From assembly GCA_020444545.1 (NCBI GenBank), contig JAHLKT010000003.1:496001-560000 (forward strand): DNA of 64,000 nt, in the 5' to 3' direction. The position numbers and the translations under genes are program-made. This stretch comes from Desulfarculaceae bacterium (GTDB lineage: Bacteria; Desulfobacterota; Desulfarculia; Desulfarculales; Desulfarculaceae). The notes under the pieces were generated by a model. That model did no database searches and was not told where the DNA came from. It worked only from the letters and a program-made list of their open reading frames with translations. Numbering within the stretch: position 1 is the first letter of the stretch; each line of letters opens with the position of its first letter. Positions 1 to 64,000 of this stretch are shown in pieces.

Positions 1-2
1 CC

Positions 3-212
3 CGGGCCATCAGCCGGGTGCACGGGGCCCGGCCCACGGTGGGCGGGGTGGGCGGCGGCACGGTGGCCGCCTTCTTCCGCCAGCGGGACCTGCCGGTGGC
101 GGTGTGGAGCACCTGCGAGCACTCGGTGCACCAGCCCGACGAGTTCGCCAAGGTGTCGTCCATGGTGGCCGACGCCAAGGTGCTGGCCCTGATCTACGCC
201 GGCCTGGCCTAG
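3..212 (+). CDS. M20-family metallopeptidase/deacylase, C-terminal fragment
   Basis: The reading frame is open from the window edge and encodes the last 69 residues of a larger protein. The stretch GGGTVAAFFR, followed by a conserved-looking VW and then SVHQPDEF, resembles the C-terminal catalytic part of M20 zinc amidohydrolases (DapE, ArgE, CPG2 types). In that family the histidine before the P-x-E/D-x-F segment is a metal ligand. Substrate cannot be assigned because the N-terminal metal-binding and dimerisation parts lie outside the window. The next gene starts 17 bases downstream on the same strand, so the two could be cotranscribed. Confidence 0.7.
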   Translation, partial: RAISRVHGARPTVGGVGGGTVAAFFRQRDLPVAVWSTCEHSVHQPDEFAKVSSMVADAKVLALIYAGLA

Positions 213-229
213 CTTAAAGAGGAGACGCC

Positions 230-1033
230 ATGAAAAGGCTGTTCATGCTGGCCGCCCTGCTGGTGGCCCTGTGCCTGGCCGCCGCGCCCGCCTGGGCCGG
301 TCCGGTGCTGGACCGCGTGCTCAAGAACAAGACCCTGGTGGTGGGCATCGCCACCGGCCTGCCCCCCCTGAGCGCCAAGACCGTAAAAGGCAAATACATG
401 GGCCTGGACGTGGACATCGTCACCGGCCTGGCCGCCTCCCTGGGGGTGAAGGTCAAGTGGCGCCCCATGGCATTCGACAAGCTGATCAAGGCCGCGGCTT
501 CGGGCGAGGTGGACGTGGCGGTGGGCGGCATCACCATCACCCCGGCGCGCAACGCCAAGGTGTTCTTCGCGGGCCCCTACTTCGTCTCCGGCCAGACGCT
601 GTTGGCCACCGAGAAGGTGGGCGCGAGCATCAACGGCCTGGCCGACGTGAACCGCCCCGGCTTCAGCGTGGCCGTGGCCGAGGGCACCACCGGCGAGCGG
701 GCGGTGCGCGAGGTGATGCCCAAGGCCAGGATAATACTGGCCCCGAACAACGACGAGGCCCTGAAGATGGTGCTCCGGGGAGCGGTGAGCGCCATGGTGG
801 CCGACTACCCCTACTGCGCGGTGGCGGTGTTTAGGAACCCCGAGGCCAAGCTGGGCACCCTGCAAAAGCCCTTCACCTTCGAGCCGCTGGGCCTGGCCCT
901 GCCCCCCAGCGACGCCCTGTGGGACAACCTGGTGACCAACTACCTCTTCGAGCTGGAGGGCGGGGGCAAGATGAACTACCTCAAGAACCGTTGGTTCAAG
1001 AACCCGGGCTGGATGCGCCTGCTGCCCAAGTAG
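230..1033 (+). CDS. Periplasmic amino-acid-type solute-binding protein (SBP_bac_3)
   Basis: A 267-residue exported protein with a clear signal peptide (residues 1 to about 23, ending AWA). The mature part has the family-3 binding-protein pattern: an early LVVGIATGLPPLS strand, GLDVDIV, VDVAVGGITITPAR, a glycine-rich AEGTTGERAV hinge segment and a DYPYC segment. Such proteins deliver amino acids or other small polar solutes to ABC importers, and some serve as sensors. AGAGGAG lies eight bases before the ATG. A close relative follows in tandem, and no permease or ATPase gene is adjacent, so the partner transporter must be elsewhere or absent. The ligand is unknown. Confidence 0.85.
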   Translation: MKRLFMLAALLVALCLAAAPAWAGPVLDRVLKNKTLVVGIATGLPPLSAKTVKGKYMGLDVDIVTGLAASLGVKVKWRPMAFDKLIKAAASGEVDVAVGGITITPARNAKVFFAGPYFVSGQTLLATEKVGASINGLADVNRPGFSVAVAEGTTGERAVREVMPKARIILAPNNDEALKMVLRGAVSAMVADYPYCAVAVFRNPEAKLGTLQKPFTFEPLGLALPPSDALWDNLVTNYLFELEGGGKMNYLKNRWFKNPGWMRLLPK

Positions 1034-1035
1034 AC

Positions 1036-1068
1036 GCCGCCGGAGCCCGGCGGCAAGGGAGCTTTTTT
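1036..1068 (+). terminator. Possible terminator or attenuator between tandem binding-protein genes
   Basis: An 8-bp GC stem (1036-1043 with 1047-1054, loop AGC) lies directly after the stop codon. The T run (1063-1068) is displaced by eight bases, so termination may be partial. Confidence 0.45.
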
Positions 1069-1163
1069 ATTCCGGCCCGCATTAGGTTCTTGCCTACCCC
1101 GGCCGGCTTGGCCCATTATTGGGCCATAGTTTGGCACAACCCAATTTTGCAAGGAGTATCCCC

Positions 1164-1976
1164 ATGCTGAAGCGCGGATTGTTATTGAGCTTGATCCTGG
1201 CCCTGGTGCTGGCCTTCGCCGCCACCGCCCTGGCCGGGCCGGTGGTCGACCGCGTGGTCAAAAAAGGCGTGCTGGTGGTGGGCACGGCCGGCGACTATCC
1301 TCCCCTGAACTTCAAGGCCACCAACGGCAAGGCCATGGGCCTGGACGTGGACGTGGCCACCATCATGGCCAAGGCCCTGGAGGTCAAGCTCCAGATCAAG
1401 ATGATGCCCTTCCCCAAGCTCATGAGCGCGCTGAAAAAGGGCGAGGTGGATCTGGTGATCTCGGGCATGACCATGCTGCCCAAGCGCAACCTCGAGGTCT
1501 GCTTCGCCGGGCCCTACTTCATCACCGGGCAGGGATGCCTGATGAAGGGTGACCTGATGATGAAGGTGCGCGGCCTGATGGACCTGAACCAGCCCATGTA
1601 CACCACCGCCGTGTCCGCCGGCACCACCGGCGAGATGACCGCCAAGCAGCTTCTGCCCAAGGGCAAGATCCTGGTGGTCAAGGACAACGACGCGGCCCTC
1701 CAGGCCCTGATCACCGGCAAGGCCCAGGCCCTGATGGCCGACTTCCCCTTCTGCGTGCTGGCCTCCTTCCGCCACCGCAAGGACAACCTGGCCGCCCTGG
1801 AGAAGCCCTTCACCTACGAGCCCCTGGGCGTGGCCGTGGCCGCCAACGATCCCCAGATGCTCAACCTGGTGAACAACTACCTGGGCACCCTCAACGCCTC
1901 GGGTGGCCTGGACCAGCTCAAGAAGCGCTGGTTCAAGAAGTCCGACTGGATGAAAAACCTGCCCCAGGTGAAGTAA
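1164..1976 (+). CDS. Second periplasmic amino-acid-type solute-binding protein (SBP_bac_3)
   Basis: A 270-residue paralogue of the preceding gene. They share GPVVDRVVKKGVLVVGT, MGLDVDVAT, a GEVDLVISGMTMLPKRN segment, SAGTTGEM and the C-terminal end KKRWFKKSDWMKNLP. The start at 1164 is chosen because AAGGAG sits eight bases upstream and it begins a normal signal peptide (MLKRGLLLSL to ALA). An upstream in-frame start would place extra residues before the signal peptide. Role is periplasmic ligand binding for an uptake system or sensor not seen in the window. A strong terminator follows, so the two genes form a closed unit. Confidence 0.85.
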   Translation: MLKRGLLLSLILALVLAFAATALAGPVVDRVVKKGVLVVGTAGDYPPLNFKATNGKAMGLDVDVATIMAKALEVKLQIKMMPFPKLMSALKKGEVDLVISGMTMLPKRNLEVCFAGPYFITGQGCLMKGDLMMKVRGLMDLNQPMYTTAVSAGTTGEMTAKQLLPKGKILVVKDNDAALQALITGKAQALMADFPFCVLASFRHRKDNLAALEKPFTYEPLGVAVAANDPQMLNLVNNYLGTLNASGGLDQLKKRWFKKSDWMKNLPQVK

Positions 1977-1998
1977 CCCGCGCATTACCGAATAAAGA

Positions 1999-2030
1999 GG
2001 CCCCGCCCGAATCGGGCGGGGCCTTTTCTG
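1999..2030 (+). terminator. Rho-independent terminator after the tandem binding proteins
   Basis: A 12-bp perfect GC-rich inverted repeat (1999-2010 with 2012-2023) is followed by TTTTCTG. It ends the transcription unit before the convergent topA gene. Confidence 0.85.
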
Positions 2031-2160
2031 TTTTGTTTGCCAAGGGCGCGGCTAGGCGACCGGCACTAAAGACGGCACAGCCAGCCGCCGCGGGGCAAGG
2101 CGGAAACGGGCGAGGGACGCAGAGGTTGACAACGCCGCCCTGGGGTGGCTGGCGAAGCCG

Positions 2161-4530
2161 TCAGTCCTGCTCGGCCTTGCATTCGGGGCACACCGTCCCG
2201 CCGCCCTTCTTCTCCACCACAAAGGGATGACCGCAGGAGGCGCAGGCGATGGGCAGGGGCTTTTTCCAGGTGGCGTAGTCGCACTTGGGGTAGTTGTCGC
2301 AGCCGTAGAAGTTCTTGCCCCTACGGGAGCGCTTCTCCACGATCTCGTGGCCGCACTTGGGGCAGTCCACCCCCACGGGCAGGCCCTTGCTGAAGCGGCA
2401 CTTGGGGTAGTTGTCGCAGGAGATGAAGCGTCCGCCCGAGCGGGTGGGCTTGATCACCAGCTGCCCGCCGCACTTGGGGCATTTTTCGTCCAGGGGCTCC
2501 ACGGGAGGCTTTTCCATGGCCTTGCCGTCTTCGTCCAGGGGCAGGACGTGCTTGCACTTGGGATAGGCGGTGCAGGCCAGGAAGGGGCCGTAGCGGCCTT
2601 TTTTGACCGCCATGGGCGCGCCGCACTTCTCGCAGGTCACGCCCGGATCCTCGGGCGGCTCCTCGGGCACGATCTTGCCGTTGTCGTCGCGGGTGAAGTC
2701 AAAGGTGGTCTTGCACTCCGGGTAGCCGGAGCAGGCCAAAAACTCGCCGTGCTTGCCCAGGCGGATGGCCATCTTCTTGCCGCAGGTGGGGCAGTCCACG
2801 TCGGTGACCAGGCCCTTGCCCTTGACCTGGCGCATGCCGGTCTTGGCCTCTTCCAGGGCCTTGGCAAAGGGGCCGTAGAACTCGTCCAGGAGCTTGCGCC
2901 AGTCGCGCTTGCCCTCCTCCACCTGGTCCAGGCTCTGCTCCAGCTGGGCGGTGAAGTCCACCTCCATGATCTGGGGGAAGCTCTCCACCAACAGATCGCT
3001 GACCACGTTGCCCATCTCGGCGGGGGCCAGCTGGCGCTTTAGCTTCTTGACGTACTTGCGGTCCACCAGAGTGGAGATGATGGAGCTGTAGGTCGAGGGG
3101 CGTCCGATGCCCTTCTCTTCCAGCTCCTTGACCAGGCTGGCCTCGGAGAAGCGCGGAGGCGGCTGGGTGAAGTGCTGCTTGGGGTCGAGACCCTCCAGCT
3201 TGAGCTCCTGGCCTTGGTCCAGGGGGGGCAGCGTGCCCTCCTGCTCGGGCTCCTCGCCGTTGTCCTTGCCCTCTTCGTAGACCGCGGTGAAGCCGGGGAA
3301 GGTCTTGATCTGGCCGTTGGCCCGCAGCTCGCCGGCGCCCGCGCTGATCTTGGCCTGGGTGCGGTCGAACAGGGCCGGGGCCATCTGGCTGGCGATGAAA
3401 CGCTGCCAGATGAGGCGGTAGAGCTTGAGCTCGTCGCCGCTCAGATACTTGGCCATGGCCTCGGGGGTGCGGGCCGCGCTGGTGGGGCGCACCGCCTCGT
3501 GGGCGTCCTGGGCCCCGGAGCGGCTCTTGTACACGTTGGGCTTGGCGGGCAGGTAGTCGGCCCCGTAGCGCTGGCCGATGAGATCGCGGGCCTCGGCCAT
3601 GGCCGGCTGGGCCAGGCGGGTGGAGTCGGTTCGCATGTAGGTGATCAGACCCACCGCGCCCTCTTCGGTCTCCTTGCCCTCGTAGAGCCGCTGGGCCAGG
3701 CTCATGGTCTTTTTGGTGGTGAAGCCCAGCTTGCGGTAGGCCTCCTGTTGCAGGGTGGAGGTGATGAAGGGCGGGGCCGGGCGGCGCTTGACCTGCCGCT
3801 TGCTCACCTCGCTCACCACGAAGTCCTGGCCGGTGATGGCGTCCACTCCGGCCTGGGCCTCGGCCTGGTTGGTGGGCGCGAACTTCTTGCCGTCCACCTT
3901 GAGTAGCTTGGCCTCGAACACCGGCGGGTTGCCGTCGCTCAGCTGGGCGGTGACGGTCCAGTATTCCTGGGGCTGGAAGGCCTGGATGGCCCGCTCCCGC
4001 TCCACGATTATGCGCAGGGCCACCGACTGCACCCGCCCGGCGGACAGGCCGCCGCGCACCTTTTCCCAGAGCAGGGGCGAAATCTGATAGCCCACCAGAC
4101 GGTCCAGCACCCGGCGGGCCTGCTGGCTGTCGTAGCGGTGGTGGTCCAGGGTGGCGGGCTCGTTCACCGCCTTGAGGATGGCGCCCTTGGTCAGCTCATG
4201 GAACAGCACCCGGTGATAGGACTCCAGGGGGCGTCCCAGCTCCTTGGCGATGTGCCAGGCGATGGCCTCGCCCTCGCGGTCCGGGTCCGGGGCCAGGAAC
4301 ACCTCGTCGGCCGCCTTGGCCGCCGCCTTGAGCTCCCGGACCACCTTTTCCTTGCCTGGGATCACCTGATACTCGGGGGTGAAGTCCCCGTCCAGGTCCA
4401 CGCCCAGGCGTTTTTTGGGCAGGTCCACCACATGGCCCACCGAGGCCTTCACCGCGAAGTCCTTGCCCAGGTACTTCTTGATGGTGCGGGCCTTGGCCGG
4501 CGATTCCACTATGAGCAGATTTTTTGCCAT
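2161..4530 (-). CDS. topA: DNA topoisomerase I
   Basis: A 789-residue type IA topoisomerase that relaxes negatively supercoiled DNA through a 5'-phosphotyrosine intermediate. The N-terminal Toprim domain starts with LLIVESPAKA and carries the acidic triad PDPDREGEA near residue 81-89. The catalytic tyrosine is Tyr298 in ITYMRTDSTR. The tail after about residue 580 carries five C4 zinc-ribbon modules. The first four have the CPxCG...C..YP.C form; the last is shorter (CASCG...CPEC). It lies 47 bases downstream of dprA on the same strand, a common bacterial order. No clear hairpin terminator was seen after the gene. Confidence 0.97.
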   Translation of the reverse strand: MAKNLLIVESPAKARTIKKYLGKDFAVKASVGHVVDLPKKRLGVDLDGDFTPEYQVIPGKEKVVRELKAAAKAADEVFLAPDPDREGEAIAWHIAKELGRPLESYHRVLFHELTKGAILKAVNEPATLDHHRYDSQQARRVLDRLVGYQISPLLWEKVRGGLSAGRVQSVALRIIVERERAIQAFQPQEYWTVTAQLSDGNPPVFEAKLLKVDGKKFAPTNQAEAQAGVDAITGQDFVVSEVSKRQVKRRPAPPFITSTLQQEAYRKLGFTTKKTMSLAQRLYEGKETEEGAVGLITYMRTDSTRLAQPAMAEARDLIGQRYGADYLPAKPNVYKSRSGAQDAHEAVRPTSAARTPEAMAKYLSGDELKLYRLIWQRFIASQMAPALFDRTQAKISAGAGELRANGQIKTFPGFTAVYEEGKDNGEEPEQEGTLPPLDQGQELKLEGLDPKQHFTQPPPRFSEASLVKELEEKGIGRPSTYSSIISTLVDRKYVKKLKRQLAPAEMGNVVSDLLVESFPQIMEVDFTAQLEQSLDQVEEGKRDWRKLLDEFYGPFAKALEEAKTGMRQVKGKGLVTDVDCPTCGKKMAIRLGKHGEFLACSGYPECKTTFDFTRDDNGKIVPEEPPEDPGVTCEKCGAPMAVKKGRYGPFLACTAYPKCKHVLPLDEDGKAMEKPPVEPLDEKCPKCGGQLVIKPTRSGGRFISCDNYPKCRFSKGLPVGVDCPKCGHEIVEKRSRRGKNFYGCDNYPKCDYATWKKPLPIACASCGHPFVVEKKGGGTVCPECKAEQD

Positions 4531-4577
4531 ATCAAAAAGCTGTCGCTCTCCGGCTCGATTAATCCCCCAGGGGGTTC

Positions 4578-5696
4578 CTAGAGGTTAAGCACATAATTCT
4601 TGCCCGGCAACTCCCGTACCCGGTCGCAGAGCACCAGGTTGAGTAGCAGGGTGTTGAGCGCGCCGTGGTCCAGGCCGCTGGCCCGGGCGATGAGGTCGAT
4701 GTGCCTGGGCTCCACGCTCAGGTGCTTCAGCAGCTCGGCCTCGGCCGGGGTGGGCTCGCCCAGGTCCTGGGGCCGGGGGTCGGCCGGGCCCGGCCCCGGC
4801 GGCAGGGCCCCGGGCTCCAAAAGGTCCCGGCTGCTGGTGAGGATGTGGGCCCCGTCCTTGATGAGCTGATTGCAGCCCGCGCTCAAGGGCGCGCCCACCG
4901 GCCCGGGCACGGCCCACACCTCGCGGCCCTGCTCCAGGGCGTGACGCGCGGTGATGAGCGAGCCGCTCTTGAGGCCCGCCTCCACCACCACCACGATGCG
5001 GGCCAGCCCGCTGATCACCCGGTTGCGCACCGGGAAGTGGGCCGGGGCGGGCTGGGTGCCCAGGGGAAACTCGCTGACCACCGCCCCTTCTTGGGCCATC
5101 CTCTTTATAAGCTCGCGGTGCTCCCGGGGGTAGGTCACGTCCAGGCCGCAGCCCAACACGCCCACCGTATGGGCCCCGGCCTCCAGGGCCGCCCGATGGG
5201 CCGCGCCGTCCACCCCCCGGGCCAGGCCAGAGACCAGGCTCTTTCCGTCCAGGGCCCGGTCGCGCCCCAAATCCACGGCCAGGCGCTGGCCGTAGGGGCT
5301 CATCTTCCGGCTGCCCACCACGGCCACCCCGCCATCATGGCAAGGAGCCAGATCGCCCCGCGCGAACAAAACCGGCGGCGGGGCCAGGATGTTGGCCAGC
5401 ACGGTGGGGTAGTCCGGCGAGCGCAGGGTGATGACCCGGGCGCCCAGGCGCTCCAGGCCGCGCATCTCCGCCTCGGGGTCCGCGCTCCAGGCCCGGCAGT
5501 GCACCGCGCGGGCCACCTCCTCGCGCAGGCGGGGGATGGCCTTGAGCGCGCCCAGGGGCGCCCCCAAGGCCGCGCCCGGCGAGCCGAAGGCCTCCACCAG
5601 GCGGGCGTAGGTTATGCTGCCCACCCCGGGAATGAGCTTCAGGCCCAGCCAGTCCAATAGCTCCTGGGGGCCTTGGCTTGGTGATAGCTCCTCCAT
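4578..5696 (-). CDS. dprA: DNA-processing protein DprA
   Basis: A 372-residue DprA/Smf protein. It binds incoming single-stranded DNA and loads RecA during natural transformation, and it is also common in non-competent bacteria. The N-terminal helix-hairpin-helix/SAM-like part (GVGSITYARLVEAFG) precedes a Rossmann-like core with VVGSRKMSPYG, SGLARGVDGAAHRAALE and a GLKSGSLITARHALEQGREV segment. A C-terminal winged-helix domain (from about residue 315) completes the usual architecture. It starts the dprA-topA unit. No other competence genes are in the window. Confidence 0.95.
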   Translation of the reverse strand: MEELSPSQGPQELLDWLGLKLIPGVGSITYARLVEAFGSPGAALGAPLGALKAIPRLREEVARAVHCRAWSADPEAEMRGLERLGARVITLRSPDYPTVLANILAPPPVLFARGDLAPCHDGGVAVVGSRKMSPYGQRLAVDLGRDRALDGKSLVSGLARGVDGAAHRAALEAGAHTVGVLGCGLDVTYPREHRELIKRMAQEGAVVSEFPLGTQPAPAHFPVRNRVISGLARIVVVVEAGLKSGSLITARHALEQGREVWAVPGPVGAPLSAGCNQLIKDGAHILTSSRDLLEPGALPPGPGPADPRPQDLGEPTPAEAELLKHLSVEPRHIDLIARASGLDHGALNTLLLNLVLCDRVRELPGKNYVLNL

Positions 5697-5740
5697 GGGG
5701 TCAAGAAGCTAACCAGCCGACCCATGATCGGTCAAGGGGT

Positions 5741-5769
5741 TTTTCTGTGGCGCGCCTCCGTACTATAAT
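5741..5769 (+). promoter_or_regulatory. Candidate promoter for the AT-rich orphan gene
   Basis: A perfect TATAAT (5764-5769) has a weak -35 (TTTTCT, 5741-5746) at 17-bp spacing, about 120 bases before the orphan gene start. Based on hexamer match only. Confidence 0.35.
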
Positions 5770-5888
5770 GTCCTAACCTGCCTCTCCCCACTCCGCCAGT
5801 ACAGACGAGTGCCTATGACGGGATCCAAAAGACCGAACCACGCTAACAGCGCTAACGACATACTACATGTAAATAAAGAAGCGACAGT

Positions 5889-7454
5889 GTGACCCAAAAA
5901 CTCAACAAGCAGAGCGAAAACGCCGCAGGAAGGCACCGACCAAGTGTCACAGATAGGCTACGGAATTATTGTCATAAATTTTTCCCAAATTTAATTCTAA
6001 GTTCACATGCAAAATTATTCGAAAATACAATGCGCAAACGAGATCAAGAGAAAAACCAAAAAACCACGCCTCCGCCAGATGAAAAAATCGATTTTAAATG
6101 CCTATGGGCAGTAGAGTTTTACTTACCATCCCACACAGAACAATTAATATCAGGCTTAGAAAAGCTCCACTGGGGCGGCGACAACAATTCCCGGTCAACA
6201 ACAGATATAATCAAATGGATTAAGAGCACGAGGAACAGCGCTTTTGGTGGAGGATGGCTAAATTTGGGTTATATCCTTCGCCCAGACAGCAAAAGGTATA
6301 TTGGACATATCAGACGCGCACCGCTCCCTCCGAGCGTAGACTCGGCAATAGGAAGAATATATAGTTTAACCTCTTCAATAACTTGTGTGGTTATTTGCTT
6401 TATTCTTAAGGAAGAACCGTCTGAACAGTTCAATGTTGTGCTTAAGACAGAATTTGCCACTACTCAAAAAGCTATATCTAAAACAGGCTATAAGATAATC
6501 GAACCATACTTCCACAAAAAAACAGCCATAAAGGACATCAGAAATAATATTCGCTCCGAAGCTAAGACTTGGTTCAGGAATTTTTTACCGGGATTCTTCT
6601 CAACAGATAGTGTAAACGGCGAATTTCCAACATGTGAGCTAACAACGCTTTTACAGCAAGAGCCTCTCCCCGCTTCACGAGGCGAACGCTCAACTCGCCT
6701 GGGGTGGCTAGAATTACTCGGCTTGGATTACGATTTCAGGACTTGGCGCTCAGAACACCCAGAATTAAAACTAAACTGGTCTACCAGGCTTGAGGAGGAT
6801 CAAAGCTCTCACTGTCTAATAAGTTGCAGAAAAGATTCTATATCCGATGAGGAATTAAAACCATACGGCGGAGGCAAAACTAGTCTTGTAGTGTACATTG
6901 ATATGCTTTTAAACGATCTTATAAGTCGTTGGGCCATTTTGACGATGTTAACCTCTTTTGAGCGCTACCTAAATTCTATACGTGACACAATCACCTTTAC
7001 ACCGATAAAAGGCGGAGCATCTTTAATACTACTTAAAAAACTAAGCGCACATTTCTCTAATAGTGTAAACATATCTATAGTATCTTCTGAACTTAGACGC
7101 TTCGCTAGTCAACCTAGAAGATTCGACCACGAATGCGCAGCCTTTAACCCCACACATCCTAAATATTATGGAGAAGATAAAGCTACTTTATGTAAAACAC
7201 TTAGAGAGATTATTATCGAACGATCAAAGCGTCTAAACAACTTCGACAGGACAACGCGCGATCTGTTAGCTCAGTTCGGAACAATGATAAGCTCGCACGA
7301 AAACATCGGCCTACAGGGCCGAATAGGGAAGTTAACACTTGTGCTAGTATTTCTAACAATAGTCCTGTTAGCACTTACATTGATCACTGCTTTAAACCTT
7401 CCCCTCGACTGGTCGGCCTACCGCGGATATCTATCCTCGCTGCTTCACAGCTAG
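5889..7454 (+). CDS. AT-rich orphan protein with a C-terminal membrane segment
   Basis: A 521-residue protein that I do not recognise. The first 470 or so residues are mixed alpha/beta and soluble-looking. A single hydrophobic helix (TLVLVFLTIVLLALTLITAL, about residues 480-500) near the C-terminus would anchor it in the inner membrane with a short tail. The start is GTG with a weak AAAGAAG site; an upstream TAA bounds the frame. Base and codon use are strikingly AT-rich compared with dprA upstream and the acyl-CoA synthetase downstream, which points to recent acquisition. Such single-gene islands with a terminal membrane anchor are often defence or effector genes, but nothing in the sequence proves that. 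Confidence 0.7.
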   Translation: MTQKLNKQSENAAGRHRPSVTDRLRNYCHKFFPNLILSSHAKLFENTMRKRDQEKNQKTTPPPDEKIDFKCLWAVEFYLPSHTEQLISGLEKLHWGGDNNSRSTTDIIKWIKSTRNSAFGGGWLNLGYILRPDSKRYIGHIRRAPLPPSVDSAIGRIYSLTSSITCVVICFILKEEPSEQFNVVLKTEFATTQKAISKTGYKIIEPYFHKKTAIKDIRNNIRSEAKTWFRNFLPGFFSTDSVNGEFPTCELTTLLQQEPLPASRGERSTRLGWLELLGLDYDFRTWRSEHPELKLNWSTRLEEDQSSHCLISCRKDSISDEELKPYGGGKTSLVVYIDMLLNDLISRWAILTMLTSFERYLNSIRDTITFTPIKGGASLILLKKLSAHFSNSVNISIVSSELRRFASQPRRFDHECAAFNPTHPKYYGEDKATLCKTLREIIIERSKRLNNFDRTTRDLLAQFGTMISSHENIGLQGRIGKLTLVLVFLTIVLLALTLITALNLPLDWSAYRGYLSSLLHS

Positions 7455-7518
7455 CATCTTCGGCTTTGTCCAGTTCCCGCTGCCGACCACAATCCACCTT
7501 AAAACCTTCCTACTCTCA

Positions 7519-7548
7519 TTGACACGCCCCACGCCGCTGGGTTACTTT
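7519..7548 (+). promoter_or_regulatory. Candidate sigma70 promoter for the acyl-CoA synthetase gene
   Basis: A perfect TTGACA (7519-7524) is followed after 18 bases by TACTTT (7543-7548), about 60 bases before the start codon. The -10 match is only moderate. Confidence 0.4.
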
Positions 7549-7607
7549 TGCTCTTGCGCCCGCTACCGCACAGACCGGCGGGGCCCAAGGGCCCCAGGAG
7601 GAGAACC

Positions 7608-9326
7608 ATGGCTAAGGACCTTGGCGACCGCCCCTGGTATGGCGATTGGCCCCAGGGCGTGCCCAAGATGATCGATTTCCCCAAGATTTCGCTCTCCGAT
7701 CTTCTTAGGGACACCACCCGGCAACACCCCGACAACAAAGCCATCGTCTTCCTCGACTCGGTGATGACCTACCGGGAACTGGATGACGCGGTGGACCGCG
7801 TGGCCACCTCATTCGACAAGATGGGCCTCAAGAAGGGCGACGTTGTGGCCCTGATCCTGCCCAACTCCTTCCAGTTCGTCATCGCCTTTTACGCCGCGCA
7901 GCGTCTGGGCATGGCGGTCACCGCCATCAACCCCACCTACAAGGCGCTGGAGATCAAGCACCAGCTCAACGACTCCGGGGCCAAGGCCCTGGTGGTGTTG
8001 GACTCGGTGTACGCCGAGGCGGGGCGCATCCTGGACCAAACCGGGATCAAGTACGTCATTGGCACCAACGTGGTGGATTTGGTGAAGATGAGCGGGCTCA
8101 AGAAGTGGCTGGGCAAGAAGCTGGGCAAGATACCCACCGGCCAGCTACCGGCCAACGCGGTGCCCTTCAAGAGCCTCTTGGACGCCGCGCCCAACCCGCC
8201 CGCGGTGGAGGTGGACCCCGTCAACGACATCGCCGCCTTGCAGTACACCGGCGGCACCACCGGCACCCCCAAGGGAGCCATGCTCACCTCCTACAACCTG
8301 GTGAGCAACGCCATCAGCGGCAAGGACTGGATCGGCAAGGACCTGCCCACCGAGACCGGGTGGCTGGGCGTATTGCCCCTGTTCCATGTGTTCGCCATGA
8401 CCTGCTGTATGAACATCGCGGTGGCCACCGGCGGCTTCATGCTGCTGTTCCCCAAGCCGCCCGACACCATGCTGGAGTGGGGCGCCGAGGTGCAGAAATG
8501 GGGCAAGGGCACCCAGCTCTGCATGGCGGGCGTGGCGGTGTTGTTCAACAAGATCAACAACACCGATGGCCTGGACAAGTACGACCTGAGCCCGCTGACC
8601 GTGTGCCTGTCCGGCGCGGGCCCCCTGCCGCGCGACGTGCAGCTCAAGTTCGAGGAAAAGACCGGGGCCCGGGTGGTGGAGGGCTACGGCCTGTCCGAGT
8701 CCAGCCCGGTGGTCACGGCCAACCCCATCGTGGACCCGCCGGGCAAGGAGCGGGTGATGGGCTCCATCGGCCTGCCCTTCCCCAGCACCGACTGCAAGAT
8801 CATGGACATCGAGACCGGCGACACCCAGCTGGGCCTGGGCGAAGACCAGGTCGGCGAGCTGTGCGTCAAGGGCCCCCAGGTGATGAAGGGCTATTTGAAC
8901 CGCCCGGAGGAGACCGCCCGCACCCTGCGCGACGGCTGGCTCTACACCGGCGACATCGCCTACATGAACGAGCGGGGCTGGATCTTCATCATGGACCGGG
9001 CCAAGGACCTGGTGAAGTTCAAGGGCTTCAGCGTGTTCCCCAAGGAGGTGGAGGACTACATGTTCAGCCACCCCGACATCCTCGAGGTGGCGGTGGTGGG
9101 CCTGCCCCATCCCAAGGTGGGCGAGATCCTCAAGGCCTTCGTGGTGCTCCAGCCCGAGAGCGTGGGCAAGGTGAGCGAAGAGGACATCATCGCCTGGTGC
9201 AAGGAGAACATGACCCACTACAAGGTCCCCTCCCTGGTGGAGTTCCGCGACGAGCTGCCCAAGACCATGGTGGGCAAGGTGCTCCGGCGGGTCCTCAAGG
9301 AAGAGGAAGCGGCCAAGGCCGGCTAG
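7608..9326 (+). CDS. Long-chain-type acyl-CoA synthetase (AMP-forming)
   Basis: A 572-residue ANL-superfamily ligase that activates a carboxylic acid to its CoA thioester through an acyl-AMP. The ATP P-loop TGGTTGTPKGAM, the YGLSESSP motif and the hinge/C-terminal segment GWLYTGDIAYMNERGW...DRAKDLVKFKG are all present, with the catalytic lysine region PKTMVGKVLRR near the end. The ATG at 7608 is preferred because AGGAGGAG stands five bases before it. Length and motifs fit FadD-like enzymes. It is a monocistronic unit with its own promoter and terminator. Chain-length preference cannot be read from sequence. Confidence 0.92.
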   Translation: MAKDLGDRPWYGDWPQGVPKMIDFPKISLSDLLRDTTRQHPDNKAIVFLDSVMTYRELDDAVDRVATSFDKMGLKKGDVVALILPNSFQFVIAFYAAQRLGMAVTAINPTYKALEIKHQLNDSGAKALVVLDSVYAEAGRILDQTGIKYVIGTNVVDLVKMSGLKKWLGKKLGKIPTGQLPANAVPFKSLLDAAPNPPAVEVDPVNDIAALQYTGGTTGTPKGAMLTSYNLVSNAISGKDWIGKDLPTETGWLGVLPLFHVFAMTCCMNIAVATGGFMLLFPKPPDTMLEWGAEVQKWGKGTQLCMAGVAVLFNKINNTDGLDKYDLSPLTVCLSGAGPLPRDVQLKFEEKTGARVVEGYGLSESSPVVTANPIVDPPGKERVMGSIGLPFPSTDCKIMDIETGDTQLGLGEDQVGELCVKGPQVMKGYLNRPEETARTLRDGWLYTGDIAYMNERGWIFIMDRAKDLVKFKGFSVFPKEVEDYMFSHPDILEVAVVGLPHPKVGEILKAFVVLQPESVGKVSEEDIIAWCKENMTHYKVPSLVEFRDELPKTMVGKVLRRVLKEEEAAKAG

Positions 9327-9387
9327 TGAATCGACGTCGACAAATCGGCCAATAAAATATAATAGGTTGCCAACTACTAACTGAAGA

Positions 9388-9419
9388 GGCCGCTCTCAAA
9401 ATGAGAGCGGCCTTATTTT
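9388..9419 (+). terminator. Rho-independent terminator after the acyl-CoA synthetase gene
   Basis: A perfect 10-bp stem (9388-9397 with 9403-9412) with loop AAAAT is followed by TTATTTT. Confidence 0.9.
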
Positions 9420-9435
9420 CCAAGTTGTCTATACA

Positions 9436-9639
9436 CTAGTACTTTTTGAGCTTGTCTAACCCCGTACCAATCTGTAAGTCGTACAAAGGTTTATGAGGCG
9501 AAGGGTTAACAGAGTTCTGGAGTTGCGTTCCGATCGATGATGGGCTCAAAGGATCAGGTCTGAAAGGTTGAAGCTGCTGCCTTTCCATACGTAATTTATC
9601 AAAGAAAAAGTACTGGTTATTAAAGTCATCCCAACTCAT
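9436..9639 (-). CDS. Small AT-rich hypothetical protein
   Basis: A 67-residue hydrophilic protein rich in Gln, Pro, Asp and aromatic residues (MSWDDFNNQYFFFDKLRMER at the N-terminus), with no signal peptide or recognisable domain. Support for a real gene comes from an excellent ribosome-binding site (AAAGGAGG, six bases before the ATG). It lies in the AT-rich patch between the acyl-CoA synthetase terminator and hemW, and its stop falls 17 bases from that convergent terminator. It may be a horizontally acquired small gene. Function unknown. Confidence 0.5.
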   Translation of the reverse strand: MSWDDFNNQYFFFDKLRMERQQLQPFRPDPLSPSSIGTQLQNSVNPSPHKPLYDLQIGTGLDKLKKY

Positions 9640-9819
9640 GGTTTCCTCCTTTCCCCTAAATATTATTTTTTGCCCAGTATTTTTTTACGTCAAGCAGTTT
9701 TTAATTAATTTTGCGCTGTAACGTAAACGGCATAAATACTTTTATAATCACTAATTATATGAGATATATTTTAGCCATTCAAACATCACATCCTGAGTCA
9801 AAATAGAAAGAACTTAACA
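9640..9819. other. AT-rich intergenic patch upstream of hemW
   Basis: About 180 bases of AT-rich sequence with long T runs separate the divergent 67-aa gene from hemW. Promoters for both directions probably lie here, but no single promoter has well-spaced hexamers. The compositional shift continues about 50 bases into the hemW reading frame. Confidence 0.5.
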
Positions 9820-10998
9820 TTGCTAGCATCCTTAAACAAAGTAAACTTATCTATTCACAGTGGCAAAGCTGGCTTAGGCCTTTACATACACCTGCCCTAT
9901 TGCCCGTCCCGCTGCCCCTACTGCGACTTCAACGCCAAAGCGTATGACCACGGCGAGGCCCGCCGCCTTCTGGCGGGCCTCGCCGTTCATTTGGAGCGTC
10001 TGGCCCCCCTGGCCCAGGGACGAGCCCTGGACACGGTGTACTTCGGCGGGGGCACCCCGGCCATGCTGCCCGCCGCCGCCCTGGCCGGGCTCTTGCGGCA
10101 AGCCCGCGAACTCATCGGCCTGACGCCCCGGGCCGAGGTCTCCCTGGAGGCCAACCCCGGCGCCTTGAGCCGGGGCAAGCTGGCCGCCCTGCGCGCGGCG
10201 GGCTTCAACCGCCTCTCTCTGGGGGCCCAGAGCTTCGACCCCGAATTGCTCCGGGCCATGGGCCGGCGGCATACCCCGGAAGACACCCGCCGGGCCGTGG
10301 CCCACGCCCGCCAGGCCGGCTTCGGCGAGGTGAACCTGGATTTGATCTACGGCCTGCCCGGCCAGAGCGAGGCCCAAGCGGCCGCGGACATCGCCGCCGC
10401 CCTGGATCTGCGCCTGGAGCATCTCTCCCTGTACGAGCTGACCCTGGCCCCGGAGACGCCCTTTGGGCGGCAATATCGGCCCGGCCAAGCCCCCCTGCCC
10501 GGCGACCAGGCCCTGGCGGCCATGGAGGCCCACGCCCTGGCCGCGCTGGAGGACGCCGGGCTGACACGCTACGAGGTGAGCAACTTCGCCCGTCCCGGCT
10601 TCGAGTGCCGCCACAACCAAAGCACCTGGGCGGGCGGCGACTATCTGGCCCTGGGCCCGGGAGCCCACGGCCACCTGGCCGGGGTGCGCTGGGCCTGGCT
10701 GGCCGATGCGGGGGCCTATTGCGACGCCTTGGAGCAGGGCGAGGAGCCCTATGCCTTCCGCGAGGAGCTGAGCCGGGAGCAGCGGGCCCTGGAGCTGATC
10801 ATGCTGGGGCTACGCACCGTGCGGGGCGTGGAGCTGGCCCCCCTGGCCGCCCTGTTGGGCGGCGACCCCCGCCGGGCCTACCCCGCCGCCCTGGCCGAGC
10901 TGCGCCAGCGCGGCTGGGCGGTGATCAAGCAGGGCCGCATCGTGCCCACCGCCCGGGGCCTGGCCATGGCCGACGCGGCCGCCGCCCTGTTCGCCTGA
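9820..10998 (+). CDS. hemW: HemW-like radical SAM protein (heme chaperone family)
   Basis: A 392-residue radical SAM protein with the [4Fe-4S] motif C28-x3-C32-x2-C35 in YCPSRCPYCDF, then GGGTPAM, an EANPG segment, a RLSLGAQSFDPELLRAMGR segment and a NLDLIYGLPGQ segment. The family was long annotated as oxygen-independent coproporphyrinogen oxidase, but proteins with this CxxxCxxCDF form are HemW, which inserts heme into target proteins. The TTG at 9820 is the only reasonable start ahead of the conserved GLYIHLPYC. The first 18 or so codons are AT-rich, unlike the rest of the gene, and the ribosome site is poor, so the N-terminus is uncertain. Confidence 0.85.
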   Translation: MLASLNKVNLSIHSGKAGLGLYIHLPYCPSRCPYCDFNAKAYDHGEARRLLAGLAVHLERLAPLAQGRALDTVYFGGGTPAMLPAAALAGLLRQARELIGLTPRAEVSLEANPGALSRGKLAALRAAGFNRLSLGAQSFDPELLRAMGRRHTPEDTRRAVAHARQAGFGEVNLDLIYGLPGQSEAQAAADIAAALDLRLEHLSLYELTLAPETPFGRQYRPGQAPLPGDQALAAMEAHALAALEDAGLTRYEVSNFARPGFECRHNQSTWAGGDYLALGPGAHGHLAGVRWAWLADAGAYCDALEQGEEPYAFREELSREQRALELIMLGLRTVRGVELAPLAALLGGDPRRAYPAALAELRQRGWAVIKQGRIVPTARGLAMADAAAALFA

Positions 10999-11008
10999 AT
11001 CTCCCCGC

Positions 11009-11039
11009 AAAAAAAGCCCGGACGCCGCAGCGCCCGGGC
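11009..11039 (-). terminator. Terminator ending the exported-paralogue operon
   Basis: Read on the minus strand, a 10-bp stem with one mismatch (11030-11039 with 11016-11025) runs into seven T residues (11015-11009). It may also act weakly for hemW from the other side. Confidence 0.85.
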
Positions 11040-11064
11040 CCGTGGAATATGTGGAGCGCCGGGG

Positions 11065-11457
11065 TCAGCGGCTCAGCTTGTACTTGCCCATGCCCATCTC
11101 GTCGCTGCCGTAGTCGCCTTCAATGGTGTTGCCCTTGACCAGGCCGGTGGTGCCGATGACCAAATCGCCGCATTGCAGGTTGCCGCTGAAACGGTCGCCG
11201 CCCACGCTGGCCGAGGTCACGGTGCAGTTGAGGGTGCCTTTTACGGTGTTGGTGAGCTGGAAGGTGCCGGTGACCACGTTGTGCTCACCTTGCTTAAGGT
11301 CGCCGGTCATGCCGCCGCCCTTGATCTTGCAAGGCTGGCTGGTGCAGGTCCAGGTGCCGCTCCAGTGGCCGCTGACGTCGGGTTCGGCCCACACCGGGGC
11401 CGCCGTGAGCAGCAAGGATAAAAGCAGGCCGAAGATGATCGAGGTTTTGCGGATCAT
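11065..11457 (-). CDS. Exported small cysteine protein, paralogue 5 of 5
   Basis: A 130-residue protein with a signal peptide (about residues 1-24, ending VWA) and a compact mature domain. The domain begins DVSGHWSGTWTCTSQPC, has a second cysteine pair (LNCTV and LQCGD) and ends GMGKYKLSR. The W-x-G-x-W-x-C-x4-C opening and regularly spaced glycines are shared with its four neighbours. The alternating glycine/hydrophobic pattern suggests a small beta-barrel or beta-sandwich with two disulfides in the periplasm or outside. It is the last gene of a four-gene unit, and the terminator follows. No known family is recognised; the function is unknown. Confidence 0.85.
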   Translation of the reverse strand: MIRKTSIIFGLLLSLLLTAAPVWAEPDVSGHWSGTWTCTSQPCKIKGGGMTGDLKQGEHNVVTGTFQLTNTVKGTLNCTVTSASVGGDRFSGNLQCGDLVIGTTGLVKGNTIEGDYGSDEMGMGKYKLSR

Positions 11458-11507
11458 TTTTTCCCTCTAAATTAAGCTTGTCTGGGATGTGGCCGAGGCG
11501 TCCGGCC

Positions 11508-11909
11508 TCAGCGGTACAGCTTAAAGGTGCCTATGCCCAGCGGGCCGCCGTCGTATTCGCCGGTGAAAAGGTTGCCGTCCAGCTTACCGGCCATGCCCAC
11601 GGAGTAGGAACCGCAGGTCATGGTGCCCGCGAACTCGTAGTCGCTGGCCAATACGGCTTTCTTCAGGGTGCAGTTCAAGTTGCCCTTGGCCGTGTCGACC
11701 ATGGTGTAGCTGCCGGTCACGTTGTGCTGGTCATCTTGTTGCAGCCTGGCGGACATGGCGCCGCTGCCCTTGGCGCAGGGCTGTTTGGTGCAGGTCCAAT
11801 TGCCGGTCCAACTCCCGGTGAGGGTGTTGCTCTCGGCCAGGGCCGGGGCCGCGGCCAGGAGCAGGGACAGGGACAGCAACAAAGCGATGATCAAGGCGCG
11901 TTTAGGCAT
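11508..11909 (-). CDS. Exported small cysteine protein, paralogue 4 of 5
   Basis: A 133-residue protein. The start at 11909 is chosen because GGGAGG stands eight bases upstream and it begins the signal peptide MPKRALIIAL to ALA. The mature part opens with TLTGSWTGNWTCTKQPC, carries the second pair LNCTL and MTCGS, and closes with GIGTFKLYR. All four family cysteines are present. It lies 50 bases upstream of paralogue 5 in the same direction. Sequence divergence from its neighbours is large outside the motif, so the duplication is old or evolution is fast. Confidence 0.85.
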   Translation of the reverse strand: MPKRALIIALLLSLSLLLAAAPALAESNTLTGSWTGNWTCTKQPCAKGSGAMSARLQQDDQHNVTGSYTMVDTAKGNLNCTLKKAVLASDYEFAGTMTCGSYSVGMAGKLDGNLFTGEYDGGPLGIGTFKLYR

Positions 11910-11950
11910 GGGGTTCATCCTCCCGCAATATTTGGCTGGGAAACACGGCC

Positions 11951-12355
11951 TCATTTGCCGGTCCGTTCAATCCGGTACATGCCGCTGCCCAGGCTGCCGC
12001 CGTCGAAAGTGCCCCTGAGAGCGCCGTTTTCCAGCAGGCCGTTGAGGCTCAAGCGGTATATACCGCATTGCAGGCCAATTATGGCGCGCTCCCCGATGAT
12101 GCTGGAATGTTCCAGCACGCAGCCGGTGCCGCTCTCGGACAGGCCGGTCATGGTGGCGGCGCCGGTGAGGGTGCCGTCCTCTTTCTGTTTGAAGTCGGCG
12201 GTCATGGGGCCTTTTTTGCCCTTGCAGGGCAAGCTGTCGCAGCTCCAGGCGCCGGTCCAATGCCCGCTGATGTTGGGAAAGGCCAGGGCCGGGGCCGCGG
12301 CCAGCAGCAGGCCCAGAATCATTAGCAGGCCGGCGGTCAGTGCGCGTCTTGGCAT
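11951..12355 (-). CDS. Exported small cysteine protein, paralogue 3 of 5
   Basis: A 134-residue protein with a signal peptide beginning MPRRALTAGL and ending ALA; GAGGGGAG lies six bases before this ATG. The mature protein opens NISGHWTGAWSCDSLPC followed by KGKKG. It keeps a second cysteine pair (TGCVL and LQCGI) and ends GSGMYRIER, with a short extra tail TGK. It is 41 bases upstream of paralogue 4, the closest spacing in the array, supporting cotranscription. Confidence 0.85.
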   Translation of the reverse strand: MPRRALTAGLLMILGLLLAAAPALAFPNISGHWTGAWSCDSLPCKGKKGPMTADFKQKEDGTLTGAATMTGLSESGTGCVLEHSSIIGERAIIGLQCGIYRLSLNGLLENGALRGTFDGGSLGSGMYRIERTGK

Positions 12356-12414
12356 ATCAAACTCCCCTCTCTTCACGTTTGACCCAAAAATAGGGCAAGA
12401 ATCGCCCGCCGGGC

Positions 12415-12807
12415 TCAGCGCCTGAGCTCAAAGGTGCCGCGCCCCAAGCCGTGGGCGATGTAGTGGCCGGAGATGCGGCTGCCGTTCACCGTGCCACTCA
12501 TCCGGATGACTTCATCGCCGCAGGTCAGGAACCCGAAAAAGGTGTTGTCCGAGATGTCGCTGCCCTCGCGCAGGTTGCAGCTCATCAACCGGCCCGTTGC
12601 GTCGGGCAAGAGGTTGAAGCCGCCCCGCAGCTCGCTGCCCTTTTGCCGCACCGTACCGGTTATGCTCCCCTTCTTGCCTTTGCAGGGCTTGGTTTCGCAG
12701 GTCCAGGAGCCCATCCACTGGCCGCTGATGTCGGTTTCGGCCAGGGCCGGCGTGGCGGCCAGGGACAGGGCCAACAGCGCGGCGCACAGAAGCAGCACTC
12801 TTCGCAC
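12415..12807 (-). CDS. Exported small cysteine protein, paralogue 2 of 5
   Basis: A 130-residue protein. The GTG at 12807 (signal peptide MRRVLLLCAAL to ALA) is preferred over the GTG four codons upstream because GGTGGAG is then spaced seven bases away and the start matches those of the other paralogues. The mature domain opens DISGQWMGSWTCETKPC and KGKKG, has MSCNL and LTCGD as the second cysteine pair, and closes GRGTFELRR. It is the first gene of the four-gene unit. The KGKKG loop after the second cysteine is shared only with paralogue 3, suggesting these two are sisters. Confidence 0.85.
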   Translation of the reverse strand: MRRVLLLCAALLALSLAATPALAETDISGQWMGSWTCETKPCKGKKGSITGTVRQKGSELRGGFNLLPDATGRLMSCNLREGSDISDNTFFGFLTCGDEVIRMSGTVNGSRISGHYIAHGLGRGTFELRR

Positions 12808-12950
12808 GGGAATCTCCACCTTTTGGAAAAATCGCCGAATATCACGTCATGAGAGGTTCGCGGCAGGGTGCCCAGGCTAGCATGAAAGGCCCACATCCGC
12901 CAAGCCTTTCTGGCCCCGAGGCGCGGGCTGGAGTCTAGGCCCTTCCCGCT

Positions 12951-12986
12951 AAAAAAGAACGGCCCGGACGGAGAGCCGTCCGGGCC
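12951..12986 (-). terminator. Terminator after paralogue 1 of the exported family
   Basis: A perfect 11-bp stem (12961-12971 with 12976-12986, loop AGAG) is followed on the minus strand by GTTCTTTTTT. It separates paralogue 1 from the four-gene unit downstream. Confidence 0.85.
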
Positions 12987-13016
12987 GAAGAAGCCTTGGT
13001 CGCTTAGCCGGTGGGG

Positions 13017-13412
13017 CTACTTGTCCATGTCAAAGGTGCCCTTGCCCAAGGGACCGTCAAAGTTCCCGTGAACGTGGTTGCCGTTGACGTTGGAGTTGAA
13101 GTTGATGGTGCCCTCGCTGTTGCGGATGTTGCCGTTGAACTGGTTGCCGTTCAGGGTGGCGTCCACGTCGCCGGAGATGTCACCGATGGTGGTGTTCTTC
13201 AGGTGGAAGGTGCCGCCGTAATGGTTGCCACCCTTGGACTGGATGTTGCCGTCCATGCCGCCGCCGGGCTTGTCGCAGTCGGGCGGGGTGCACTTCCAAT
13301 TGCCATGCCAATTGCCGACGATGTCGGGTCCATCGGCCATGGCCGCGGGGGCGGAAACCAGAAGCAGGGCAGCAGCCAGGGCCAGGACACCGAGAATCGC
13401 AAATCTACGCAT
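13017..13412 (-). CDS. Exported small glycine/asparagine-rich protein, paralogue 1 of 5
   Basis: A 131-residue protein with a signal peptide (ending AMA) behind a GAGAGGGA ribosome site. The mature part opens DIVGNWHGNWKCTPPDC like the others. It lacks the second cysteine pair and instead has Asn/Gly-rich repeats (such as NGNQFNGNIRN and NVNGNHVHGNF), closing GKGTFDMDK. The spacing of these NG units suggests short beta strands joined by turns. It is transcribed alone, closed by its own terminator. Probably the same fold as the neighbours but with a changed disulfide plan. Function unknown. Confidence 0.85.
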   Translation of the reverse strand: MRRFAILGVLALAAALLLVSAPAAMADGPDIVGNWHGNWKCTPPDCDKPGGGMDGNIQSKGGNHYGGTFHLKNTTIGDISGDVDATLNGNQFNGNIRNSEGTINFNSNVNGNHVHGNFDGPLGKGTFDMDK

Positions 13413-13591
13413 TTAAATCCCTCTCTATAGCGCTTGGTGGGTTTGCCGATTCCTCCCATTGTGATCGGCGGTACAAGGCAGGTTAAATAAAAGGTAAGGC
13501 ACATCTGGGGAAATGCAACCCCAAAGGGGCCCGCGGGAGGCCGAAACAAAGAGAGCCAGCCGCTAAGCTGACCCCCTATCTTGAAAAAAAG

Positions 13592-13686
13592 TGGCGGAGA
13601 GGGTGGGATTCGAACCCACGTGCCCCGGTTAAGGGACAACCCGATTTCGAGTCGGGCCCGTTACGACCGGACTTCGGTACCTCTCC
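13592..13686 (-). tRNA. tRNA-Ser (anticodon CGA)
   Basis: A 95-nt class II tRNA with encoded CCA. The acceptor GGAGAGG pairs with CCTCTCC, the T-arm has GGTTCGAATCC, the anticodon stem CCCGA/TCGGG holds the loop CTCGAAA, and a long variable arm is present. It reads UCG codons. A T run follows the 3' end on the minus strand. Confidence 0.95.
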
Positions 13687-13743
13687 GCGAGGCCGGATGA
13701 TGGCCAAGGCCGAAGCTACCACAGGGCCCTGCGGCCCGCAACC

Positions 13744-14214
13744 CTAACGGCGGCTGGCGAAGAACTCCTTGAGCAGAGCGGCGGCCTCCCCGGCCAGAAG
13801 CCCGCCTTGCACCACGGGATGGTGGTTGAGCCCCGGGAGCGCGGCCAGGTCCATCAGCGAGCCGTAGGCCCCGGCCTTGGGGTCCGGGGCCCCGAATACC
13901 ACCCGCCCCAACCGGGCCCACACCACGGCCCCGGCGCACATGGGGCAGGGCTCCAGGGTCACGTAGAGGGTGCAGCCGGTGAGGCGGTAATTACCCACCA
14001 CCCGGGCGGCTGCGCGCAGGCAGAGCATCTCCGCGTGGGCGCTGGGGTCGCAGCGGGTGATGGGGGCGTTGCCCGCCTCGGCCAGCACCCGGCCCTCCTC
14101 GTCCACCAGCACCGCTCCCACCGGCACCTCGCCGGCCGCGCCGGCGGCGCGGGCCTGCTCCATGGCCCGGGCCATGAACCCGTGGTCCTGGGGGCTGAAA
14201 GGCTCGGCGCTCAT
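13744..14214 (-). CDS. tadA: tRNA-specific adenosine deaminase
   Basis: A 156-residue zinc deaminase that converts A34 to inosine in tRNA-Arg(ACG). The signature residues are visible: His60 and Glu62 in SAHAEMLCLR, and Cys90 and Cys93 in TLEPCPMCAGA, which bind zinc and act in proton transfer. ARLGRVVFGAPDPKAGA follows as usual. It begins two bases after the stop of the upstream PurN-like gene, so the pair is translationally coupled. It sits next to a tRNA-Ser gene. Confidence 0.93.
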   Translation of the reverse strand: MSAEPFSPQDHGFMARAMEQARAAGAAGEVPVGAVLVDEEGRVLAEAGNAPITRCDPSAHAEMLCLRAAARVVGNYRLTGCTLYVTLEPCPMCAGAVVWARLGRVVFGAPDPKAGAYGSLMDLAALPGLNHHPVVQGGLLAGEAAALLKEFFASRR

Positions 14215-14216
14215 CC

Positions 14217-15002
14217 TCAGGCCAGCTCTGCCGGGCGCACACCCGATGGGCGGGGATCGCCGTCCAGGGTGACCACGCCGCTCTCGGTGAGCCCCAGGCG
14301 GCCCTGGGCGATGAGCTGCACTGTCTTGGGGAAGACCACCCAGTCGCCCGCCTCCTTGAGCCGCTCCTGGTTAGCGTCGGCCACCTCGCGCAGACGCGCC
14401 GGATCGGCCCGTAGCTCGTCCAGGGGCGCGGGCAGCTCCACGGCGATGGGGTCGGAGACCATGAGCAGGGGGCCCGAATCCACCCCCAGATCGGTGAACA
14501 GGGTGGAGGAGCGCAGCTCACTCTGCCCGGCCAGGATGGCGTCCATGACCGCGTCGTCGCCCACAAAGGTGCGCGAGCCGTCGGCACCCACCAGGCTCAG
14601 GTCGGCCGGATGCACGTTCACCGCGCCGGTGAGGGTGAGGAAGCTCATGTAACCGCCCAGGGCGATGAGGTCCACCGAGAAGGCCTCGATAAGCTTGGCG
14701 GCCACCTGGTCGTACTCCTGGCGGGCGGCCAGGCCTTCGGCGGTCTTCACGCTGCGCTTGATGCCGCGCTTTTCGTGGAAGCGGCGGGTGTCGTAGGCGA
14801 AGTAGGGCAGATCGAAGCGGCGGGCTATTTCCTGGCCCCGGCACTTGTCGGTCGCGGTGTCGCTGAAGACGAAGGCCACTTCGAAGGCCGGGTCGGGGGT
14901 CTCCAGCAGTTTGATCACGTTGGTGCCCGAGCCGGACATGAAGGCGGCCACCTTGAGGCGGCGGCCCGCTGAGGCGGGGTCGAAGATGAGACCGGGGGTC
15001 AT
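14217..15002 (-). CDS. PurN-like formyltransferase-fold protein
   Basis: A 261-residue protein resembling glycinamide ribonucleotide formyltransferase. LKVAAFMSGSGTNVIKLLE matches the N-terminal phosphate-binding loop of PurN, and the segment around ALGGYMSFLT, followed by AVNVHPADLS, corresponds to the GYM...NVHPS catalytic region. The His is kept; the usual upstream Asn (HNIHPS-like) motif is replaced by AVNVHP. It is longer than typical PurN (about 200), with extra C-terminal residues. The start at 15002 is chosen for GGGAGG spaced six bases away. It could be PurN itself or a paralogue with another formyl-acceptor. Confidence 0.7.
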   Translation of the reverse strand: MTPGLIFDPASAGRRLKVAAFMSGSGTNVIKLLETPDPAFEVAFVFSDTATDKCRGQEIARRFDLPYFAYDTRRFHEKRGIKRSVKTAEGLAARQEYDQVAAKLIEAFSVDLIALGGYMSFLTLTGAVNVHPADLSLVGADGSRTFVGDDAVMDAILAGQSELRSSTLFTDLGVDSGPLLMVSDPIAVELPAPLDELRADPARLREVADANQERLKEAGDWVVFPKTVQLIAQGRLGLTESGVVTLDGDPRPSGVRPAELA

Positions 15003-15198
15003 GGCTTGCCTCCCAGGCAAAAGGGTCATCCCTGTCTATAGGCCGGTAGGCGGGGCGGGGTCAAGGAGCGAAGGAAAACGCTCCGCCTGGGAGACGGCCA
15101 AGCCTCTAGAGGCGTCCCGGGCGATTGATGGCAAACACCGGGAGCGCCGGAGGGTTCCGAACGAGATAAAGCGGGGTCCTTGCCTGTTGGGCCGGGCC

Positions 15199-15603
15199 TC
15201 AGCTCCGCGCGGCGGTAATTTCAATCTCGGGCGGATTGAAAATGGTCTTTTTGACCGCGCAAAGGTCCATGGCCCTGGTGACGGCCTTTTCATATTTGGC
15301 GGGAAACCCCTCGGGCAGCTCCAGGGCGAGCTCCACCCGAACCAGCTTCATCTGGGGTTCCGTCTCAAAGTAATTGGTCTGCTTGATCTTCATGCCGTCG
15401 GTGGGTATCTGGCGGGCCCGGCAAAAGCTCAAGGCATAGACGCCGGCGCAGGTGCCCAGGGAAGCCAGGAACAGGGCAAAGGGCTCGGGAGCCGAGGCAT
15501 CGCCGCCCTCTTCCTTGGATTGGTCGGTGCTTATCTGCATACCGTTGTAAGCGGCGTCCACCTTCAGGCCGCCGGGGAAAGAAATTTCAAGGCTTTGCTG
15601 CAC
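15199..15603 (-). CDS. OsmC-family protein
   Basis: A 134-residue OsmC/Ohr-fold protein, a family of small thiol peroxidases or related redox proteins. The segment EPFALFLASLGTCAGVYALSFC, with the two characteristic cysteines (the first in GTC, the second eight residues on), is seen in the centre. The start is a GTG with AGGAGG five bases upstream; a longer frame reading further upstream has no such signal. The cysteine spacing differs from Ohr, so it fits the broader OsmC-like group. It is transcribed alone and divergently from the ahb gene. Confidence 0.8.
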   Translation of the reverse strand: MQQSLEISFPGGLKVDAAYNGMQISTDQSKEEGGDASAPEPFALFLASLGTCAGVYALSFCRARQIPTDGMKIKQTNYFETEPQMKLVRVELALELPEGFPAKYEKAVTRAMDLCAVKKTIFNPPEIEITAARS

Positions 15604-15766
15604 TGATGCCTCCTGGTTGAGATATGTCAAAAAAATATACCAGCATCCCGCGAAGCCCGCAGCCGGCGCCCGGGGCCCGGCCTCCGCCGGGGAGGCCCGG
15701 CAAAATCCCGGCTTTCCTTGACAAGCCTCCGTTACGCCCACATAATTTTGATTCCTGGGAGGGCCG

Positions 15767-16261
15767 ATGCCACTCGACGCCTTAGACAAGAAGATCATCG
15801 CCTATCTGCAAGCGGACCTGCCCTTGGAGCCGCGCCCCTTCGCGCCCCTGGCCCAAGAGCTGGGCCTGAGCGAGGCCGAGGTGGTGGCGCGCATCCAGGC
15901 CCTGGCCGACGGCAAATTCATGCGCCGCTTCGGGGCCACCCTAAGGCACCAGCGCTCCGGCTTTGCCAGCAACGTGATGGTGGCCTGGCGGGTGCCGCCG
16001 GAGCGGGCCAGCGAGGTGGGCCAGGCCCTGGCCGGCTTCCGCCAAGTGAGCCATTGCTATTGGCGCGAGCCCTGCGACGACTTTCCCTATAACCTGTTTT
16101 CCATGGTGCACGGCCGCGACGAGGACGAGTGCCGCGCGGTGGTGGCCGAGATGGCGGCCCTGGCCCAGGCCGACGAGTACGACTTGCTATTCTCCCTTGA
16201 GGAGCTTAAAAAGACTTCCATGCGCTATTTCGACCGAGAGGGTGAAATTCATGAAGGATGA
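15767..16261 (+). CDS. Siroheme decarboxylase subunit (AhbA/AhbB-like, Lrp/AsnC fold)
   Basis: A 164-residue protein with an N-terminal winged helix (LDKKIIAYLQADLPL...) and a C-terminal RAM-like domain. The motifs MRRFGATLRHQRSGF, CYWREP and FPYNLFSMVHG, and the ending ELKKTSMRYF, are typical of siroheme decarboxylase subunits of the alternative heme (Ahb) pathway, where siroheme is converted to 12,18-didecarboxysiroheme. It more resembles the AhbB type, but only one subunit gene is here, so the letter is not assigned. It overlaps hemL by 11 bases, linking both steps of tetrapyrrole synthesis. Confidence 0.85.
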   Translation: MPLDALDKKIIAYLQADLPLEPRPFAPLAQELGLSEAEVVARIQALADGKFMRRFGATLRHQRSGFASNVMVAWRVPPERASEVGQALAGFRQVSHCYWREPCDDFPYNLFSMVHGRDEDECRAVVAEMAALAQADEYDLLFSLEELKKTSMRYFDREGEIHEG

Positions 16262-17534
16262 TAGATCCCGCGAGCTATGGGCGCGGGCGCAGAAAGTGAT
16301 GCCCGGGGGGGTGAACAGTCCGGTGCGCGCCATGAACGCGGTGGGCCGCGAGCCGGTGTTCATACGCTCGGCCCGGGGCTGCTACGTCGAGGACGTGGAC
16401 GGCAATCGCTATATCGACTACGTGGGCTCCTGGGGCCCCATGATCCTGGGCCACGCCAACGAGGACGTGGTGGCGGCGGTGAAAAAGGCCGCCGACCGGG
16501 GCACCAGCTTCGGCGCGCCCACCGAAGCCGAGGTCACCTTCGCGGAGATGCTGGCCCGCCTGATGCCCAACCTGGAGCAGGTGCGCTTGGTAAGTAGCGG
16601 CACCGAGGCCACCATGAGCGCCCTGCGCCTGGCCCGGGGCTACACCGGCCGCGACCTCATCGTGAAGTTCGACGGCTGCTACCACGGCCACAGCGACGGC
16701 CTGTTGGTGGCGGCCGGTTCGGGCCTGGCCACCCTGGGCATACCTTCCTGCCCCGGGGTGCCCGACGAGATCGCCGAGCTTTCGGTGAGCCTACCCTACA
16801 ACGACCTGGCCGCGGTGGAGAAGCTGTTCCACGACAAGGGCGATCAGGTGGCCGCGGTGATCATCGAGCCGGTGGCCGGCAACATGGGCGTGGTGCCCCC
16901 TGCCCCGGGCTATCTGCAGGGACTCCGCGACATCTGCGACGAGTACAACACCTTGCTCATCTTCGACGAGGTGATCACCGGCTTCCGGGTGGCCCTGGGC
17001 GGCGCTCAGAGCATCTACGAGGTGACCCCGGACCTGACCACCCTGGGCAAGATCATCGGCGGCGGCCTGCCCCTGGGGGCTTACGGCGGCAAGGCCGAGA
17101 TCATGAGCAAGGTATCCCCGGCCGGGCCGGTGTATCAGGCGGGCACCCTCTCGGGCAACCCCCTGGCCACGGCGGCCGGGCTCTGCGCCTTGGACCTGTT
17201 GGACGTGGCCGGGGTTTACGAGCGCCTGGACGAGCTCTCGGCGCGGCTGTTCGACGGCCTGGGCCAGATCTTCGCCGAGGCCAAGCTGCCCCACTTCGGC
17301 AACCGGGTGGGCTCCATGTTCAGCTACTTCTTCCAAAAAGGGCCGGTGAGCGACTGGGACAGCGCCTCCAAGAGCGACACCGAGGCCTTTGCCCGCTGGC
17401 ACGCGGCCATGCTCAAAAGGGGCATCTACCTGGCCCCCAGCCAGTACGAGTGCGCCTTCGTGTCCCTGGCCCACGACAACGACGCCATCGACCAGACCTT
17501 GTCGGCGGCGGGAGAAGCGGTCAAGGAAGTCTAG
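16251..17534 (+). CDS. hemL: Glutamate-1-semialdehyde 2,1-aminomutase
   Basis: A 427-residue PLP enzyme that makes 5-aminolevulinate from glutamate-1-semialdehyde in the C5 tetrapyrrole pathway. PGGVNSPVRA near the N-terminus, SSGTEATMSALRLARG, LIFDEVITGFR and the Schiff-base lysine Lys267 in TLGKIIGGGLPLGAYGG are all present, at normal length. The ATG at 16251 lies inside the end of the ahb gene. A terminator follows at 17569. The last 173 bases plus the downstream terminator were duplicated about 1.65 kb away (19015-19305). Confidence 0.96.
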   Translation: MKDDRSRELWARAQKVMPGGVNSPVRAMNAVGREPVFIRSARGCYVEDVDGNRYIDYVGSWGPMILGHANEDVVAAVKKAADRGTSFGAPTEAEVTFAEMLARLMPNLEQVRLVSSGTEATMSALRLARGYTGRDLIVKFDGCYHGHSDGLLVAAGSGLATLGIPSCPGVPDEIAELSVSLPYNDLAAVEKLFHDKGDQVAAVIIEPVAGNMGVVPPAPGYLQGLRDICDEYNTLLIFDEVITGFRVALGGAQSIYEVTPDLTTLGKIIGGGLPLGAYGGKAEIMSKVSPAGPVYQAGTLSGNPLATAAGLCALDLLDVAGVYERLDELSARLFDGLGQIFAEAKLPHFGNRVGSMFSYFFQKGPVSDWDSASKSDTEAFARWHAAMLKRGIYLAPSQYECAFVSLAHDNDAIDQTLSAAGEAVKEV

Positions 17535-17650
17535 GGGCGTTTAGCGAAAGCTAGATAAGAATTGCGAGGCGGGGCTGCGAGAGCGGCCCCGCTTTAGTTT
17601 GGCGGGTGCTGTTGGGTTTCGGGGCTGACGGCCCTCTAGCCAACCCACGC
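17362..17650 (+). repeat. Direct repeat, copy 1 (hemL 3' end plus terminator)
   Basis: This segment (end of hemL, its terminator and a GTTGGGTTT-type palindromic repeat) recurs at 19015-19305 in the same orientation with roughly nine in ten bases matching in the coding part. The two copies bracket the TAXI binding-protein gene. Confidence 0.9.
17569..17600 (+). terminator. Terminator after hemL
   Basis: A 7-bp stem GCGGGGC (17569-17575) pairs with GCCCCGC (17586-17592), followed by TTTAGTTT. A copy of it is part of the downstream duplication near 19220-19256. Confidence 0.7.
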
Positions 17651-17768
17651 CAAAGCAAGAGCTACATTATGTAATTACCTACGCGGATTATTCGTCACGG
17701 GCCCCGCCAGAAACCTAAACCCCGCCCCGGTTGGGGGGAGAGCCTGGGCCCTGGGGCCCCGGCCCTTG

Positions 17769-18827
17769 TCATTGCACCGGCGAGGCCCCGGAATCGATCA
17801 CCCCCATTTCCTTCATTAGCTGGGTTATCCCGGTATGGTAGGGGGCGCTTACGTTCCAAACGTGCACTTTGAAGTTTTTCTTAGTGGGCGCCTCGGTCGC
17901 GTACATGAAAGGTAGACGGGCTTTCAGGTCTTTCAAATTTAGCAGGAACATGCGGAACACTTCGTAGGTGACCTCGCTGGGGATTTTGTCCGTGGTCATA
18001 AGGAAGGTTTCGATGCCGAAGGTGTCCGTTTTACTTAACGGGTTGCGCAGGCCGGGATAGTCGCGCTTCCAGATGAAGTAGGGCACGTAGTAGGGGATTT
18101 CATTTTTCATGGCCGAGCTGAGGCGGAAGGGCACCACGCGGGCCTTACCATAATGAGCCAGGAACTTTTTCAGTATGACACTGGGGTGTCCGACCATGTA
18201 GAAGAAAGCGTCCAGCTTGCCGTCGTACATCAGGCGCATGGCCTGGTCAGGGCCCACGTACAGGGTTTGCCCCAAGTCGGAAGGCTTGAGCAGGCCCAGC
18301 GACAGAGCCTGCACCGCATTGACCAGGGTGCCCGAGTCCCGCTCCCCCAGGGCCACCCGTTTGCCCCTGAGGTCCTTGGCGGTTTTTATTCCCGAGGCCA
18401 CCGTGGCCACGCAGGTCATCCCTTCGGTGTAGATATCGTAAATGGTGCGCAGGCTCTTTTGCGGGCCCGCCTTGGCCCAGGGGCCCTTGCCAGCCCAAGC
18501 CATTTGGGCCACGTCGGCTTGGGACAAGGCCAGTTGGAAGCGGCCCGAAAGCAGTCCCTTGATGTTGTCAACCGAACCTATCGAAGCCACCACTTTTATG
18601 CGAATACCGGTTTTGGCGCTTGATTGATTGACTATATTGGCAAACGTCTGGCCGAAGCGATGGTATGGGGAACCCGCACTGCCGGTCCCCATGACCAAGG
18701 TGGTGCCCGCCAGGGCCGGAGCTGCCCAGGCCGGCAAAAGAAACACCAAGGCCGTCAGGCACGCCGCCGCGGTGAGCACTCTCAGCTTCGGGAAAATCCA
18801 GGTTATACGGTAGTCAGCGCGTTTCAT
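17769..18827 (-). CDS. TAXI-family TRAP transporter solute-binding protein
   Basis: A 352-residue periplasmic binding protein. LVMGTGSAGSPYHRFGQTFA is the typical first strand and loop of TAXI proteins, followed by a GRFQLALSQADVAQMAW region and GKRVALGERDSGT. These proteins feed fused DctQM-type TRAP permeases and often bind glutamate or other carboxylates. The ATG at 18827 is chosen because it gives a normal signal peptide (residues 1 to about 41, rich in Leu/Ala); the reading frame stays open 138 bases further upstream without a signal there. No permease gene is adjacent. It is bracketed by two direct repeats derived from hemL. Confidence 0.85.
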   Translation of the reverse strand: MKRADYRITWIFPKLRVLTAAACLTALVFLLPAWAAPALAGTTLVMGTGSAGSPYHRFGQTFANIVNQSSAKTGIRIKVVASIGSVDNIKGLLSGRFQLALSQADVAQMAWAGKGPWAKAGPQKSLRTIYDIYTEGMTCVATVASGIKTAKDLRGKRVALGERDSGTLVNAVQALSLGLLKPSDLGQTLYVGPDQAMRLMYDGKLDAFFYMVGHPSVILKKFLAHYGKARVVPFRLSSAMKNEIPYYVPYFIWKRDYPGLRNPLSKTDTFGIETFLMTTDKIPSEVTYEVFRMFLLNLKDLKARLPFMYATEAPTKKNFKVHVWNVSAPYHTGITQLMKEMGVIDSGASPVQ

Positions 18828-19014
18828 TTCAATTTGTCCCCCCCAGGGCTCCCGGTGCACGCTGCCACTCGCTTGAGCAGCAATTGGAGGCTCCAGCACC
18901 TGTTTGCCAAAGTGATTTGCCACTGAGAACAAAGCGGGAATAGCGATTGCTATGTTTTCGGACATAGTAGCCCAATTTCAATTCCCACGTCAAAGGTGCG
19001 TCTTTTCTCAACCG

Positions 19015-19187
19015 GCGCCTCCAAAAGCGACACCGAGGCCTTTGTCCGCTGGCATGCGGCCATGCTCAAAAGGGGCATCTACCTGGCCCCCAGCCAGTAC
19101 GAGTGCGCCTTCGTGTCCCTGGCCCATGACGGCGGACGCCATCGACCAGACGCTGAGCGCGGCGGGAGAAGCGGTCAAGGAGGTCTA
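19015..19187 (+). pseudogene. hemL 3'-end fragment (frameshifted duplicate)
   Basis: The sequence repeats the last 58 or so codons of hemL ([20 protein letters not shown], then the [16 protein letters not shown] region). A one-base insertion near 19130 moves the end ([15 protein letters not shown]) into another frame. It has no start signal, and the first 370 codons of hemL are missing, so it cannot make a functional aminomutase. Confidence 0.9.
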
Positions 19188-19305
19188 GGGGGCTAAGTCG
19201 GGAAGCTAGATAGAAATGCGAGGCGGGGCTGCCGATGGCGGCCCCGCTTTTGTTTGGCGGGCACTGTTGGGTTTCGGGGCTGACGGCCCCCTACCCAACC
19301 TACGC
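19015..19305 (+). repeat. Direct repeat, copy 2 of the hemL 3' region
   Basis: Partner of 17362-17650. It includes the duplicated terminator stem (GCGGGGC/GCCCCGC followed by TTTTGTTT) and the GTTGGGTTT-type palindrome at about 19263-19305. Similarity stops abruptly at both ends. Confidence 0.9.
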
Positions 19306-19321
19306 TATTTTCAGGAGTTTT

Positions 19322-20659
19322 CTAAGCCGCCACCTTGGGCCCCTCGGCCACGGCCACGTGGTTGCGGCCCAGGTTCTTGGCCTTGTACAGGGCTTGGTCC
19401 GCCTGGGTGTAGAGGGTTTCGGGGCCCGAGGAGCCGTCGGTCAGGGTGGCCACCCCGATGCTCACCGTGATCTTCACCGGGCCCTTGTCGGTGTTGAACA
19501 CCGCCCGCTCCACCGCCGCCCGCACCCGCTCGGCGGCGGTCACCGCCGTTTCCGAGGATGTCTCGGGCAGCAGCAGGGCGAACTCCTCGCCGCCCACCCG
19601 GGCCAGGGTGTCCACCGACCTGAGCTGTTCCTTGCAGACCGCGGCCAGCTGGGCCAGCACCTGGTCGCCGGCGGCGTGCCCCTTGGAGTCGTTGACATCC
19701 TTGAACTTGTCAATGTCCAACAAGGCCAGGGAGAAGGAGGAAGCGTAGCGGTGGGCCCGCTGGCTCTCCGAGCCGGCCACCTCCCAGAAGCGGCGGCGGT
19801 TGGGCAGCTTGGTCAGCTCGTCGGTGGTGGCCAGAAACCTGAGGCGCTCCTGGCTTTGCCGAAGGGCGCGCTCGGCCTTCTTGCGCCGTTCGATCTCCTG
19901 CTGGGCCTGGGTCAGCTCGCGCTTCATGTCCGCGAACTGCTTGAGGATGGCCAGGATGGGCCTCTGGGTCATCTCGGTGTCGTAGCGCCGGTTCTGCCAG
20001 GCCAGGTAGGCCCAGAGCATGGGCGCGGCGAAGCAGGAGACTATGAGGCGGCTGAAGGCGGTGCCTTGCATGATGGCCGCATAGTCCGGCTGGCCGCCGA
20101 AGGCCCCGGTGGCGAAGAGCACCACGTCCAGCCACATGACCCCCAAGAGGGTGAAAAAGGCGCGGATGCCCAGGGGTATCCATTGCAGCCGGTTGTTCAT
20201 GAACTCCCAGGCGATGGCCAGGAACAGCAGGTCAGCGAAGGTGGCCAGCACCGAGGCGGCGTTGACGCGCAGGCTGGGCGAGGGCACGTAGCCCAGGGCG
20301 GGCATGCCCGCCAGGTCGATCTGGAGGTTCAGCACCACCGCGATGACCGGCACCATGATGGACACGCCTATCACCGTGGAGATGGCGATGCGGGTGGCCC
20401 GCACCCCGTCGAAGACGTAGACCACGAACACGGCCAACAAGAGCGAGGTGTAGAACACGGTGGAGCCCACCATGAAATCCACCCCGGCCACCTTGACCAC
20501 CACCCCGGCGTCGGTGATCCAGGACATGACCGCGGTCAGCCCGCCGATGAGAGCGTAGAAATGGGCCAGGCCCGCCCAATGGCGCAGGGCGTGCGCCCCC
20601 AGCACCAACAGATAGACCACCACCGCTTCCGCGACCAAGATGATTACTTCAAAGTTCAA
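19322..20659 (-). CDS. Membrane-bound diguanylate cyclase
   Basis: A 445-residue protein that should make cyclic di-GMP. About seven hydrophobic helices fill residues 1-215 and resemble the VUT/QueT-like membrane domain found fused to some GGDEF proteins. A short coiled coil (MKRELTQAQQEIERRKKAER) leads to a GGDEF domain with an intact active site RVGGEEF and an inhibitory I-site RxxD (RSVD) five residues before it, implying product feedback. The start is TTG with GAGAGG five bases upstream. It is transcribed alone toward the duplicated hemL segment. Confidence 0.88.
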   Translation of the reverse strand: MNFEVIILVAEAVVVYLLVLGAHALRHWAGLAHFYALIGGLTAVMSWITDAGVVVKVAGVDFMVGSTVFYTSLLLAVFVVYVFDGVRATRIAISTVIGVSIMVPVIAVVLNLQIDLAGMPALGYVPSPSLRVNAASVLATFADLLFLAIAWEFMNNRLQWIPLGIRAFFTLLGVMWLDVVLFATGAFGGQPDYAAIMQGTAFSRLIVSCFAAPMLWAYLAWQNRRYDTEMTQRPILAILKQFADMKRELTQAQQEIERRKKAERALRQSQERLRFLATTDELTKLPNRRRFWEVAGSESQRAHRYASSFSLALLDIDKFKDVNDSKGHAAGDQVLAQLAAVCKEQLRSVDTLARVGGEEFALLLPETSSETAVTAAERVRAAVERAVFNTDKGPVKITVSIGVATLTDGSSGPETLYTQADQALYKAKNLGRNHVAVAEGPKVAA

Positions 20660-20869
20660 ACGGACCTCTCATAAAATATGCGCCACATGGCTCACTTGGC
20701 CAGATTAAGCCATCCGGGGCCAACCGGTCAAACCACTAGAAGATATCTTGGGCATTAAGCCGAGGCAAGCCCCGCTGGAGTGGGCCCGGCGCTGCAAAAC
20801 TTTATTCCGAGGGCTCAGGTATAATTTGGTGTCAAGCAGATGCCGCCTACCAAAAGGAGAATCGCAGCC

Positions 20870-21211
20870 ATGAAGAAACTGCTCACCTTGCTGGGGTGCC
20901 TGGCCCTCATGATCGCCCTGAGCACCCCGGCCCTGGCCGACGATCTGGGCCAGAAAATCGCCAACTGGTGCTGGGACGCCGACCCCGGCGACACCCTGGC
21001 GCTTACGGCCGCCGAATCCGCCACCTATGACCAGCAGACCTCCCGGGGCTACGACCCCTCCAACGGCACCAGGTTCGAGTTCGAAAACGGGGTTGGCGTC
21101 TGCACCACCACCTACACCTCCAACGCGGGCGACCAGCCCCTGGTCACCACGCAGTCGGTCCTCCACAAGACCGGCGACACCCTGGTCATGGGCAAGTCCT
21201 ACGACAAATAG
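20870..21211 (+). CDS. Small exported hypothetical protein
   Basis: A 113-residue protein with a good signal peptide (MKKLLTLLGCLALMIAL to ALA) and an AAAGGAG site before the ATG at 20870. The mature part is acidic with two cysteines (NWCWDAD and VGVCTTT), possibly forming one disulfide, and ends VMGKSYDK. I do not recognise a family. A TATAAT box lies 45 bases upstream (20820-20825), with no good -35. It is convergent with the PEP-CTERM gene across a shared terminator. Confidence 0.75.
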   Translation: MKKLLTLLGCLALMIALSTPALADDLGQKIANWCWDADPGDTLALTAAESATYDQQTSRGYDPSNGTRFEFENGVGVCTTTYTSNAGDQPLVTTQSVLHKTGDTLVMGKSYDK

Positions 21212-21241
21212 GCCCGCGCCCGGCGTATAGCGCCCAAAGCA

Positions 21242-21265
21242 AAGCCCCCGCCGAAACGGGGGCTT
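21242..21265. terminator. Bidirectional terminator between convergent genes
   Basis: A 9-bp perfect stem (21242-21250 with 21257-21265) lies between two convergent genes. The minus strand continues with TTTGCTTT; the plus side has few T residues, so it works better for the PEP-CTERM gene. Confidence 0.65.
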
Positions 21266-21293
21266 GCCTGTTGCGGACCGCGTGCCAGAGGGG

Positions 21294-22052
21294 CTAGGCG
21301 CGGGCGGTGACTTTCTTGCGGCGGCGGCGCCAGGCGGCCAGGCCGCCCAGGGACGAGACCACCAAGAGCAGGGTGCCCGGCTCCGGGGCCGCGGCCGAGC
21401 CGCCCCCGCTGATGCTGCCCGACATCTTGGCCCAGGTGGAGAGGTTCTTGGACTGGAGCACTGGGATGAACTCGTGGGAGGTCTTGTCCGAGTAGGACAC
21501 GGTGAGCAAAAAGTCCACAGTGTCCGATCCCCTCAGGTCTTGCAGGATGGCCGAGCCGGTGGAGTCGTTGAAGGACAGGTCGCTGAGATAGCCCTTGAGG
21601 GTGATCTGGTAGTCCGAGTCGAAGCTGACCGAGGTCAGCACCAGGCTGCCGGCCATCTCGTAGGAGTCGGGGATGTGCTTCTTGTCCGGCCCCTGTTTGC
21701 GGAAGTAATCCGAGGTTATGTAGAAGTTGGGGTCGTTGACCCCCCTCTGGCTGCTGATGGCGTAGTCCAGGCCGGTGAAGCTGTCGCCCACCGACACGTC
21801 GCTGGTGCCGATGGCGTCGAATAGTTTGAAGTTGTACAGGCCCACGTAGTAGTCCATGAGCATGTCGCCGGTGCCCGCCGAGGTGCCGGTGACCCCGGCC
21901 TGGTAGGGATCGACCTTCCCCCTGCTCTGGACTTTGAAGTTGTTGTCGCCGCCAAAGGTGAACGACGAGGCGGAGGCCGCGGCGGGCCCCAAGAGGGCTA
22001 TCGCGAGCAGAACCGCCAGGGCGATCCGGGCAACTCCGGCCAGGGCAAGCAT
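21294..22052 (-). CDS. PEP-CTERM anchored exported protein
   Basis: A 252-residue protein with a signal peptide (residues 1 to about 28) and a C-terminal sorting signal: PEPG, a hydrophobic helix (TLLLVVSSLGGLAAW) and a basic end RRRRKK. This is the PEP-CTERM tag recognised by exosortase in bacteria making extracellular polysaccharide. The middle is rich in Asp, Ser and Thr with no known domain. The ATG at 22052 has GGAG seven bases upstream. No exosortase gene is in the window, so the sorting enzyme must lie elsewhere. Confidence 0.85.
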   Translation of the reverse strand: MLALAGVARIALAVLLAIALLGPAAASASSFTFGGDNNFKVQSRGKVDPYQAGVTGTSAGTGDMLMDYYVGLYNFKLFDAIGTSDVSVGDSFTGLDYAISSQRGVNDPNFYITSDYFRKQGPDKKHIPDSYEMAGSLVLTSVSFDSDYQITLKGYLSDLSFNDSTGSAILQDLRGSDTVDFLLTVSYSDKTSHEFIPVLQSKNLSTWAKMSGSISGGGSAAAPEPGTLLLVVSSLGGLAAWRRRRKKVTARA

Positions 22053-22157
22053 GCATACACTCCAATCAGCCAAACGCCCTGAGGGGCGTATACCCTATTA
22101 ATAATCATCTATTAACGTAAATTCAAGTTTTTTAAGTACCTAGCCGAGCGTTCCAGA

Positions 22158-22175
22158 TTGCGCCCAATGGCACAA
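22158..22175 (+). promoter_or_regulatory. Rex-like operator upstream of the atp genes
   Basis: TTGCG-CCCAATGG-CACAA matches the Rex consensus TTGTG-N8-CACAA at nine of ten arm positions, and the inner bases extend the dyad (GCC...GGC). A TTGACT hexamer, a possible -35, starts eight bases downstream at 22183, so a bound repressor would overlap the promoter region. Confidence 0.6.
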
Positions 22176-22335
22176 AAAAGAGTTGACTTGAAAATGTCAG
22201 CATGATAGCAAATCGTGACCGCCAAAACCGGCTGGGCGGGGCGAGGTGCGCCCCAGGCCGGATTGGCGCAAACCCCTATTTGGGCGGCACAACTAACGCT
22301 ACGAGCGCCCCGGGGGCGCAAGGCGGGAGACCGGT

Positions 22336-22605
22336 TTGGGCCGGTTTATCAGCGAGAGCACCCGCGAGTATCTGATGATCCTGGCCCGGGCCAGCTCCAT
22401 GGGCATCTCCATGGTGTTGGCCACGGTGATGGGCCTGGGCGCGGGCTGGCTGGTGGACAAATACTTCGGCACCCAGCCCTGGGGCTTTTTCATAGGCCTG
22501 TTGATGGGCATCGTGGCCGGCTTCCGCAACGTCTACATTTTGTACAAACGGTCGGAACGCGCCCAGGAGCGCATCGACCAGAAGGAAAAGGCGCAGAAGA
22601 AATAG
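22336..22605 (+). CDS. AtpZ/AtpI-family small membrane protein
   Basis: An 89-residue protein with two membrane helices (about residues 20-38 and 46-65) joined by a short loop with VDKYFGTQPWGFFIG, the pattern of AtpZ/AtpQ-type proteins (putative F1Fo assembly or gene-1 products). The C-terminus is charged and probably cytoplasmic (ERAQERIDQKEKAQKK). The start is TTG with GGGAG about eight bases before it. It leads the atpZ-atpI-atpB-atpE block, with the Rex-like operator about 160 bases upstream. Confidence 0.8.
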   Translation: MGRFISESTREYLMILARASSMGISMVLATVMGLGAGWLVDKYFGTQPWGFFIGLLMGIVAGFRNVYILYKRSERAQERIDQKEKAQKK

Positions 22606-22625
22606 TGGCGCATCAACCCCTGACC

Positions 22626-23015
22626 ATGGCTACACCCGAAGCGGACCTCATGAAGGGTCTGTGGTGGGCCAATCTGGTCACCTTCGGGGTGCTCAGCGCC
22701 GGCGCTTTCCTTTTGGCCAGCTGGCACAGCGCGCTCAGCGTGGTGGTGGGCGGGGTCATCGCCCTGATCAACTACCGCCTGTTGCAGCGCACCGTGTGCC
22801 GCGCCCTGTTGCCCAAGGAAAAAGAGGGCGTGCTCCGGAAAGTTTTGGCCAAGTATTACCTACGGTTTATCGCCACCGCGGTGCTCCTGTTCTTCCTGGT
22901 GCGCCAGGGAGTGGTGGAGCCGCTGGGGCTCTTAGTGGGCCTGTCGGTTGTGGTGGTTACGATCTTCGCCTGGGGAGTCCGCCAGGCGCTTAGGCTTCGC
23001 AAGGAGGCGTTGTAA
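22626..23015 (+). CDS. atpI: ATP synthase subunit I
   Basis: A 129-residue protein with four predicted membrane helices, including FGVLSAGAFLLASW, ALSVVVGGVIALINYRLLQ and two after residue 70. It fits the AtpI group thought to help c-ring assembly. The ATG at 22626 is 20 bases after the preceding stop. It ends three bases before atpB, so the genes are tightly linked. Family sequences diverge strongly, so context carries much of the assignment. Confidence 0.75.
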   Translation: MATPEADLMKGLWWANLVTFGVLSAGAFLLASWHSALSVVVGGVIALINYRLLQRTVCRALLPKEKEGVLRKVLAKYYLRFIATAVLLFFLVRQGVVEPLGLLVGLSVVVVTIFAWGVRQALRLRKEAL

Positions 23016-23018
23016 AAC

Positions 23019-23714
23019 ATGGAACATCCACTGACGCTGCTGGGATTGTTGTTCGACCAGATGGGCCCCGGCCTCGCGGGCTGGTACCACCACAACCCCC
23101 ACGTGGTCTACTCCTGGCTGATCATCCTGTTCCTGCTGGTGGCGGCCAAGCTGGCGGTGGGCGCGGTGAAGATGATCCCCTCCGGCGGGCAGAACTTCTT
23201 CGAGGTGCTTATCGGCGGCTTCGAGGACTTCTCCGTGGACGTCATGGGCGAGCACGGCCGTCCCTTCTATCCGCTCATCGCCACCCTGTTCATCTACATC
23301 CTGTGCATGAACTGGATCGGCCTGATCCCGGGCATGATGTCGCCCACCAGCAACATCAACACCCCGCTGTCCATGGCCCTGGTGGTGTTCGTGCTCTACA
23401 ACTTCGTGGGCATCAAGAGCCACGGCTTCAAGTACATCAAGCACTTCATGGGCCCCATCTGGTGGTTGGCCCCCCTGATGCTGCCCATCGAGCTGATCGG
23501 GCACTTCAGCCGCATCCTGAGCCTGACCTTCCGTCTGTTCGGCAACGTGCTGGGCGAGGACCTGGTGCTGGCCATCCTGTTCGTCCTGGCGGGCATGTTC
23601 TTCGCGCCCCTGCCCATGATGTTCCTGGCCATCTTCACCAGCTTCGTGCAGGCGTTCATCTTCAGCCTGCTGACCATGCTCTACATCGCCGGCTCGCTGG
23701 AAGAGGCTCACTAG
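23019..23714 (+). CDS. atpB: ATP synthase Fo subunit a
   Basis: A 231-residue inner-membrane protein. The conserved helix carrying the essential arginine is visible as LSLTFRLFGNVLGEDLV, and the last helix carries the usual polar residues in FTSFVQAFIFSLLTMLYIA. It forms the ion half-channels next to the c-ring. An 80-base gap separates it from atpE. No F1 genes (atpHAGDC) or atpF are in the window, so the synthase genes are split between loci. Confidence 0.95.
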   Translation: MEHPLTLLGLLFDQMGPGLAGWYHHNPHVVYSWLIILFLLVAAKLAVGAVKMIPSGGQNFFEVLIGGFEDFSVDVMGEHGRPFYPLIATLFIYILCMNWIGLIPGMMSPTSNINTPLSMALVVFVLYNFVGIKSHGFKYIKHFMGPIWWLAPLMLPIELIGHFSRILSLTFRLFGNVLGEDLVLAILFVLAGMFFAPLPMMFLAIFTSFVQAFIFSLLTMLYIAGSLEEAH

Positions 23715-23794
23715 AAAAAGCGTTTAGCTTCCAAATAGGGAAGAAGGCACCCATATAAGGAAGAAGGCATAAACCGTCAATTGAGGAGCGAGAA

Positions 23795-24163
23795 ATGAAG
23801 AAGTTCTCTCTGATCGCGGGTCTGACCGGCCTGTTCACCTTGGGTCTGGCCGCCGTGGCCATGGCCGCCGACGCCGGCGCCATGGCGGAGGCCGCCAAGC
23901 TGTTCGCCGCCACCGTGACCGCCGCCGGCTTCGGCATCGGCATCGCGGCTTTCGGCACCGGTATCGGCCAGGGCATCGCCATCAAGGGCGCCGTGGAAGG
24001 CACCGCGCGCAACCCCGAGGCCAGCGGCAAGATCACCGTGACCATGCTGATCGGTCTGGCCATGGTTGAGTCCCTTTGTATTTACGCCTTGGTTATCAGC
24101 CTGATTCTGCTCTACGCCTACCCCATGGCCGCTCCCGTGGCCAAGTTCCTGGGTATGTCCTAG
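23795..24163 (+). CDS. atpE: ATP synthase Fo subunit c
   Basis: A 122-residue c subunit with an N-terminal signal-like leader (about residues 1-24, ending AMA) and two helices joined by the polar loop ARNPEAS. The ion-carrying carboxylate is Glu92 in [11 protein letters not shown]. Gln59 in GTGIGQG, Ser93 and Tyr97 sit exactly where Na+-binding c subunits have Gln32, Ser66 and Tyr70, while the threonine equivalent is Leu94, so sodium coupling is possible but not settled. A strong AGGAG site and a strong terminator flank it. Confidence 0.93.
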
Positions 24164-24172
24164 AGAACACTG

Positions 24173-24208
24173 GGGCCGGGCTCCCCCGCGGGGCCCGGCC
24201 CTTTTTTT
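24173..24208 (+). terminator. Terminator after atpE
   Basis: A 12-bp GC-rich stem with a single bulge (24173-24186 with 24190-24201) is followed by seven T residues (24202-24208). It separates the atp unit from rex. Confidence 0.9.
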
Positions 24209-24218
24209 AGGGTCCGCC

Positions 24219-24236
24219 ATGTGCCTCTAAGCACAA
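24219..24236 (+). promoter_or_regulatory. Rex-like operator in front of rex
   Basis: ATGTG-CCTCTAAG-CACAA matches TTGTG-N8-CACAA at nine of ten arm positions, and the dyad TGTGC/GCACA is perfect. It ends 18 bases before the rex start codon, which fits autorepression. Confidence 0.65.
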
Positions 24237-24254
24237 AAAGATTGGCGCGTTGTA

Positions 24255-24884
24255 ATGAAGTTCCTGAAGATTCCGGCAGCCACCATCACCCGCCTGTCGC
24301 TCTACACCAGGGCCCTGGAAGGCCTGGTCAAGGAGCAGGTGACCGTGGTGTCATCCAAGCGGCTGGCCGAGCTCTGCGGGGTGAACCCGGCCCAGATCCG
24401 CAAGGACCTGGCCTACTTCGGCCAGTTCGGCGTGCGCGGAGTCGGCTACTACGTCAAAGAGCTTCTGTTCGACATCAAGAAGATCCTGGGCCTGAACAAG
24501 GAGTGGAACCTAGCCATCGTCGGGGTGGGCAACCTGGGTTGCGCCCTGGTGGCTCACGAGAACTTCTCCAAGCAGGGCTACCGCTTCGTCGCCGCCTTTG
24601 ACGCGGACCCCATGAAGATCGGCCGCAAGCTGGTCACCGGCCTGGTGATCCATCCGCCCAACGAGATGGCCAGCATCTGCAAGGAAAAGCAGGTGGAGAT
24701 GGGGGTCATCGCCGCGCCGCCCAACTTCGCCCAGGAGATCGCCAACCGCTTCATCGACGTGGGGGTCAAGGGCATCCTGAACTTCGCGCCCACCCAGATC
24801 CACGCGCCCGAGGGCGTCAAGGTGGAGAACGTGGACTTCACCGTGAAGCTGGACAACCTGGCGTATTACCTGACGACGGGGTAG
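24255..24884 (+). CDS. rex: Redox-sensing transcriptional repressor Rex
   Basis: A 209-residue regulator that leaves its operators when NADH is high relative to NAD+. The N-terminal winged helix runs from ITRLSLYTRALEGL to CGVNPAQIRKDLAYFGQFG, with the DNA-recognition helix in QIRKDL. The Rossmann domain has the glycine motif VGVGNLGCALV and a fitting acidic residue after AAFDAD. A C-terminal swapped helix ends the protein. It directly follows the atp unit, a recurring neighbourhood in sulfate reducers. Candidate Rex boxes lie before both rex and the atp genes. Confidence 0.95.
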   Translation: MKFLKIPAATITRLSLYTRALEGLVKEQVTVVSSKRLAELCGVNPAQIRKDLAYFGQFGVRGVGYYVKELLFDIKKILGLNKEWNLAIVGVGNLGCALVAHENFSKQGYRFVAAFDADPMKIGRKLVTGLVIHPPNEMASICKEKQVEMGVIAAPPNFAQEIANRFIDVGVKGILNFAPTQIHAPEGVKVENVDFTVKLDNLAYYLTTG

Positions 24885-24895
24885 GAAAACCTGGA

Positions 24896-25399
24896 TTAAT
24901 CCCTAATTTTATCTGCCATTTTAGTGATTCTCACTAAGTGGTGTACAAAATAAATAATTTCTAATGCAGTCTCCGGATCATCATCGATTGCATCCTCGTG
25001 CGCACGCGGGTTGCGTATTCCGGTAATGCAGCCACAGAAAATGTCCATGTAACCGCGTTGTGCATCATCGCCTGACTTGCCATCCAAATTACTTAATTTT
25101 AAAACAGGATTTTTCGCACTAAACACATTTTGCATTAGCTGTGCGCCGTCAAGCTTTCTGCCAGTTTTCTTTCTTACATAACTATTTAGATATTTAAAGC
25201 TAGATTCGACAGCTTGCGTGTAGTGTTTATTCCTATACAGAGAGATGGTAGCCCTTCTAAGACCTTTGTCTTTGATTAATCCATCAAATAACTGGTCCCA
25301 GTCAGACTCAACACTCCTAGCGCCTCCCGATAGACCTAAAGAGTCGACCTCCTTCTTAAGAGCCCCTGCCAATTTTAATATGGAATTTTCGCTATTCAT
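24896..25399 (-). CDS. TIGR02391/Ymh-family protein
   Basis: A 167-residue protein matching the pattern of the TIGR02391 (Hypoth_Ymh) family: an AVESSFKYLNSYVRKKTG helix, then NPVLKLSNLDGKSGDDAQRG, and the signature GCITGIRNPRAHEDAIDDDPETALE. Family function is unknown, but members are frequently found in genomic islands and near phage-defence genes. It is AT-rich against a GC-rich background. It starts three bases after the stop of the upstream winged-helix gene and converges on rex, 11 bases from its stop. Confidence 0.8.
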   Translation of the reverse strand: MNSENSILKLAGALKKEVDSLGLSGGARSVESDWDQLFDGLIKDKGLRRATISLYRNKHYTQAVESSFKYLNSYVRKKTGRKLDGAQLMQNVFSAKNPVLKLSNLDGKSGDDAQRGYMDIFCGCITGIRNPRAHEDAIDDDPETALEIIYFVHHLVRITKMADKIRD

Positions 25400-25402
25400 A
25401 AT

Positions 25403-26131
25403 TTACTGTTTATACAAGTGCTTGGCCATACTGGCAAATATTTGATTTATTTGTTCTGATGTTGTCTCTGGCGAAATATGGATTTGTATGTCGATATGTA
25501 TATGAGGCATCCCACCATTGGACCTACCAATAACGCCCCCTAGGGATTGTTCGCCACCACCAGGATCGCTTTTTTGTTTTTCTTCTTGGCTTTGGTTGCC
25601 TGTGACTGATTCCTCCTGCTCCCGAACTCGGGTGTTGTTTTCGTTCCAGACCAACTGATCTCCTACTTGTGCCAACAATCCTGACATTTTAAGTATTTCA
25701 ATTAGGCATATTACACCTGTATTTCTTTCCGGATTTGAACTTTTCTCTAGAATAGAAAAGATTCGGCGTTTTAGTTCATCCTCGGAAATTTCCCCCCGAA
25801 CCCGTATCATGTCTAGGACAGCTTGGGCGTCTTCGGACTCTAACAACGCTGTGCGCCACCCTTCAGCAACATCTTCGTCAAGGTTGTTTACAATAGCAGA
25901 AGAAAGGGAAGAGCCAAGCTCTGTTATACACTTAACTCTGCCGCCAGAAATCAACCCTAGGTTTGCCAAAAAACCATGGCTTTTAGATAATATATTACGA
26001 CTTATATCAGTCTTTTTAACAATATCTTCTAGCGACCCCCCCCTGGGGCCCAACAACTGGTAGCCTCTTAATATTTGGGTTAAAGTTTTATACGACACTA
26101 CAGGGATAGTCATTTTCTTTGATTCTGCCAC
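25403..26131 (-). CDS. Winged-helix hypothetical protein (DUF5343-like region)
   Basis: A 242-residue protein. The GTG at 26131 is chosen for GGGGGAG six bases upstream. Residues 8 to about 160 look like helical/winged-helix DNA- or partner-binding repeats (LRGYQLLGPRGGSLEDIVKK, then SRNILSKSHGFLANLGLISG). A low-complexity charged linker (about residues 175-205) leads to a tail with IHIDIQIHISPETTSEQI. The first part resembles DUF5343 proteins, which often accompany TIGR02391 genes. With the downstream gene it forms a coupled AT-rich pair, a candidate defence or toxin-antitoxin-like module; that role is inference. Confidence 0.7.
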   Translation of the reverse strand: MAESKKMTIPVVSYKTLTQILRGYQLLGPRGGSLEDIVKKTDISRNILSKSHGFLANLGLISGGRVKCITELGSSLSSAIVNNLDEDVAEGWRTALLESEDAQAVLDMIRVRGEISEDELKRRIFSILEKSSNPERNTGVICLIEILKMSGLLAQVGDQLVWNENNTRVREQEESVTGNQSQEEKQKSDPGGGEQSLGGVIGRSNGGMPHIHIDIQIHISPETTSEQINQIFASMAKHLYKQ

Positions 26132-26175
26132 GCTATACTCCCCCTCTGGAGTGATCCACAACCTCGCTAAACAAC

Positions 26176-26210
26176 AAAACCCGGCCCTCTCCTCACGGAG
26201 ATAGGCCGGG
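26176..26210 (-). terminator. Terminator ahead of the AT-rich gene pair
   Basis: A stem of CCCGGCC (26180-26186) with GGCCGGG (26204-26210), extended by TCTCC/GGAGA pairs, is followed on the minus strand by four T residues. It would stop readthrough from the lipoprotein gene upstream and keep the pair insulated. Confidence 0.6.
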
Positions 26211-26290
26211 CAAATCATGACCCGTTGCAAAATCTCAGCGCTGCTATAGCGCCGACCTCGCAATAAGTTGCACCAGGGACAAAACCCCTG

Positions 26291-26683
26291 TCAAGAAGGT
26301 TTTTTTTTCTTCCCCCTCCTCTCATTCACCCACTTGTCAAACGGCACCACCTTCATGCGGTGGTTGGAGTCCTTTATCACCTGCTCCACCAGGCGCAGCG
26401 CGGCCTTGAGGTTGCCCGTGTCTCCTCCGCCCCACCAGCCGCCGGGCTCGCGCGGGGCCGGGCGGCTTAGCCAGGCCCAGACCGCCAGGGCCAACGCCGC
26501 GCCCAGGACCACCCCTCCCGCCACGGCCCAGGGCCACCAGGCCGCGCCGCCCGCCAGCACCGGCCCCCCGGCCAACAGCGGCCCGGCTTCCGGGGCTTGG
26601 GCTGCCTGGCGCACCAGGCAGCCGGGCAAGAGCCAGGCGCTCAACAAGCTCAGGCAAGTTGTCGCAACAAGATGAAACCGCAC
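26291..26683 (-). CDS. Putative small lipoprotein with a membrane helix
   Basis: A 130-residue protein beginning (GTG at 26683, GGGGGGA just upstream) with a lipoprotein signal MRFHLVATTCLSLLSAWLLP followed by the lipobox cysteine. A second hydrophobic stretch around residues 50-70 (WAVAGGVVLGAALALAVWAW) would be a membrane helix. The rest is low-complexity and a basic C-terminus, GKKKKPS. No domain is recognised. Its composition matches the GC-rich host, unlike the next two genes downstream. Whether it is a true gene is not certain. Confidence 0.5.
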   Translation of the reverse strand: MRFHLVATTCLSLLSAWLLPGCLVRQAAQAPEAGPLLAGGPVLAGGAAWWPWAVAGGVVLGAALALAVWAWLSRPAPREPGGWWGGGDTGNLKAALRLVEQVIKDSNHRMKVVPFDKWVNERRGKKKKPS

Positions 26684-26860
26684 ACGTCCCCCCTGCCCCG
26701 GCGGGGCAGGAGCGATGCAATGCAAGGATGCCGCCGGTTATGCGCTGATTACACGGATGTCTCGTACATCCTTAAAATACGCACCCTTGCGCCACAAGGG
26801 CAGCGGGTGGGGCGAGGCGAGGCGGAAAGGGCTTACGGTATGCGGGGCGGGCTTATCGGC

Positions 26861-26895
26861 AAAAAACGGCCGCCCGGCATGGGAGCCGGGCGGCC
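26861..26895 (-). terminator. Terminator ending the Hdr/oxidase operon
   Basis: A perfect 11-bp stem (26868-26878 with 26885-26895) is followed on the minus strand by a G and six T residues. Confidence 0.9.
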
Positions 26896-26916
26896 GGGGA
26901 TAGCGTTTCGGTTGGC

Positions 26917-29505
26917 TTACTTGGCCAGGCGGCCGGCCACCAGCTCGGTGATGTCCATGACCTTGACCTTGCCCAGCTTCTCCTTGCGGGCCCGGGCCGC
27001 GCCCTGGTTCAGGGAGTTCTTGCAGCTGGGGCAGGCGCTCACCACGGTGTCGGCGCCCACGTCGATGGCCTGCTTGATGCGGGCCAGGGCGATGTCCTGG
27101 TTCAGGTCGTTGGCGAATGCCTTGACCCCGCCGCCGCCGCCGCAACACTTGGCCAGCTGGCGGTTGAGGGGGAACTCGATCAGCTCCACCCCGGGCAGGG
27201 CCTTGATCACCTCGCGGGGCTCCTCGTAGACCCCCAAATGGCGGCCCAGGTCGCAGGGGTCGTGATAGGCCACCTTGAGCGGCTTGGCGTCGTCCTTGAA
27301 GCTCAGCTTGCCGCCCTCCACCAGCTCCTTGAGCAGGAACACCACGTGGTTGGGCTTGTAGCCGTCGCCGTGGTCATACTTGGGGTAGAGGTCCTCGAAG
27401 GTCTTGTAGCAACCCGCGCAGGTGGTCAGGAGCTGGCTGATGCCCTTGTCCTTGAAGATGGCCGCGTTCTTAGAGGCCACCGCGTTGAAGGTCTGCATGT
27501 CGCCCACCAGGTAGGCCAGGTAGCCGCAGCAGTTCTCCTGCTCGCCCAGGGTGGTGTAGTCGATGCCCGCCGCGTCCAGGATCTTCATCACCGCGGGGAT
27601 GATCTTCACGTCCTGGTAGGAGGCCACGCAGCCCAGGTGCAGCAGGGTGTCGGCCTTGTCCTTGGGCTCATAGCTCACGGGATAGGAGTCGGTGCGGGTC
27701 TCGCGGGGCTGGGCAAAGGGGTTGCCCGCCTCGATCATGTCCACCATGAGCTTCTTGAAGATCTCGGGCAGATAGCCCTGCTCCACCAGGCGCTGGCGGG
27801 CGGCCTGCACCACCACCGAGAGGTCCACCTGGGCCGGGCAGGTGTACTTGCAGTTCATGCACAACATGCACTGGTACAGGCGCTCGGCGATGTCGGCCGA
27901 GCCCTGCATGGCTCCGGTGAGGAGCGCGAAGGCCAGGGTGATGCGGCCTTTGGCGTTCATGGCCTCCAGGTCGGTCTGGGCGTAGGTGGGGCAGCCCAGG
28001 CGGCAGAAGCCGCACTGGATGCAGGCCACGATCTCGTTGTCCGCCGCGCCCAGGCTGGCCACGTCGGGGTGTTCCAGGCGCAGGGGGTCGAAGCCGCAGT
28101 GCTGGTAGATGTCCTCGATGGAGTCCTTGAGCCCCAGCTTGCCGGGGTTCAATATGCTCTTGGGGTCCAGGGCGCCCTTGAGGGTTTGCATGACCTCCTT
28201 GCCCACCGCGCCCAGCTCGGTCTCGATAATGGGGCTCTTGGCCATGCCCAGGCCGTGCTCGGCGCTCATGGTGCCTTCCATCCGGGCGGTCAGCTCCACG
28301 AACTCCAGGGCGATCTTCTTCACCGCGTCCCACTGATCGGCCTGCTTCACGTCCATGATGAAGGTGGCGTGCAGGTTGCCGTCGCCGATGTGCCCGAAGG
28401 TGGCGATGGGGAAGCCGTGCTTCTCGCCGATGGCCTGGATTTCCTTAATGGTCTCGGGGATCTTGGTCATGGGCACCCCGAAGTCCTCCATCAGGGGCAC
28501 CAGGCGGTAGCCGGGCTTGAGGCGGCTCATGGCCGGGACCAGGCGGTGGCGCGCCTCCCACAGGGGGGCCTTCTCCAGGTCGTCGTCGGTCCACTTGGCG
28601 TTGATCAGGCTGTGGCCGCCGCAGATGGCGTTCACCTGCTTGACGTAGTCCTCCACCGCCGCCTTGTGGCCGTCCAGCTCCAGCATGATCATGCAGCCCA
28701 CGCCGTCATCCACCTTCAGGTCGATGGCCTTCTGCAAGACCTGGAGCGACACGTCGTCCAGAATCTCGCAGGTGGCGATGGGCACGCCGGTGGTGAGCAT
28801 CTCGGTGACCGCCGCCCCGGCGCTGGTGATGTCCGGGAACTCCAGGCGGGCGCTGATGGCGTAGGCCGGGGCGGGCAGGATCTTAAGCGTGGCCTCGGTG
28901 ATCACCCCCAGGGTGCCCTCGCTGGCGCAGAAGAGCTGGGTCAGGTTGTAGCCGCTGGAGGTCTTGGGCGCCTTGGAGCCGGTTTTGAGTACGCGGCCGT
29001 CGGCCAGCACCACGGTCAGGCCCATGACATAGTCCTTGGTGGTGCCGTATTTGACCGCGCGGATGCCCGAGGCGTTGGTGTTGATCATGCCGCCGATGGT
29101 GGCGATGCCCGCGCTGCCCGGGTCGGGCGGGAAGAAGAAGCCCTTGGCCGCCACCGCCGCGTTGAGCGCGCCGCAGACCACCCCGGCCTGCACCCGGGCG
29201 TAGTGGTCGGGCAGGTTGATCTCCAACACCTGGTTCATGCGGATGAGGTTGAGCACCACCCCGCCGTGGGGGGCCAGGGCCGCGCCGGTAACGCTGGTGC
29301 CGCCGCCCCGGGCGATCACCGGCACCCCGGCCTCGTGGCAGGCGGCCAGGATCTGGCTGACCTCATCGGTGCTCTCGGCGAAGACCATGGCGTCGGGCAG
29401 GCCGATGTGCACCGACATGTCCCGGGCGTAGGCCAGGCAGTCGGCCTGGTTGGTGACTAGGTTCTCCTCGCCCACGATCTGGGCAAGCTTTGCGCTGATT
29501 TCCAT
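26917..29505 (-). CDS. GlcD-GlcF-type fusion: FAD-linked oxidase with Fe-S and CCG domains
   Basis: An 862-residue fusion resembling D-lactate dehydrogenase/glycolate oxidase. The FAD-binding part has VIARGGGTSVTGAALAPHGG (about residue 65-85) and an oxidase C-terminal domain (FGHIGDGNLHATF, SAEHGLG). Two [4Fe-4S] motifs follow (CIQCGFCRLGCP and CMLCMNCKYTCP), then two CCG domains (ENCCGYLAYL and AKCCGGGGGVKAF). It would oxidise a 2-hydroxyacid and pass electrons through Fe-S clusters. GGGAGG precedes the ATG at 29505. It ends an operon with HdrA/B/C-like proteins and a lipoyl carrier, so electrons may enter or leave via the Hdr complex. The substrate (lactate, glycolate, 2-hydroxyglutarate or another) is not certain. 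Confidence 0.88.
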   Translation of the reverse strand: MEISAKLAQIVGEENLVTNQADCLAYARDMSVHIGLPDAMVFAESTDEVSQILAACHEAGVPVIARGGGTSVTGAALAPHGGVVLNLIRMNQVLEINLPDHYARVQAGVVCGALNAAVAAKGFFFPPDPGSAGIATIGGMINTNASGIRAVKYGTTKDYVMGLTVVLADGRVLKTGSKAPKTSSGYNLTQLFCASEGTLGVITEATLKILPAPAYAISARLEFPDITSAGAAVTEMLTTGVPIATCEILDDVSLQVLQKAIDLKVDDGVGCMIMLELDGHKAAVEDYVKQVNAICGGHSLINAKWTDDDLEKAPLWEARHRLVPAMSRLKPGYRLVPLMEDFGVPMTKIPETIKEIQAIGEKHGFPIATFGHIGDGNLHATFIMDVKQADQWDAVKKIALEFVELTARMEGTMSAEHGLGMAKSPIIETELGAVGKEVMQTLKGALDPKSILNPGKLGLKDSIEDIYQHCGFDPLRLEHPDVASLGAADNEIVACIQCGFCRLGCPTYAQTDLEAMNAKGRITLAFALLTGAMQGSADIAERLYQCMLCMNCKYTCPAQVDLSVVVQAARQRLVEQGYLPEIFKKLMVDMIEAGNPFAQPRETRTDSYPVSYEPKDKADTLLHLGCVASYQDVKIIPAVMKILDAAGIDYTTLGEQENCCGYLAYLVGDMQTFNAVASKNAAIFKDKGISQLLTTCAGCYKTFEDLYPKYDHGDGYKPNHVVFLLKELVEGGKLSFKDDAKPLKVAYHDPCDLGRHLGVYEEPREVIKALPGVELIEFPLNRQLAKCCGGGGGVKAFANDLNQDIALARIKQAIDVGADTVVSACPSCKNSLNQGAARARKEKLGKVKVMDITELVAGRLAK

Positions 29506-29675
29506 GATGCTCCCTCCCGGCCCGTTCTGGCGGGCTCCCTCAAACAAGCGGGGAGAGCGCGAGCGCCCTCCCCTCATTCACCCCTCTACCGCCGGCTAAA
29601 GACACGGGGCCAGGGGCCCCGCCCTCCCACTTCAGCCGACCGGCAATATCGCTTATGTTCCCTAAGCGCCAAGGA

Positions 29676-30104
29676 CTAGTCCTTGTCTTGGTCCAGCTTG
29701 GCGATCTCCGCCTCCACCCATTTGGCGTAGGCCTCGCCCTGCATCAGCTTGGCCAGGTCGGCGGTCAGGTCGCTGGGGCGGATCTTGCAAATCCAGCCCT
29801 CGCCGTAGCAGTCCGAGTTGATCAGCTCGGGCTCGTCCTCCAGCTCCTCGTTGCCCTCGGCCACCTCGCCGGAGACCACGGCGTAGACCCGGCCCACCCA
29901 CTTGCCGCTCTCGATGGAGCCGAAGGGCTTGCCCTGGGTCACCTCGTCGTCCTCCTCGGGCACGTCCACGAAGGTGATCTCGCCGGCCAGGCGCTGAGTG
30001 AGGTCCGTGGTGCCCATCACCACGTGGTCGCCCTCCACCTTGGCCCAAAAATGGTTGGTGTCATAGTACAGATCGTCGGGAAAATTGTAGCCTGAAACCT
30101 CCAT
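29676..30104 (-). CDS. GcvH/LbpA-like lipoyl carrier protein
   Basis: A 142-residue protein of the glycine-cleavage H-protein fold. The likely lipoyl-lysine is Lys68 in GSIESGKWVGRVYAVVSGEV, aligning with the ESVKA lysine of GcvH; the usual Ser-Val before Lys is Ser-Gly and the following Ala is Trp. The C-terminus (CYGEGWICKIRPSD) matches the H-protein core. None of gcvT, gcvP or other glycine-cleavage genes is present. Instead it lies within an hdr-type operon, as do LbpA lipoate-binding proteins of the sHdr sulfur-oxidation system, so a role as an intermediate carrier for that complex is likelier than glycine cleavage. Confidence 0.8.
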   Translation of the reverse strand: MEVSGYNFPDDLYYDTNHFWAKVEGDHVVMGTTDLTQRLAGEITFVDVPEEDDEVTQGKPFGSIESGKWVGRVYAVVSGEVAEGNEELEDEPELINSDCYGEGWICKIRPSDLTADLAKLMQGEAYAKWVEAEIAKLDQDKD

Positions 30105-30221
30105 GGGCCGACTCCTCCTCTGGATCCCAATTGGGTTTATTAAACCGATTCGCTTGGAGCGTTGGCGCCGCCCCGCCTCGCCCTGCCTGCTATATCATAG
30201 CAACCGAGGCAGGCCAAACCA

Positions 30222-31097
30222 CTACTCCTTGAAAGCCTTGATCAGCTCCTTGGGCTTCACCCGGTTGAGCTTGAGACCCACCTCGTCCGGGCTCAGGCCC
30301 AGGCCCAGGCCCAACAGCTGGGTCAGGTATACCACCGGCACCTTGAACTTGGTGTCCATGCGCTTGGCTATGGCCTTTTGCTGGCCCTCGAACATCACGT
30401 TGCAAAAAGGGCAGACCATGACCATGGCCGTGACCCCCAGGGCGTCCAGCTCGGCCAGCTTGGCCCCGGCCAGAGACCCGGCCAGCTCCTCGTCCGCGCC
30501 CAAGACCCCGCCCCCGCAGCAGTCCTTGAGCCGGGGGTGGTTCACCGCCTCGGCCCCGGTGGCCGCGATGAGCCGGGCCAGGCTTTGCGGATTCTCCGGG
30601 TCCTCCAGGCCGCCCAGGACCTCCGAGGGCTTCAGGTAGTGGCAGCCGTAGTGCGGCGCGAAGCTGAAGCCCTCCAGGCTCTTGGTCATCTTGGCTTGAA
30701 TCGCCTCCACGCCCACCTCGTTCAAGAGGAAGCGCATGAGGTGGGTGGCCTTGACCCCGGGCTCGTAGCGCAGGCCCAGGGGCTCCAGTTCTTTATTGAC
30801 CGCCTCGGCGGCGATGGGGTCGTGGGCCAGGTGATGCTCGGCCTCGGCCAGGGTGCCGGCGCAGGCCGAGCACAGGGCCACCAGGGGCAGGCCGTGGGCC
30901 CGCGCCTGGGCCAGGGCCCGGGCCGCGATGACCAGGGCGTGGCCTTGGTCCGAGCCCTTCAGGGGATAGCCGCAGCAGGCCAGGGCCGGGTCGTCCACCA
31001 GCTCCACCCCCAAAGCCTGGCAGACCTTGCGGGCGCTGAGCTCGTAGTTCAGGTTTCTGACCGGCACGGTGCAGCCCAGGAAAAGCAGAGCCTTCAT
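30222..31097 (-). CDS. HdrB-like subunit with two CCG domains
   Basis: A 291-residue protein of the HdrB family (heterodisulfide reductase catalytic subunit type), which binds unusual noncubane [4Fe-4S] clusters. Both cysteine-rich motifs of the CX30-40-CCG-X35-CXXC type are visible: FLGC...ACCGYP...CSAC and HYGC...DCCGGG...CPFC. It starts on a TGATG overlap with the hdrC stop. It may reduce a disulfide or transfer electrons with HdrC and the flavoproteins. No membrane subunit (DsrM/QmoC-like) is adjacent. Confidence 0.88.
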   Translation of the reverse strand: MKALLFLGCTVPVRNLNYELSARKVCQALGVELVDDPALACCGYPLKGSDQGHALVIAARALAQARAHGLPLVALCSACAGTLAEAEHHLAHDPIAAEAVNKELEPLGLRYEPGVKATHLMRFLLNEVGVEAIQAKMTKSLEGFSFAPHYGCHYLKPSEVLGGLEDPENPQSLARLIAATGAEAVNHPRLKDCCGGGVLGADEELAGSLAGAKLAELDALGVTAMVMVCPFCNVMFEGQQKAIAKRMDTKFKVPVVYLTQLLGLGLGLSPDEVGLKLNRVKPKELIKAFKE

Positions 31098-31591
31098 CAG
31101 GCGCCCTCCCCCGCATCCTGCTCTTGGGGCGCGATGCCCAGGATGCTCTGGAAGTCGCTCGGGCGCTGCTCCACCGGGGGCAGGCCCAGCTCGGCGCGCT
31201 TTTCGTTCTCGAACTCGGTGATCTCCAGCAGGCGGCCCTGCTTGGCCAAGAGCTCGGCGGTGATGCGGGCCGAAGGCGGGGCGTGGCCCTCGCGGGCGGC
31301 CAGGTTCTTGATGGCGGTAAGCACGTCGGTGAAGCGCACCCCCTGGGGGCAGACCTCGCCGCAGGTGTAGCAGGAGGAGCAGAGCCAGATGAGCGGCGAG
31401 GCCAAAACCTCCTCGCGTTGGCCCAAAAGGGCGGCGCGGATGATACGCCTCGGGTCGTACTCCGGGCGGTTGGCCCCCACCGGGCAGCGGGCGGAGCAGG
31501 CCGCGCAGCCGAAGCACACCCGGATGCCCGCGCCTCCGGGCTCGGCGGCTATCTGATGCTTGAAGCCGGGATCGCAGTCGTTGAGCCGCAT
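31097..31591 (-). CDS. HdrC-like iron-sulfur subunit
   Basis: A 164-residue protein with two [4Fe-4S] motifs, CFGCAACSARCP and CSSCYTCGEVCPQG, and helical surrounding sequence. It would relay electrons between HdrA-like and HdrB-like partners. Both ends overlap its neighbours by one base (TGATG), showing translational coupling. It lacks the extra membrane domain seen in HdrE- or QmoC-type proteins. Confidence 0.88.
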   Translation of the reverse strand: MRLNDCDPGFKHQIAAEPGGAGIRVCFGCAACSARCPVGANRPEYDPRRIIRAALLGQREEVLASPLIWLCSSCYTCGEVCPQGVRFTDVLTAIKNLAAREGHAPPSARITAELLAKQGRLLEITEFENEKRAELGLPPVEQRPSDFQSILGIAPQEQDAGEGA

Positions 31592-33447
31592 CACGCCTCC
31601 TGTGCCTTGGCGGCCAGCTCGGCCACCGCTTGGGCCAGCTCGCGGGTCTGGTTGCTGGCCAGGGGCAAAAAGCCCACCGCTTCGGGGTCCAGCCCCAGGG
31701 TGCCCAGCAACTCCTTGAGCGATTCCAGCTTGGCCGCGGCCTTGAGGTTGCCGCTGATGGAGCGGCAGTTGCCCGGATGGCAGCCCGCCGTAAGCACCCC
31801 CTTGGCCCCCAGCTCCAAGGCGCGGGTGAGAAGCACCTGGCTGGTGCGCCCGGCGCAGACCAGAGGGAAGATCACCAGCCCGGCGGGCCACTGATGGCCC
31901 GAGGCCGAGAGCGCCGCGGCGGCGGGCATGCCCGACTGGCCGCAGGCGAAGAGCACCATCTTGGGCGCCGGGGCCACGGCCAGGGCCGCCTCCAGGGCGG
32001 CGAGCATCTCGGGCTGGCCCCAGCCCGGCGGGGCGATGGCCTCGGCCGGGCACTCGGCCGCGCACACCCCGCAGGCCACGCAGCCGGCCGGGGAGCAGGC
32101 GATGCCGAAGCCCACGTAGTGGGGCACCCCATGGGGGCAGGCCCGCACGCAGGTGAGGCAGCGGGCGCAGAGCTGGTCGCGCACCGCGGGCATGGGCACC
32201 ACCTTGCCGGTGAGGCGATGGTGCAGGTCCGTGGCCGCGGCCGCCGCCTCGGCCCGGCGGGGCGCGCCGGGGGCGGTGCCGCGCAGGGCCCCCAGGATGT
32301 AGAGCCCGGAGCGGCTGGTCTTGCCCCCGGCCAGGCGGGGGTTCTCGGGCACCAACTCGTCCCAGGGCTTGAAGTTCAGCTCGTTGTCCAGCCAGGCGGG
32401 GGGCATGGCTTCGCTCTGCTCGGCCAATACCGCCACGGCGGGTTCCAGGGTGATCTCTTCGCCCAGGAGTGGGTCGGTCCAGGCCAGCTCGGAGCCGCCG
32501 CGCACCTCCAGGCCGCCGGGGGCCACGCGCACCGAGAGCACTCCGGCCTCACGGCAGTCGCGGAAAAGCTGCTCCGCGCCGGGCCAGGCCACCCGCGCCT
32601 CGCTGTAGAACAGGCTCACCTGCACCCGGGGCCGTTGGGCCAGGGCCAGGGCGGCCTCCAGGGCCACATTGAAGCTATAGGAAGGCACCGGGGAGGCGCT
32701 GCCCGCCAGCACCGCCACGTGCAGCCAGCCGTCCTCCGGCCCCTGCCACTGCTCGGGGTTGAGGTTGGAGGCGCTCACGCAGAGCTTGGGGTCCAAGCCC
32801 TCTACCTCGCAGCAGGAGGCCAGCTTGCCCGGCGGGGCCAGGAGCACCGCGCCGAAGCTTTGGTCAGTCTCGCCCTCGGGGCCCAGCAGCCGGGCGGTCA
32901 TGGCCCCGGCCGATCCGCTCAGGTCTTTCAGGCGGCAGCCGGTGAGCGGCTCCACCTGGGCCGGAAGCTGCGCGGCCAAGAGGCTGACCGCGCGGGAGTC
33001 GTCGTCCGCGCCCGGGGTGGCCGGGTCGTCGAAAGGCGTGGCCAGGGTGACCGGATGGCCCAGGGCGGCAGCTTCATAGGCCGCGCACAGGGCCGAAAGT
33101 CCCGCCCCGGCCACCAGCACCTTCTGGGCCGGTTGGGGGGCGTAGACCGGGGGCATGGTGCCTTTGGCCGCCCGCCCGGCCGCGCGGGCCACGGCGGTGG
33201 CCGCCCGGGCCAGGCGATGGGCCTCGCCGCCCCCGCCCACCTCGGCGGCCAGATCCAGCCAGGCCACCGGCAGCCCCACCAGGCGCTCGCGCAAAGGGCG
33301 CGGGGCCCGCTCCTGGGGCATGGTGACCACGGCGGCCTCCACCGGGCCGCCCGCGTCCAGCTCCACCCCGGCGGCCAGGGCCACCTGCTTGGGGTCCAGG
33401 CCTTCCAGGCCCGGGGCCTCTTGCCAGATCAAACTGACTTTAGCCAC
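31591..33447 (-). CDS. QmoB-like HdrA-type flavoprotein with MvhD domain
   Basis: A 618-residue protein. After a short N-terminal part, a Rossmann FAD fold starts at VLVAGAGLSALCAAYEAAALG (about residue 110). Two ferredoxin motifs, CARCLTCVRACPHG and CVACGVCAAECP, lie around residues 425-470. The C-terminal domain (from LFACGQSGMPAAAA, with IFPLVCAGRTSQVLL and AGCHPGNCRSISGN) is of the MvhD type. HdrA-MvhD fusions are found as QmoB in sulfate reducers. A GTG start overlaps the end of the preceding gene by eight bases. It would move electrons between flavin, ferredoxin-like and Hdr partners. Confidence 0.85.
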   Translation of the reverse strand: MAKVSLIWQEAPGLEGLDPKQVALAAGVELDAGGPVEAAVVTMPQERAPRPLRERLVGLPVAWLDLAAEVGGGGEAHRLARAATAVARAAGRAAKGTMPPVYAPQPAQKVLVAGAGLSALCAAYEAAALGHPVTLATPFDDPATPGADDDSRAVSLLAAQLPAQVEPLTGCRLKDLSGSAGAMTARLLGPEGETDQSFGAVLLAPPGKLASCCEVEGLDPKLCVSASNLNPEQWQGPEDGWLHVAVLAGSASPVPSYSFNVALEAALALAQRPRVQVSLFYSEARVAWPGAEQLFRDCREAGVLSVRVAPGGLEVRGGSELAWTDPLLGEEITLEPAVAVLAEQSEAMPPAWLDNELNFKPWDELVPENPRLAGGKTSRSGLYILGALRGTAPGAPRRAEAAAAATDLHHRLTGKVVPMPAVRDQLCARCLTCVRACPHGVPHYVGFGIACSPAGCVACGVCAAECPAEAIAPPGWGQPEMLAALEAALAVAPAPKMVLFACGQSGMPAAAALSASGHQWPAGLVIFPLVCAGRTSQVLLTRALELGAKGVLTAGCHPGNCRSISGNLKAAAKLESLKELLGTLGLDPEAVGFLPLASNQTRELAQAVAELAAKAQEA

Positions 33448-34510
33448 GGGCGGCCTCCAGCATGGCGCCCACCCGGTTGGCGGCCTTGGAGGCGGCCAGG
33501 GAGGCATGGACGATGGATTCGTTCAAGGAGCGGGGCCCGGCGGCCGCGCCGGCCACGAACAGGCCCCTAAGGCTCTCTTCGGCCAGGAAGCCGTCCCGGC
33601 CCTCGGCCGCGCCGAAGAGCTCGTGCAGGCTGGCCGCGCCCTGGGGCGGGCCGATGCCCACCGAGAGCGCCACCAGATCGAAGCTTTCCTTGATGGGCGA
33701 GCCCTCGGGCCCGGCGTAAGTCACCAAGGGGCCGCCCTCACCCGCGCTCACCTCGCCGGGCATGGCCCGCACGAAGCGGATGTCCTCTCTGAGGGCGGGG
33801 AGCTCGTCTTCCCAGGCCCGGCCGTAGTCCTGCACATCCATATGGAAGAAGGTCACCTCGCTCTGGGGCAGGCGGGCTCGGATCACCCGGGCCATGCGCA
33901 GGGCATAGCCGCAGCACACCCGCGAGCACCAGGGACGCCCCCCGGCCGCGTCGCGGCTGCCCACGCACTGGATGAAGGCCACCTTGGCCGGGGCCAGGGC
34001 GTCCGGCCCGATGGCCCCCTGGGCCAGCATGGCCTCCAGCTCCAGGGCGCTGTACACCCCCTCCACCCGGCCATGGGCGAAGCGGCTCTTTTTGGCCGGG
34101 TCGAAGGGCTGGCCGCCCACGGCCAGGATCACCGCCCCGGCCACCAGGGAGCGGCGCTCGGTCAGCGGCGCGCCCGTCCCGGGCACGCTCTCGCCGCCCG
34201 GCTGGGGAGCCAGCTCCACGGCCCAACGGCCGTCGTCGTATTTTGCGGATGTTACCAGGGCGGCGGTGTGGAGGGTTATCTCCGGACGCGCGGCCGCCTC
34301 GGCCAAGAGGTCACCCAGGCGGCAGGCCCCGCAACGGGCGCAGGCCTCCACCGCCTTGCAGCAGAACTCGCCGGCCCGGCCACCGGGCCGCGCCTCGCGC
34401 TCCACCACCGTGCAGGCCAGACCACGCCGCGCCAGCTCCACCGCCGCGCCGAGTCCGGCCACTCCCCCTCCCACTATCAACACCGACGTGTCAATCTCGG
34501 CTGGGTTCAA
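33440..34510 (-). CDS. HdrA-like flavoprotein (QmoA type)
   Basis: A 356-residue protein with FAD motif VLIVGGGVAGLGAAVELARRG near the N-terminus, a cysteine pattern CCKAVEACARCGACRLGDLL that may hold an Fe-S cluster, IQCVGSRD, and a late FVAGAAAGPRSLNESIVHA, all typical of HdrA/QmoA. It is shorter than full HdrA (about 650) and has no ferredoxin domain; the following gene supplies those parts. The start is not certain: TTG at 34510 with an AGGGG-type site is preferred, and the frame is open up to 34576. It heads the operon. Confidence 0.8.
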   Translation of the reverse strand: MNPAEIDTSVLIVGGGVAGLGAAVELARRGLACTVVEREARPGGRAGEFCCKAVEACARCGACRLGDLLAEAAARPEITLHTAALVTSAKYDDGRWAVELAPQPGGESVPGTGAPLTERRSLVAGAVILAVGGQPFDPAKKSRFAHGRVEGVYSALELEAMLAQGAIGPDALAPAKVAFIQCVGSRDAAGGRPWCSRVCCGYALRMARVIRARLPQSEVTFFHMDVQDYGRAWEDELPALREDIRFVRAMPGEVSAGEGGPLVTYAGPEGSPIKESFDLVALSVGIGPPQGAASLHELFGAAEGRDGFLAEESLRGLFVAGAAAGPRSLNESIVHASLAASKAANRVGAMLEAARG

Positions 34511-34624
34511 TCGTTGCCCCTGGGGTATGGTTGAAATAAGGGGCGGACCGGCCCTCCTCCTCAACCCCCGGCCCAAGACGGGTCAGGGGCCCTAACTCCC
34601 GGATTTAGCGCCCCGTTTTATCGC

Positions 34625-34653
34625 TTGACAAGCTTATTAGGCCTGCCTATGAT
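34625..34653 (+). promoter_or_regulatory. Strong sigma70 promoter for the dehydratase operon
   Basis: A perfect TTGACA (34625-34630), a 17-bp spacer and TATGAT (34648-34653) lie 117 bases upstream of the dehydratase gene. This is the clearest promoter in the window. Confidence 0.75.
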
Positions 34654-34658
34654 GCGAA

Positions 34659-34677
34659 TTAGCTAGATTGTAGCTAA
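34659..34677 (+). promoter_or_regulatory. Perfect palindromic operator candidate
   Basis: TTAGCTA-GATTG-TAGCTAA is a perfect 7-5-7 inverted repeat starting five bases after the -10 box, over the expected transcription start. A repressor bound here would block initiation. Confidence 0.6.
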
Positions 34678-34769
34678 CATGTAATCATTTTGTCCACCAT
34701 TTTCAGCCCCTGCCGCCATTTTGTGGCCTCGCGGGGGCGCCGGGCAACCTAGTCCCCGGAGGAGCTTTC

Positions 34770-36008
34770 ATGACACAAGGGCCACCGCCCATCGCAACCA
34801 CCAAGATGATGAAGAAGCTCATGGCCGATCACTTTCTGGGCCTGGACCGGGCCGCCCGCGAGGGCAGCCCCAAGGTTGCCTGGTGCACCAGCGTCGGCCC
34901 CGCCGAACTGCTGCACGCAATGGGCTTTGACGTCTACTTCCCCGAAAACCACGGAGCCATGCTCGGGGCCACCCGCATGTCCACGGAGACCATTCCCGCG
35001 GCCAACGCGGTGGGCTACAGTCCGGACATCTGCTCCTACCTCACCGCCGACGTGGGCGCCTTCCTGAAGGGCACCACCCCGCTGACCAGGGCCTACGGCA
35101 TCGAAAGCGTGCCCAAGCCCGACGTGCTGGTGTTCAACACCAACCAGTGCCGCGACGTGCAGGACTGGTTCGAGTGGTATGGCCGCCATTTCAAGGCGCC
35201 GGTCATCGGCGTGCGCACCCAGCGCGGCGTGGGCGAGGTGGAAGAGTCCATGGTGAGCGACATCGCCGCCCAGATCGAGGCGCTGGTGCCCACCCTGGAA
35301 GAGATCAGCGGCAACAAGTTCGACATCGACCGCCTGCGCGAGACCGTGGGCCTGTCCAAGCAGTGCACCGTGATGTGGCGCCAGGTGCTGGAGTACGGGG
35401 CCAAGACCCCGGCCCAGATGACCTTCTTCGACCACACCATTCACATGGCCCCGGCCGTGGTCCTGCGCGGCAAGCCCGAGGCGGTGGCCTACTACGAGGC
35501 CCTGTTGACCGAGCTCAAGGAGCGCGACCAAGCCGGCCTGAGCGCCGTGCCCGGCGAGAAGTACCGCCTCTACTGGGACGGCATGCCGGTATGGGGCCGT
35601 TTGCGCATGTTGGGCGATCTGATGACCGAGCTCAACACCGCCATCGTGGCCAGCACCTACTGCAACTCCTGGATCTTCGACGCCTTCGACGCGGCCGACC
35701 CCTTCCGCTCCATGGCCCGGGCCTATCTTGAGCTGTTCATCGTGCGCGACGAGGCCTTCAAGGAAAAGTACATCCAGCGCCACGTGGAGCTTTACGGCTG
35801 TCAGGGCATCGTGTTCCACGACGCCAAGACCTGCCCCAACAACTCCAACAACCGCTACGCCATGCCCCAGCGTTTCTCGGAAGTGCACGGTGTGCCCACC
35901 CTGGTGATCAACGGCGACTTGAACGACCTCCGCTGCTTCTCCGACGAACAGGCCAAGACCAACTTGGAGGCCTTCGTGGAGCAGATCGCGGAGGCGGCGG
36001 CCGCCTGA
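34770..36008 (+). CDS. 2-hydroxyacyl-CoA dehydratase/benzoyl-CoA reductase-family subunit
   Basis: A 412-residue member of the HgdB/BcrB/DCCP superfamily. These Fe-S proteins take very low-potential electrons from an ATP-driven activator. Candidate cluster cysteines are Cys39 (VAWCTSVGPAELLHAMG), Cys88 (SPDICSYL) and Cys127 (NTNQCRDV); the family domain fits through the C-terminus (CFSDEQAKTNLEAF). Dehydratases and benzoyl-CoA reductases use two related subunits, but only one is encoded here. A homodimer, like the double-cubane cluster proteins, or a partner elsewhere are both possible. The strict start has GGAGG eight bases before it. It overlaps the activator gene by one base. Confidence 0.85.
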   Translation: MTQGPPPIATTKMMKKLMADHFLGLDRAAREGSPKVAWCTSVGPAELLHAMGFDVYFPENHGAMLGATRMSTETIPAANAVGYSPDICSYLTADVGAFLKGTTPLTRAYGIESVPKPDVLVFNTNQCRDVQDWFEWYGRHFKAPVIGVRTQRGVGEVEESMVSDIAAQIEALVPTLEEISGNKFDIDRLRETVGLSKQCTVMWRQVLEYGAKTPAQMTFFDHTIHMAPAVVLRGKPEAVAYYEALLTELKERDQAGLSAVPGEKYRLYWDGMPVWGRLRMLGDLMTELNTAIVASTYCNSWIFDAFDAADPFRSMARAYLELFIVRDEAFKEKYIQRHVELYGCQGIVFHDAKTCPNNSNNRYAMPQRFSEVHGVPTLVINGDLNDLRCFSDEQAKTNLEAFVEQIAEAAAA

Positions 36009-36787
36009 TGGTCTTTGGCGGCTTGGACATAGGGGCCAGCGCCACCAAGGCGGTGCTGACCGACGACAAGGGAGAGCTGCTCGGTTTTTCCATCCGGCGC
36101 TCGGGAGTGGACTTCACGGCCAGCGCGGCCGCCGGGCTGGGCGACGCGCTCGGCAAGGCGGGCCTCAAGGCCGGCGATCTGAGCAAGGTGTTCGCCTGCG
36201 GTTATGGACGCTCCAACGCGACCATGGCCGCGGGCACCCGCACCGAGATCGCCTGTCACGCGGCCGGGGCCTTTCACCACTTCCCCCGGGCCATCACCGT
36301 GGTGGACATCGGCGGGCAGGACAACAAGGTAATCAAACTCAACGAACGGGGTCTTCGGACCTCGTTCAAGATGAACCGCAAGTGCGCCGCCGGCACTGGG
36401 GCCTTCTTGGAGGAGATGGCCCTGAGGCTGGACTTGCCCCTGGAGAGCTTCAATGGCTTGGCCGAGGGAGCCGAGGCCGAAGCCACCCTGGGGTCTTTTT
36501 GCACCGTATTCACCGCCACCGAGGTATTGGCCAAGATTCGGGAGGGAGTCGAGGTCGCGGCCCTGGTCAAGGGGCTGTTCCGCTCGGTGGTGAAAAGGGT
36601 GATGGAAATGGACACCCTGACCGGAGCGGTGGTGATGACCGGCGGAGTGGCGGCGCACAATCCCTACCTGGCCGAGATGCTGGGCGCGGAGCTGGGCTGC
36701 GAGGTATTGCTTCCCCCCCACCCCCAACTGATGGGGGCCTGGGGGGCGGCCATCCTGGCGGCCCGGGACGGGGAGGATACGCAATAG
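36008..36787 (+). CDS. BadF/BadG/BcrA/BcrD/HgdC-family ATPase activator
   Basis: A 259-residue ASKHA-fold ATPase that holds a [4Fe-4S] cluster between two subunits and injects electrons into the partner on ATP hydrolysis. The phosphate loop GLDIGASATKAVL, the second motif TVVDIGGQDNKVI, and the cluster cysteines Cys126 (KCAAGTGAF) and Cys165 (GSFCTVFTATEV) are all as expected, at typical length. The start overlaps the dehydratase stop (TGATG). A GC-rich hairpin without a T run follows near 36796-36820. Confidence 0.92.
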   Translation: MVFGGLDIGASATKAVLTDDKGELLGFSIRRSGVDFTASAAAGLGDALGKAGLKAGDLSKVFACGYGRSNATMAAGTRTEIACHAAGAFHHFPRAITVVDIGGQDNKVIKLNERGLRTSFKMNRKCAAGTGAFLEEMALRLDLPLESFNGLAEGAEAEATLGSFCTVFTATEVLAKIREGVEVAALVKGLFRSVVKRVMEMDTLTGAVVMTGGVAAHNPYLAEMLGAELGCEVLLPPHPQLMGAWGAAILAARDGEDTQ

Positions 36788-36848
36788 GGGTGGGCCCGGG
36801 CGAGAGGGGCCCGGGCCGCAAGGCAATCATAAAGGGAGAGAGGTGAGC

Positions 36849-38432
36849 ATGAACCGCTGGCTGACCGTGGCCGACATCTTGAGGGTCAACGCCGTAAAGT
36901 ATCCGGACAAGGAAGGGGCGGCAGACCTGTACCGCTCGCTGACCTTCAAAGAATGGAACGAGCGTTGCAACCGCCTGGCCAACGCCCTGGCCGGCCTGGG
37001 GCTGAAAAAGGGCGACCGGGTGGCCATGATCGCCTACAACTGCCTGGAGTGGCTGGAGCTCTACGGAGCCTGCGCCAAGGGCGGTTTTGTGGCCGTGCCC
37101 ATCATGTTCCGCCTCACCCCGGTGGAATACACCTACATCCTAAACAACGCCGAAGTGAGCGCCTTCATCGTGGAGAAGCCCTTCACCGATGACGTGGCCG
37201 AGGCCAAGCCCGACTTCGAAAGCGTGCCGGCGGGCAACTACATCTGCTTCGGCGAAGGCGAAACCCCCGAGGGCTTCGTGGGCCTGGAACAGATCATGGC
37301 CGAGGCCGGCCCCGAGGAGCCCGAGACCAAGGTGATCGACGAGGACGTCTGGATCATCATGTACACCTCCGGCACCACCGGCCGCCCCAAGGGCGTGGTG
37401 CGCACCCATGAGTCCTTCGCGGGCAAGTACTGGACCAACATCGCGGCCATGGGCTACGACCATGACGACCGCGGCCTCTTGGTCATGCCCATGTGCCATA
37501 TCAACAGTGTTTATTACAGCTTCGTGTTTACCTGCCTGGGGGCCACGGCCATCGTGTACAACTCGGTGAGCTTCGACCCCGAGCACATGATCAAGACCCT
37601 GTCCGAGTTCGGGGTGACCTTCACCTCCCTGGTGCCCACCCACTACATCATGATGCTGGCCCTGTCCGAGGAGGTCAAAAACAGCTACAACGTGGACTGC
37701 GTGAAGAAGCTCCTGATCTCTTCCGCTCCCGCCCGCCGCGACCTCAAGCTGGCCATCATGGACTACTTCAAGAACAGCCAGCTCTACGAGGCCTACGGCT
37801 CCACCGAGGCCGGCCTGGTGACTCTGCTGCTGCCCTCGGAGCAGTTCGACAAGCTGGGCTCCATCGGCCGCGAGATCCCAGGCACCGACCTGATCATGCT
37901 CCTGGACGAGGACAAGAACGAGGTGCCCGTGGGCGAGGTGGGCGAGCTCTACAGCCGGGGCCCCGCCCTGTTCAGCGAATACTGGAAGCTCCCCGAACAG
38001 ACCAAGGAAGCCTTTGTGGGCGACTACTTCAGCGCCGGGGACATGGCCTACAAAGACGACCAGGGCTACTACTATCTGGTCGACCGCAAGAAGAACATGA
38101 TCATCACCGGCGGCGAGAACGTCTACCCCAGCGAGGTGGAGGACTGCCTGGGCGGCCACAGCGCGGTCAAGGACGTGGCGGTCATCGGCGTGCCCGACGA
38201 GAAGTGGGGCGAGAGCGTCACCGCGGTGATCATCCTGCACCAGGGCTTCGAGCCCGGCGACGAGCTGGCCGCCGAGCTTCAGGCCTTCACCAAAGGCAAG
38301 ATCGCCGGCTTCAAGCGCCCCAAGAGCATCTACTTCGTGGCCGAGGAAGAGATGCCCCGCACCGGCACCGGCAAGATCCTGCACCGCGTGCTCAGGGAGC
38401 GCTACGGCCACTGGTCGGACAACAAGGCATAA
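36849..38432 (+). CDS. Acyl-CoA synthetase (AMP-forming), operon-linked
   Basis: A 527-residue ANL-family ligase. The P-loop MYTSGTTGRPKGVV, YGSTEAG, GDMAYKDDQGYYYLVDRKKNMI and the C-terminal lysine region MPRTGTGKILHR are complete. It would activate the carboxylic acid that the dehydratase/reductase and thiolase then process. The ATG at 36849 is preferred over GTG at 36843 because GGGAGAG is better spaced. It differs from the monocistronic ligase at 7608 and probably acts on a different acid. Substrate unknown. Confidence 0.92.
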   Translation: MNRWLTVADILRVNAVKYPDKEGAADLYRSLTFKEWNERCNRLANALAGLGLKKGDRVAMIAYNCLEWLELYGACAKGGFVAVPIMFRLTPVEYTYILNNAEVSAFIVEKPFTDDVAEAKPDFESVPAGNYICFGEGETPEGFVGLEQIMAEAGPEEPETKVIDEDVWIIMYTSGTTGRPKGVVRTHESFAGKYWTNIAAMGYDHDDRGLLVMPMCHINSVYYSFVFTCLGATAIVYNSVSFDPEHMIKTLSEFGVTFTSLVPTHYIMMLALSEEVKNSYNVDCVKKLLISSAPARRDLKLAIMDYFKNSQLYEAYGSTEAGLVTLLLPSEQFDKLGSIGREIPGTDLIMLLDEDKNEVPVGEVGELYSRGPALFSEYWKLPEQTKEAFVGDYFSAGDMAYKDDQGYYYLVDRKKNMIITGGENVYPSEVEDCLGGHSAVKDVAVIGVPDEKWGESVTAVIILHQGFEPGDELAAELQAFTKGKIAGFKRPKSIYFVAEEEMPRTGTGKILHRVLRERYGHWSDNKA

Positions 38433-38500
38433 CAGCCCGCCGCCCCACGGGCTTTGGATTGGAAAATCGCAACGACCTTATTTAAGACACGGAGCCAACG

Positions 38501-39694
38501 ATGTTCAAAAACGTATTCATCCCCTACAAAGGGTACTGGTCCTCGCCGTTCTCGCGCTGGCAGATGTCCTTCCAGAACGAGAACCCCATCAAGCTGGCCG
38601 CCTCCACCGCCAAGAAGTTCCTTGAGCTGAGGAAGATCGACCCGGCCGAGCTGGACGGCTGCACCTTCGGCATGACCATCGGCATGCCTTCCTGGTTCTA
38701 CGCCAACCCCTGGTTTTGCGCCCTGATGGGCAACGACCGCATCTCCGGCCCCACCGTGAGCCAGGCCTGCGCCACCAGCGCCACCGCCCTGTACACTGCC
38801 GCCGCCGGCGTGGAGTGCGGCGCCTACTCGGCCAACCTGGTGGCCACCACCGACCGCTGCTCCAACGGCCCCCACACCATCTGGCCCAATCCCAAGGGCC
38901 CGGGCGGCGAGGTGATCAGCGAGAACTGGATGATGGACAACTTCAACAAGGACCCCTACGGCGGCGAGGCCATGTTCATGACCGCCGAGCTGGTGGCCAA
39001 GGACAACGGCGGGGTGGCCAAGGAAGAGTCCGACGAGCTGGCCCTGAAGCGCTACCAGCAGTATGAGATGTCCATGGCCGACGACCGCGCCTTCCAGAAG
39101 GGCTACATGATCCCGGTGGACATAAAGATCTCCAAGAAGAAGACCGTAACCGTGGAGGCCGACGAGGGCATCATGCCCACCACCGCCGAGGGCCTGGCGG
39201 GCCTGAAGCCCATTCTGCCCGACGGCGCCCTGACCTTCGGCGCCCAGACCCACCCGGCCGACGGCAACGCGGGCCTCATCGTGACCACCGAGGAGAAGGC
39301 CAAGGAGCTTAGCGCGGACAAGAGCGTGACCATCCAGGTGCTCTCCTACGGCTATGGCCGGGCGGCCAAGGCGCGCATGGCCGCCGCCGTGACCCCCTCG
39401 GCCGAGATGGCCCTGAAGAACGCGGGCCTCACCGTGGCCGACCTGGCCGCCGTGAAGACCCACAACCCCTTCACCATTAACGACATCATCATGGGCCGCC
39501 TGATGAACATCCCCCCCGACATCTTCAACAACTACGGCTCGTCGCTGATTTTCGGCCACCCCCAGGGCCCCACCGGCGCGCGCTGCATCGTGGAGCTGAT
39601 CGAGGAGTTGGTGCTCAAGGGCGGCGGCTACGGCCTGTTCGCCGGTTGCGCCGCGGGCGACACCGCCGCGTCCATCGTGGTCAAGGTCTCCTAA
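38501..39694 (+). CDS. Thiolase-family protein
   Basis: A 397-residue protein of the thiolase superfamily. Cys90 in TVSQACATSATAL is the nucleophile position; FGHPQGPTGAR gives the catalytic histidine, and GLFAGCAAGDTA the second, proton-shuttling cysteine. It therefore has all three catalytic elements and may cleave or form a beta-ketoacyl-CoA. Sequence differs from ordinary acetyl-CoA acetyltransferases, and it may be a specialised or SCP-x-type thiolase. It is the last gene of the operon, 68 bases after the ligase gene, with a terminator after it. Confidence 0.87.
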   Translation: MFKNVFIPYKGYWSSPFSRWQMSFQNENPIKLAASTAKKFLELRKIDPAELDGCTFGMTIGMPSWFYANPWFCALMGNDRISGPTVSQACATSATALYTAAAGVECGAYSANLVATTDRCSNGPHTIWPNPKGPGGEVISENWMMDNFNKDPYGGEAMFMTAELVAKDNGGVAKEESDELALKRYQQYEMSMADDRAFQKGYMIPVDIKISKKKTVTVEADEGIMPTTAEGLAGLKPILPDGALTFGAQTHPADGNAGLIVTTEEKAKELSADKSVTIQVLSYGYGRAAKARMAAAVTPSAEMALKNAGLTVADLAAVKTHNPFTINDIIMGRLMNIPPDIFNNYGSSLIFGHPQGPTGARCIVELIEELVLKGGGYGLFAGCAAGDTAASIVVKVS

Positions 39695-39723
39695 GACCGC
39701 CACGAAACAGATAGGCTAATAAA

Positions 39724-39757
39724 GGCCCGCGCCGGTTGATCCCGGCGCGGGCCTTCT
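39724..39757 (+). terminator. Terminator after the thiolase gene
   Basis: A perfect 12-bp stem (39724-39735 with 39742-39753) is followed by TTCTTAG. Strong stem, short T tract. Confidence 0.8.
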
Positions 39758-39849
39758 TAGCTCAGGTGGCATAAAGCGGTAACCCTGCCCGCCCCTCCGT
39801 GGCGACATTCGCTGGTTGCCGTCTCTTCTTCTCCCTCCTTCTCTCCTTT

Positions 39850-40419
39850 CTCCCCCAACCACCCCACCGCCGGGGTCGCCTCCGGGCCGGCATCTCCGCG
39901 CATCACCAAGGCCTCTATTTAACGGGCCTGGCTCATCATCAACGGCCTATCTCCGCATCCCTGGCACTGCGTCGCCGCTCCAGCAGCGAGCGGCCCTCAT
40001 TTACCTCAGCTGTTATGCCGGCCCAGGGTGAACCCGGCAAAAAACCCTTTTCTTTCTTTTCTCCTTCTTCCTCTTCCTTTCCTTCTCTTCCTTTTTGGAC
40101 GGCGGGCGGCTTTGAGAGGAGAAGAGAAGAAGGAAAGAAAAAAGAAAGAGAGTCTTTTTTTGCCGGGGTGTGGTTGGGAAAAAAGGAAAGGGGGAGCAAG
40201 AGAAAAGCGAAAAAGAAAAGAAAGGCGTTTTTTTGTCGGGGTCACTCTGGGCCGGCATAAGGGTGGGTGCTGGAGAGGGGCGGTCGCTGGCGGGGCAGGG
40301 TCGCTGAGCTAGGGACGCGGAGAGAGGGAAGGAGAATTTGGGGGCTGTCGGGAGGCAGGCCGGGACGGGGCGCGGAGATGCCGGCCCGGATGCGACCCCG
40401 ACGGGGGGTGGTTGGGGAG
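39850..40419. repeat. Large nested inverted repeat with homopurine/homopyrimidine arms
   Basis: Between convergent operons, a gene-free 946-base gap (39695-40640) holds an imperfect palindrome of about 570 bases. Outer arms 39850-39901 and 40370-40419 match as reverse complements (around 85 to 90 percent). Inner arms 40013-40047 and 40224-40260 also match (both contain TTATGCCGGCCCAG read inward). A third related segment lies at 40149-40177 on the minus strand. A 52-base pyrimidine run (40045-40096) faces a 39-base purine run (40114-40152) that can pair with it. Short open frames here are low-complexity with no ribosome sites; I see no gene. Confidence 0.75.
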
Positions 40420-40468
40420 CAGGAAGTCGGGAATAATCCCCGCCCCAACATGGAAGAGAAAGAAGGTT

Positions 40469-40539
40469 GTCATTGCGAGGGACGCCGCACGCAATCTTCC
40501 CATTCAGCAACCGCTTTGGGCGGCGTCCCTCGCAATGAC
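40469..40539. repeat. Palindromic repeat of the TTGCGAGG type
   Basis: A perfect 18-bp inverted repeat (40469-40486 with 40522-40539), arms GTCATTGCGAGGGACGCC. Its outer part, GTCATTGCGAGG, recurs as one arm of intergenic repeats at 49778-49820 and 54318-54362, so it belongs to a dispersed repeat family. Confidence 0.85.
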
Positions 40540-40640
40540 TGTTGTTACTGGATGGGGGCTTGCCGGGGATGGGGCGTTTCTTGCCGCGCGGCCAGAGGCA
40601 GACAGATCACTTTTCAAGACATCTATTTGGGCGGCTCGCC

Positions 40641-41360
40641 CTACTCCATGCCCAGGTAGGCGCGCTGCACCCGGCCGTCGGCGGCCAGCTCCTTGCCGGT
40701 GCCCGAGAGCACCACCTTGCCGGTTTCCAGCACATAGGCGCGATCGGCCACCCCCAGGGCGGCGGCGGCGTTCTGCTCCACCAGCAGTACCGTGACTCCC
40801 TGGGCGTGGATGCGCCGGATCACCGCGAAGACCTCGGCCACCATGAGGGGGGCCAGGCCCAGGGAGGGCTCGTCGAGCATCATCAGGGCGGGGCTGCCCA
40901 TGAGCCCCCGGCCCAGGGCCAGCATCTGGCGCTCGCCGCCGCTCAGGGTGCCCGCGGGCTGCGCCGCCCGCTCGGCCAGGCGGGGGAAGGTCTCCATGAC
41001 CCGCTCCAGTTCCGCGTTGAACGCCGCGTCCCGGGGCCGGGAGTAGCCCCCCAGGATCAGGTTCTCCTTCACGCTGAGGTTCACAAAGATGCGGCGGCCC
41101 TCGGGCACCAGGATGAGCCCCTGCCGGGCCAGGCGGTGGGCCTTGGTCCCGGCCACCTCGCGGCCCTGGTACACGATAGAGCCGCCCGTGGGCTTGACCA
41201 GCCCGCAGATGGCCCCCAGCAGGGTGGACTTGCCCGCCCCGTTGGCTCCCACCAGGGTCACGATCTCGCCGCGCTGGACCTCCAGGTCCACCCCGCGCAG
41301 GGCGGTGATGCCGCCGTAGCGCACGTCGAGGCCCGCGACCTGGAGCATGGTCTGGCTCAT
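40641..41360 (-). CDS. livF: Branched-chain amino acid ABC transporter ATPase, LivF type
   Basis: A 239-residue ABC ATPase. Walker A VGANGAGKST, signature LSGGERQML and Walker B ALMMLDEPSLGL are intact, with the RRIF and ENL segments typical of LivF. It supplies ATP energy with LivG to the LivHM permease. The ATG at 41360 lies inside the end of livG (four-base ATGA-type overlap). It is last in the cluster; the gap and repeat element lie downstream. Confidence 0.93.
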   Translation of the reverse strand: MSQTMLQVAGLDVRYGGITALRGVDLEVQRGEIVTLVGANGAGKSTLLGAICGLVKPTGGSIVYQGREVAGTKAHRLARQGLILVPEGRRIFVNLSVKENLILGGYSRPRDAAFNAELERVMETFPRLAERAAQPAGTLSGGERQMLALGRGLMGSPALMMLDEPSLGLAPLMVAEVFAVIRRIHAQGVTVLLVEQNAAAALGVADRAYVLETGKVVLSGTGKELAADGRVQRAYLGME

Positions 41361-42141
41361 GCCGCCGCCCCCTCGGGCTCGGCCGCGCCCAGATAGGCCT
41401 GGATCACCGCCGGGTTCTGTTGCACCTCGGCGGGCGCGCCCCGGGCGATGACCCGGCCGTGGTCCAAGACGGTGAGATGCTCGCACAGGCGCATGACAAA
41501 GCGCATGTCGTGCTCGATGAGGAGCACGGTGATGCCCAGCTCGTCGCGCAGGCGGCGCACCAGGGCGGCCAGCCCGGCGGTCTCCTGGGGGTTCATGCCC
41601 GCGGCGGGCTCGTCTAGCAAGAGCAGCTTGGGGCCCGTGGCCAGGGCGCGGGCGATCTCCAGCAGGCGCTGCTGGCCATAGGCCAGGCTGCCGGCAGGCT
41701 CGTCGCGCAAGGGCCCCAGGCCGGTGAGCTCCAGGATCTCGGCGGCGCGCCGGTTCATGCGCCGCTCCTCGGCCACGTAGCCGGGCAGGCGCAGGATGGC
41801 CGAGAGGAAGTTGCTCTTGAGGCCGCCGTGGAAGCCCACCAACACGTTGTCCAAAACACTCAGCTCGCCGAAGAGGCGGATGTTCTGGAAGGTGCGGGCC
41901 ATGCCTCGCTGGTTGATGCGGCTGGGCCGAAGCCCCAGGATGGAGCGCCCGTCAAAAGAGAGCGCGCCCGCGTTGGGCTTGATGCGCCCGGTGAAGAGGT
42001 TGAAGCAGGTGGTCTTGCCCGCGCCGTTGGGGCCGATGAGCCCGGCCAGCTGCCCGGCGGGCACGCTGAGGTCCACCCCATCCACGGCGGTGAGCCCGCC
42101 GAAGCGCACCGTGAGGCCGGTGGCCTTAAACAGCGCCTGGC

Positions 42142-42145
<4 letters not shown>
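41357..42145 (-). CDS. livG: Branched-chain amino acid ABC transporter ATPase, LivG type
   Basis: A 262-residue ABC ATPase with Walker A IGPNGAGKTT, the LivG-typical RTFQNIRLF, signature LAYGQQRLLE and Walker B LLLLDEPAAGMNP. The GTG at 42145 overlaps the livM stop by four bases (GTGA), indicating coupling. Proper length and arrangement for the HAAT family. Confidence 0.93.
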
Positions 42146-43250
<1,105 letters not shown>

Positions 43251-43254
<4 letters not shown>

Positions 43255-44138
43255 TCAGGTAGCTCCTCGCCCATGATGCCGGTGGGCCGGAAGATCAGGA
43301 TGCCGATGAGCAGCACGAAGGCCAGGGCGTCGCGGTAGCCGGCCAGCTCGGGCAAGAGCGCCACCAGCATGATCTCGGCCATACCCAACAGAAGCCCGCC
43401 GATCATGGCCCCGGTGACGTTGCCGATGCCGCCCAGCACGGCGGCCACGAAGGCCTTGAGCCCGGGCAATACACCCATGAGCGGGTTGATCTGGGGATAC
43501 TTCATGGCCCAGAACACGCCGCCCGCCGCGGCCAGGGCGCTGCCCAGGGCGAAGGTGGCCGCGATGATGCGGTTGGGGTCGATGCCCATGAGCTGCACCG
43601 TCACCAGGTCGCGGCTGAGCGCCCGCATGGCCATGCCCACCCGGGTGCGGCGGATGAACAGCAAGAGCCCGGCCAGGATGATTGCCGTGAGGATGGGCAC
43701 CCAGATGGACAAGGAGAGCACCCGCACCTCGCCCCACTGGTAGATGTGGTTGAACATCTCCGGCCGGGCAAAGGCCTTGGGGCGGCCGCCGAAGACCACC
43801 AGGCCCAGGTTTTCCAAGAAGAAGCTCACCCCGATGGCGGTGATGAGCGCGCTGATGCGGGGCGCGCGTCTTAAAGGGCGGTAGGCCCCCTGGTCTATGA
43901 GCACGCCCAGGGCGGCGGTGAGGGCCATGGCGCCCATGAGCGCCACCCACCAGGGCAGGCCGAACTGCACCGCCCCGAACCAGGCGAAGTAGCAGCCCAC
44001 CATCAAGACATCGCCGTGGGCGAAGTTGATCAAGCGCAGGATGCCGTAGACCATGGTGTAGCCGATGGCGATGAGCGCGTACAGGCTGCCCAGGGTCAGG
44101 CCGTTGATCATCTGTTGGGTTAGTTGGGCAGCATCCAT
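43251..44138 (-). CDS. livH: Branched-chain amino acid ABC transporter permease, LivH type
   Basis: A 295-residue inner-membrane permease. GLTLGSLYALIAIGYTMVYG and INFAHGDVLMVG at the N-terminus, then AFVAAVLGGIGNVTGAMIGG, are hallmarks of LivH. It pairs with LivM. The gene begins about 210 bases after the last binding-protein gene, with a structured intergenic segment between. Confidence 0.93.
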
Positions 44139-44347
44139 GATGAGGCGTTATACAGGGTGGGATGAAAGGTTAAAGTCGTGCCGAGCGCTCCAGCCAGGCC
44201 TGGCCGATGGGCTTGGCGAGGCGCCCAAATCCGTCGGCGAGAGGCTTTGTTGCCAGCGATTTGGCGACGCAGGCGTACACGTTAGTACGTCGAGGAGACA
44301 AATCGCGCAACACGCCTCGCAGCCAGGATTCGGGCGGCTCGGCCCCT
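44139..44347. repeat. Intergenic segment with nested palindromes
   Basis: This 209-base gap has nested inverted repeats: CCAAATC with GATTTGG, then GCGATTTG with CAAATCGC enclosing GTAC...GTAC, framed by GCCGAGC-like and GCTCGGC ends. No gene or T run was found. It could be an RNA structure that lowers livHMGF expression relative to the binding proteins, or a dispersed repeat. Confidence 0.5.
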
Positions 44348-45463
44348 TCACGGCTTCACCGTGGTTACGTACTTGAACTTGCCCTTGTCGATGGTGAGGA
44401 TCACCGCCGGTTTCACCGCGTTGTGCTCCACCAGGTCCATCACCCCGCAGACCCCGGGGAAGCCCTTGGTGGCCTCCAGGGCGGCGGTCACCTTGGCTGC
44501 GTCGGTGGAGCCCGCCTTGGCCAGGGCGTCCAACACCACGTTGTAAACGTCGTAGCCCAAAGCGCCCAGGGCGTCGGGGGCCTTCTTGTGCTTTGCGCGG
44601 TAGGCGGCGACGTACTCCTTGCCCGCCGGGGTGCTCACGCCTTGCTCGTCGAAGTGGGTGGTGAGGTAGAAACCCTCCAGCGCCTTGCCCCCGGAGCTTA
44701 TCACCTGCTCGGCCTGGGCCGCGTCTCCGCCCAGGAAGGGCTGGTCCAGGCCCATCTCCCGGGCCTGGCGCACGATCAGGGGCAGCTCGGGCAGATAGCC
44801 GGGGAGGTAGATGAGATCCGCCGAGCGCTTCTTGATCATGCCCAGCTGGGCCCCGAACTCCTGGTCGCCGTTGCTGTACATGGTGCGGGCCACCACCTTG
44901 CCGCCCAGCTTCTTGAAGGCCTTAACAAAGGCGCTGGCCAACCCGACGGAGTAGTCGCGGGAGATGTCGATGAGCAGGGCGGCCCGGCGGGCCCGGAGGG
45001 TATCGAAGGCAAAGCGGGCGGCCACCGAGCCCTGGAAGGGGTCGACGAAGCAGGTGCGGAACACGCACTTCTTTTTCTGGGTGACCAGGGGGTTGGTGGC
45101 CCAGCCCGAGACCAGGGGCACCTTCGCGTCCTCGGCCACCGGCGCGGCGGCCAGGGTGGGCGTGGAGCTGAGCGCCCCGATGATGAGCGCCACCTTGTCG
45201 CGCTGGATTAGACGGTTGGCCGCGTTGGAGCTTTCCGTCTTGTCCGAGCGGTTGTCCACCAGGATCAGCTTGACCGGCCGCCCCAGCACCTGGGGCCGCT
45301 TGGCCTGGGCCATCTGGACGCCCTTGTAGGCCATGTCGCCATAGGCCGCGGCCGGACCGGTCATGGGCAGGATCAGGCCGATCTTTACCGGCTCCGCCGC
45401 CGGCGCCACCGAAGGCGCCAGCAGCAGGGTCAGGATCAATGCCGCTACAAACCAGATGCGCAT
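44348..45463 (-). CDS. LivK-type branched-chain amino acid binding protein, copy C
   Basis: A 371-residue periplasmic binding protein with signal peptide (MRIWFVAALILTLLLAP to PAA). Typical strands VKIGLILPMTGPAAAYGD, LGRPVKLILVDNRSDK and ANRLIQRDKVALIIGA are present. The ATG at 45463 is chosen for the GGGGGG site and signal peptide. It differs strongly from copies A and B upstream, implying different ligands. Nearest of the three to the permease genes. Confidence 0.9.
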   Translation of the reverse strand: MRIWFVAALILTLLLAPSVAPAAEPVKIGLILPMTGPAAAYGDMAYKGVQMAQAKRPQVLGRPVKLILVDNRSDKTESSNAANRLIQRDKVALIIGALSSTPTLAAAPVAEDAKVPLVSGWATNPLVTQKKKCVFRTCFVDPFQGSVAARFAFDTLRARRAALLIDISRDYSVGLASAFVKAFKKLGGKVVARTMYSNGDQEFGAQLGMIKKRSADLIYLPGYLPELPLIVRQAREMGLDQPFLGGDAAQAEQVISSGGKALEGFYLTTHFDEQGVSTPAGKEYVAAYRAKHKKAPDALGALGYDVYNVVLDALAKAGSTDAAKVTAALEATKGFPGVCGVMDLVEHNAVKPAVILTIDKGKFKYVTTVKP

Positions 45464-45476
45464 ACGCCCCCCGGGC

Positions 45477-46592
45477 TTACGGGTTGACGGTCGCAACGTA
45501 GGCGAACTTGCCGTCCTTCACCTGGAGGATCACCGCCGGCTTGATGGCGTTGTGGTCCTTCAGGGTGAGCACCCCGGTGACGCCCTGGAAGTCCTTGGTC
45601 TGGGCCAGGGCGGCCGACACCTTGGCCGCCTCGGTGCTCCCCGCCCTCTCCATGGCATCCAACAGGGCGTTGTAGGAGTCGTAGCTGAGCGCGCTAACCG
45701 AGTCGGGCGATTCGTTGTAGGCCTTGCGGTAGGCGGCCACGAAGCGCTTGCCGCTGGCGGTGGTCACGCCCTGCTCGTCGAAATGGGTGGTGAAATAGAG
45801 GCCCTCCACCGCGGGCCCGCCGATCTTGATCAGCTCGTCGGCCTGGGCCGCGTCGCCGCTGAGCAGGGGCTGCTTGAGCCCCAGCTCGCGGGCCTGGCGG
45901 GCGATGAGCGCGTCCTCGGTGAAATAGCCGGGCACGTAGATGATGTCCGGCTTGGCCGCCTGGATGGCCCCCAGCTGGGCGCTGAAATCCTGGTCGCCGG
46001 TGTTGTACATGGTCTTCATGACCACCTTGCCGCCCAGCTTGGTGAACTCGCGCTGGAAGAAGCTGGCGATGCCCACGCAGTAGTCCTGGCTGATGTCGAT
46101 CATCACCGCCGCGGTCTTGGCCTTGAGGTTCTCGCGGGCGAACTTGGCGGCCACCGCGCCCTGGAAGGGATCGATGAAGCAGATGCGGAAGACGTAGTTC
46201 TTCTTCTGGGTCACCATGGGGTTGGTGGCCCAGGGGCTGAGCATGGGCACCTTGGCCTGTTCGGCCACGGGCGCAGCGGCCAGGGAGTTGGAGGAGGTCA
46301 GGCAACCGATGAGGGCGCAGACCCCGTCCTTCTGGATGACCCGGTTGGCCGCGTTGGAGGCCTCCACCTTGTCGGACTTGTTGTCCGCGATCATCAGCTT
46401 GACCGGGCGGCCCAGGACGGTGGGCCTGGCCTCCTGGGCCAGCTTGAGGCCCTTGATGCCGTTCTGGCCGTAGACCGCGGCCGGGCCGGTCATGGGGAAC
46501 ACCACGCCCAGCTTCACCGGCTCGGCGGCCAGGGCCGCGCCCGCGCCCAGCGCCAGCATCGCCAGGCCCAACATAACCAGCAATTTTTTCAT
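45477..46592 (-). CDS. LivK-type branched-chain amino acid binding protein, copy B
   Basis: A 371-residue exported binding protein. Signal peptide MKKLLVMLGLAMLAL to LAA; mature start VKLGVVFPMTGPAAVYGQ; VLGRPVKLMIADNKSDKVE; ATNPMVTQKK; and ENLKAKTAAVMIDISQDYCVG. It shares more with copy A (DNKSD, ISQDYCVG/VAQDYCVG) than a single ligand would need. It stops 13 bases before copy C starts, so they are cotranscribed. Confidence 0.9.
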   Translation of the reverse strand: MKKLLVMLGLAMLALGAGAALAAEPVKLGVVFPMTGPAAVYGQNGIKGLKLAQEARPTVLGRPVKLMIADNKSDKVEASNAANRVIQKDGVCALIGCLTSSNSLAAAPVAEQAKVPMLSPWATNPMVTQKKNYVFRICFIDPFQGAVAAKFARENLKAKTAAVMIDISQDYCVGIASFFQREFTKLGGKVVMKTMYNTGDQDFSAQLGAIQAAKPDIIYVPGYFTEDALIARQARELGLKQPLLSGDAAQADELIKIGGPAVEGLYFTTHFDEQGVTTASGKRFVAAYRKAYNESPDSVSALSYDSYNALLDAMERAGSTEAAKVSAALAQTKDFQGVTGVLTLKDHNAIKPAVILQVKDGKFAYVATVNP

Positions 46593-46661
46593 GGTCGCTC
46601 TCCGCTGCTTAGGAGCAGGCTAGTTTTTTTCGCAAATCCGGGGCCGCCGGAGGGCGCGGCC

Positions 46662-47825
46662 TCAGGGATTCAGGGTGGTCACGTAGGCGAACTTGCCGCC
46701 CGCCACCTTCAGTATGGTCACGCTTTTCACCGCATCGCCGTCCGGGCCGATGTTGATGGTGCCGCTGACCCCGGGGAAGCCCTTGGTGTCGGCCAGGGCG
46801 GCGCGCACCTTGGGGCCCTCGGTGCTGCCTGCCCGCTCGATGGCGTCGATGAGGGCCAGGTAGCTGTCCGCGCCCAGGGCGTGAAAGGCGGTCATGGCCT
46901 CGCCCACCTTGCCCTCTTTGCGGGCCTGGGCGTAGAGCTTGAAAAACTTGGCCGCCGTGGGGTTGGCGGCGCTCACCGGGTTGAACAGGGCGGTGAACAT
47001 GAGGCCTTCCACCGCCTCGCCCCCGATCTTGATCAGCTCGGGTGCGTGAGCCCCGTCGCCGCAGAGGATGGGCATCTTTACGCCCAGCTCCTTGGCCTGG
47101 CGGGCCACCAGGGCGTCCTCGGTGTAGTAGTTGGGCAAATACAAGAGGTCCGCCCCGGAGCGGGATATTGTGCCCAGCTGGGCGCTGAAGTCCTGGTCCC
47201 CGGTGGAGCACTTGGTCACCGCCACCACCCGGCCGCCCAGCTTCTTGAAGGCTTTCATGAAAAAGCCGCCCAGGCCCACGCAGTAGTCCTGGGCCACGTC
47301 GATGATCAGCGCGGCCTTCCTGGCCCCCAAGACCTGGTAGGCGAACTCGGCGGCCTTGGCCCCCTGGAAGGGGTCGATGAAGCAGACCCGGAAGGAGTAT
47401 TGCTTGCCCTGGGTGACCAGGGGGTTGGTGGCGCTGGGGCTGATCATGCAGGTCTGGGCGTCTTCGGCCAGGGGGGCCACGGCCAGGGCGCGGCCGCTGG
47501 TGGCCGGGCCCAGGATGCCCACCGCGCCCTCTTTCTTGATCAAGCGGCTTGCCGCGTTGGCCGCCTCCACGTTGTCGCTCTTGTTGTCGGCCAGGACCAG
47601 CTTGACCGGGCGTCCCAAGACGGTGGGGCGCATGGAGTGGGCCAGCTTAACGCCGTCCCAGGCCATCTGGCCGTAGGCGGCCACCGCCCCGGTCATGGGC
47701 AGCACCGCGCCGATCACCACGGGCTTTGTCTCGGCGGCCAGGGACGCGGGCGCGCCCCAGCCCAGGCACGAGAGCAGGGCGAGGGCCAGGGCCCCCAGAC
47801 CACGCAGGGCAGAGCGTATGGTCAT
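46662..47825 (-). CDS. LivK-type branched-chain amino acid binding protein, copy A
   Basis: A 387-residue exported binding protein and the first gene of the transport operon. AAGGAG stands eight bases before the ATG at 47825, followed by a signal peptide (to about residue 30). Mature motifs are VVIGAVLPMTGAVAAYGQM, VLGRPVKLVLADNKSDNVE, SATNPLVTQGK and DVAQDYCVG. It has an insertion around residues 270-300 (SAANPTAAKFFKLYAQARKEG) not in copies B and C. A 69-base gap separates it from copy B. Confidence 0.9.
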   Translation of the reverse strand: MTIRSALRGLGALALALLSCLGWGAPASLAAETKPVVIGAVLPMTGAVAAYGQMAWDGVKLAHSMRPTVLGRPVKLVLADNKSDNVEAANAASRLIKKEGAVGILGPATSGRALAVAPLAEDAQTCMISPSATNPLVTQGKQYSFRVCFIDPFQGAKAAEFAYQVLGARKAALIIDVAQDYCVGLGGFFMKAFKKLGGRVVAVTKCSTGDQDFSAQLGTISRSGADLLYLPNYYTEDALVARQAKELGVKMPILCGDGAHAPELIKIGGEAVEGLMFTALFNPVSAANPTAAKFFKLYAQARKEGKVGEAMTAFHALGADSYLALIDAIERAGSTEGPKVRAALADTKGFPGVSGTINIGPDGDAVKSVTILKVAGGKFAYVTTLNP

Positions 47826-47951
47826 GGTTCGCACTCCTTGTCGCACACAGCTATACGCGCCGGCCCAAGGAGGCCGAAAAGCGAACCGCGATCGAAACAG
47901 GCAATAAAGGGCGAGGAAGCAAGCGGAACCGGGGGTCCCGCGGCCAAGGGC

Positions 47952-48065
47952 CTAGGCCTCCGGGGAGGAGGCTTGCTCTTTGGCGTCCTTGTGCTTGCCC
48001 AGCCAGGAGATAAACAGGGCCAGGACGATGGAACCACCCACGATTACGTAGAATTGCCAGTTCAC
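47952..48065 (-). CDS. 37-residue single-helix membrane protein
   Basis: A small frame with good signals: GGGAGG seven bases before a GTG start, then MNWQFYVIVGGSIVLALFIS, a charged stretch WLGKHKDAKEQ and a TAG stop. One helix would span the membrane with the charged end in the cytoplasm. It lies between exonuclease III and the livK genes in the same direction as both. No family is recognised. It may be a regulator or a small subunit of a membrane complex. Confidence 0.6.
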   Translation of the reverse strand: MNWQFYVIVGGSIVLALFISWLGKHKDAKEQASSPEA

Positions 48066-48137
48066 GCAAAGTCCTCCCGCAGGGTTGAGCCGGCCAATGG
48101 CCCACCATAGCACCAGTGGCCCGCTGGGGCAAGGCCG

Positions 48138-48908
48138 CTAAGCGAAACGGGCCACCACCGGGGTGTGGTCGCTGGGCTTCTCGCGGCCCCGGGGCTCGCT
48201 GTCCACCAGGCAGTCCTCGCAGGCCTCGGCCAGGGGCGTGGTGGCCAGCACCAGGTCGATGCGCCAGCCCAGGTCGCGCTTGAAGGACTGGGGCAGGCGG
48301 TAGTCCCAGAAGGTGAACTGCTTGTCGTCCGGGTGGTGTTGGCGGAAGAGGTCGGCAAGGCCCCAGTCCTTGATCGCCTCCAGGGCCTGGCGCTCCTCGG
48401 GGGTGCAGCTCACCTTGCCGGCCATGCGCTTGGGGTCGTACACGTCCAGATCGGTGGGGGCCACGTTCATGTCGCCGGTGACGATGAGCGGTTCGCCGGC
48501 TTTGAAATGCTCGCCCAGCCACTCGCGCACCCGGGCCAGGAACTTGAGCTTGTAGGCAAAGGCCTCGTGGCCCACCTCGCGGCCCTGGGGCACGTAGAGG
48601 TTGACCACCCAGGCCTGGGGCAGCTTGACCGCCAGCACCCGGGCCTGCTCGTCGCCATCGCCCAGGCCGGTGAGCACTTCGGCGGGTTCGTCTTTAGAGA
48701 GGATGGCCACGCCGTTGAAGGACTTCTGGCCGTGGAAGGCGGCATGGTAGCCCAGGGCCTCGAAATCCCCGGCCGGGAAGCTGTCGTCGGGCACTTTGGT
48801 CTCTTGCAGACAGGCCACCTCGGGCGCCCGGTCTTGCAGCCAGTCCAGGAGCAGGGGCAGACGGGCCCGCACCCCGTTGACGTTGAAGGTGGCCAGGCTC
48901 CAGCTCAT
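48138..48908 (-). CDS. xth: Exodeoxyribonuclease III family protein
   Basis: A 256-residue Mg-dependent AP endonuclease/3'-exonuclease of base-excision repair. ATFNVNGVRARL with its Asn, LQETK (catalytic Glu), the GDMNVAPTDLDVYDP motif and the C-terminal SDHTPVVARF (catalytic Asp-His) are complete. The ATG at 48908 has GGGAGG eight bases upstream. Single gene, between the small membrane protein and the divergent FmdB gene. Confidence 0.92.
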   Translation of the reverse strand: MSWSLATFNVNGVRARLPLLLDWLQDRAPEVACLQETKVPDDSFPAGDFEALGYHAAFHGQKSFNGVAILSKDEPAEVLTGLGDGDEQARVLAVKLPQAWVVNLYVPQGREVGHEAFAYKLKFLARVREWLGEHFKAGEPLIVTGDMNVAPTDLDVYDPKRMAGKVSCTPEERQALEAIKDWGLADLFRQHHPDDKQFTFWDYRLPQSFKRDLGWRIDLVLATTPLAEACEDCLVDSEPRGREKPSDHTPVVARFA

Positions 48909-49032
48909 GCAAATGCCTCCCGCGAGATGGTTAGGCCAGTAGAATAACACGGCAAGCTTGCCTTGCCAGGCGGGGCGCTCCGGGATAGACTTTCGTGGTA
49001 TCCGGCCGCATGGCCCCAAGGAGAATTTAGTT

Positions 49033-49284
49033 ATGCCGATCTATGAGTTCCGCTGCGAAGCCTGTGAAAAGACCTTCGAGCACCTGGCCATGACCTCCGG
49101 CGAGGTGGTGGAGATAAAGTGCCCCTCCTGCGGCAGCGACCAGCTGGCCCGGGTGATGAGCACCTGCGCCTCGGTGGTCAACGGCTCCAAGAACGCCCCC
49201 TCCCCCAGCTCCCCCTCCGTGGAGAACCGCTCCTGCCCCAACTCGGGCAACTGCGGCACCCTCACCCTGCCCGGCGTGGACTAG
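49033..49284 (+). CDS. FmdB-family zinc-ribbon protein
   Basis: An 83-residue protein with the FmdB start MPIYEFRCEACEKTFE and a CxxC pair plus CPSCGS, forming a zinc ribbon. A Ser/Pro/Asn-rich tail has two more cysteines (RSCPNSGNCG). These small proteins are common and are proposed regulators, but their role is not known. AAGGAG precedes the ATG at 49033. It could be cotranscribed with the next gene 29 bases on. Confidence 0.88.
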   Translation: MPIYEFRCEACEKTFEHLAMTSGEVVEIKCPSCGSDQLARVMSTCASVVNGSKNAPSPSSPSVENRSCPNSGNCGTLTLPGVD

Positions 49285-49313
49285 GCAGCCCGGCAAAGGC
49301 AGCCTGTAAGCCC

Positions 49314-49712
49314 ATGGACCGGCATCCGGTGGAAGAGCTCATCGCCCGGGCGGACGCGGCTATCAACCGGGAAGACTTCGACGCCCTCATGGAGATCTAC
49401 GCCGAGGACGCGGTGCTGGTTATCCAGCCGGGCATGAACGCACGGGGCAAGGCCCAGATAAAACAAGCCTTCCAAGCCATTGCCCAACACTTCGGCCACA
49501 GCCTGGAGGTGCGGCAGGCGGGCCTGGAGGTGCTGGCCAGCGGAGACACCGCCTTGGCGTTGGCCAAGACCCTGGTCTCGGCCCAGGGCCACCCCACCGT
49601 GGAACGCAAGGCCACCTATGTTTTCCGCCAGGACCCGGCCGGTGGCTGGCTCTGCGTCATAGACAACTCCTACGGCCACGACCTGCTGGAGCCCGCTCCC
49701 CAGGTGTCCTGA
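49314..49712 (+). CDS. SnoaL/DUF4440-like (NTF2-fold) protein
   Basis: A 132-residue protein with the NTF2-like pattern: an N-terminal helix (LIARADAAINREDFDALMEIYAEDAVLVI), MNARGKAQIKQAF and the beta-rich half ending in GGWLCVIDNSYGHD. This fold covers isomerases, small hydrolases and binding domains; no catalytic set can be fixed here. The gene ends in an intergenic repeat zone. Confidence 0.75.
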   Translation: MDRHPVEELIARADAAINREDFDALMEIYAEDAVLVIQPGMNARGKAQIKQAFQAIAQHFGHSLEVRQAGLEVLASGDTALALAKTLVSAQGHPTVERKATYVFRQDPAGGWLCVIDNSYGHDLLEPAPQVS

Positions 49713-50023
49713 GCCGGACGCGCCACGACCCCGCCCGGCCAGCCACCATAGCCATGAGCGGCATCGCTGGCGAACAGAGATTGCCGCGTCGCGGCCCAGA
49801 GGCCGCTCCTCGCAATGACAAGGTCTTTGGTTTAGTAATAGTGTAGGTTGGGTAGAGCGAAGCGAAACCCAACAAATCAATTAGAGGTGCTGTTGGGTTT
49901 GAGGGCGAGAGCCCCTCTAGCCAACCTACCCGACAGCCATGGCCGCTTGCCTGGCTGCCGCGCCCTCCCCTGCTTCCCTTTTTCCCTGCCTCTTCTAAAA
50001 AAGCCCTCAACCATCGCCCCGCC
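49713..50023. repeat. Intergenic zone with two dispersed palindromic repeats
   Basis: No gene seen in these 311 bases. At 49778-49820 is a TTGCGAGG-type repeat (GATTGCCGCG...CTCCTCGCAATGACA), also found at 54318-54362 in the same orientation. At 49841-49930 is a composite of two facing GTTGGGTTT-type units (TAGGTTGGG...ACCCAACA, then TGTTGGGTTT...CCAACCTA). The second unit matches the copies near 17608-17650 and 19263-19305. Confidence 0.75.
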
Positions 50024-50668
50024 CTAGGGGATGGGCAGGATCACGAAGATCAGCGGCGCCCACACCGCGTGGGAGATGAGCAGGGGCCAGACCCGGCCCA
50101 GCTTCCAGTACAAAAGCCCCCAGAAGGCCCCGGCCACGGCGGCCGCGCCCACGAACATGAAGTTGCCCGAGGCCAGGTGGGCCCCGGCGTAGAGCGCCCA
50201 GGCGGCGGCCCAGCCCAGGCCCGGCCCCAGGCGGCGCATGAACCCGTCTTGCAAATAGCGCCGCCAGAACAGCTCCTCGCAGGGGCCGGTGAAAAAGAGC
50301 AGGGCCAGGCCCGCCAAGCCGGGGGGCGCGCCCCCGCCCTGGCCGTAGATGCCCGCCACCTGCTGGGCGGCAAAGGGGAAGATGGCGGCGGCCACCAGGT
50401 TGCCCAGCCAAAAGAGCAGCCACAGCGCCAGGGCCGAGCCCAGGCCCCAGGCCAGATCCGAGGGGCGCGGGCGGAACTCGCCCCAGGACGGGGGGCGCAG
50501 GAGGAGCGAGAGCGCGGCCAGGACCACGTAGGCGGCGGCGAGCTTGAGCCAGAAGCCGCTCCCGGCCCAGCCCAGGCCCAGGCCCAAGAGCACCACGGCC
50601 AGGGCGGCCGCCCCGGCGAGGGCCGCCCAGGACGGGGGGGCGGGGCTGGCCTTGAGGGTGCGCGGCAT
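50024..50668 (-). CDS. CPBP-family intramembrane metalloprotease
   Basis: A 214-residue protein with six or so membrane helices and the CPBP/Abi motifs: EELFWRRYLQDGF (the EExxxR motif), GAHLASGNFMF (first His) and LLISHAVWAP (second His). The family includes prenyl-protease-like enzymes. The ATG at 50668 has GGAG six bases upstream. It is divergent from gdhA. The substrate is unknown. Confidence 0.83.
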   Translation of the reverse strand: MPRTLKASPAPPSWAALAGAAALAVVLLGLGLGWAGSGFWLKLAAAYVVLAALSLLLRPPSWGEFRPRPSDLAWGLGSALALWLLFWLGNLVAAAIFPFAAQQVAGIYGQGGGAPPGLAGLALLFFTGPCEELFWRRYLQDGFMRRLGPGLGWAAAWALYAGAHLASGNFMFVGAAAVAGAFWGLLYWKLGRVWPLLISHAVWAPLIFVILPIP

Positions 50669-50796
50669 GGGCGGCTCCGGGGTTGGGGTTTCCTGGGCCA
50701 GCATAACCAATGGGCCCCGCGCTAAGCAAACTCCGGGCGGGCCGGTTTGTGCTATTTTCTAAAAGCAGGAACGACCTTGATGTAAAGGAGCCCAAC

Positions 50797-52056
50797 ATGA
50801 GTAAGCCTCCCGCCTTAGACGCCTTCGCCATGGCCCGCCAGCAGCTGGAGGAGGCCGCGGCCCACATGGACCTGGAGCCGGACCTGCTGGAGCGCATCCG
50901 CCACACCGAGCGCGAGGTGACGGTGCACTTCCCGGTGATGATGGACGACGGCAGCCTGCGCATGTTCGCGGGCTACCGGGTGCAGCACAACGACGTGCGC
51001 GGCCCCTACAAGGGCGGCCTGCGCTATCACCCCGGCACCGAGCTGGGCGAGGTGCGCGCCCTGGCCATGTGGATGACCTGGAAGGCGGCGGTGGTGAACA
51101 TCCCCTTCGGCGGGGCCAAGGGGGGCATCACCTGCGACACCAAGAAGCTGAGCCGGGGCGAGGTGGAGCGCATGACTCGGCGCTTCACCTACGAGATCGC
51201 GCCCATCATCGGGCCGGAGCGGGACATCCCCGCTCCGGACGTGTACACCGGGCCCCAGGAGATGGCCTGGATCATGGACACCTATTCCATGATCGCGGGC
51301 CAGGCCACCCCCGGGGTGGTGACCGGCAAGCCCCTGGAGCTGGGGGGCAGCCTGGGGCGCTTCGAGGCCACCGGCCGGGGGGTGGTGATCACCGCCCGCC
51401 AGGCGGCCAGGCACCTGGGCCGCGACCTGGAGGGCATGACCGTGGCCATCCAGGGTTCGGGCAACGTGGGCGGGGTGGCGGCGCGCTTTTTTGAGCAGGC
51501 CGGGGCCAAAGTGGTGGCCATGAGCGACTCCAAGAGCGGGGTCTACAACCCCAAGGGCATCGAGAGCAACAAGGCCATCGCCTGCAAGGACCAGTACGCC
51601 TGCCTCCTGGGCCGGGAGCTGGCCTCCGAGGACATCAGCAACGAGGAACTGTTGCAGCTGGAGGTGGACATCCTGGCCCCCTGCGCCATGGAGGGGGTGC
51701 TCACCGCCGAGAACGCGGCCAAGGTGAAGGCCAAGCTGGTGGTGGAGGGAGCCAACGGCCCCACCACGCCCGAGGCCGACGCTATCCTAGAAGACAAGGG
51801 CGTGTTGGTGGTGCCGGACATCCTGGCCAACGCGGGCGGGGTGACGGTGAGCTACTTCGAGTGGGTGCAGAACCTGCAAAACCTCCTGTGGAGCGAGGAG
51901 GAGATTGCCCAGCGCCTGGAGAGCATCCTCTGCCGCTCCATGGACGAGGTGCTGGCCATCAGCAAGGACAAGAAGGTGAGCCTGCGCAACGCGGCCATGA
52001 TCCTGGGGGTTAACCGGGTGGTGGCGGCCACGCGCCTGCGCGGGGTCTATCCCTAG
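50797..52056 (+). CDS. gdhA: Glutamate/amino acid dehydrogenase (GdhA/GDH family)
   Basis: A 419-residue enzyme of the hexameric glutamate dehydrogenase family (2-oxoglutarate + NH3 to glutamate). The substrate lysines are in KGGLRYHPG and GGAKGGI; PAPDVYTGPQEMAWIMDTYS is the conserved signature, and GSGNVGG is the NAD(P)-binding loop in the second domain. ANAGGVTVSYFEWVQN near the end is also typical. The AAAGGAG site places the ATG at 50797. Cofactor preference cannot be fixed from the motif alone. Confidence 0.95.
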   Translation: MSKPPALDAFAMARQQLEEAAAHMDLEPDLLERIRHTEREVTVHFPVMMDDGSLRMFAGYRVQHNDVRGPYKGGLRYHPGTELGEVRALAMWMTWKAAVVNIPFGGAKGGITCDTKKLSRGEVERMTRRFTYEIAPIIGPERDIPAPDVYTGPQEMAWIMDTYSMIAGQATPGVVTGKPLELGGSLGRFEATGRGVVITARQAARHLGRDLEGMTVAIQGSGNVGGVAARFFEQAGAKVVAMSDSKSGVYNPKGIESNKAIACKDQYACLLGRELASEDISNEELLQLEVDILAPCAMEGVLTAENAAKVKAKLVVEGANGPTTPEADAILEDKGVLVVPDILANAGGVTVSYFEWVQNLQNLLWSEEEIAQRLESILCRSMDEVLAISKDKKVSLRNAAMILGVNRVVAATRLRGVYP

Positions 52057-52129
52057 GCCGGGGCCTGGGGCTCAATTTAGTTGATTTCCCACCGGTGGCG
52101 GCGCGAGCCCGCTGCCGGGGAGGCATGTC

Positions 52130-53458
52130 TTGGACACCTGGATCATAGCCGCGGCCTGCCTTTTCCTGTTGGCTTTCGGCCTGTTCTCGGGCCGCCTGGA
52201 AAAGACCGTCATCACCCCCCCCATGGCCTTCGTGGGCTTCGGGCTCCTCATCAGCCCCTTCGTGGCCTTTGAGCAAGGCAGCATCCGCCTGGGCGGCGAG
52301 ATGCTCAAGCTCTTGGCCGAGATCACCCTGGTGCTGGTGCTGTTCACCGACGCCAGCCGCATACGCTTCAAAAGCCTGCGCCGCCAGTACAACCTGCCGC
52401 TCAGGCTCTTGGGCATCGGCCTGCCGCTCACCGTGGTCACCGGCTTTTTGGCCGGGTGGTGGCTCTTGCCGGGCCTGAGCCTGTGGGAGGCCGCCGCCCT
52501 GGCCGCCATCCTGGCCCCCACCGACGCGGCCCTGGGCCAGGCCACCATCGTCAATCCCACCGTGCCCGGCCGCATCCGCCAGACCCTGAACGTGGAGAGC
52601 GGGCTCAACGACGGCCTGGCCCTGCCCCTGGTGCTGATCACCCTCTCGGCGGCCAGCGCCTCGCAGGAGGCCTCCGGCGGGGGCTATTGGCTCGGCTTCG
52701 CCCTCAGGCAAGTGGGCCTGGGCACCCTGGCCGGGGTGGTGGTGGGCTGGGGGGGCGGCAGGCTCATCGTGGGGGCCCTGGAAAAGAAATCCATGAGCCA
52801 CGTGTTCCTGGGCCTGGCCGCCCTGGGCCTGGCCGGGCTGGCCTATTGCGGGGCCGAGCTGGCCACGGGCAACGGGCTCATCGCGGCCTTTGTCTGCGGC
52901 CTGACCCTGGGCAACACCGCGCCGGGGGCGGCGCGCTACTTGCGCGAGTTCGCCGAGTCGGAGGGGCAGCTATTGGTGCTGGTAACCTTCCTGGCCTTCG
53001 GGGCGGTGATGGTGGAGCACTCCCTGCCCTTCTTCACCTGGCGCTCGGTGGCCTACGCCGCGCTGAGCCTGACCCTGGTGCGCATGGTGCCGGTGTGGCT
53101 GTGCCTGAGCGGCACCGGGCTGGACCCCTCCAGCCGCTTGTTCGTGGGCTGGTTCGGCCCCCGGGGTCTGGCTTCGATCCTCTACGCCCTGTTGATGTTC
53201 GACCAGTTCAAGATCGCGGGCATGTCCGAGCTGTTCAGCCTGGTTATAATCACGGTATTGGTCAGCGTGTACGCCCACGGCATAAGCGCCTGGCCCCTGG
53301 CCAAGGCCTACGGGGCCTACATGAGCGCCAAGCAGGGCCCGCCGGGCCGGGAGCGTCCCGAGGAGATGGTGATCCTGGACCCCATCCCCGTGCGCCTGCC
53401 TTATCATGAGCAGGCCCACCGGCCGCCCCGGCCCGAGGACGCGGGGCCCGACAAATAG
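52130..53458 (+). CDS. Cation:proton antiporter (CPA1-type)
   Basis: A 442-residue inner-membrane protein with 12 or 13 predicted helices. LAPTDAALGQA and NVESGLNDGLALPLVL, which hold the ion-binding aspartates of the NhaP/CPA1 family, are present. A soluble C-terminal tail (about 45 residues, Pro/Glu-rich) has no known domain. The start is TTG at 52130 behind GGGGAGG; an ATG five bases earlier is out of frame. It would exchange Na+ or K+ for H+. Confidence 0.87.
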   Translation: MDTWIIAAACLFLLAFGLFSGRLEKTVITPPMAFVGFGLLISPFVAFEQGSIRLGGEMLKLLAEITLVLVLFTDASRIRFKSLRRQYNLPLRLLGIGLPLTVVTGFLAGWWLLPGLSLWEAAALAAILAPTDAALGQATIVNPTVPGRIRQTLNVESGLNDGLALPLVLITLSAASASQEASGGGYWLGFALRQVGLGTLAGVVVGWGGGRLIVGALEKKSMSHVFLGLAALGLAGLAYCGAELATGNGLIAAFVCGLTLGNTAPGAARYLREFAESEGQLLVLVTFLAFGAVMVEHSLPFFTWRSVAYAALSLTLVRMVPVWLCLSGTGLDPSSRLFVGWFGPRGLASILYALLMFDQFKIAGMSELFSLVIITVLVSVYAHGISAWPLAKAYGAYMSAKQGPPGRERPEEMVILDPIPVRLPYHEQAHRPPRPEDAGPDK

Positions 53459-53500
53459 ACCAGCCGACGCGGCCCGGCCGCGCGCGAAAGGAAGGCAAGC

Positions 53501-54070
53501 ATGGAACGCGACCTGAGACACGCCTCATCCCTGCTCCGGCACGGCAACTGCGTGCTGGTGATCATCGACATGCAGGCCAAGCTGGCGCCGCTGATGCACG
53601 GCAAGGAGCGCCTGGTGGCCAACGTGTCGCGCCTGGCCCGTTTCGCGGGCATCGTGGGCCTGCCGGTGGTGGTCACGGAGCAGAAGAACCTGGGACCGAC
53701 CATCGAGGAGATCGCCTCGGTCTTGCCCGCCGGCACCGAGGCCATCGAGAAGATCGCCTTTGACTGCTTTGGCTGCGTGCCTTTCCAGGAGAAGCTCTGG
53801 GAGCATGACCGGCCCAACCTGGTGATCGCGGGCATCGAGGCCCACATCTGCGTGACCCAGACCGCGCTGAGCGGCCTGGCCGGGCATGGGGTGCACATCA
53901 TCAGCGACGCGGTGGCCAGCCGACGCGAGGAGAACCGCCAGGTGGCCCTGACCCGTTTGGCCCAGGCCGGGGCGGTGATCAGCAGCACCGAGATGTTCAT
54001 GTACGAGGTGCTGCGCCAGGCGGGGACCGACGAGTTTAGGCAGGTGTTGCCGTTGGTGAAAGAGGACTAG
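53501..54070 (+). CDS. Isochorismatase-family cysteine hydrolase
   Basis: A 189-residue protein with the family triad: Asp23 in VIIDMQAKL, Lys61 in TEQKNLGPT and Cys116 in GIEAHICVTQTA. The motif arrangement fits YcaC-like or nicotinamidase-like hydrolases of unknown substrate. It begins 42 bases after the antiporter gene, possibly in the same unit. Confidence 0.87.
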   Translation: MERDLRHASSLLRHGNCVLVIIDMQAKLAPLMHGKERLVANVSRLARFAGIVGLPVVVTEQKNLGPTIEEIASVLPAGTEAIEKIAFDCFGCVPFQEKLWEHDRPNLVIAGIEAHICVTQTALSGLAGHGVHIISDAVASRREENRQVALTRLAQAGAVISSTEMFMYEVLRQAGTDEFRQVLPLVKED

Positions 54071-54370
54071 GCGGCGAGGGCGGCTGCGCCAGACACGGCT
54101 ATGCTGCGTTGCCGCGCCTGGCTGCGCCGCTGAGGCTGAATTGATAGCGAGGCGGTCCCGGGCGGGGCCGCCTCGGTCGTCTCGGATGCTCCCGCATCGT
54201 CGAAGCCGCCCGTTGAACCTCCTGTGCCCGCGGCACCCAGACAGCGAGCTGTCTGGGCCACCCGGGATTTTTTCCTTACCTGCCTCTTCTGCTTTCCCTA
54301 CCCTGTCCTGGCGCACAGAGATTGCCGGGTCTGCGGCCAGGAGGCCGCTCCTCGCAATGACAAGCGGTGC
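54071..54370. other. 300-base intergenic region with hairpin and repeat
   Basis: No gene seen. CCCAGACAGC-GA-GCTGTCTGGG (54236-54257) is a perfect 10-bp hairpin followed, after ten bases, by six T residues (54268-54273), so it may end the antiporter/isochorismatase unit. At 54318-54362 lies a TTGCGAGG-type repeat matching 49778-49820. Confidence 0.55.
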
Positions 54371-55228
54371 TTAGTCGCGGGGCGGGGGGTCGAAGGGCAG
54401 GCCGCCGGCCGGGGGGCGGGCCAGGGCGTCGGCGGGGTCGTTCGTGAAGGCGGCGAGAAGCTGGAAGTAGGCCGGGCCGCCTACCATATAGGTGTCGTTG
54501 TGCCCGGCGCGCTTGAGGGTGACGAAGGCCTTGGGGCTAGGCAGGGCGGCGAAGAGCTTTCGGCCCAGGGCGTAGGGCACGATGTCGTCCGCGTCGCCGT
54601 GCAGCATGAGCACTGGGCATTTGACCTCCGGGGCGCGGCCCAGGCTGTCGAAGCGGCCGCCCAGGAGCTTGCCCATGCCGGGCAGGGGGAAAAAGGTCTT
54701 GGCCATGGCCCCCAGGTCGGTGAAAGTGGACTCCAGGATCAGCCCGGCCGGGCGGTGGCGCGAGGCCAGATACACCGCCGCCACTCCCCCCAGGGAGCGG
54801 CCGAAGATCACCACCTCGCCGCCCTGGGCGCGGGCCTGGGCGCGGGCCCAGTCCCAGGCCGCCTCGGCGTCTAGGTACATGCCCTTTTCGCTGGGCGAGC
54901 CCTGGCTGAGGCCGTAGCCCCGGTAGTCGAAGATGAACACCGCCACGCCCGCGGCGTGCAGCCGGGCCAGATTGTCCAAACGGTGGGAGATGTTGCCCGC
55001 GTTGCCGTGGCAAAAGAGCATGAGATTCTTGGCCCCCGGGGCGGGGATGTGCCAGCCGTGCAGGCGCACCCCGTCGCTGGTGGTCAGGCTAACGTCTTGA
55101 GCCGCCAGCCCGAAGGCCCCGGGCGAGGCGTAGTGGCCCTTTTCCGGGAAAAATATCTGTTTTTCAATAAAGCCGTCGCAACCCAGCATGAGCACCCCCA
55201 GCAAGAGCAGGAGCGCCGCAGCCCTCAT
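54371..55228 (-). CDS. Alpha/beta hydrolase lipoprotein
   Basis: A 285-residue protein with a lipoprotein signal (lipobox LMLGC, about residues 16-20). The catalytic serine is in FGRSLGGVAAVY, with an acidic residue in HGDADDIVPYALG and His in KRAGHNDTY, giving a full triad. The HGNAGN oxyanion segment is typical of the YqiA/FrsA-like hydrolases. It would act as an esterase or peptidase at the cell envelope. It overlaps the upstream lipoprotein gene (ATGA). Confidence 0.85.
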   Translation of the reverse strand: MRAAALLLLLGVLMLGCDGFIEKQIFFPEKGHYASPGAFGLAAQDVSLTTSDGVRLHGWHIPAPGAKNLMLFCHGNAGNISHRLDNLARLHAAGVAVFIFDYRGYGLSQGSPSEKGMYLDAEAAWDWARAQARAQGGEVVIFGRSLGGVAAVYLASRHRPAGLILESTFTDLGAMAKTFFPLPGMGKLLGGRFDSLGRAPEVKCPVLMLHGDADDIVPYALGRKLFAALPSPKAFVTLKRAGHNDTYMVGGPAYFQLLAAFTNDPADALARPPAGGLPFDPPPRD

Positions 55229-55743
55229 TTGGGCGGCGGCCCACTAAAGGGGTCGATGGTCAAGACGCCGTTGGGCGGGATGGTCAGGGTTATCTCCTTC
55301 TGGCGCAGATAGACCCCCACCGGCTCCTGCCAGGTGCCGCCCTCGGACCAGAAGTGGGTGACGGTGCAGGCCCAGGTGAAGCGGTAGCGGTTGGTGCCGC
55401 TGGGCACCTCGAACACGGCCATGCCCGATGCACTCAGGCCCTGCTTGGGCTTGGCCAGGCCGCCGAGCGGCTTCAGGGGCCAGATGGCCGCCGGCTCGCC
55501 CAGCATGTAGGCGCTCACCTGCCAGGTGGGCGGGCCCAGCCATTGGTCCGGGCTGGGCTGATCCATGAGCGGGCCCACCTGCTCGAACACCGCCTGCTTG
55601 ATCATGGCCTGGGTTATTTTGCCCGAGGCCTTTATCTGCAGATGGCCGGGCGTGTTGCCCAGGGGGGCATAGAACGACGCGCAGCCAACGAGGGCCAGGC
55701 AAAGGCACAGCATCGCCGCCAGGGCGGAAAACCATCTGCGCAA
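55225..55743 (-). CDS. Hypothetical lipoprotein
   Basis: A 172-residue lipoprotein (lipobox LALVGC at residues 16-21) of unknown family. The TTG at 55743 is preferred because GGAGG is six bases upstream. The mature part is mainly beta (AGYMLGEP-like segments such as WQVSAYMLGEP, and FTWACTVTHFW) and ends FSGPPPK. It is coupled by a four-base overlap to the hydrolase gene, which suggests joint action at the membrane. Confidence 0.75.
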   Translation of the reverse strand: MRRWFSALAAMLCLCLALVGCASFYAPLGNTPGHLQIKASGKITQAMIKQAVFEQVGPLMDQPSPDQWLGPPTWQVSAYMLGEPAAIWPLKPLGGLAKPKQGLSASGMAVFEVPSGTNRYRFTWACTVTHFWSEGGTWQEPVGVYLRQKEITLTIPPNGVLTIDPFSGPPPK

Positions 55744-55879
55744 GGAGCCACCTCCGGGGGTCAAGGGTTGCATCCATTATACATACTGGCCGTGGTTATG
55801 ATTGACAGCATGCCGATATGAAAGCAAAATGGGGGCACACTAAAACTGAACCGGCCCCGCGCCTTTTTGAGGGAGGAAC

Positions 55880-56131
55880 ATGATGAACAAAGACGACTTG
55901 GCCGCCAAGCTGAAAGAGATGTACCCCGAGATCGAAGAGCACAGCCTGGAGATGGACCTGGAGTTTAACGCGGACAACAACTACTGGGTGGTCAAGCTGT
56001 CCAAGGGCGACCATCGCCTGCACACCCTGTTGGACCAGAAGGACGCCGAGGCCTGCATTGAAGGCACCCAGTGCGTGTACCTGGGCGTGCAGATCGGCCA
56101 GTTCGTAAAGAACTTCGAGTACTACGCCTAG
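55880..56131 (+). CDS. Small conserved hypothetical protein
   Basis: An 83-residue acidic cytoplasmic protein behind an excellent GGGAGG site. It has EMYPEIEEHSLEMDLEFNAD, VVKLSKGDHRLHTLL and VYLGVQIGQFVKNFEYYA, a compact alpha/beta look with two cysteine/glycine-linked strands. No domain can be named. It is closed by the terminator at 56158. Confidence 0.7.
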   Translation: MMNKDDLAAKLKEMYPEIEEHSLEMDLEFNADNNYWVVKLSKGDHRLHTLLDQKDAEACIEGTQCVYLGVQIGQFVKNFEYYA

Positions 56132-56157
56132 GCGGCTTTTTTCGCGAGCAGCGCTTG

Positions 56158-56188
56158 AGCCCCGGGGCGCCTGCCTCGGGGCTTTTTT
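56158..56188 (+). terminator. Terminator after the 83-aa gene
   Basis: AGCCCCG (56158-56164) pairs with CGGGGCT (56177-56183), followed by a run of six T residues. Confidence 0.8.
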
Positions 56189-56204
56189 CCCGCCGGAGTG
56201 AGCC

Positions 56205-57476
56205 TTGCTGCGCAACCAGCGCCTCATAACCGTCCCCCTGAACCAGCAGGAGCTATCGGGACGAAACCGCCCCTTGGCGGTGCTGTTGCAACTGTCCAAC
56301 TTCCTCTCCACCTGCACCGAGCTGGAGCCCCTGTTGGAGGGGGCCCTGGATTTGGTTCTGGAGCAGTTCGGCCTCAAGGCCGGGCGGGTGTATCTGGGCG
56401 AAGCCGGAGGCGAATACTTCCAGATGATCATCCACCGGAGCCTGAACCCCCGGGGCCTGGAGATGGTTGACGCCAACACCGGCTTCACCGGCAAGGCGGC
56501 CCGCACCCGGAGCTTTTTGGCCATGCGGGTGGCGGATCTGGACGACGAGGCCCGCACCCAGATGCTCAGCGAGAAGGGCTTCGAGCAGGTCATCTGCATA
56601 CCCCTGATCACCCGCGACCAGGTGATCGGGGTGATGAACCTGGCCGCCGAGGAGGTCATCCCCCTGGAGCTGGCCACCATCGATTTGTCCATGGTCATGG
56701 CCAACCTGGTGGCCACGGCCACCGAAAGCGTATTGCAGGCCAGGGAGCTGACCGACCAGGCCCGGGTGTTGGCCGAGCAGAAGGAGGCGGTGCAGTTTTT
56801 CGCCTACACCGCCTGCCACGACATGAAAAGCCCGGCCACCGGGGTGCACGGCCTGGCCCGGATGCTGGCCCAGCGGGCCGGGGACAAGCTGGACGAAAAG
56901 GGGCGGGCCATCATCGGCCAGATAGAGCGGGCCGCCCAACGCATCGAGGATTTGGCCTCGGAGGTCAACGCCTACATCCGCGCCAAGGAGGCGCCCATCA
57001 AGCCCGAGGAGCTGGAGCTGGGCGAGGTGCTGGGCGGCATCGCCGGGGAGCTCTCCTCCCGGGCCGAGGCCCTGGGGGTGGAGTTGGTGTATCCCACCGG
57101 CCAGATACGCCTAAAGGCCGACCGCGCCGCCCTGACCCGCGCCCTGACCAACCTGGTGGACAACGCCCTGAAGTACGGCGGCCCCAAGCTGAAAAAGATC
57201 GAGGTGACTTATCAGTTCGAAAAGGGGCACCACGTGTTCAAGGTGATGGACGACGGGGTGGGGGTGCCCCCGGACCTGGCCGAGAAGTGCTTCACCCTGT
57301 TCAAGCGGGCCGAGACCAGCCAGGGCACCGAGGGCACCGGCCTGGGCCTGGCCATCGTGCGCACCATCGCCTACCGCCACGGCGGCCGCGCCTGGCTGGA
57401 CACCGGCCGCCCCCGGGGCGCCTGCTTCTGCTTCTCCATGGCCGAGGAGCCGCCCGAGGAAGAGGCCGGCTGCTAG
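56205..57476 (+). CDS. GAF-domain sensor histidine kinase
   Basis: A 423-residue soluble kinase. Residues 25-170 form a GAF-like domain (LAVLLQLSNFLSTCTELEP, GFTGKAARTR, ICIPLITRDQVIGVMNL). The phosphoacceptor His is in FFAYTACHDMKSPATGV (about residue 205). The HATPase domain has NLVDNALKYG, DDGVGVPPD and GTGLGLAIVR. No membrane helix or receiver domain is present, so the signal is cytoplasmic. The start is TTG behind GGAG; no response regulator gene is adjacent. Confidence 0.9.
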   Translation: MLRNQRLITVPLNQQELSGRNRPLAVLLQLSNFLSTCTELEPLLEGALDLVLEQFGLKAGRVYLGEAGGEYFQMIIHRSLNPRGLEMVDANTGFTGKAARTRSFLAMRVADLDDEARTQMLSEKGFEQVICIPLITRDQVIGVMNLAAEEVIPLELATIDLSMVMANLVATATESVLQARELTDQARVLAEQKEAVQFFAYTACHDMKSPATGVHGLARMLAQRAGDKLDEKGRAIIGQIERAAQRIEDLASEVNAYIRAKEAPIKPEELELGEVLGGIAGELSSRAEALGVELVYPTGQIRLKADRAALTRALTNLVDNALKYGGPKLKKIEVTYQFEKGHHVFKVMDDGVGVPPDLAEKCFTLFKRAETSQGTEGTGLGLAIVRTIAYRHGGRAWLDTGRPRGACFCFSMAEEPPEEEAGC

Positions 57477-57564
57477 GCCCGAGCCGCCCCCCCCAAACGC
57501 CCTAGTGAAGATCAACTAAAACCAGCGCCACGCCCGCCGGCACAGCCGGCCCATTCACCGCAAA

Positions 57565-57592
57565 AAAGCCCCCGCCATTAGGCAGGGGCTTT
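57565..57592. terminator. Bidirectional terminator between kinase and stress-protein genes
   Basis: A 12-bp stem with one mismatch (57565-57576 with 57581-57592). T residues follow on both strands, best on the minus strand (GCTTTTTTG), where it ends the universal stress protein gene. Confidence 0.8.
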
Positions 57593-57623
57593 AAACTCAT
57601 CCCGGAGGTCCGGGCGAAGCGGC

Positions 57624-58070
57624 TTACTTGTAGGGGTTGATCGAGAGCACCGGCACCGGGGAGTTGCGCACCACGTTCTCGGCCACGCTGCCGAAGATGG
57701 CGTGCTCCAGGCCCTTGCGGCCGTGGGTGGCGGTGATGATCAGGTCGATGTCGTGCTCGCCGGCGTACTTGACGATCTCGGCCGCGGGCTGGCCCGAGAC
57801 CACGTCGGCGGTGATGTTGGAGGCGTCCGCGAAGTGCTCCTGGACGAACTGCTCCATCTTCTTCTGGGCCCCGGTCTTGATCTCGCCCTCCATCTTGTCC
57901 AGGGAGGGATGGGGAATGAAGAAGTTGGAATAGTGGCTCAGGTCTTCCACCACGTGCAGGGTATGCAGGTTGGCGCCTAGCTTTTCCACCATCTCCTTGA
58001 CCAAGGGCAGCACCTTGGCGTGATGCTCGGTGAAATCGACCGGGTACAGGATATTTTTGATCTGGGCCAT
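57624..58070 (-). CDS. Universal stress protein (UspA family)
   Basis: A 148-residue cytoplasmic protein. IKNILYPVDFTEHH and the later ATHGRKGLEHAIFGSVAENV with SPVPVLSIN match UspA proteins; G-x2-G-x9-G(S/T) in the C-terminal half is the ATP-binding motif. The ATG at 58070 has GGAGG five bases upstream. It is the single gene between two convergent units. Confidence 0.92.
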   Translation of the reverse strand: MAQIKNILYPVDFTEHHAKVLPLVKEMVEKLGANLHTLHVVEDLSHYSNFFIPHPSLDKMEGEIKTGAQKKMEQFVQEHFADASNITADVVSGQPAAEIVKYAGEHDIDLIITATHGRKGLEHAIFGSVAENVVRNSPVPVLSINPYK

Positions 58071-58161
58071 CGGAACCTCCGTATTCACATATGTCCGGCG
58101 GGGGATGGGGCCAAGCTAGCCGAATCGGCTGGGTAAGTCAACGCCCCTTTTGCGCCCCGTT

Positions 58162-58839
58162 TCACTTGCTCTTTTGGGCCTCGTCGGGATCGGGCAAGGC
58201 CTTGCGGGCGGCCACCGCCTGGGCCACGTCGGCGCAGACCTTGGGCGAAACCTCGGCCATGGCCCGGCTCATGGCCGCGGCCAGGGCCTCGCCGCCCTTG
58301 CCCTTCACCGGCGCGCTGGCCGCGTAGCTCTTCTGGAACATCACCTGCTTGAGCACCTGGTGGTAGCGGTAGTCCAACAGGGTCAAGTCCAGGCGTATCT
58401 CGGCCTTGGCCCCGCCTTTTTCCTCCTGCTCCACGAACTGCACCACCCCGCCGTCCAGGCGGAAGCGCGGCAGCTGGCTGGAATCGGGCCCAAACACCGC
58501 CGCGAGGCGGCCCGAAGACCTGAGGTCGCGGGTGAGCAGGCTGGAGACCATGTCCGCCGGGTAGTTCTGCCACTTGTGCTCGGGCATGGCCGCGATCTCC
58601 CGCTGGCCGATGACCTGGAGCATCTTCTGATTGTTGATCAGGGGCAGGGAGCCCAGGCGCTCCACCTTGAGCGCCGCCTCGATGGGCGGCCCGGGCGCGG
58701 GCGCGGGCGCGGGGTAGTTGAGCACGTAGCGGTAGACATAGGGCGGCGGGCTGCCCCCGCAGGCGGCGAGGGTCAGCATAATCCCGGCCACCAGGAGGCC
58801 GGCCAGCACTCTGGCCCGTTTGGCGATGGGGGTCATCAC
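58162..58839 (-). CDS. ABC-type transport auxiliary lipoprotein (PqiC/MlaD-linked)
   Basis: A 225-residue lipoprotein (signal MMTPIAKRARVLAGLLVAGI, lipobox TLAAC) with a Pro/Ala-rich stretch (YPAPAPAPGPP). The rest matches the ABC_trans_aux family linked to MCE operons: ERLGSLPLINNQKMLQVIGQ, PEHKWQNYPADMVSSLLTRDL and GGVVQFVEQEEKG. It overlaps the MlaD gene by four bases and would sit in the outer membrane as the exit partner for lipid transport. Confidence 0.83.
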   Translation of the reverse strand: MMTPIAKRARVLAGLLVAGIMLTLAACGGSPPPYVYRYVLNYPAPAPAPGPPIEAALKVERLGSLPLINNQKMLQVIGQREIAAMPEHKWQNYPADMVSSLLTRDLRSSGRLAAVFGPDSSQLPRFRLDGGVVQFVEQEEKGGAKAEIRLDLTLLDYRYHQVLKQVMFQKSYAASAPVKGKGGEALAAAMSRAMAEVSPKVCADVAQAVAARKALPDPDEAQKSK

Positions 58840-59798
58840 TTGCTTCCTCCCTGCGCGGGGCGCTTGGCCGGGGGGTCCCGGAAAAGCACCGCGCTGGGGT
58901 CTTGCTCCAGGCGCTCCAAGAGGTTCTGGAGGCTGCGCGAGGCCGAACGCAGGTTTTCCATGGTAATGCGGGCTTCCACCGAGAGCTGGTAGGAGCGCTC
59001 CTCCAGGCCCTCCACCAGGCGGCCCACCCGCTGGCCGGTGGCGCCCAGCTTCATCTGCTTGATGTCGTCGGCCAGCTCGTCCACCAGGCGCTTGGCCGAA
59101 GCCACCGCGCCCTTGGCCCCGGCCAGGACCGCCTTGGTGTCACCCACGATCACGTCCAGCGACTTCTGGCCCACCGCCCGGTCGATGCGCCCCACCAGCT
59201 GGTCCAGCTTCACCGAGGCGTCGGCCAAGCGGTCCATGGCCACCTGGAGCCGCCGGTCGCCGAACAGGCTCTGGATGCTCTTCAGGGTGTCCTGCATGGC
59301 CTCGCCCATGGTCTTGAAGTTGATGGTCTTGATCTGGCTCATCACTTCGTCCAGGGTGCTGACGATGCGCTGCAACTCCGAGGGGCGCGAGGGGATGATG
59401 GGATACTCGGCCACGAAGTCGATCTTGGGCGACTGGTCCACCTCGTCGGGTTTGCGCCGGTCCAGCTCGATGAAGGTGATGCCGGTGATGCCCGCGCTGG
59501 AGAGCTGGGCCACCAGCTCGCGGGACAGATCGCCCTCGAACTGGATCTCCATCACCACCTCGATGAGCCGCGAGTCCGGGGCCACCCGGATGGCCTTGAC
59601 CCGGCCCACGTCCACCCCGCGGTAGCGCACCGTGCTGTCCACCTGGAGGCCCTGCACCGACTCGTTGAAGAAGCTGACGTACTTGTCGGCCCCCTTGAGG
59701 TATTGGGAGGCCCCCAGCCAGGCGATGGCTCCCACCCCGATGGCCAGGCCGACGATTACGAACAGGCCGACTTTGAAATTAGAGGCGTGAGTGGCCAT
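58836..59798 (-). CDS. MCE/MlaD-family lipid-binding protein
   Basis: A 320-residue protein with one N-terminal membrane helix (about residues 9-29) and an MCE domain (YVSFFNESVQGLQVDSTVRYRG, IRVAPDSRLIEVVMEI). After it comes a long helical C-terminal part (residues 150-315). That length resembles the tube-forming MCE proteins more than short MlaD. It would carry lipids across the periplasm with the ATPase and permease below. Start ATG at 59798. Confidence 0.88.
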   Translation of the reverse strand: MATHASNFKVGLFVIVGLAIGVGAIAWLGASQYLKGADKYVSFFNESVQGLQVDSTVRYRGVDVGRVKAIRVAPDSRLIEVVMEIQFEGDLSRELVAQLSSAGITGITFIELDRRKPDEVDQSPKIDFVAEYPIIPSRPSELQRIVSTLDEVMSQIKTINFKTMGEAMQDTLKSIQSLFGDRRLQVAMDRLADASVKLDQLVGRIDRAVGQKSLDVIVGDTKAVLAGAKGAVASAKRLVDELADDIKQMKLGATGQRVGRLVEGLEERSYQLSVEARITMENLRSASRSLQNLLERLEQDPSAVLFRDPPAKRPAQGGSK

Positions 59799-59807
59799 GG
59801 ACTCCTC

Positions 59808-60590
59808 TCACTTCCGGGGCTTGCGGTGGAAAAAATTGGAGACCCGGGGATCTTTGGAGTGGTCCCGGAGGTCCGTGGGGGAGCCCACCGCTATGACCCC
59901 CTTCTCGCTTTTGTCCAGCATAACAACCCGATGGGCGATGGTGTAAATTGAATTAAGCTCGTGGGTGACCACCACCATGGCCGTACCCATGGCCTTGTTG
60001 AGCTTGAGGATCAGCTCGTCCAGCTCGGCGCTGGTGATGGGGTCCAGGCCCGCCGAGGGCTCGTCGAAGAACAGGATGGTGGGGTCCAGGGCCATGGCCC
60101 GGGCCAGGCCGGCCCGTTTCTGCATGCCCCCGGATATCTCCGAGGGCAAATATCCCTCGTAGCCTTCCAGGTCCACCAGGGCCAGCTTGAGGCGCACCAG
60201 GGTGCCGCGGGTCTTTTTGTCCAAGCGCACCGCGTCGGCCAGGACCAGGTCCACGTTCTCGGCCAGGGTCATGGAGCCGTAGAGGGCCCCGCCCTGGAAG
60301 GCCACCCCGATTTTGCGCCGCACCTGGTTGAGCGTCTTCTCGTCGGCCTGGGTGATCTCCACCCCGTCCAACCACACCTCGCCCTTGATGGGCTCAAGGA
60401 GGCCGATGATGCCCTTGAGCAGGGTGGACTTGCCGCAGCCGCTGCCCCCGGCGATGACCACGATCTCGCCGGGTTGCACCTCCAGGCTCACGTCCTTGAG
60501 CACCGGCTCGCGGCCGTAGCCCAGGGTGAGGTCCTTGACCACCACCGGGCTCATGGCCTGGGCTTGGCTATTTGTGGCCTCGTCCGGCAA
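59808..60590 (-). CDS. MlaF-type ABC transporter ATPase
   Basis: A 260-residue ABC ATPase with Walker A IAGGSGCGKST, signature EISGGMQKRAGLARAM, and Walker B ILFFDEPSAGLDP. LGYGREPVLKDVSLEVQ and the QKRA signature are typical of MlaF. The TTG at 60590 with AGGGAG six bases upstream is preferred; an ATG at 60554 is an alternative. It lies 10 bases after the MlaE gene. Confidence 0.9.
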   Translation of the reverse strand: MPDEATNSQAQAMSPVVVKDLTLGYGREPVLKDVSLEVQPGEIVVIAGGSGCGKSTLLKGIIGLLEPIKGEVWLDGVEITQADEKTLNQVRRKIGVAFQGGALYGSMTLAENVDLVLADAVRLDKKTRGTLVRLKLALVDLEGYEGYLPSEISGGMQKRAGLARAMALDPTILFFDEPSAGLDPITSAELDELILKLNKAMGTAMVVVTHELNSIYTIAHRVVMLDKSEKGVIAVGSPTDLRDHSKDPRVSNFFHRKPRK

Positions 60591-60600
60591 AACGCGCTCC

Positions 60601-61746
60601 CTAGAGGAAGTAATACTGCACGACGGCGAAGATGCTGTCGGCCACCACAATGAGGAAGATGCCCGCCACCACCGCCGAGGTGGTCACCCGGCCCACGGCC
60701 TCGGCCCCGCCCATGGTGGTGAAGCCGCGCTGGCAGCCAATCCCGGCAATAAGAAGGGCGAAAAGGGCTCCCTTGAAAGCGCCCAATAGTATGTCGCTCA
60801 CCGCCAGGGCGCCCATGGTCTGCTGCACGTAGCCGTAGACCGTGAGGTCCAGGTAGGTGACCCCGATGATGAGCCCGCCCACGATGGCGGTGACGTCGGA
60901 AAACAGGATGAGCAAGGGCACCATCAATATGGCGGCCACGATGCGCGGCACCGCCAAAAAGCTGATGGGGTGGAAGCCTTCCACCTCCAGGGCCTCCACC
61001 TCCTCGCGCACGATCATGGTGCCTATCTCGGCCGCGAAGGAGCTGCCCGAGCGGCCGGCCACCAAGACCGCGGTCATGATGGGCCCCAGCTCGCGCACCA
61101 TGGCCAGGGCCACCAGGTCGGCCACGAAGATGTTGGCCCCGAAGTTCTTGAGCTGGATGGCGCTCATGAAGGCCATGATCAGGCCCATGAGGAAGCTGAT
61201 GAGCCCCACGATGGGCAGGCCGTCCACGCCCACCTGCTCCATGTAGAGCTCCACGTCGCTCCAGCGCAGGGTGCGGGGCCGGCGGATCACCTTGCCCAGG
61301 GCGATGAACAGCTCGCCCACGAAGGCCACGACCTGCTTGGCGTCGGCCACCAGGTCCACGGTGGCCTGGCCGATAATCGTGATGTAGCCGCCCGGCCGCC
61401 GGGGGGGCGGGGGCGGCTGGGGCTTGAGCGCCTCGGGGTGCACGATCTCGCGCATGCCCTGGGCCTGGGCGCTCAGGCCCTCCATCTTCAGCTCCACCCC
61501 CTTTTTCACCGCCTGGGTCTCCAGGTAGTTCAGGGCCAGGGCCCCGCCGGTGTCCAGGTAGGCGATGCCGCTCATATCCACGGTGAGGGTCTTGAGCCCG
61601 GTGGTGTCCAGGATTTTGTTGAACTGGTCCAGGAGATCGTCGGTGGCGTAGATGTCCAGACGGCCGGCCAGGCGCAGGGTGCGGCTGGGGCCCTCGGGAC
61701 CCTCCAGGCTTATCTCGTAGTTTTGTTTGGACCGCTTATGCGACAT
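60601..61746 (-). CDS. STAS-MlaE fusion permease
   Basis: A 381-residue protein. Residues 1 to about 115 form a STAS domain (RLAGRLDIYATDD, LTVDMSGIAYLDTGGALAL), equivalent to MlaB. A proline linker QPPPPPRR leads to an MlaE permease with the helices IVGLISFLMGLIMAFM, LGPIMTAVLVAGRSGSSFAAEIGTM and the last QRGFTTMGGAEAVGRVTTSAVV. In E. coli, MlaB and MlaE are separate proteins. Here they are fused, so the small MlaB gene is not needed. Confidence 0.9.
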   Translation of the reverse strand: MSHKRSKQNYEISLEGPEGPSRTLRLAGRLDIYATDDLLDQFNKILDTTGLKTLTVDMSGIAYLDTGGALALNYLETQAVKKGVELKMEGLSAQAQGMREIVHPEALKPQPPPPPRRPGGYITIIGQATVDLVADAKQVVAFVGELFIALGKVIRRPRTLRWSDVELYMEQVGVDGLPIVGLISFLMGLIMAFMSAIQLKNFGANIFVADLVALAMVRELGPIMTAVLVAGRSGSSFAAEIGTMIVREEVEALEVEGFHPISFLAVPRIVAAILMVPLLILFSDVTAIVGGLIIGVTYLDLTVYGYVQQTMGALAVSDILLGAFKGALFALLIAGIGCQRGFTTMGGAEAVGRVTTSAVVAGIFLIVVADSIFAVVQYYFL

Positions 61747-61777
61747 CGCCCCGCCGGCGCCAGCCCCCCAGGGGGCA

Positions 61778-62356
61778 TCAGGAGTTGAAGTCCAGGGCCT
61801 CGAACTGCTCTTTGTCCAGGCCCAGCTTCTTTTTGATCAGCGCGCCGTCATAGCCCACGCAAAGGCCGCCGACACGCGGGCCGCCGGCCTTGAACGGACG
61901 GCATACTACGTAAAGCTCACCCATCGGCGCGTAGAATACGAAGCTGCCCGTACCTCGGTTGTTAATCAGCGCTTGCACCTTGTCGTAGCGCGAGTAGTCC
62001 AGTTCGTTATTTTCCTTGGCCACGCCCTCGGGATGGCCCGCTTCCGGGACACGAGCGGCCAAGGACTTGCCTTGGTCAGAAAGCACCACCACCGCGTGGG
62101 TGAGCGGCTTGCCCCGGTCGGCCGCATCCTTGAAAAGCTTGGCCAAGCCCTGGCTTAGGGCCGTGAGGTTCTTTTCCTCATTGGGAGACTGGAGATGCTT
62201 CTCGGCCTGGGCCAGGTCGGCGTTGACCATCTTGACGAACTCCACCGCCTTGGGGTTGGCGGGCTCATCCCCGGAGCAGGCCGTCAACAGCAGCAAGCCT
62301 CCCAGGCAAAACAGGCCCAGGCTGGGAAGCAACCACCGCAAGCTAAAAAAGGTCAT
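61778..62356 (-). CDS. Hypothetical lipoprotein heading the Mla operon
   Basis: A 192-residue lipoprotein; the ATG at 62356 begins a signal with lipobox LLTAC (residues 22-26) and has a GGAG site seven bases upstream. The mature part (VEFVKMVNADLAQAEKHLQ, VVVLSDQGKSLAARVPEAGH, GGPRVGGLCVGYDGALIKKK) looks like a small PAS/Cache-type sensor or binding domain; GYD and PAGS-like edges are not clear enough for a name. It lies 31 bases before the STAS-MlaE gene in the same direction. Confidence 0.7.
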   Translation of the reverse strand: MTFFSLRWLLPSLGLFCLGGLLLLTACSGDEPANPKAVEFVKMVNADLAQAEKHLQSPNEEKNLTALSQGLAKLFKDAADRGKPLTHAVVVLSDQGKSLAARVPEAGHPEGVAKENNELDYSRYDKVQALINNRGTGSFVFYAPMGELYVVCRPFKAGGPRVGGLCVGYDGALIKKKLGLDKEQFEALDFNS

Positions 62357-62460
62357 GGGTCTCCATCCCCCGCCAGTCCGCGACAGGCGGGTGTTAATAT
62401 GGATGCTAAGACATTGTAGACTATCGCGTACCATAAATACAGGTTATTCCAGGCAGAGGC

Positions 62461-63321
62461 ATGATCGAACGCGACGAAAACAGGTTCAAAATTGTACAGG
62501 GGCGGGTGCGCGACCGGACCACGGGCCTGGAGTGGAGCCCATCGGCCGATCCGGCGGGGTGGCCGCTGTTTTGGGACGAGGCCCGCGAGTTCGTGGCCGG
62601 ACTGAACCAAGAGAGCTACCTGGGCGCGGCCGACTGGCGGCTGCCCAACCGCAGGGAGCTGTTTTCACTCATGGACTACGCCCAGGCCAACCCGGCCCTG
62701 CCGCCGGGGCACCCCTTTGGCGAGGTGGAGCTGGCCTGGTATTGGAGCGCCACGCCCTATGCGGGCAACCCGGCCTATGCCTGGTACGCGCACACCGAGG
62801 GCGGACGCATGTTTTACGGCGACAAGGGGCGGAGCTATTACGCCTGGCCGGTGCGCGGGGTCAGCCACACCCTGGCCGCCACCGGCGCGCCGGGAGAGGC
62901 CCTCACCGGCCGGGCCTGGCCCGCGCCCCGCTGGGAGGCGCGCGGCGAGGCGGTGCGCGACCGGCTCACCGGGCTCACCTGGACTCGGGAGGCGGACCTG
63001 GCCCCGGGGGCGGTGAGCTGGTTCGAGGCAAAGGCGGTGATCGCGCGGCTCAACACCCAAGGCCACGCCGGGCAAAGCGGCTGGCGGCTGCCCACCATCC
63101 AGGAGCTGGAGTCCCTGGTGGACGCGGGGCGGGCCTTCCCTGCCCTGGCCCCGGACGCGCCCTTCACGGGCGTGCAGGCGCAGTACTGGTCGGCCACCAG
63201 CAGCGGCTTCGACCCGGCGTGGGCCATGGCCCTGTATTTGGACAAGGGCGGGATTGGCGTGGGCATGAAGCAGGACCCGCACTACGCGGTGTGGGCGGTG
63301 CGGGGGAGATCCTCGCCCTGA
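62461..63321 (+). CDS. Protein with two DUF1566 (Lcl C-terminal) domains
   Basis: A 286-residue protein. Each half carries a copy of the DUF1566/Lcl_C domain: DRTTGLEWSPSADPAGWPLF with ADWRLPNRREL and YWSATPYAG, then DRLTGLTWTREADLAPGA with SGWRLPTIQELES and YWSATSSG. This is a variant of the formylglycine-generating/C-type lectin-like fold and is often extracellular, but no signal peptide is evident at this start. It is divergent from the Mla operon. Function unknown. Confidence 0.85.
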   Translation: MIERDENRFKIVQGRVRDRTTGLEWSPSADPAGWPLFWDEAREFVAGLNQESYLGAADWRLPNRRELFSLMDYAQANPALPPGHPFGEVELAWYWSATPYAGNPAYAWYAHTEGGRMFYGDKGRSYYAWPVRGVSHTLAATGAPGEALTGRAWPAPRWEARGEAVRDRLTGLTWTREADLAPGAVSWFEAKAVIARLNTQGHAGQSGWRLPTIQELESLVDAGRAFPALAPDAPFTGVQAQYWSATSSGFDPAWAMALYLDKGGIGVGMKQDPHYAVWAVRGRSSP

Positions 63322-63394
63322 CCGGCCTTGCCTCCGCGCGGCCCAGAAGGCACAATAAGGCAATTCCCCATTTACCTACAATCAGAGGGTGATC

Positions 63395-64000
63395 ATGAAA
63401 TTTCTGCGTTTCGCATTGTTGCTGGCGGCCTGCGCCGCCCTTTTGGCGGCCCCGGCGGCGGCCTGCACCGGCATCACCGTAAAGGCCAAGAACGGGGCGG
63501 TGGTGCACGCCCGCACCCTGGAGTTCGGGGTGAACCTCCAGTCCCAGGTGCTCATGGTGCCGCGCGGCTATGCCCTGACCACCACGGCGCCGGGCAAAAA
63601 GCCGGGCATCAAGTGGAAGACCAAGTACGCGGTGCTGGGCATGGACGCCTTCGGCCTCACCGCCATCTGCGACGGCCTGAACGAGAAGGGCCTGGCCGCG
63701 GGCCTGTTCTACTTCCCCGGCTGCGCGGGCTACCAGAAGCCGGGCCCGGCGGAGTATGGCAAGAGCCTGACGCCCCTGGAGCTGCCCCTGTGGGTGCTGG
63801 GCAACTTCGCCACGGTGGCCGAGGTCAAGGCCGGCCTGGCCAAGGTGATGGTTTGGGGCGCCCCCCTGCCCCAGCTGGGCCCCGACCCCCTGCCCCTGCA
63901 CTACATCGTCACCGACAAGACGGGCGACAGCGTGGTGATCGAGTACGTGGACGGCAAGCTGAACCTGTACGACAACCCCCTGGGGGTGATCACCAACTCG
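63395..64000 (+). CDS. Choloylglycine hydrolase-family (Ntn) protein, truncated at the window edge
   Basis: The first 202 residues. A signal peptide (MKFLRFALLLAACAALLAAP to AAA) is followed directly by Cys-Thr-Gly-Ile, the N-terminal nucleophile cysteine exposed after processing, as in bile-salt hydrolases and penicillin V acylases. GARTLEF-like (HARTLEFG), ICDGLNEKGLAAGLFYF and VIEYVDGKLNLYDNPLGV-ITNS also fit. It would hydrolyse a linear amide; in an anaerobic environmental bacterium this may be an N-acyl-homoserine lactone or N-acyl amino acid rather than bile salt. The C-terminus lies beyond the window. Confidence 0.87.
   Translation, partial: MKFLRFALLLAACAALLAAPAAACTGITVKAKNGAVVHARTLEFGVNLQSQVLMVPRGYALTTTAPGKKPGIKWKTKYAVLGMDAFGLTAICDGLNEKGLAAGLFYFPGCAGYQKPGPAEYGKSLTPLELPLWVLGNFATVAEVKAGLAKVMVWGAPLPQLGPDPLPLHYIVTDKTGDSVVIEYVDGKLNLYDNPLGVITNS

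Follow-up and report, generated by a model that had tools for sequence, protein, structure and literature searches.

A tandem array of small exported proteins with a predicted calycin-type barrel fold in Desulfarculaceae

What do five adjoining genes for small cysteine-containing proteins encode in a Desulfarculaceae bacterium, and what might keep five such genes side by side? An earlier note on the 64-kb window (the whole stretch of DNA analysed here) had described five small exported paralogues on the minus strand, each with a signal peptide and a domain of about 105 residues bounded by two motifs, and had been unable to place them in any known family. Below, we follow the array from its gene layout to the predicted fold of its products, and from there to their possible role.

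The array and its sister in a related genome

All five tandem paralogues were confirmed on the minus strand, with coordinates that include the stop codons. Copy 1 (13017..13412, (-)) encodes a predicted exported barrel protein of the two-Cys type (C41, C46), is rich in Asn and Gly, and forms its own transcription unit. Copy 2 (12415..12807, (-)) has a GTG start and heads a unit of four genes, followed by copy 3 (11951..12355, (-)), copy 4 (11508..11909, (-)) and copy 5 (11065..11457, (-)); these four are predicted exported barrel proteins of the four-Cys type. A signal peptide with an Ala-x-Ala type site (SPase I-type) was predicted in each copy, leaving a mature domain of about 105 residues. 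In all five copies this domain carries G-x-W-x-G-x-W-x-C-x4-C near its start and is closed by G-x-G-x-aromatic. The second cysteine pair was found in copies 2–5 and is absent from copy 1, as the earlier note had reported. With copy 4 as the query, a search of the 4.38-Mb genome returned the other four copies at E-values of 3e-29, 7e-25, 3e-22 and 9e-16, and nothing else. The likeness among the five copies is thus far beyond chance.

Strong intrinsic terminators, each with a 12-bp stem and a T-run, follow copy 1 (12960..12987, (-)) and copy 5 (11014..11041, (-)), and therefore point to a layout of one gene plus four. The stretch upstream of copy 2 (12808..12882, (-)) is conserved in a sister array (L056, Desulfarculaceae bacterium Tobar13.5m-G33; a further named locus, L055, belongs to Deltaproteobacteria MAG101). 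Together with the start of copy 2, it matches the sister array at 70% identity over 153 bp (E 3e-15), and in L056 the matching stretch opens with a promoter-like TTGGCA-17-TATCCT site (7686-7714). For copy 2, the GTG at 12807 was preferred as the start codon, since an ATG matches it in the alignment with the sister array. The order in L056 is the same as here: tRNA-Ser(cga), a two-Cys gene, a terminator, a unit of several genes, a terminator and hemW. Thus, the terminators, the conserved upstream region and the sister array all support the 1 + 4 layout proposed earlier.

At the place of copy 2, all that the sister array keeps is the upstream region and a 26-residue signal peptide, MRKEPLLCAVMLAVALVLAASPVLAE, which runs straight into a stop codon (L056 7780-7860). 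The layout of one gene plus several was probably ancestral to both arrays, with one gene all but deleted in one lineage. The bare signal peptide may be a relic of that deletion, or could now serve as an operon leader peptide.

The neighbouring genes mark the place of the array and include no evident functional partner. The hemW-like gene (9820..10998, (+)), a radical SAM gene with a HemN C-terminal domain, is convergent with the array, lies outside its unit and marks the syntenic place. On the other side, a tRNA-Ser (cga) (13592..13686, (-)) flanks both this array and its sister, and a tadA-like deaminase gene (13744..14214, (-)) lies beyond it.

Using a profile of the five copies, full-length members were found in 7 of 8 genomes of one Desulfarculaceae genus, and other relatives outside the genus gave no convincing full-length member; weak matches in two other genera of Desulfarculaceae (L012, L013) were dropped, as they were apparently driven by the signal peptide. 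The consistent taxonomic spread that had been anticipated for a new family is therefore seen, within one genus. Members lie beside hemW in four genomes: five here, four in L056 and a single one in G006 and in G007. Three further genomes of the genus have hemW, with no member found in the stretch around it. Two other species have an orthologue of copy 4 next to hemW (76% and 63% identity), and copy 1 is 64% identical to its orthologue G001_a.

A sequence family of its own, under purifying selection

No Pfam model matched copies 1–5 above the cut-off, and for 16 family members the best Pfam E-values were weak and scattered, with no calycin family (lipocalin, YceI or other) matched. Searches of the family against NCBIfam, PHROGs and PADLOC gave no match, the family profile found nothing significant among PDB sequences, and nothing usable was found in the literature. 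The earlier statement that these proteins belong to no known family thus held for every sequence resource searched. A phage, plasmid or defence origin was also considered and rejected: there were no matches in PHROGs and PADLOC, and none on phages or plasmids. A viral structure library gave no significant match. Within the family, G-x-W-x-G-x-W-x-C is exact in 15 of 16 members (Tyr replaces the first Trp in one), and the C-terminal G-x-G-x-aromatic motif keeps its aromatic residue in 15 of 16.

A wider relative of the domain occurs in larger proteins. The A2 profile also matched the C-terminal parts of exported proteins of 350–450 residues in other Desulfobacterota. When these C-terminal modules alone, with signal peptides excluded, were made into a profile of their own (A5), its comparison with the A2 profile gave a probability of 98.6% (E 5e-16), and the homology held reciprocally: in the array's own genome, A5 found only the array members. 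The domain is sparsely distributed: of 395 genomes sampled from the phylum, 16 (in 12 genera) had a match to a joint profile at E 1e-5. The modules (L035, L036, L038, L039, L121, L122) are thus homologous to the array domain by profile comparison, and differ from it in lying within 350–450-residue proteins, in lacking Cys40/45 and in using, where a cysteine pair is present, a different first position. The N-terminal parts of the module-bearing proteins differ, being beta-helix-like, FG-GAP-like repeats (both judged by eye) or an unassigned part that several share, and a single-domain relative in another Desulfarculaceae genus begins like a lipoprotein. These differing partners and the lipoprotein-like form indicate an exported domain shuffled between proteins. 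Four of the proteins (L036, L038, L039, L121; 350–380 residues, exported, barrel C-terminal) have an N-terminal part in common ("...YIPHLTGG...W.DYLTVDN..."), for which Pfam gave no match above the cut-off.

The earlier note had read the high divergence between copies as typical of proteins facing a variable target. The paralogous domains match each other at E 1e-16 to 1e-29, and orthologues across species are 63–76% identical, compared with 71–80% for hemW and 69–75% for tadA. Nei-Gojobori counts gave dN close to dS for the paralogues and an omega near 1, a value produced by dS saturation and a strong third-position GC bias. A pairwise codon model (GY94-type, F3x4 frequencies) rejected omega = 1 in all 14 pairs (likelihood ratio 19–99). 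Omega was 0.03–0.20 where dS was finite, compared with 0.09–0.21 for hemW and tadA; fits with omega at the lower bound indicate only dS saturation. On these pairwise averages the family is shown to be under purifying selection, its orthologues diverge like hemW and tadA, and the arms-race reading is not supported; simple counting was misleading. The paralogues are simply ancient: the gene family is long-standing and well preserved, and not a weapon that changes fast. In the family tree, copies 1 and 4 are closer to the orthologues of other species than to their array neighbours.

The tree also separates the two/one-Cys members from the four-Cys members by a fully supported branch. Copy 1 had been said to have lost the second cysteine pair. 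Its absence is plain, and its loss is not: because the two/one-Cys members form a separate, well-supported clade and the distant homologues are without Cys80, the pair is no less likely to have been gained in the four-Cys clade.

Predicted fold and the conserved inner face

Single-chain AlphaFold models were obtained for copy 4 (ten rows) and copy 1 (five rows). The two agree on eight successive strands, and most residues from 31 onward have a pLDDT above 90. The predicted fold is a closed, calycin-type eight-stranded up-and-down barrel, an antiparallel simple meander. The models thus support, as a prediction, the small beta-barrel with two cysteine pairs that had been expected of the family. 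Accordingly, the family that could not be placed earlier can be placed in fold, as a predicted calycin/avidin-like barrel, and in sequence it still stands alone; on the models, the array proteins are a new, unnamed sequence family of known fold.

The models were compared with the PDB by Foldseek and VIA-align. The best natural match was a domain of the quinohemoprotein amine dehydrogenase alpha subunit (Z 14.2–15.4; the top score, 15.4, was 1jmx_A, with an rmsd of 2.0 over 99 aligned residues). Cap15 (7n34) scored Z 13–14, designed barrels about 14, and avidins 11–12 (rmsd about 2.0–2.2 over 91–96 residues, up to 19% identity). Since designed barrels match equally well, these scores show the fold class and not common descent with the matched families. 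The likeness to the amine dehydrogenase (1jmx, 1jju) is confined to its beta-barrel domain (Z 14–15, 13–17% identity), which there forms part of a large periplasmic haem enzyme, whereas the array family has no haem motif (CxxCH). With the calycins (lipocalins, fatty-acid-binding proteins, nitrobindin) the family shares the (near) eight-stranded up-and-down barrel, the G-x-W start and a hydrophobic inner face; it differs from them in having no Pfam calycin match, in its shortness (about 105 residues) and in its cysteine pairs.

The first and last strands also resemble those of the avidin family (PF01382). A search of the genome with PF01382 gave no match at E up to 1, and when the family profile was compared with a genuine avidin from the phylum, the probability was 0.7%; on these two results we rejected an avidin-like biotin binder. 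In an alignment anchored on G-x-W, the biotin-binding Asn and Ser of the avidin first strand correspond to Gly36 and Cys40. These two residues occupy the avidin positions in all members, and W34 and W38 are the only conserved inner Trp; the biotin-binding residues are thus absent.

Conservation was mapped onto the strands of the copy 4 model (copy 4 numbering). The conserved face consists of G32, W34, G36, W38 and C40 (strand 1); G50, M52, A54, L56 and Q58; V64, G66, Y68 and M70; G76, L78, C80 and L82 (strand 4); F93, G95, M97 and C99 (strand 5); V104, M106, G108 and L110; F115, G117 and Y119; and G127, F129 and L131 (strand 8). We take this face to be the inner one, given its hydrophobicity and the comparison with calycins. 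The inward positions average 2.6–3.9 bits and are mostly hydrophobic or Gly, with Gln58 as the sole well-conserved polar residue; the outward positions average 1.6–2.3 bits and are variable and polar. The rim loops showed no clear difference (top 2.0–2.9 bits, bottom 2.2–2.7 bits), and a shared ligand mouth at one rim was rejected, the two rims being equally conserved.

Cys80 and Cys99 are predicted to form a cross-strand pair between strands 4 and 5, both pointing inward, as the strand register (76–87 against 92–99) would set residue 80 opposite residue 99. A Cys40-x4-Cys45 bridge is predicted in the loop leaving strand 1. Cys40 is present in all 16 members and Cys45 is absent from a four-member group around L010/L016, so this bridge cannot be general. 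When an exported protein conserves just one cysteine, this suggests a cross-linked dimer or a bound cofactor.

What the barrels may do

Export by signal peptide and the barrel fold are predicted with good confidence. Regarding function, we tentatively favor, at somewhat less than an even chance, an array of exported, soluble, single-domain calycin-type barrels in two transcription units that serve as envelope or extracellular binding modules and have diverged in use. Each barrel would act as a binding module in the periplasm or outside the cell. The conserved Trp, Gly and hydrophobic interior would maintain the fold, perhaps with a small apolar ligand inside, and each copy would owe its particular partner or preference to the freely varying outer strands and rim. 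Old duplications would have produced the copies, and their divergence in use would explain why all were kept. BcnA is reported to be a secreted bacterial lipocalin that captures antibiotics (PMC5350466). BcnA is exported, as is predicted for the array proteins, and shows that an exported antibiotic-capture role exists; its bearing on the array is by analogy. The predicted fold does not by itself show binding, and designed barrels, which have no history, match it equally well; the interior could be filled, and the role of the barrel purely structural.

If the barrels bind proteins and not small ligands, they would serve in adhesion or as inhibitors in the envelope, comparable to periplasmic lysozyme or protease inhibitors, and the variable outer face would set their specificity. 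This is a possible but rather unlikely alternative: outer faces and loops vary around a fixed core, the distant homologues are appended as modules to exported multi-domain proteins, and several diverged adjoining copies would fit several targets, but no known inhibitor family in Pfam was matched, the pairwise averages reveal no rapid evolution against targets, and no protease or lysozyme gene directly adjoins the array. We consider it doubtful that the proteins are abundant periplasmic or surface coat proteins, or stress-stability proteins, without a specific ligand. A single coat protein would hardly account for a unit with four diverged copies, as a coat would favor similar ones, even though the fold alone explains the conservation, and the two Trp and aromatic residues may fill the interior. 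Least probable of all, and quite speculative, is a set of diverged "anticalin-like" envelope capture proteins, in which each copy takes a small molecule or partner of its own and a redox-switchable cysteine pair in the barrel tunes binding.

Equally as doubtful as a structural role is one as accessory periplasmic subunits or clients of a genus-wide MacAB-TolC-like export system, made up of an outer-membrane factor, a PAS-HlyD adaptor, an ABC ATPase and a MacB permease. A single-Cys member directly follows the MacB gene on the same strand in three species; however, these three members form one clade of the tree, which may reflect a single event, and the gap after MacB is some 240–300 bp. The exporter (its adaptor gene) occurs in the same 7 of 8 genus genomes as the family, and the genome without the family is also without the exporter; yet that genome is without a hemW match too, and may be distant or incomplete. 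Moreover, no barrel gene was found at the exporter locus in this genome, G001 or G004 (the G003 contig ends early), and the array is located elsewhere than the exporter.

The efflux loci were noted in their own right. The genus-wide locus lies at L028 94-5357, L065 1042-5288, L066 8984-15078 and L067 1216-7296; its PAS-HlyD fusion is unusual for an adaptor, and in L065 it is preceded by a DsbA/ScsC-like thioredoxin. The members that follow MacB in three species (L016, L011, L017; 1501 onward) have Cys40 as their single cysteine. The array's own genome has a second PAS-HlyD/ABC/MacB operon; immediately before it (L069 2942-4041) are two exported, Cys-rich paralogues of about 175 residues that match nothing in Pfam.

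In conclusion, the array is a caution against taking low paralogue identity in GC-rich genomes as a sign of an arms race. The defined family, together with the wider exported module of Desulfobacterota and its predicted fold, could enter the family databases. With a tandem set, orthologues that keep their position and one gene reduced to a bare signal peptide, the locus offers a clean case of birth-and-death evolution among small exported proteins.
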